Assembly (NCBI GenBank): GCA_905236275.1
Contig: CAJOPI010000287.1
Span: forward strand, 1-10,845
Origin: an uncultured Lachnospiraceae bacterium
GTDB lineage: Bacteria > Bacillota > Clostridia > Lachnospirales > Lachnospiraceae
DNA: 10,845 nucleotides
Reading direction: 5' to 3'
Shown here: piece after piece, positions 1 to 10,845 of the stretch
Layout: each line of letters opens with the position of its first letter
Numbering within the stretch: position 1 is the first letter of the stretch
Notes under the pieces: model-generated
The model's input: the letters and a program-made list of their open reading frames with translations, nothing else
The model's database searches: none
What the model was told of the DNA's origin: nothing
Program-made: the position numbers and the translations under genes

Positions 1-1
1 C

Positions 2-103
2 CGCATTACTCTTGAAGCCTTCGGAACCGAACATAAGGCTCAGATAATCGAGGCACTTGACAAAAAAGGCTTCAGACCGAGAGTCGTAAGACCTGTTTTA
101 TAA
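2..103 (+). CDS. 3' end of a gene with an ACT-like C-terminus, possibly threonine ammonia-lyase (partial)
   Basis: The first 33 codons in frame 2 read through to a TAA at 101-103, so this is the C-terminal tail of a gene that starts outside the window. The tail contains LEAFGTEHKAQIIEALDKKG, an alternating strand/helix pattern like the end of an ACT regulatory domain, as found at the C-terminus of catabolic-type threonine ammonia-lyases (threonine to 2-oxobutanoate plus ammonia). Only about 33 residues are visible and no catalytic residue is included, so the enzyme name is a resemblance rather than a demonstration. Other ACT-domain proteins are possible. A hairpin 15 nt after the stop ends this transcription unit, so it is probably not co-transcribed with ylxM. 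Confidence 0.5.
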   Translation, partial: RITLEAFGTEHKAQIIEALDKKGFRPRVVRPVL

Positions 104-118
104 TGATTTTCAGATATT

Positions 119-160
119 TTCGGAGGTGTTAACATTTGGTGTTGACACCTCTGAATTTGT
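119..160 (+). terminator. Intrinsic terminator of the upstream gene, overlapping the next promoter
   Basis: TTCGGAGGTGTTAAC (119-133) pairs with GTTGACACCTCTGAA (141-155) across a 7-nt loop. All 15 positions pair, two of them as G-U wobbles that exist only in the + strand RNA (122/152 and 130/144). This favours a + strand hairpin. The run after it (TTTGT) is short, so termination may be incomplete. It lies 15 nt after the stop of the upstream gene. Its 3' arm contains the TTGACA -35 box of the next promoter. Confidence 0.6.
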
Positions 161-170
161 ATGTTATTAT
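142..170 (+). promoter_or_regulatory. Sigma-A-type promoter of the ylxM-ffh operon
   Basis: A perfect -35 TTGACA (142-147), a 17-nt spacer and a -10 TATTAT (165-170) preceded by TG at the extended -10 position (162-163). Start of transcription is expected near 177, giving a 5' leader of about 40 nt before the ylxM ATG at 216. The -35 hexamer lies inside the 3' arm of the preceding terminator hairpin. Confidence 0.8.
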
Positions 171-215
171 ACCAAAGTTGCATGATGTGCAGGACACTAC
201 GAACAGGGAAAATTT

Positions 216-548
216 ATGGAAGATCTTGCGAGGACGGCGATGCTCTTTGACTTCTACGGAGAGCTCCTGAATGAGCACCAGAGACAGATATACGAGGCAT
301 ATACCATGGAAGACCTTTCGCTGGCTGAGATATCGGAAGAATACGGAATCAGCAGGCAGGCAGTGTCTACGATGATAAATCGCTGCAGGAAAGCGCTTAA
401 CGGATATGAAGAGAGACTTCATCTTGTGGCAAAGTTTGAAAGCATAAAGTCCTCTGTGAGCGAGATAAGCCTTCTGGCTGACAGGATCAAAGAGCCTGAG
501 GCCTGCAAAATAGGCGAGCTTGCAGGAAAGATATTAGGAGATTTATAA
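216..548 (+). CDS. ylxM: YlxM family SRP-associated helix-turn-helix protein
   Basis: This 110-residue protein matches the YlxM/p13 family (UPF0122) in size, sequence and position next to ffh. These proteins are linked to the signal recognition particle. In streptococci, YlxM is reported to bind SRP components and stimulate their GTPase activity. Residues about 34-61 (LSLAEISEEYGISRQAV followed by a basic helix) form a sigma-70 region-4-like helix-turn-helix. The N-terminal LFDFYGELL and the following QRQIYEAYTMEDLSL segment are family hallmarks. The C-terminal third is helical and charged. The ATG at 216 has AGGGAAA at 205-211 and is the first gene after the promoter at 142-170. The stop TAA directly abuts the ffh ATG with no spacer, so the two are probably translationally coupled. 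Despite the HTH there is no sign that it is a DNA-binding regulator. Confidence 0.93.
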   Translation: MEDLARTAMLFDFYGELLNEHQRQIYEAYTMEDLSLAEISEEYGISRQAVSTMINRCRKALNGYEERLHLVAKFESIKSSVSEISLLADRIKEPEACKIGELAGKILGDL

Positions 549-1910
549 ATGGCATTTGAAAGCCTTACCGAGAAACTGCAGAATGTATTTAAGAATCTTC
601 GTTCGAAGGGCAGACTTACCGAGGATGACGTAAAGAAAGCCCTGAAAGAAGTCAAGATGGCTCTTCTTGAAGCTGATGTTAATTTCAAGGTAGTTAAGAA
701 TTTCGTGTCATCAATACAGGAAAAAGCTGTCGGAACCGAGGTTCTTGATAACTTAAATCCTGCCCAGACGGTCATTAAGATTGTTAATGACGAAATGATA
801 GCCCTTATGGGTTCGGAGACGACTGAGCTCAACTTTGCACCCGGGAAATCCATAACAACGATAATGATGTGCGGTCTTAACGGTGCAGGTAAGACAACGA
901 CTACCGCAAAGCTTGCAGCACTTCTTAAAAAGAAGGGGAAGAAAAGCCTTCTTGTAGCCTGTGACGTTTACAGACCGGCAGCCGTAAAACAGCTGGAAAT
1001 CAACGGCGAGAAGGTTGGAAGCGAGGTTTTCAAGATTGAGGACAGCAAAGATCCGATAGCCATTGCAAAAGCGGCAATCGAATATGCCGAGAAAAAAGGT
1101 CATACGGTAGTGATTTTCGATACGGCAGGACGTCAGCAGATAGACGAAGAGCTGATGGATGAACTCGTCCGTATCAGGGAAAATGTTGATATAATGAACA
1201 CACTCCTTGTTGTTGACGGCAGTACCGGACAGACTGCTGTAGATGTGGCAAAGGGATTTGATGAGAAAGTCGGACTTGACGGAGTGGTTCTTTCGAAAAT
1301 GGATTCCGATGCACGAGGTGGTGCGGCTTTGTCTATCAGGGCTGTTACCGGAAAGCCTGTAGTGTTTGTCGGAATGGGAGAGAAGCTTACGGACCTTGAA
1401 CAGTTTTATCCCGACAGGATGGCTTCAAGGATTCTTGGAATGGGAGACATCCTTTCACTTATCGAGAAAGCGGCAGAAACAGTTGATGTTGAGTCCGCTG
1501 TCGATATGAAGGAAAAGTTCAAGAAAGGTAAGTTTGACTTTGATGATTACCTTACAAGTATGGAGCAGATGAAGAAAATGGGCGGTTTAAGTTCGATTCT
1601 TTCAATGCTTCCCGGACTCACCGGCGGTAAGGATATCAGTGGGATGATCGATGATAAGGTTTTGAGAAGGAATGAAGCTATCATCCATTCCATGACAAAA
1701 GCCGAGAGAGCGAATCCTTCAATCCTCAATCCCCGTCGCAAACACAGGATTGCAAAGGGTGCAGGTGTTGATATAATGTATGTCAACCGACTCGTGAAGG
1801 AATTTAATGAGATGCAGAAAATGATGAAGAAGATGCCCGGAATGATGAAAGGGCATGGCGGATTCGGAGGAATGAATGCTCTAAAAAATCTGATGCGCGG
1901 TATGCGCTAA
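549..1910 (+). CDS. ffh: Signal recognition particle GTPase Ffh (SRP54)
   Basis: Ffh is the protein subunit of the bacterial SRP. It binds 4.5S/6S RNA and the hydrophobic signal sequences of nascent chains, then docks with FtsY to hand ribosomes to the SecYEG channel. The 453-residue product has the usual three parts. An N-terminal helical domain covers residues about 1-90. The NG GTPase domain has a P-loop GLNGAGKTTTTAKLA at 109-123, DTAGR at 191-195 and SKMD followed by SDARGG from 249. The C-terminal methionine-rich M domain runs from about 320 to 453 and carries the RNA-binding segment RRKHRIAKGAG and the run MQKMMKKMPGMMKG. The usual DGDARGG reads DSDARGG here, a mild deviation. AGGAG lies just upstream, inside the end of ylxM. 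Length and motif order are complete and nothing looks broken. FtsY is usually encoded nearby but is not in this window. Confidence 0.98.
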   Translation: MAFESLTEKLQNVFKNLRSKGRLTEDDVKKALKEVKMALLEADVNFKVVKNFVSSIQEKAVGTEVLDNLNPAQTVIKIVNDEMIALMGSETTELNFAPGKSITTIMMCGLNGAGKTTTTAKLAALLKKKGKKSLLVACDVYRPAAVKQLEINGEKVGSEVFKIEDSKDPIAIAKAAIEYAEKKGHTVVIFDTAGRQQIDEELMDELVRIRENVDIMNTLLVVDGSTGQTAVDVAKGFDEKVGLDGVVLSKMDSDARGGAALSIRAVTGKPVVFVGMGEKLTDLEQFYPDRMASRILGMGDILSLIEKAAETVDVESAVDMKEKFKKGKFDFDDYLTSMEQMKKMGGLSSILSMLPGLTGGKDISGMIDDKVLRRNEAIIHSMTKAERANPSILNPRRKHRIAKGAGVDIMYVNRLVKEFNEMQKMMKKMPGMMKGHGGFGGMNALKNLMRGMR

Positions 1911-2003
1911 GGAACTTTTTATAAAAACGGTTTCACTCTGTCGTCAGACAGTTGGAATAAATAAACAAATAGTTATTTTTGAATTTATCTAAGGAGAATT
2001 AAA

Positions 2004-2252
2004 ATGGTAAAGATTAGACTTAAGAGAATCGGTAAGAAGAAGGCACCTTTCTACAGAATAGTAGTTACAGATTCAAAGGCTTCCTGCAAGACACCTGATG
2101 CAATCGAGAATATCGGAACTTATGATCCGCTTCAGGAGCCTGCACTTGTAAAGATCAACGAGGAGCTTGCTAAAAAGTGGCTTAAGAATGGTGCTCAGCC
2201 TACAGAGACAGTTACAAGGCTCTTCAAGAATGCAGGTATCATCTCTAAGTAA
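2004..2252 (+). CDS. rpsP: Small ribosomal subunit protein bS16
   Basis: This 82-residue basic protein is a full-length bS16, a 30S assembly protein that binds 16S rRNA in the body of the small subunit. The N-terminus [20 protein letters not shown] is the diagnostic S16 signature, followed by the conserved [10 protein letters not shown] and the [14 protein letters not shown] segment. AAGGAG at 1991-1996 sits at ideal distance from the ATG. The 93-nt spacer after ffh holds a small 5-bp hairpin (CTGTC-GTCA-GACAG, near 1937-1950) and AT-rich sequence, with no convincing terminator or promoter, so rpsP is probably read from the ylxM promoter. Codon use is strongly biased, as expected for a ribosomal protein. 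Confidence 0.98.
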
Positions 2253-2309
2253 TATTGTGAGTAACTGTTCAGTACAGTCCGAAGCATTTTGCCGAGGACT
2301 TAACAATAT
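2252..2309 (+). other. Possible structured RNA in the rpsP-khpA spacer
   Basis: ATATTGT (2252-2258) is complementary to ACAATAT (2303-2309). Within them AGTCC (2276-2280) pairs with GGACT (2296-2300), with a smaller GCA/TGC pairing inside. This could fold into a branched element between rpsP and khpA, perhaps an mRNA processing or stability site. Pairings of this size can arise by chance in an 86-nt spacer, and no known RNA family was recognised. Confidence 0.25.
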
Positions 2310-2338
2310 GATCTGATACAGCGGAAAGGGAGGTACCA

Positions 2339-2569
2339 ATGAAAGAACTTGTGGAAGTCATCGCAAAGGCTCTCGTTGACAGTCCTGAAGAGGTAACTGT
2401 TACGGAAACAGAGGATGACCGTACAATCAATGTGGAACTTCGCGTGGCGCCCTCGGATATGGGCAAGGTCATTGGAAAACAGGGAAGAATAGCTAAGGCA
2501 ATTCGTTCTGTTGTTAAGGCGGCTTCATCAAAGGAAAGTAAAAAGGTTAATGTCGAAATTATGCAATGA
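2339..2569 (+). CDS. khpA: KH-domain RNA-binding protein KhpA (YlqC)
   Basis: This 76-residue protein is a single KH domain of the KhpA/YlqC family (formerly UPF0109). KhpA pairs with KhpB (EloR/Jag) in Gram-positive bacteria and binds many RNAs, with links to cell elongation, division and sporulation. The GxxG RNA-contact loop is seen as GKQG (46-49) within MGKVIGKQGRIAKAIRSVV. The N-terminal helix ELVEVIAKALVDSP and the strand VTVTETEDDRTINVELRV are typical. Position between rpsP and rimM is the classic location. GGGAGG (2328-2333) serves as ribosome binding site. The end of the gene overlaps the start of rimM by 20 nt. KhpB is not encoded in this window. Confidence 0.95.
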   Translation: MKELVEVIAKALVDSPEEVTVTETEDDRTINVELRVAPSDMGKVIGKQGRIAKAIRSVVKAASSKESKKVNVEIMQ

Positions 2570-3071
2570 TGAGCGCATTACCGCAGGGAAGATTACTTCA
2601 ACTCATGGTCTGAGAGGAGAGGTCAAGGTCTATCCTTTATTGGATGACCCTGACCGCTTTTTGGATTTTACAAAAGTAATCATACGGACAAATCGCGCTG
2701 AATTTGAAGAAGAAATCGAGAACGTCAGATTTTTCAAGAACCTGCTTATAGTAAAGTTCAAGGGAATCGATGACATAAATGATATAACAAAATACAGAAA
2801 TGCCGAGATACGGGTGTTCAGGGAAGAAGCAGCCGATTTAGAGGAAGGTCAGTATTTCGAGGTTGACCTTATCGGGATGGATGTTGAAAACGATGACGGA
2901 AGAAAGCTCGGAAAGCTGAAGAAAATCCTGCATACGGGTGCTAATGATGTATATATTGTCGGGGATGACAGCGGTAAGGAAATACTGATACCGGCAATAA
3001 AGCAGTGTATTCTTGAAGTGGATATCGATGAAGGCTTCATGAAAGTACATCTTTTGGAAGGATTGGAATAA
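2550..3071 (+). CDS. rimM: 16S rRNA processing / 30S maturation factor RimM
   Basis: RimM binds ribosomal protein S19 and helps mature the 3' domain of the 30S subunit. The 173-residue product has the two usual domains. The N-terminal RimM barrel opens with the hallmark THGLRGEVKV (residues about 18-27) and continues through DDPDRF. The C-terminal PRC-barrel begins at about residue 101 with EGQYFEVDLIGM and includes the conserved GKLKKILHTGANDVYIV. The open frame extends upstream to a TTG at 2511, but ATG 2550 is preferred: it gives normal family length and has AAAGGAAAG and AAAAGG upstream. With this start the gene overlaps khpA by 20 nt, suggesting translational coupling. The stop TAA is separated from trmD by a single base. 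Confidence 0.95.
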   Translation: MSKLCNDERITAGKITSTHGLRGEVKVYPLLDDPDRFLDFTKVIIRTNRAEFEEEIENVRFFKNLLIVKFKGIDDINDITKYRNAEIRVFREEAADLEEGQYFEVDLIGMDVENDDGRKLGKLKKILHTGANDVYIVGDDSGKEILIPAIKQCILEVDIDEGFMKVHLLEGLE

Positions 3072-3072
3072 T

Positions 3073-3786
3073 ATGCACTTTCAGGTAATTACGCTTTTCC
3101 CGGAAATGATTGATTCGGCAATGAATACGAGTATAATCGGGCGTGCGGTGAAAAATGGCGTAATCAGCGTTGAAACGGTAAATCTGAAAAATTTTTCCTG
3201 CAACAGCTATGGTTCTGTGGATGATTATACCTATGGCGGCGGCGCAGGTATGCTCATGCAGTGTGAACCGGTGTATAATGCCTATCTTTCAACAGTTGAA
3301 AGGCTTGAAAATCCCGCAAGAAAGCCGAGAGTTATTTTTACCACGCCGCAGGGCAGGGTTCTTGACGAAAAAATTGCCGCAGAACTCGCAGAAAATGAGG
3401 ATTTGATATTTCTTTGCGGACATTACGAGGGAATAGATGAAAGGGTTCTTGAAGAAATAGTTACGGATAATCTTTCGATAGGTGATTATGTCCTTACGGG
3501 CGGAGAGCTACCCTCACTCGTTATGATGGATGCGATATCAAGGCTTGTGCCGGGTGTCCTTAACAATAAGGAATCGGCGGAAACAGAGTCCTTTAATAAC
3601 GGACTACTGGAATATCCGCAGTATACCAGGCCAAAGGAATGGCATGGAAAAGAGGTTCCGGATATACTTCTTTCGGGAGACCACAGGAAAATCGAGCTTT
3701 ACCGAACGAGAGAAGCGATAAAACGTACAGCTGAAAGACGTCCCGACCTGTATGAAGCATGGCTTAAAAATCGAGGTATTTGGTAA
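3073..3786 (+). CDS. trmD: tRNA (guanine37-N1)-methyltransferase TrmD
   Basis: TrmD transfers a methyl group from S-adenosylmethionine to N1 of G37 beside the anticodon, preventing +1 frameshifting. It is a SPOUT-fold enzyme with a trefoil knot. The 237-residue protein shows all landmarks: MHFQVITLFPEM at the start, YGGGAGM (54-60, usually YGGGPGM), HYEGIDERV (117-125), the knot loop IGDYVLTGGELPSLVMMD from 136, and LLEYPQYTRP in the C-terminal half. The Pro-to-Ala change in YGGGPGM is conservative. ATG 3073 follows the rimM stop by one base, with GGAAGGA inside the rimM end. The gene appears to be the last of the first operon. The spacer after it carries a new promoter for rplS and no clear intrinsic terminator, so read-through into rplS is likely. 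Confidence 0.98.
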   Translation: MHFQVITLFPEMIDSAMNTSIIGRAVKNGVISVETVNLKNFSCNSYGSVDDYTYGGGAGMLMQCEPVYNAYLSTVERLENPARKPRVIFTTPQGRVLDEKIAAELAENEDLIFLCGHYEGIDERVLEEIVTDNLSIGDYVLTGGELPSLVMMDAISRLVPGVLNNKESAETESFNNGLLEYPQYTRPKEWHGKEVPDILLSGDHRKIELYRTREAIKRTAERRPDLYEAWLKNRGIW

Positions 3787-3794
3787 AAATACAC

Positions 3795-3823
3795 TTGCGC
3801 GGAATGCCGCCAGGTGATATAAT
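3795..3823 (+). promoter_or_regulatory. Extended -10 promoter driving rplS
   Basis: A perfect -10 TATAAT (3818-3823) is preceded by TG at the extended -10 position (3815-3816). A weak -35 TTGCGC (3795-3800) lies at the ideal 17-nt spacing. It begins 8 nt after the trmD stop. Transcription would start near 3829-3832, leaving about 165 nt of leader before rplS. Confidence 0.72.
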
Positions 3824-3829
3824 CAAAAA

Positions 3830-3994
3830 TTGTGAGATTCGAATAGGCGGATCTTTAGGAGATGGTCCTCTGGTGCCGGTCTTTAAGATGAAAGACCATG
3901 AAATGGCATTTAAGAACGTCAAATAACGAAAGCATTGCAGAGTTTTTATGAAATACAAAACAATGCTGACGTACAGATTTAATGGAGGTTCTAA
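3830..3994 (+). promoter_or_regulatory. Structured rplS leader RNA, candidate L19 autoregulatory leader
   Basis: The leader can form three helices. GGCG (3846-3849) pairs with TGCC (3874-3877) around a small inner hairpin AGGA/TCCT (3857-3860/3866-3869). Directly adjoining it, GGTCTTT (3878-3884) pairs with AAAGACC (3891-3897). Further on, ACGTC (3916-3920) and AGCATTG (3931-3937) pair with the continuous CAATGCTGACGT (3961-3972), a 12-bp stem with a 10-nt bulge ending 11 nt before the GGAGG at 3984-3988. An L19_leader RNA family upstream of rplS is known in low-GC Gram-positives, where the ribosomal protein is thought to repress its own mRNA. I cannot match this leader to that family's consensus by eye, so the identity is inferred from position and structure. 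Confidence 0.5.
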
Positions 3995-4348
3995 ATGAAC
4001 AACGAAGCAATAATCAGAGAAATTGAAGCAGAGCAGTTAAAGACTGAAGCACCTAAGATCAAGGTTGGTGAGACCGTTCGTGTACACAACAGGATCAAGG
4101 AAGGCGAAAAGTCAAGAATTCAGGTTTTCGAAGGAACAATCATCAAGATTCAGGGTGGAAGCAACAGAGCAACTTTCACAGTAAGAAAGACTTCTAACGG
4201 TGTCGGAGTTGAGAAGACATTCCCTCTTCACTCACCTAACGTAGAGAAGGTTGAGGTTGTTCGTGCAGGTAAAGTAAGAAGGGCTAAGCTCTTCTACCTT
4301 AGAAAACTTACAGGTAAAAAGGCTAAGCTTAAGGAAATCGTTGACTGA
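3995..4348 (+). CDS. rplS: Large ribosomal subunit protein bL19
   Basis: This 117-residue basic protein is a full-length bL19, located at the 30S-50S interface of the ribosome. Family features are visible in order: an N-terminal helix ([13 protein letters not shown]), the strand [20 protein letters not shown], the core [33 protein letters not shown] and the C-terminal basic stretch [28 protein letters not shown] at 3981-3988 precedes the ATG at proper spacing. It has its own promoter and a long structured leader, and a strong terminator follows 20 nt after the stop. It can therefore be made as a monocistronic mRNA as well as by read-through from trmD. Codon use is biased, as in rpsP. Confidence 0.98.
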
Positions 4349-4367
4349 GCATAGTTTCGTAAACACC

Positions 4368-4403
4368 AAGACGGGGAAATGCATTGCACTCCCCGTCTTT
4401 TTG
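4368..4403 (+). terminator. Strong intrinsic terminator after rplS
   Basis: AAGACGGGGA (4368-4377) pairs perfectly with TCCCCGTCTT (4390-4399) over a 12-nt loop and runs into a T tract (4398-4402). This is a GC-rich 10-bp stem of classic form. It separates the rplS unit from the lepB-rbgA operon. Confidence 0.93.
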
Positions 4404-4454
4404 TTATAAGATGATTTAAGTAGAATCATAATAAAGTCAAACAAAGGAGGCTGT

Positions 4455-5042
4455 ATGCGCAAGGGACGCAGAGCTGGTCTTTCATTTTATCAGAGAAAGA
4501 AGAAAATTTCGAATGAGAGAATAGCGGAGATAATGTCATGGGTTTTTGTGGTCCTGCTTGGTTTTCTGCTGTCCTTTTTCGTAATATATACTATCGGTGT
4601 AAAGACGACAGTTATGGGAGGTTCAATGGAAACGGGACTGCATAACGGTCAGGTTGTTTACATGAATAAGATAATTTACAGCTTCAAGGCTCCGGCAAGG
4701 GGTGATGTTGTTGTATTCAAACCTAATGGAAATGATAATGCCCATTATTCGATAAAAAGGGTTATTGCAGTGCCGGGCGATAAAATATACATATATGAAG
4801 GTGTTTTATATCTGAACGGTGAAGCACAGGAAGATATGTTTACCGATAAAATAGCTGATGCCGGAATTGCAGCTGATGAGATAACCCTGAAGGCTGACGA
4901 GTTCTTCCTTATGGGAGACAACGTTAACAATTCTGAGGACTCAAGGAGCCCGAATCTTGGAATAGTTATGCGAAATCATATAGTTGGTAAGGCATGGCTG
5001 CACCTGTCGAGCGGAAACGAAGGTATAGGAAGAGTAAAATAA
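4455..5042 (+). CDS. lepB: Type I signal peptidase (first copy)
   Basis: Signal peptidase I cuts signal peptides from exported proteins on the outer face of the membrane using a Ser-Lys dyad. This 195-residue protein has a basic N-terminus (residues 1-22), one transmembrane segment (about 23-49) and an extracytoplasmic S26 peptidase domain, the usual Gram-positive layout. The catalytic Ser is S57 in GGSMETGL and the Lys is K101 in SIKRVIAVPGDKI. The conserved GDNVNNSEDSR box lies at 154-164. The ATG has a near-ideal AAAGGAGG (4443-4450). It opens the second operon after the rplS terminator, and one base separates its stop from rbgA. A second, distinct signal peptidase gene follows rbgA. The promoter for this operon was not confidently found. 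Confidence 0.95.
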   Translation: MRKGRRAGLSFYQRKKKISNERIAEIMSWVFVVLLGFLLSFFVIYTIGVKTTVMGGSMETGLHNGQVVYMNKIIYSFKAPARGDVVVFKPNGNDNAHYSIKRVIAVPGDKIYIYEGVLYLNGEAQEDMFTDKIADAGIAADEITLKADEFFLMGDNVNNSEDSRSPNLGIVMRNHIVGKAWLHLSSGNEGIGRVK

Positions 5043-5043
5043 T

Positions 5044-5892
5044 ATGGCAAATAATGGTTACAATTGGTATCCCGGACACATGACAAAGGCGAGACGCGCA
5101 ATGGAGGAAGACGTAAAGCTGGTAGACCTTCTGATTGAGCTTCTTGATGCAAGATGTCCGCTGGCTACAAGAAATCCTGACATAGATAAGATAGGAGCGG
5201 GTAAGGCGAGACTTGTTCTTCTGAATAAATCTGACCTTTCGGACAGAAAAAGCAATGAAAAATGGGTTGAATATTTCAAAAACAGAGAAATTACCGCTGT
5301 GCTCCTGAATGCGCAGAGGGGTGAGGGAATGAAGCTCATTAACTCATCGGTAGAGAAAGCCTGTAAGGAAAAGATAGAGCGGAATAAGAAAAAGGGAATC
5401 ATCAACAGGCCCATGAGGGCAATGGTGGTAGGAATTCCGAATGTTGGAAAGTCCACTTTCATCAATTCCTATGCAAAAAAAGCGGTGGCAAAAACCGGAA
5501 ATAAACCCGGAGTTACAAAAGGCAAGCAATGGATAAGAATGTCGAAAACACTGGAGCTTCTTGATACACCGGGTATTCTCTGGCCGAAGATAGATGATGA
5601 TTATGCGGGCTTCTGCCTTGCCATGATCGGTTCGATGAATGATGATATAATCAATACCGATGAGATGACAGAACGTTTCATTAAGCTTATGCAGGAAAAT
5701 CATCCTGAGCTTTTGGAGGATAAGTATTCGATAAAGCCTGAAATGAGCTATGCCGAAGCACTGGAAACAGTGGCAAAGTGCAGGAATGCCATAAAAAACG
5801 GAGGCGTTGCGGATACCGAAAAGGCATTGAAATTTATAATTGATGATTTCAGAAGCGGAAAGATAGGGCATATTTCATTGGAAGAGCCCTGA
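5044..5892 (+). CDS. rbgA: Ribosome biogenesis GTPase RbgA (YlqF), 50S assembly
   Basis: RbgA is a circularly permuted GTPase needed for late 50S assembly, promoting incorporation of proteins such as L16. The permuted motif order is plain in this 282-residue protein. G4 NKSD (61-64) comes before G1 GIPNVGKS (130-137), then PGVTKG (G2, T158) and G3 DTPG (174-177). The N-terminal WYPGHMTKARR (from residue 8) carries the conserved histidine (H12) implicated in GTP hydrolysis in this family. The C-terminal helical domain (about 200-282) corresponds to the ANTAR-like RNA-binding part. AGGAAGAG at the end of lepB provides the ribosome binding site, and the ATG follows the lepB stop by one base. Position after rplS and before rnhB is the conserved Firmicutes arrangement. 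Confidence 0.97.
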   Translation: MANNGYNWYPGHMTKARRAMEEDVKLVDLLIELLDARCPLATRNPDIDKIGAGKARLVLLNKSDLSDRKSNEKWVEYFKNREITAVLLNAQRGEGMKLINSSVEKACKEKIERNKKKGIINRPMRAMVVGIPNVGKSTFINSYAKKAVAKTGNKPGVTKGKQWIRMSKTLELLDTPGILWPKIDDDYAGFCLAMIGSMNDDIINTDEMTERFIKLMQENHPELLEDKYSIKPEMSYAEALETVAKCRNAIKNGGVADTEKALKFIIDDFRSGKIGHISLEEP

Positions 5893-5905
5893 GGGGGAAA
5901 GGGTC

Positions 5906-6424
5906 TTGAAAAAGGTATTCAGATTCAGCTTATACATACTGCTTGTATTGCTGCTTACAGGTCTTGTAAAAACCTTTGTGTTTCAAAGAGCTATAGTTGA
6001 CGGGGATTCCATGATGAATACCCTGAGCAACGGAGATAATCTGATTGTAAGCAAGCTAAATTCTTTCAACGGAAAATATAAGAGATTTGATATTGTGGTT
6101 TTTCCTTATGGCAATGCTGCTGATGTTTATTATATAAAGAGAATTATCGGGATGCCTGGAGAAACCGTAAAAATTGAGAACGGTTCTATATATATTGATG
6201 ACATTCCTCTTATAGAGCATTTTGGAAATGAAGCAATTAACAGCGGAGGACTTGCCTCAAATGAGCTTGTCCTTGCCACTGACGAATATTTTGTTCTCGG
6301 TGATAACAGGAATAACAGTACCGATTCGAGGTCGTCTCAGGTAGGAAATATTAAGAAAAAGGATATTATAGGCAAAGTGGTTTTGAGAATCTGGCCTCTG
6401 GATAGTTTTGGAAGAGTAAGATGA
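5906..6424 (+). CDS. lepB: Type I signal peptidase (second copy)
   Basis: This 172-residue S26-family signal peptidase is a paralogue of the copy upstream of rbgA. One transmembrane segment lies at about residues 7-26. The catalytic Ser is S35 in GDSMMNTL, the Lys is K78 in YIKRIIGMPGE, and GDNRNNSTDSR (132-142) completes the active-site box. The start is TTG 5906, placed 5-13 nt after the purine-rich GAGGGGGAAAGGG. There is no closer ATG that keeps the membrane segment, so TTG is favoured. It lacks the long basic N-terminal tail of the first copy, and the two differ in most residues outside the boxes, so this is an old duplication with possible substrate specialisation rather than a recent tandem copy. 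Confidence 0.94.
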   Translation: MKKVFRFSLYILLVLLLTGLVKTFVFQRAIVDGDSMMNTLSNGDNLIVSKLNSFNGKYKRFDIVVFPYGNAADVYYIKRIIGMPGETVKIENGSIYIDDIPLIEHFGNEAINSGGLASNELVLATDEYFVLGDNRNNSTDSRSSQVGNIKKKDIIGKVVLRIWPLDSFGRVR

Positions 6425-6440
6425 ACGAAGGGAAAAGGCA

Positions 6441-7106
6441 TTGACTAAGAAAGAAGAACGTGAGGAAAAGAGAAGATTAAAGCTGGAGGCTGAAAAGGAG
6501 AGAATGTACGCCCTCTTTTCATACGAAAGGGAATACGGGGAAAATCTTGCAATCTGTGGAATTGACGAAGTCGGAAGGGGACCGCTTGCGGGACCTGTTT
6601 ATGCCGCAGCCGTTATTTTGCCGAAGGACTGTGATATTCTCTATATAAATGATTCCAAGAAATTATCAGAAAAAAAGAGAGAAACCCTGTCAGCTGAAAT
6701 CAGGGAAAAAGCCGTCGCATGGGCTATCGGAACCGCAGATAACAAAAGAATCGACGAAATAAATATTTTGCAGGCAACTTACGAAGCCATGCGTGAAGCT
6801 ATTAAGAATCTTGGAATAAAACCCGATATATTATTAAACGATGCTGTTACAATTCCTCTTGTGGATATAAAGCAGATTCCGATAATTAAGGGTGATGCCA
6901 AAAGTGCTTCCATTGCCTCGGCAAGTATAATCGCCAAAGTAGCAAGGGATTCACTGATGGCAGAATATGCAAAGGAATATCCGGAATACGGTTTTGAAAG
7001 AAATAAGGGGTATGGTACGGCAGAGCATATTGCTGCAATAAAGGAATATGGCGTAACGCCGATACACAGGATGTCTTTTCTTAAATCGATTTTGGAGCGC
7101 GAATGA
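6441..7106 (+). CDS. rnhB: Ribonuclease HII
   Basis: RNase HII cleaves the RNA strand of RNA-DNA hybrids and removes single ribonucleotides misincorporated in DNA. The 221-residue product has the signature GIDEVGRGPLAGP with catalytic D42 and E43. Further acidic residues are D134 (LLNDA) and D152 (KGDAKSASIASASIIAKVARD), and the C-terminal YGFERNKGYGTAEH motif is also present. The chosen start is TTG 6441 with AAGGG nearby. It adds a lysine/glutamate-rich N-terminal helix (about 22 residues) before the first internal Met. A short N-terminal extension of this type occurs in other Firmicutes RNase HII proteins, but M23 cannot be excluded as the start. The TGA stop overlaps the next gene's ATG (ATGA). 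Confidence 0.96.
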   Translation: MTKKEEREEKRRLKLEAEKERMYALFSYEREYGENLAICGIDEVGRGPLAGPVYAAAVILPKDCDILYINDSKKLSEKKRETLSAEIREKAVAWAIGTADNKRIDEINILQATYEAMREAIKNLGIKPDILLNDAVTIPLVDIKQIPIIKGDAKSASIASASIIAKVARDSLMAEYAKEYPEYGFERNKGYGTAEHIAAIKEYGVTPIHRMSFLKSILERE

Positions 7107-8983
7107 ATATTACAATTAATGCTAATACCGGAATATATCAGACAGGTAATCAGATAGGCGGTGAAAGACAGGTGATAAGCGAGAGTTCTTCATCGCCTGC
7201 GGCACTTGTGAGCTCCGGAGACCTGTCTTCCCTTAAGGCGGGTGATATATTTACCGGTCAGATAAGCGGAATGAACGAGGACGGTTCTGTTGCGATACTC
7301 CTTGGAAACAACAAAATGCTTAATGCAAGGCTATCTTCAAATCTTTTGTTAAATCAGGGGCAGATTATGTCCTTTCAGGTGAAAGGAGCTACATCTTCCT
7401 CTTTGACACTCACTCCTTTATATGAAAATTTAGATAATAATTCGGCGGCGGCGAAAGCACTGATAGCGGCAGAACTGTCGGTAACAGCCGGAAATGTTGA
7501 TATGGTCAATGCGATGATGGAACGGGGACTCCCCATAGATTCCAATGCCCTGCAGGGGATGGCATCCGCAGCGTCGGCATATCCGACGGCAAATCCCGCA
7601 TCAATCGTACAGATGACCCAGCTTGGCATTCCACTGACTGAGGAGAATGTACAGCAGTTTGAAGCTTATAAGGAAGGGCAGTACAAGATTGCTGACGGAG
7701 TGGATAATCTTGCGAAGGGCTTCAGTGAGCTCAGTTCCGAGTCTGTTTCCATGAACAGGGCTGTCCTTGATATCTTTAATGAGAGTCCTTCCGAGGGATT
7801 CATGCAGGTTGTTAAGGAAGCGATGAATGGCGACAGTTCAAGGCTTTTGAGCCTGATAGAAAGCGGGGGGAAGCCGGAGGTAAATGCGGAGAGCCTTGTA
7901 AATCAGGAAACTGCTGAGACTTTTGTGAATACAGCTGCTAATGCTGCCACAGAGACAGTGAAGGGGGATGAGGGTGAGAATGTCCTTGATACGGTTAAAA
8001 ATAATCCGGAGGAATCCGCAGAAACTGCTCAAAGGGCGGAAAACGGCGAAATCCCCGAAGGACAGAAGAGTAATGAAAATACGCTTCAGCAAAATCCTGT
8101 AAATATCAGACCGGATAGTAATCTGAGTCTGCCCGGTCATGTGACGGATAATATTTTACAGCTTATGGGATCTGACGGGGCGAAGAACCTTGCTGAGCTT
8201 ATGAATAAGGCGGGTTATCCTGAAGAACTTACACAGAAAATTGCTGCGGGGGAAATATCCTCGAAACAACTCCTTGATATTATTCATGCTTCGATTAACG
8301 GAGGAAGCTCGAATTTCAAGGGCGAGCAGGCTTTGACTGCCTTGAAGGAAATGATAGGCTCCGAGCCCTACCAGCTCCTGATGCATAACGAGATTGTAAA
8401 ACAGTTTCTTTTGGAACCCGAAAATGTTTCAAATCAGGATAAAGTGAGGGAATATTATCAGCGTATAGCGGCGGAAACGGAGGAAGCGATAAATCTCCTG
8501 AAGGCGACGGGCAGAGGTGAGACAACTCTTGCGCAGGGCATGCAGAATCTGAAGGATAATATTGATTTTATGAATGGTATGAATATGGCAATGACCTATA
8601 TTCAGCTGCCTCTTAAAATGAATGATGCCGCTTCGCATGGGGATTTATATGTCTATACGAATAAAAAGAATCTTGCGAAGAAGGATGGGAATTTTTCGGC
8701 ACTTCTGCATCTTGATATGGAGCATCTGGGCACTATGGATGTGCATATAAGCATGAAGAATTATGATCATGTTACGACACACTTCTTTTTGCAGAAGGAG
8801 GAGCTTCTGGATTTTATCGAGGAGCATTTAGGAGAGCTCGATAAAGCACTTTCAAAGAGAGGTTACGTGATGCACTCGGATGTTTCTCTTAATAAGGAAG
8901 CAAAGGACGTTCCCGAGATAATGTTCAATAAGGGCAGTAACGAAAAGCTTATTCAGAAAACCGCATTTGACGTAAGGGCGTAA
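7103..8983 (+). CDS. FliK-like (flagellar hook-length control-like) protein, YlqG counterpart
   Basis: A 626-residue protein with no signal peptide or membrane segment. Three parts can be seen. Residues about 44-108 form a strand-rich module (LKAGDIFTGQISG...LLNQGQIMSFQV...LTLTPL), resembling an OB-like barrel. Residues about 110-265 look helical. Residues about 266-345 are a low-complexity Glu/Asn/Thr-rich linker. After another helical stretch, residues about 500-605 resemble the FliK C-terminal (Flg_hook) domain: LPLKMNDAASHGDLYVYTNK, then LLHLDMEHLGTMDVHISMK. FliK measures hook length and switches the flagellar export gate by contacting FlhB. This gene precedes a FlhB-C-like gene by 10 nt, the same order as ylqG-ylqH in Bacillus. 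ATG 7103 overlaps the rnhB stop, with GGAG at 7094-7097. Whether it takes part in flagellar export is unknown. Confidence 0.75.
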   Translation: MNITINANTGIYQTGNQIGGERQVISESSSSPAALVSSGDLSSLKAGDIFTGQISGMNEDGSVAILLGNNKMLNARLSSNLLLNQGQIMSFQVKGATSSSLTLTPLYENLDNNSAAAKALIAAELSVTAGNVDMVNAMMERGLPIDSNALQGMASAASAYPTANPASIVQMTQLGIPLTEENVQQFEAYKEGQYKIADGVDNLAKGFSELSSESVSMNRAVLDIFNESPSEGFMQVVKEAMNGDSSRLLSLIESGGKPEVNAESLVNQETAETFVNTAANAATETVKGDEGENVLDTVKNNPEESAETAQRAENGEIPEGQKSNENTLQQNPVNIRPDSNLSLPGHVTDNILQLMGSDGAKNLAELMNKAGYPEELTQKIAAGEISSKQLLDIIHASINGGSSNFKGEQALTALKEMIGSEPYQLLMHNEIVKQFLLEPENVSNQDKVREYYQRIAAETEEAINLLKATGRGETTLAQGMQNLKDNIDFMNGMNMAMTYIQLPLKMNDAASHGDLYVYTNKKNLAKKDGNFSALLHLDMEHLGTMDVHISMKNYDHVTTHFFLQKEELLDFIEEHLGELDKALSKRGYVMHSDVSLNKEAKDVPEIMFNKGSNEKLIQKTAFDVRA

Positions 8984-8993
8984 AGGTGGGAAT

Positions 8994-9341
8994 ATGGCAG
9001 GACAGAACATTTATAAGAAAAATGAAAAATCAAAGGTTAAGACTGCCGTAGCGATTGCTTATGATCCTAAAGATGCGGCACCTACAGTTATAGCTTCCGG
9101 TAAAGGTGCGGTAGCAGACAAGATTATAGAAAAAGCAAAGGAGTCGGATGTCCCTGTGCATCGTGATGATAAGCTTGCCGAAACCCTTTCAAAGCTCGAT
9201 ATCGGTGATATGATACCGCCGGAGCTTTATGAAGTGGTTGCGGAGGTTCTGGTATTTGTGGACAGGATGGACCGGCTAAAGGCTAAAATGGATGGAGTAA
9301 AAGGTAATATTGAAAAAAGAAGGCGCAAAGGTTTTAGGTAG
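8994..9341 (+). CDS. FlhB C-terminal domain homologue (YlqH/FhlB family)
   Basis: This 115-residue protein corresponds to the cytoplasmic C-terminal domain of FlhB, the export-gate component whose self-cleavage switches flagellar substrate specificity. The match is AVAIAYDPKDAAPTVIASGKG, then IIEKAKESDVPVHRDDKLAETL and DIGDMIPPELYEVVAEVLVFV, each aligning with conserved FlhB blocks. It has no FlhB membrane helices. The autocleavage site NPTH, which in FlhB directly precedes the YAVALKYDP block, is replaced by SKVK (13-16), so cleavage is not expected. It likely mimics the part of FlhB that remains after cleavage. AAGGTGG lies just before the ATG. It sits directly after the FliK-like gene and its end overlaps yraN by 32 nt. 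Basic tail KRRRKGFR. Confidence 0.88.
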   Translation: MAGQNIYKKNEKSKVKTAVAIAYDPKDAAPTVIASGKGAVADKIIEKAKESDVPVHRDDKLAETLSKLDIGDMIPPELYEVVAEVLVFVDRMDRLKAKMDGVKGNIEKRRRKGFR

Positions 9342-9681
9342 GACAGGAGAAGAAAAGGCTGCGGACTTTTTAAGGAAACAGGGATGCTCGGTGATAGAGC
9401 GGAATTTCGCAGTTAAAAGCGGAGAAATAGATATAATTTATCTTGATGGTGATACGATCTGTTTTGGAGAAGTCAAGTACAGGAAGAATGACAGCTGCGG
9501 CGGAGGAGAAGCTGCCGTAAATTATAAGAAACAAAGGCAGATAAGCAGGACATCTGACTATTATCGTATGCAAAACGAACTTGGAGAGGATCTTTCGTAT
9601 CGCTTTGATGTAGTTGCAATTTCAGACACAAAAATAAACTGGGTAAAAAATGCCTTTTATTATATACCTCGGAGAGTGTAG
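9310..9681 (+). CDS. yraN: YraN family (UPF0102) nuclease-fold protein
   Basis: A 123-residue member of the YraN/UPF0102 family, with a restriction-endonuclease-like fold. The candidate active site is GEIDII (E39, D41) followed by FGEVKYRK (E54, K56), the PD-(D/E)xK pattern. The N-terminal GRTGEEKAADFLRKQGCSVIERNF and the C-terminal RFDVVAI are family hallmarks. In this family a substrate has not been firmly established; a role in DNA processing or recombination is suggested by the fold. The only in-frame start that keeps the N-terminal helix is TTG 9310, with AAAAGG 6 nt upstream, so the gene overlaps the FlhB-like gene by 32 nt. Close linkage of yraN with rnhB is common in bacteria. Confidence 0.9.
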   Translation: MKKEGAKVLGRTGEEKAADFLRKQGCSVIERNFAVKSGEIDIIYLDGDTICFGEVKYRKNDSCGGGEAAVNYKKQRQISRTSDYYRMQNELGEDLSYRFDVVAISDTKINWVKNAFYYIPRRV

Positions 9682-9683
9682 AA

Positions 9684-9971
9684 ATGTCGGAAAAAAGAAA
9701 GATAAGAAAACATTTTGTTTTTGAAGGAAGAGTTCAGGGGGTGGGCTTCCGTTGGACAGCCAAATTTGCGGCTGAAGGTCTCGGACTTACCGGCTGGGTA
9801 TCGAATAAGTCTGACGGCTCTGTTGAAATGGAGATACAGGGAGATGAAAGCTCTATAGCACGAATGCTTATGGAAATACAGAATGGAAGATTTATACATA
9901 TCGAGAACATAGAATCTCAGACTGTTCCGGTAGAAGAGGGAGAGAGAGGATTCTATGTTCATGGATACTGA
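9684..9971 (+). CDS. acyP: Acylphosphatase
   Basis: Acylphosphatase hydrolyses the carboxyl-phosphate bond of acyl phosphates such as acetyl phosphate and 1,3-bisphosphoglycerate. The 95-residue protein has the full family signature: GRVQGVGFR with catalytic R23, and GWVSNKSDGSVE with catalytic N41. A tail GFYVHGY ends the ferredoxin-like fold. GGAGAG inside the end of yraN acts as ribosome binding site and the ATG comes 2 nt after the yraN stop, so it is the last gene of the long + strand operon. Its stop is 2 nt from the stop of the convergent ABC transporter gene, with no room for a terminator between them. Confidence 0.96.
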   Translation: MSEKRKIRKHFVFEGRVQGVGFRWTAKFAAEGLGLTGWVSNKSDGSVEMEIQGDESSIARMLMEIQNGRFIHIENIESQTVPVEEGERGFYVHGY

Positions 9972-9973
9972 TA

Positions 9974-10741
9974 TTACATGATGCTTTTATATCTGCCTAA
10001 AAATGCCTGTGTACGTTCGTTGTCTGAGGAGAAAATCTCTTCGGGAGTACCTTCCTGGGCAATGAGCCCGTCTTCGATGAAAATAACTTTGTCGCTTATA
10101 TCATGGGCAAATGCCATTTCGTGAGTAACTATGACCATGGCGATGTGAAGATCGGCGAGCGATTTTATAACCTTCAATACTTCGCCGGTCAGCTCAGGGT
10201 CGAGGGCTGAGGTTGGCTCGTCGAAGAAGAGTATTTGCGGGTTCAGGGCAAGTGCTCTTGCTATTGCAACTCGCTGTGCCTGACCGCCTGAAAGCTTGTG
10301 GGGATAATAACCCGCCCGGCTTTCGAGTCCCATTTTTTCGAGAAGCTTCATGGCTTCTTCCCTTACCTCGTCTTTAGGTCTTTTCTGAACGCGTATCGGA
10401 GCATCCATTACATTCTGAAGAACGGACATATGGGGAAAAAGATTGAAATTCTGAAATACAAGCCCGAAATTGGAGGATATCTTCCTGAGTTTGTCTTTTT
10501 CTGCATATTTAACTTTTCCGTCAATTGTTTCTGCCATATAAACAGAGTCATAAGAAATGCTTCCACTGCTTATAGGGATGAGATTTGTTGCACATCTTAA
10601 AAGAGTGGATTTTCCGGATCCTGAACGTCCTATGATAGAGAGAATTTCCCCTTTGTCAACCTTGAGGGAAACATCTTTCAAGACATCACGTCTTCCGTCA
10701 GCATATCTTTTTCTGATATTTTTCATTTCCAATAAAGCCAT
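9974..10741 (-). CDS. Polar amino acid ABC transporter, ATP-binding subunit (GlnQ-like)
   Basis: A 255-residue ATPase of the polar amino acid uptake (PAAT) family, which powers import of glutamine, arginine, cystine or similar substrates. Walker A is GRSGSGKST (38-46), the Q-loop is Q97 in [19 protein letters not shown], the signature is LSGGQAQR (150-157), Walker B is [14 protein letters not shown] (170-183) and the H-loop is H207 in VTHEM. FNLFPHM and the LSGGQ-xQR context are typical of GlnQ/ArtM/TcyC proteins. The specific amino acid cannot be read from the ATPase. The start ATG (10741 to 10739) has AAAGGAA upstream on the minus strand. No permease or binding protein gene is in view; these probably lie beyond the right edge. 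A large hairpin lies 30 nt upstream. Confidence 0.93.
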
Positions 10742-10771
10742 ATCGTAATTCCTTTATTTATAATGATGCCA

Positions 10772-10832
10772 GGGTCAAAAGTCATCATCCATGGCAAGCT
10801 TGCTTGCCAGTGGGTGAATGACTTTATGACCC
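10772..10832. repeat. Long near-perfect inverted repeat (hairpin) upstream of the ABC ATPase gene
   Basis: A 61-nt sequence folds on itself almost completely. GGGTCA (10772-10777) pairs with TGACCC (10827-10832), AAGTCAT (10779-10785) with ATGACTT (10818-10824), CATCCA (10786-10791) with TGGGTG (10811-10816, one G-U), and TGGCAAGC (10792-10799) with GCTTGCCA (10802-10809) over a 2-nt TT turn. Single extra bases at 10810, 10817 and 10826 are the only interruptions. It has no T tract on either strand, so it is not an ordinary terminator. It resembles the palindromic intergenic repeats found in many bacterial genomes, or a leader or intercistronic hairpin of the amino acid transporter operon. 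Confidence 0.75.
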
Positions 10833-10845
10833 GCCCCAATATGAG

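Follow-up and report, generated by a model that had tools for sequence, protein, structure and literature searches.

A FliK-like protein and a neighbouring FlhX protein as a probable auxiliary switch pair for flagellar export in Firmicutes

We found that a FliK-like gene and an FlhX gene, lying side by side among housekeeping genes, encode what is very probably an auxiliary switch for flagellar export. The canonical FliK-FlhB pair ends hook construction in a growing flagellum and lets filament construction begin. The explanation that accounts best for the data as a whole, and that we consider probable, is an ancient paralogous switch pair that modulates flagellar export specificity. Judged from sequence, FlhX is the post-cleavage domain of FlhB with its docking pocket kept and its cleavage site absent, and the FliK-like protein has retained the switch domain together with the exact C-terminal pentapeptide of FliK type. 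FlhX itself is already known; our literature searches found no work on the function of the pair in Firmicutes, and nothing in print on its tail, its barrel domain or its co-loss.

Results

A FliK-like gene and an FlhX gene lie between rnhB and yraN

The original prediction placed adjacent FliK-like and FlhB-C-like genes between rnhB and yraN with no flagellar gene nearby. Pfam matches to Flg_hook and PF01312 confirmed the two adjacent genes, and their setting holds within the window (the whole stretch of DNA analysed, positions 1-10845), among whose ORFs no flagellar genes were seen. The features are as follows.

6441-7106, + strand: rnhB, upstream neighbour, named by sequence reading
7103-8983, + strand: FliK-like gene, 626 aa, an ORF with Flg_hook above the Pfam cut-off
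7247-7420, + strand: predicted N-terminal OB-like beta-barrel, residues 49-106 (AlphaFold2 model)
7892-8110, + strand: low-confidence stretch, residues 264-336 (AlphaFold2, pLDDT <50)
8663-8875, + strand: Flg_hook switch domain, residues 521-591 (Pfam, structure and profile matches)
8966-8980, + strand: exact C-terminal pentapeptide FDVRA, residues 622-626 (conservation, tail statistics)
8994-9341, + strand: FlhX-type gene, 115 aa, free-standing cleaved C-terminal domain of FlhB (PF01312, fold match, no NPTH)
9078-9083, + strand: A29-P30, aligned with A286/P287 in the docking pocket of Salmonella FlhB
9186-9191, + strand: L65-S66, aligned with the Salmonella Y323 position; aromatic missing and one residue deleted
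9240-9251, + strand: A83...L86, aligned with pocket residues A341/L344
9310-9681, + strand: yraN, downstream neighbour, named by sequence reading

The gene order is rnhB-FliK-like-FlhX-yraN, with ffh, rimM, trmD and rplS also upstream; the FliK-like start overlaps the rnhB stop (7103-7106), and the FlhX gene and the listed yraN ORF share 32 bases. The FliK-like protein is therefore not encoded with flagellar genes in the window, and the same genome encodes full-length FlhB and another FliK. We take the FliK-like gene to be ylqG-type by position and the FlhX gene to be ylqH, two genes that are said to occupy the same location in Bacillus.

FlhX corresponds to the cleaved domain of FlhB

The 115 aa ORF matched positions 261-335 of 335 in PF01312 (E 2.6e-20, 73.4 bits, cut-off 24.4), and its predicted fold agrees with known structures of the cytoplasmic domain in FlhB and injectisome relatives, best of all 3b1s_D (E 1.9e-06, rmsd 1.1). 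Since FlhX starts beyond the point where FlhB has its NPTH autocleavage site, it corresponds to the cleaved fragment and not to the whole cytoplasmic domain; the initial reading of the small gene as the FlhB cytoplasmic domain was right as to fold and has to be narrowed to the post-NPTH fragment as to extent. No NPTH-type motif was present in any of 80 loci or 142 FlhX frames, and a lysine-rich stretch takes the place of the FlhB linker and NPTH. The protein lacks the transmembrane domain and NPTH of a full-length FlhB, and its cleaved-domain fold and docking pocket, together with a full FlhB in the genome, assign it to the FlhX type. Against the NCBIfam model TIGR00789 (flhB_rel) it scored 104.2 bits (E 3.2e-30), below the cut-off of 117.35, and is therefore treated as a relative of that model rather than a named member; the cut-off was passed in 1/249 phylum genomes.

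The residues of the Salmonella substrate-docking pocket are named in PMC13344023. Among the 142 FlhX, the equivalent of A29 is A in 138, P30 is P in all, A83 is A in 135 and L86 is L in 131. FlhX differs at the 323 position, the site where a Salmonella mutation bypasses fliK: one residue beside it is deleted in 142/142 FlhX, and an aromatic residue stands there in 3/142 FlhX versus 45/46 FlhB. In the tree, FlhX and FlhB are separated by one split (SH-aLRT 92, not starred), and a single split between FliK-like proteins and canonical FliK was not rejected (p-AU 0.898).

The conserved pocket, the missing membrane part and cleavage site and the lysine-rich stretch would also suit a cytosolic decoy or carrier that buffers early substrates or FliK tails and so tunes the timing of the switch. 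We regard this as improbable, because it alone leaves the tail-bearing neighbour and its tail consensus unexplained.

The FliK-like protein carries a switch domain and a FliK-type tail

The Flg_hook domain claimed for the FliK-like protein was found by profile search (PF02120, residues 521-591, E 2.2e-11, 43.8 bits, gathering cut-off 29.8). The profile of this domain matched that of 12 canonical FliKs (probability 89.8, E 1.8e-06), and its structural matches included the substrate-specificity domain of PscP (5cuk; E 0.05, rmsd 2.0, 67 columns). We call the protein FliK-like, not FliK, because a FliK is also defined by being secreted and setting hook length. A PDB sequence search with the protein returned a single chance-level match (ribosomal S4, E 0.79). 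Residues 264-336 are probably disordered, to judge from the model. The modelled N-terminal barrel gave weak structural matches to OB-fold proteins, including IF-1 and S1, a predicted likeness that by itself shows no function. A barrel profile detected 79/126 FliK-like neighbours in round one and 97/126 in a second round, for which it was trained partly on round-one hits; in both rounds it detected none of 21 full-length canonical FliKs.

The window protein ends exactly on the pentapeptide FDVRA, which the AlphaFold2 model leaves disordered. Among 37 relatives F622 is invariant and D623 nearly so; among 33 diverse FliK-likes just two columns come close to invariance, one of them D623. Tail position -4 is D/N/E in 76/76 and 49/50 FliK-likes, and the strict tail motif was found in 65/76 and 39/50 of them, compared with 1/574 other ORFs. 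The other FliK of the same genome ends VDYSA and that of E. coli K-12 ends VDIFA. In FliK-like tails position -3 is mostly aliphatic and -2 mostly K/R, whereas in canonical FliK tails from FlhX-bearing genomes -3 is mostly Y and -2 rarely K/R. This contrast is not absolute: the canonical tails VDLRA and VNLRV of family f56, in which FlhX is present, resemble FliK-like ones. Strict covariation of the canonical FliK -3 Tyr with FlhB residue 323 was sought and not found. Relaxation of the tail after FlhX loss was also considered (Tyr in 9/20 with FlhX lost versus 32/41) and was dropped because family f56 has a non-Tyr tail both with and without FlhX.

The two genes stay together in different surroundings

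Adjacency was read at 142 FlhX loci, which are not a random sample: they include 80 closely related to the window protein, 30 top-scoring phylum hits, L127-L146 hand-picked among genomes in which Flg_hook hit only once, L086-L091 and L096 taken from genomes of the family, and L236-L240 chosen for within-family contrasts. All 142 were counted. A neighbour with the loose FliK-type tail motif was present at 131 of these loci (130 by script, plus L030, which lay outside the script's distance limit), compared with 8/574 other ORFs. The 11 misses comprise four loci with rnhB beside FlhX, where the retained FlhX has no FliK-like neighbour (L033, L054, L076, L082), three at contig edges or unclear (L063, L073, L124), and four with motif-free neighbours (L127, L141, L144, L146). 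L239 and L240 had been candidates for partnerless FlhX and were rejected when their other side showed the reversed gene order, which also occurs in L131 and L134. Flagellar or chemotaxis neighbours were identified by Pfam at L086, L088, L089, L091 and L239. Because some lineages have such surroundings or the reversed order, the housekeeping position is not essential to the pair.

Many of the neighbours classed as FliK-like lack a Flg_hook match in Pfam. Eight of them were scanned at E up to 1. Only that of L239 passed the Flg_hook cut-off; L146 matched at E 0.17, and no Flg_hook match was obtained for L086, L088, L091, L097, L131 or L144. By profile comparison the L097/L107 group is firmly tied to the window group (probability 96, E 2.1e-09). 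The L086-L091 group is tied to it weakly (probability 34, E 4.3e-04) and has no convincing profile match to canonical FliK (E 4.8 and 0.0084), so its FliK-like assignment rests on tail and position. No natural FliK-FlhX fusion with both Pfam domains occurred among the matches listed (71 proteins).

FlhX co-occurs with flagellar genes in the genomes sampled

Three genome samples that overlap were examined (200 of the family, 249 of the phylum and 146 of the class), and in none of them was FlhX seen in a genome without flagellar genes. In the family sample FlhB was detected at E<=1e-40 in 99 genomes, of which 97 had a second PF01312 match; among the matches listed (50 of 97), all second matches were short and C-terminal. 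The other 101 family genomes yielded the short form only in G197, which has flagellin. All 156 phylum genomes with FlhX by match count have FlhB or a piece of it, and the only class genomes with FlhX and no FlhB, G500 and G544, carry flagellin. G035, G054 and G223, which have neither FlhA nor flagellin, gave weak PF01312 hits that were set aside. Wide conservation of the pair, claimed at the outset, is supported.

A flagellum-independent role and a link to ribosome or SRP functions had been among the roles first proposed. Such a role could be connected with the housekeeping operon, in ribosome, SRP or membrane protein biogenesis. The position of the pair downstream of ffh, rimM, trmD, rplS and rnhB and the resemblance of the barrel to OB folds including IF-1 and S1 point that way, and nothing beyond these two observations was seen for a ribosome or SRP link. 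Since no genome in the three samples has FlhX without flagellar genes, and FlhX is located elsewhere in several lineages, we consider such a role very improbable.

FlhX was absent from 54 of the 210 phylum genomes with FlhB, and the pair is therefore dispensable for flagella. G362, G375 and G357, with a Flg_hook match and no PF01312 match, and G417, with a weak PF01312 match (4.5e-12), are outside the 210. These absences would fit a duplicated flagellar locus that is in decay and no longer has a function, an idea that is scarcely credible given seven invariant columns among 84 FlhX and retention of FlhX, by match count, in 97/99 family genomes with FlhB.

At least two Flg_hook genes were found in 96/156 FlhX-bearing genomes but in 1/54 of those that have FlhB and lack FlhX (Fisher p 1e-16, uncorrected for relatedness). 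Genomes seldom lose just one of the two genes, and such losses are one-sided: a retained FlhX lacks a FliK-like neighbour at 4/142 loci, and a second Flg_hook gene occurs without FlhX in 1/54 genomes. The argument from co-loss is weakened because one deletion can remove adjacent genes.

FlhX could instead be only a back-up for the cleaved domain of FlhB, with the FliK-like protein a second ruler or switch on full-length FlhB and the two genes neighbours through shared regulation. In the title of their 2006 paper, Wand et al. reportedly call H. pylori HP1575 a "spare part" for the cleaved domain of FlhB; the four loci with FlhX and no FliK-like neighbour agree with such a role, as do G327 and G376, where the tail is missing from canonical FliK and present on the FliK-like protein. 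We judge this explanation unlikely, because a second Flg_hook gene is nearly never seen without FlhX and adjacency survives reversed gene order and other surroundings.

Discussion

Of the roles first proposed, the auxiliary export switch for flagella is the one that our data support. A 2026 Salmonella study (PMC13344023) proposes a model in which FliK uses its five C-terminal residues to act on the cleaved FlhB domain and eject it. By analogy, the tail of the FliK-like protein may act on FlhX, a proposal to which we give an even chance: modelled on the Salmonella FliK end, it would engage FlhX, either free or docked in the export gate, and the pair would thereby set or reset early/late export specificity alongside canonical FliK-FlhB. 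FlhX would most likely be a soluble stand-in for the cleaved domain, docking early (rod/hook) substrates. That it refills the docking site once the original domain is lost is possible, if doubtful.

A bolder version, speculative and somewhat unlikely, is that flagellate Firmicutes have a second, complete export switch: FlhX is born cleaved and free and would fill the site vacated once canonical FliK has expelled the cleaved domain of FlhB, while the tail of the FliK-like barrel-domain protein, which may stay in the cytosol, would release it. If true, the supposedly one-way hook-to-filament switch becomes resettable. The way in which type III export switches its specificity is a long-standing question. 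The two little-studied genes, which we take to be ylqG and ylqH, gain a specific and testable flagellar role. As a natural, phylum-wide duplicate of the FliK tail and the cleaved FlhB domain, altered at key sites, the pair offers a comparative test of the PMC13344023 model.

Known systems offer several parallels. FlhX of Helicobacter (HP1575, flhB2) and Campylobacter (Cj0848c) is likewise a free-standing FlhB C-terminal domain in flagellates. PMC9321776 mentions that flhX-fliK of Nitratiruptor lies apart from the main flagellar cluster, and PMC10746217 counts FlhX among the flagellar export proteins of Actinobacteria. With the cleaved C-terminal domain of FlhB, FlhX shares fold and docking pocket; it differs from FlhB in having no transmembrane part and no NPTH, a deleted residue near 323 and a rarely aromatic residue there. 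The window protein has the Flg_hook domain and exact-terminal pentapeptide in common with FliK (FDVRA, and VDIFA in E. coli), but is not encoded in a flagellar operon here and has a predicted N-terminal barrel. The SctP/SctU (PscP-PscU) switch of injectisomes likewise consists of two parts, and our structural matches included SctU domains as well as the specificity domain of PscP; SctU, unlike FlhX, is membrane-anchored.

A FliK-like gene and a free-standing FlhB cleaved domain in a housekeeping operon

Reading of the ORFs in the window gave the gene order ylxM-ffh-rpsP-KH-rimM-trmD-rplS-lepB-rbgA-lepB-rnhB-[FliK-like]-[FlhX]-yraN-acyP, with an ORF read as an ABC ATPase on the opposite strand after acyP. 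The features considered here are:

7103-8983, forward strand: FliK-like gene, 626 aa, ending in FDVRA
8994-9341, forward strand: FlhX, 115 aa, a free-standing FlhB cleaved domain
4455-5042 and 5906-6424: two signal-peptidase-like genes flanking rbgA

Both signal-peptidase-like labels were present in 60 of the 80 relatives' loci, some loci ending at contig edges. In Bacillus, the pair at the corresponding place is named ylqG/ylqH. Pfam placed Flg_hook at residues 521-591 of the FliK-like protein (E 2.2e-11, above cut-off), and an NCBIfam scan of this protein gave no match. FlhX covered PF01312 at positions 261-335 only (Pfam; E 2.6e-20) and scored 104.2 bits against TIGR00789, 'FlhB-like flagellar biosynthesis protein', below the cut-off of 117.35 (NCBIfam). 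Elsewhere the window genome has a full FlhB (contig C394) and a further FliK (C94); contig C166 carries the third of its Flg_hook frames. This third frame (L094, 1-3009; 1002 residues) is open across its whole contig and could belong to a third, large protein of the FliK type; two relatives, G143 and G111, also have long Flg_hook frames (1108 and 1241 aa).

Distribution of FlhX

In the family sample of 200 genomes, PF01312 matched in 102 and Flg_hook in 100. FlhB was detected at E<=1e-40 in 99 genomes, the tally setting aside G035 and G054 (weak PF01312) and G197 (short form only), and 97 of the 99 had a second PF01312 match, with none in G044 and G096. The matches listed include the second match for 50 of these 97 genomes and the short form in G197; all of these start at about profile position 254-262, reach the profile's end, and lie in frames 88-171 aa long. 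The remaining second matches were counted as FlhX by match number. TIGR00789 matched at 1e-5 in 210 of the 249 genomes of the phylum sample, 156 with FlhX (most by match count) and 54 without. By PF01312, the 56 single-match phylum genomes comprised 53 with FlhB alone, G315 with FlhB in two pieces, and G222 and G318 with FlhX plus FlhB pieces. FlhX is absent from about a quarter of phylum genomes with FlhB. In the class sample, 65 of 146 genomes matched, G223 weakly, and G500 and G544 were the only genomes with FlhX and no FlhB. In G534, G474, G553, G516, G569, G496, G468, G518, and G476 of this sample, the frame containing FlhB is 611-648 aa long, which would be compatible with a FliR-FlhB fusion.

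Flagellin was present in G197, G222, G500, and G544, and searches for both FlhA and flagellin found neither in the weak-match genomes G035, G054, and G223. A search for FlhA in G197, G222, and G500 found none, which counts against a flagellum-only reading of FlhX; these absences are probably assembly gaps.

FlhX usually has a tailed neighbour

At least two Flg_hook genes were found in 96 of 156 FlhX-bearing genomes versus 1 of 54 FlhX-lacking genomes (G420; Fisher p 1e-16, kinship ignored), and three of the latter had none (G341, G345, and G418). The count of 96 is probably too low, since Pfam misses some FliK-likes. Among 142 FlhX loci, a non-random set including 80 close relatives of the window protein, 131 had a same-strand neighbour of at least 150 aa ending in the loose motif of the tail, the pentapeptide at the exact C-terminus (130 by script, 126 upstream and 4 downstream of FlhX, plus L030, with a gap beyond the script limit). 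The background in other ORFs was 8/574 for the loose and 1/574 for the strict motif. Pair order was reversed in L131, L134, L239, and L240, and a flagellin gene (900-2504, Pfam) directly adjoined the L239 pair on FlhX's other side. Four loci (L033, L054, L076, and L082) read rnhB-FlhX-yraN, with no gene between rnhB and FlhX.

In family genomes with few Flg_hook matches, the pair was located elsewhere (Pfam of neighbours): between a flagellin-PilZ pair and cheA-cheW-cheR (L088), adjoining flgM, an ORF with a sub-threshold match to FlgN, and flgK (L091), close to a rod-protein ORF and fliE (L089), or adjoining cheA (L086). FlhX lay 16-44 kb from flhB in 13 genomes chosen for closeness, and about 210 kb and 805 kb away in G212 and G233.

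Judged by sequence, the window-group neighbours are FliK-like, because Pfam detects Flg_hook and because their profile matched that of 12 canonical FliKs (probability 89.8, E 1.8e-06). The L097/L105/L107/L138 group matched the window group (probability 96.2, E 2.1e-09) and, lower, canonical FliK (18.4, E 0.0013). The L086-L091 group matched the window group weakly, in a register agreeing with Flg_hook (33.8, E 4.3e-04), and canonical FliK at 4.8 (E 0.0084). When eight less certain neighbours were scanned by Pfam at E up to 1, L239 was above the Flg_hook cut-off (31.9 bits), L146 matched at E 0.17, and L086, L088, L091, L097, L131, and L144 gave no Flg_hook match. Outside the well-matched groups, the name FliK-like therefore rests on tail and position.

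Tails of FliK-like and canonical FliK proteins

Counting from the C-terminus, 76 close relatives had D/E at -4 (76/76), an aromatic residue at -3 in none, K/R at -2 in 71, and the strict motif in 65. The corresponding counts for 50 other FlhX neighbours were 49 (D/N), 5 (all F), 33, and 39. Canonical FliKs from FlhX-bearing genomes (n=41) had D/N/E at -4 in 36, an aromatic at -3 in 35 (Y in 32), K/R at -2 in 1, and the strict motif in 28; those from FlhX-lacking genomes (n=20) gave 20, 9, 6, and 18. The E. coli K-12 FliK tail is VDIFA. Two columns were nearly invariant in 33 diverse FliK-likes: one is L579 of the switch domain, the other D623 of the tail, whose conservation is due in part to the selection of these proteins for D/N at -4. 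In two genomes canonical FliK lacks the tail (L147, EEEEI; L148, ENMEV) and the FlhX neighbour keeps it (L097, GLDLRV; L107, GVDIRI, respectively); in these genomes the FliK-like protein may have taken over the role of the tail. Family f56, with FlhX present, counts against a clean division: its canonical tails VDLRA and VNLRV resemble FliK-like ones.

FlhX and FlhB formed one split (76 versus 46 rows; SH-aLRT 92, not starred) in a tree of few columns. A single split between FliK-like and canonical FliK (62 versus 61 rows) was not rejected (p-AU 0.898, few columns). These sequence data fit, and do not prove, two old parallel duplications. A profile of the barrel, the N-terminal OB-like domain, matched 79 of the 126 FliK-likes at first. 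A second round, whose profile was built in part from those hits, reached 97; some of the proteins are truncated by contig ends. Both rounds matched 0 of 21 full-length canonical FliKs.

Comparison with FlhB and the Salmonella switch

FlhX is already known as a flagellar protein, and Wand et al. 2006 is reportedly among the earlier work. FlhX is so treated in PMC9321776 and PMC10746217, and tables of PMC4894983 and PMC2864241 list flhX as Cj0848c and HP1575 as flhB2. PMC11523185 and PMC9235176 name ylqG or ylqH in passing. In a literature search that covered few subscription journals, we recognised among the papers listed no work on the function of the Firmicutes pair and none describing its tail or barrel domain.

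In Salmonella, according to PMC13344023, FlhB's cleaved domain disappears FliK-dependently at hook completion, and losing this domain and Fluke locks late secretion; FliK's last five residues are proposed to act on the cleaved domain. A text search of that paper found no mention of FlhX. The window pair contains counterparts of precisely these two elements, a FliK-type tail and a free-standing FlhB cleaved domain. We infer that the FliK-like tail would act on FlhX, as in the Salmonella proposal, because of adjacency, co-occurrence, and matching changes on both sides.

An NPTH-type motif, the FlhB autocleavage site, was found in 0/80 loci, 0/74 aligned FlhX rows, and 0/142 FlhX frames. PMC13344023 describes a docking pocket and bypass region (274-323) in FlhB, and Y323D is a fliK suppressor as cited in PMC3040844. 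In a joint alignment of 142 FlhX and 46 FlhB, with Salmonella numbering transferred by eye, the Y323 column was aromatic in 3/142 FlhX versus 45/46 FlhB, and the column beside it was deleted in 142/142 FlhX. The pocket equivalents were largely kept in FlhX: A286 in 138/142, P287 in 142/142, A341 in 135/142, and L344 in 131/142.
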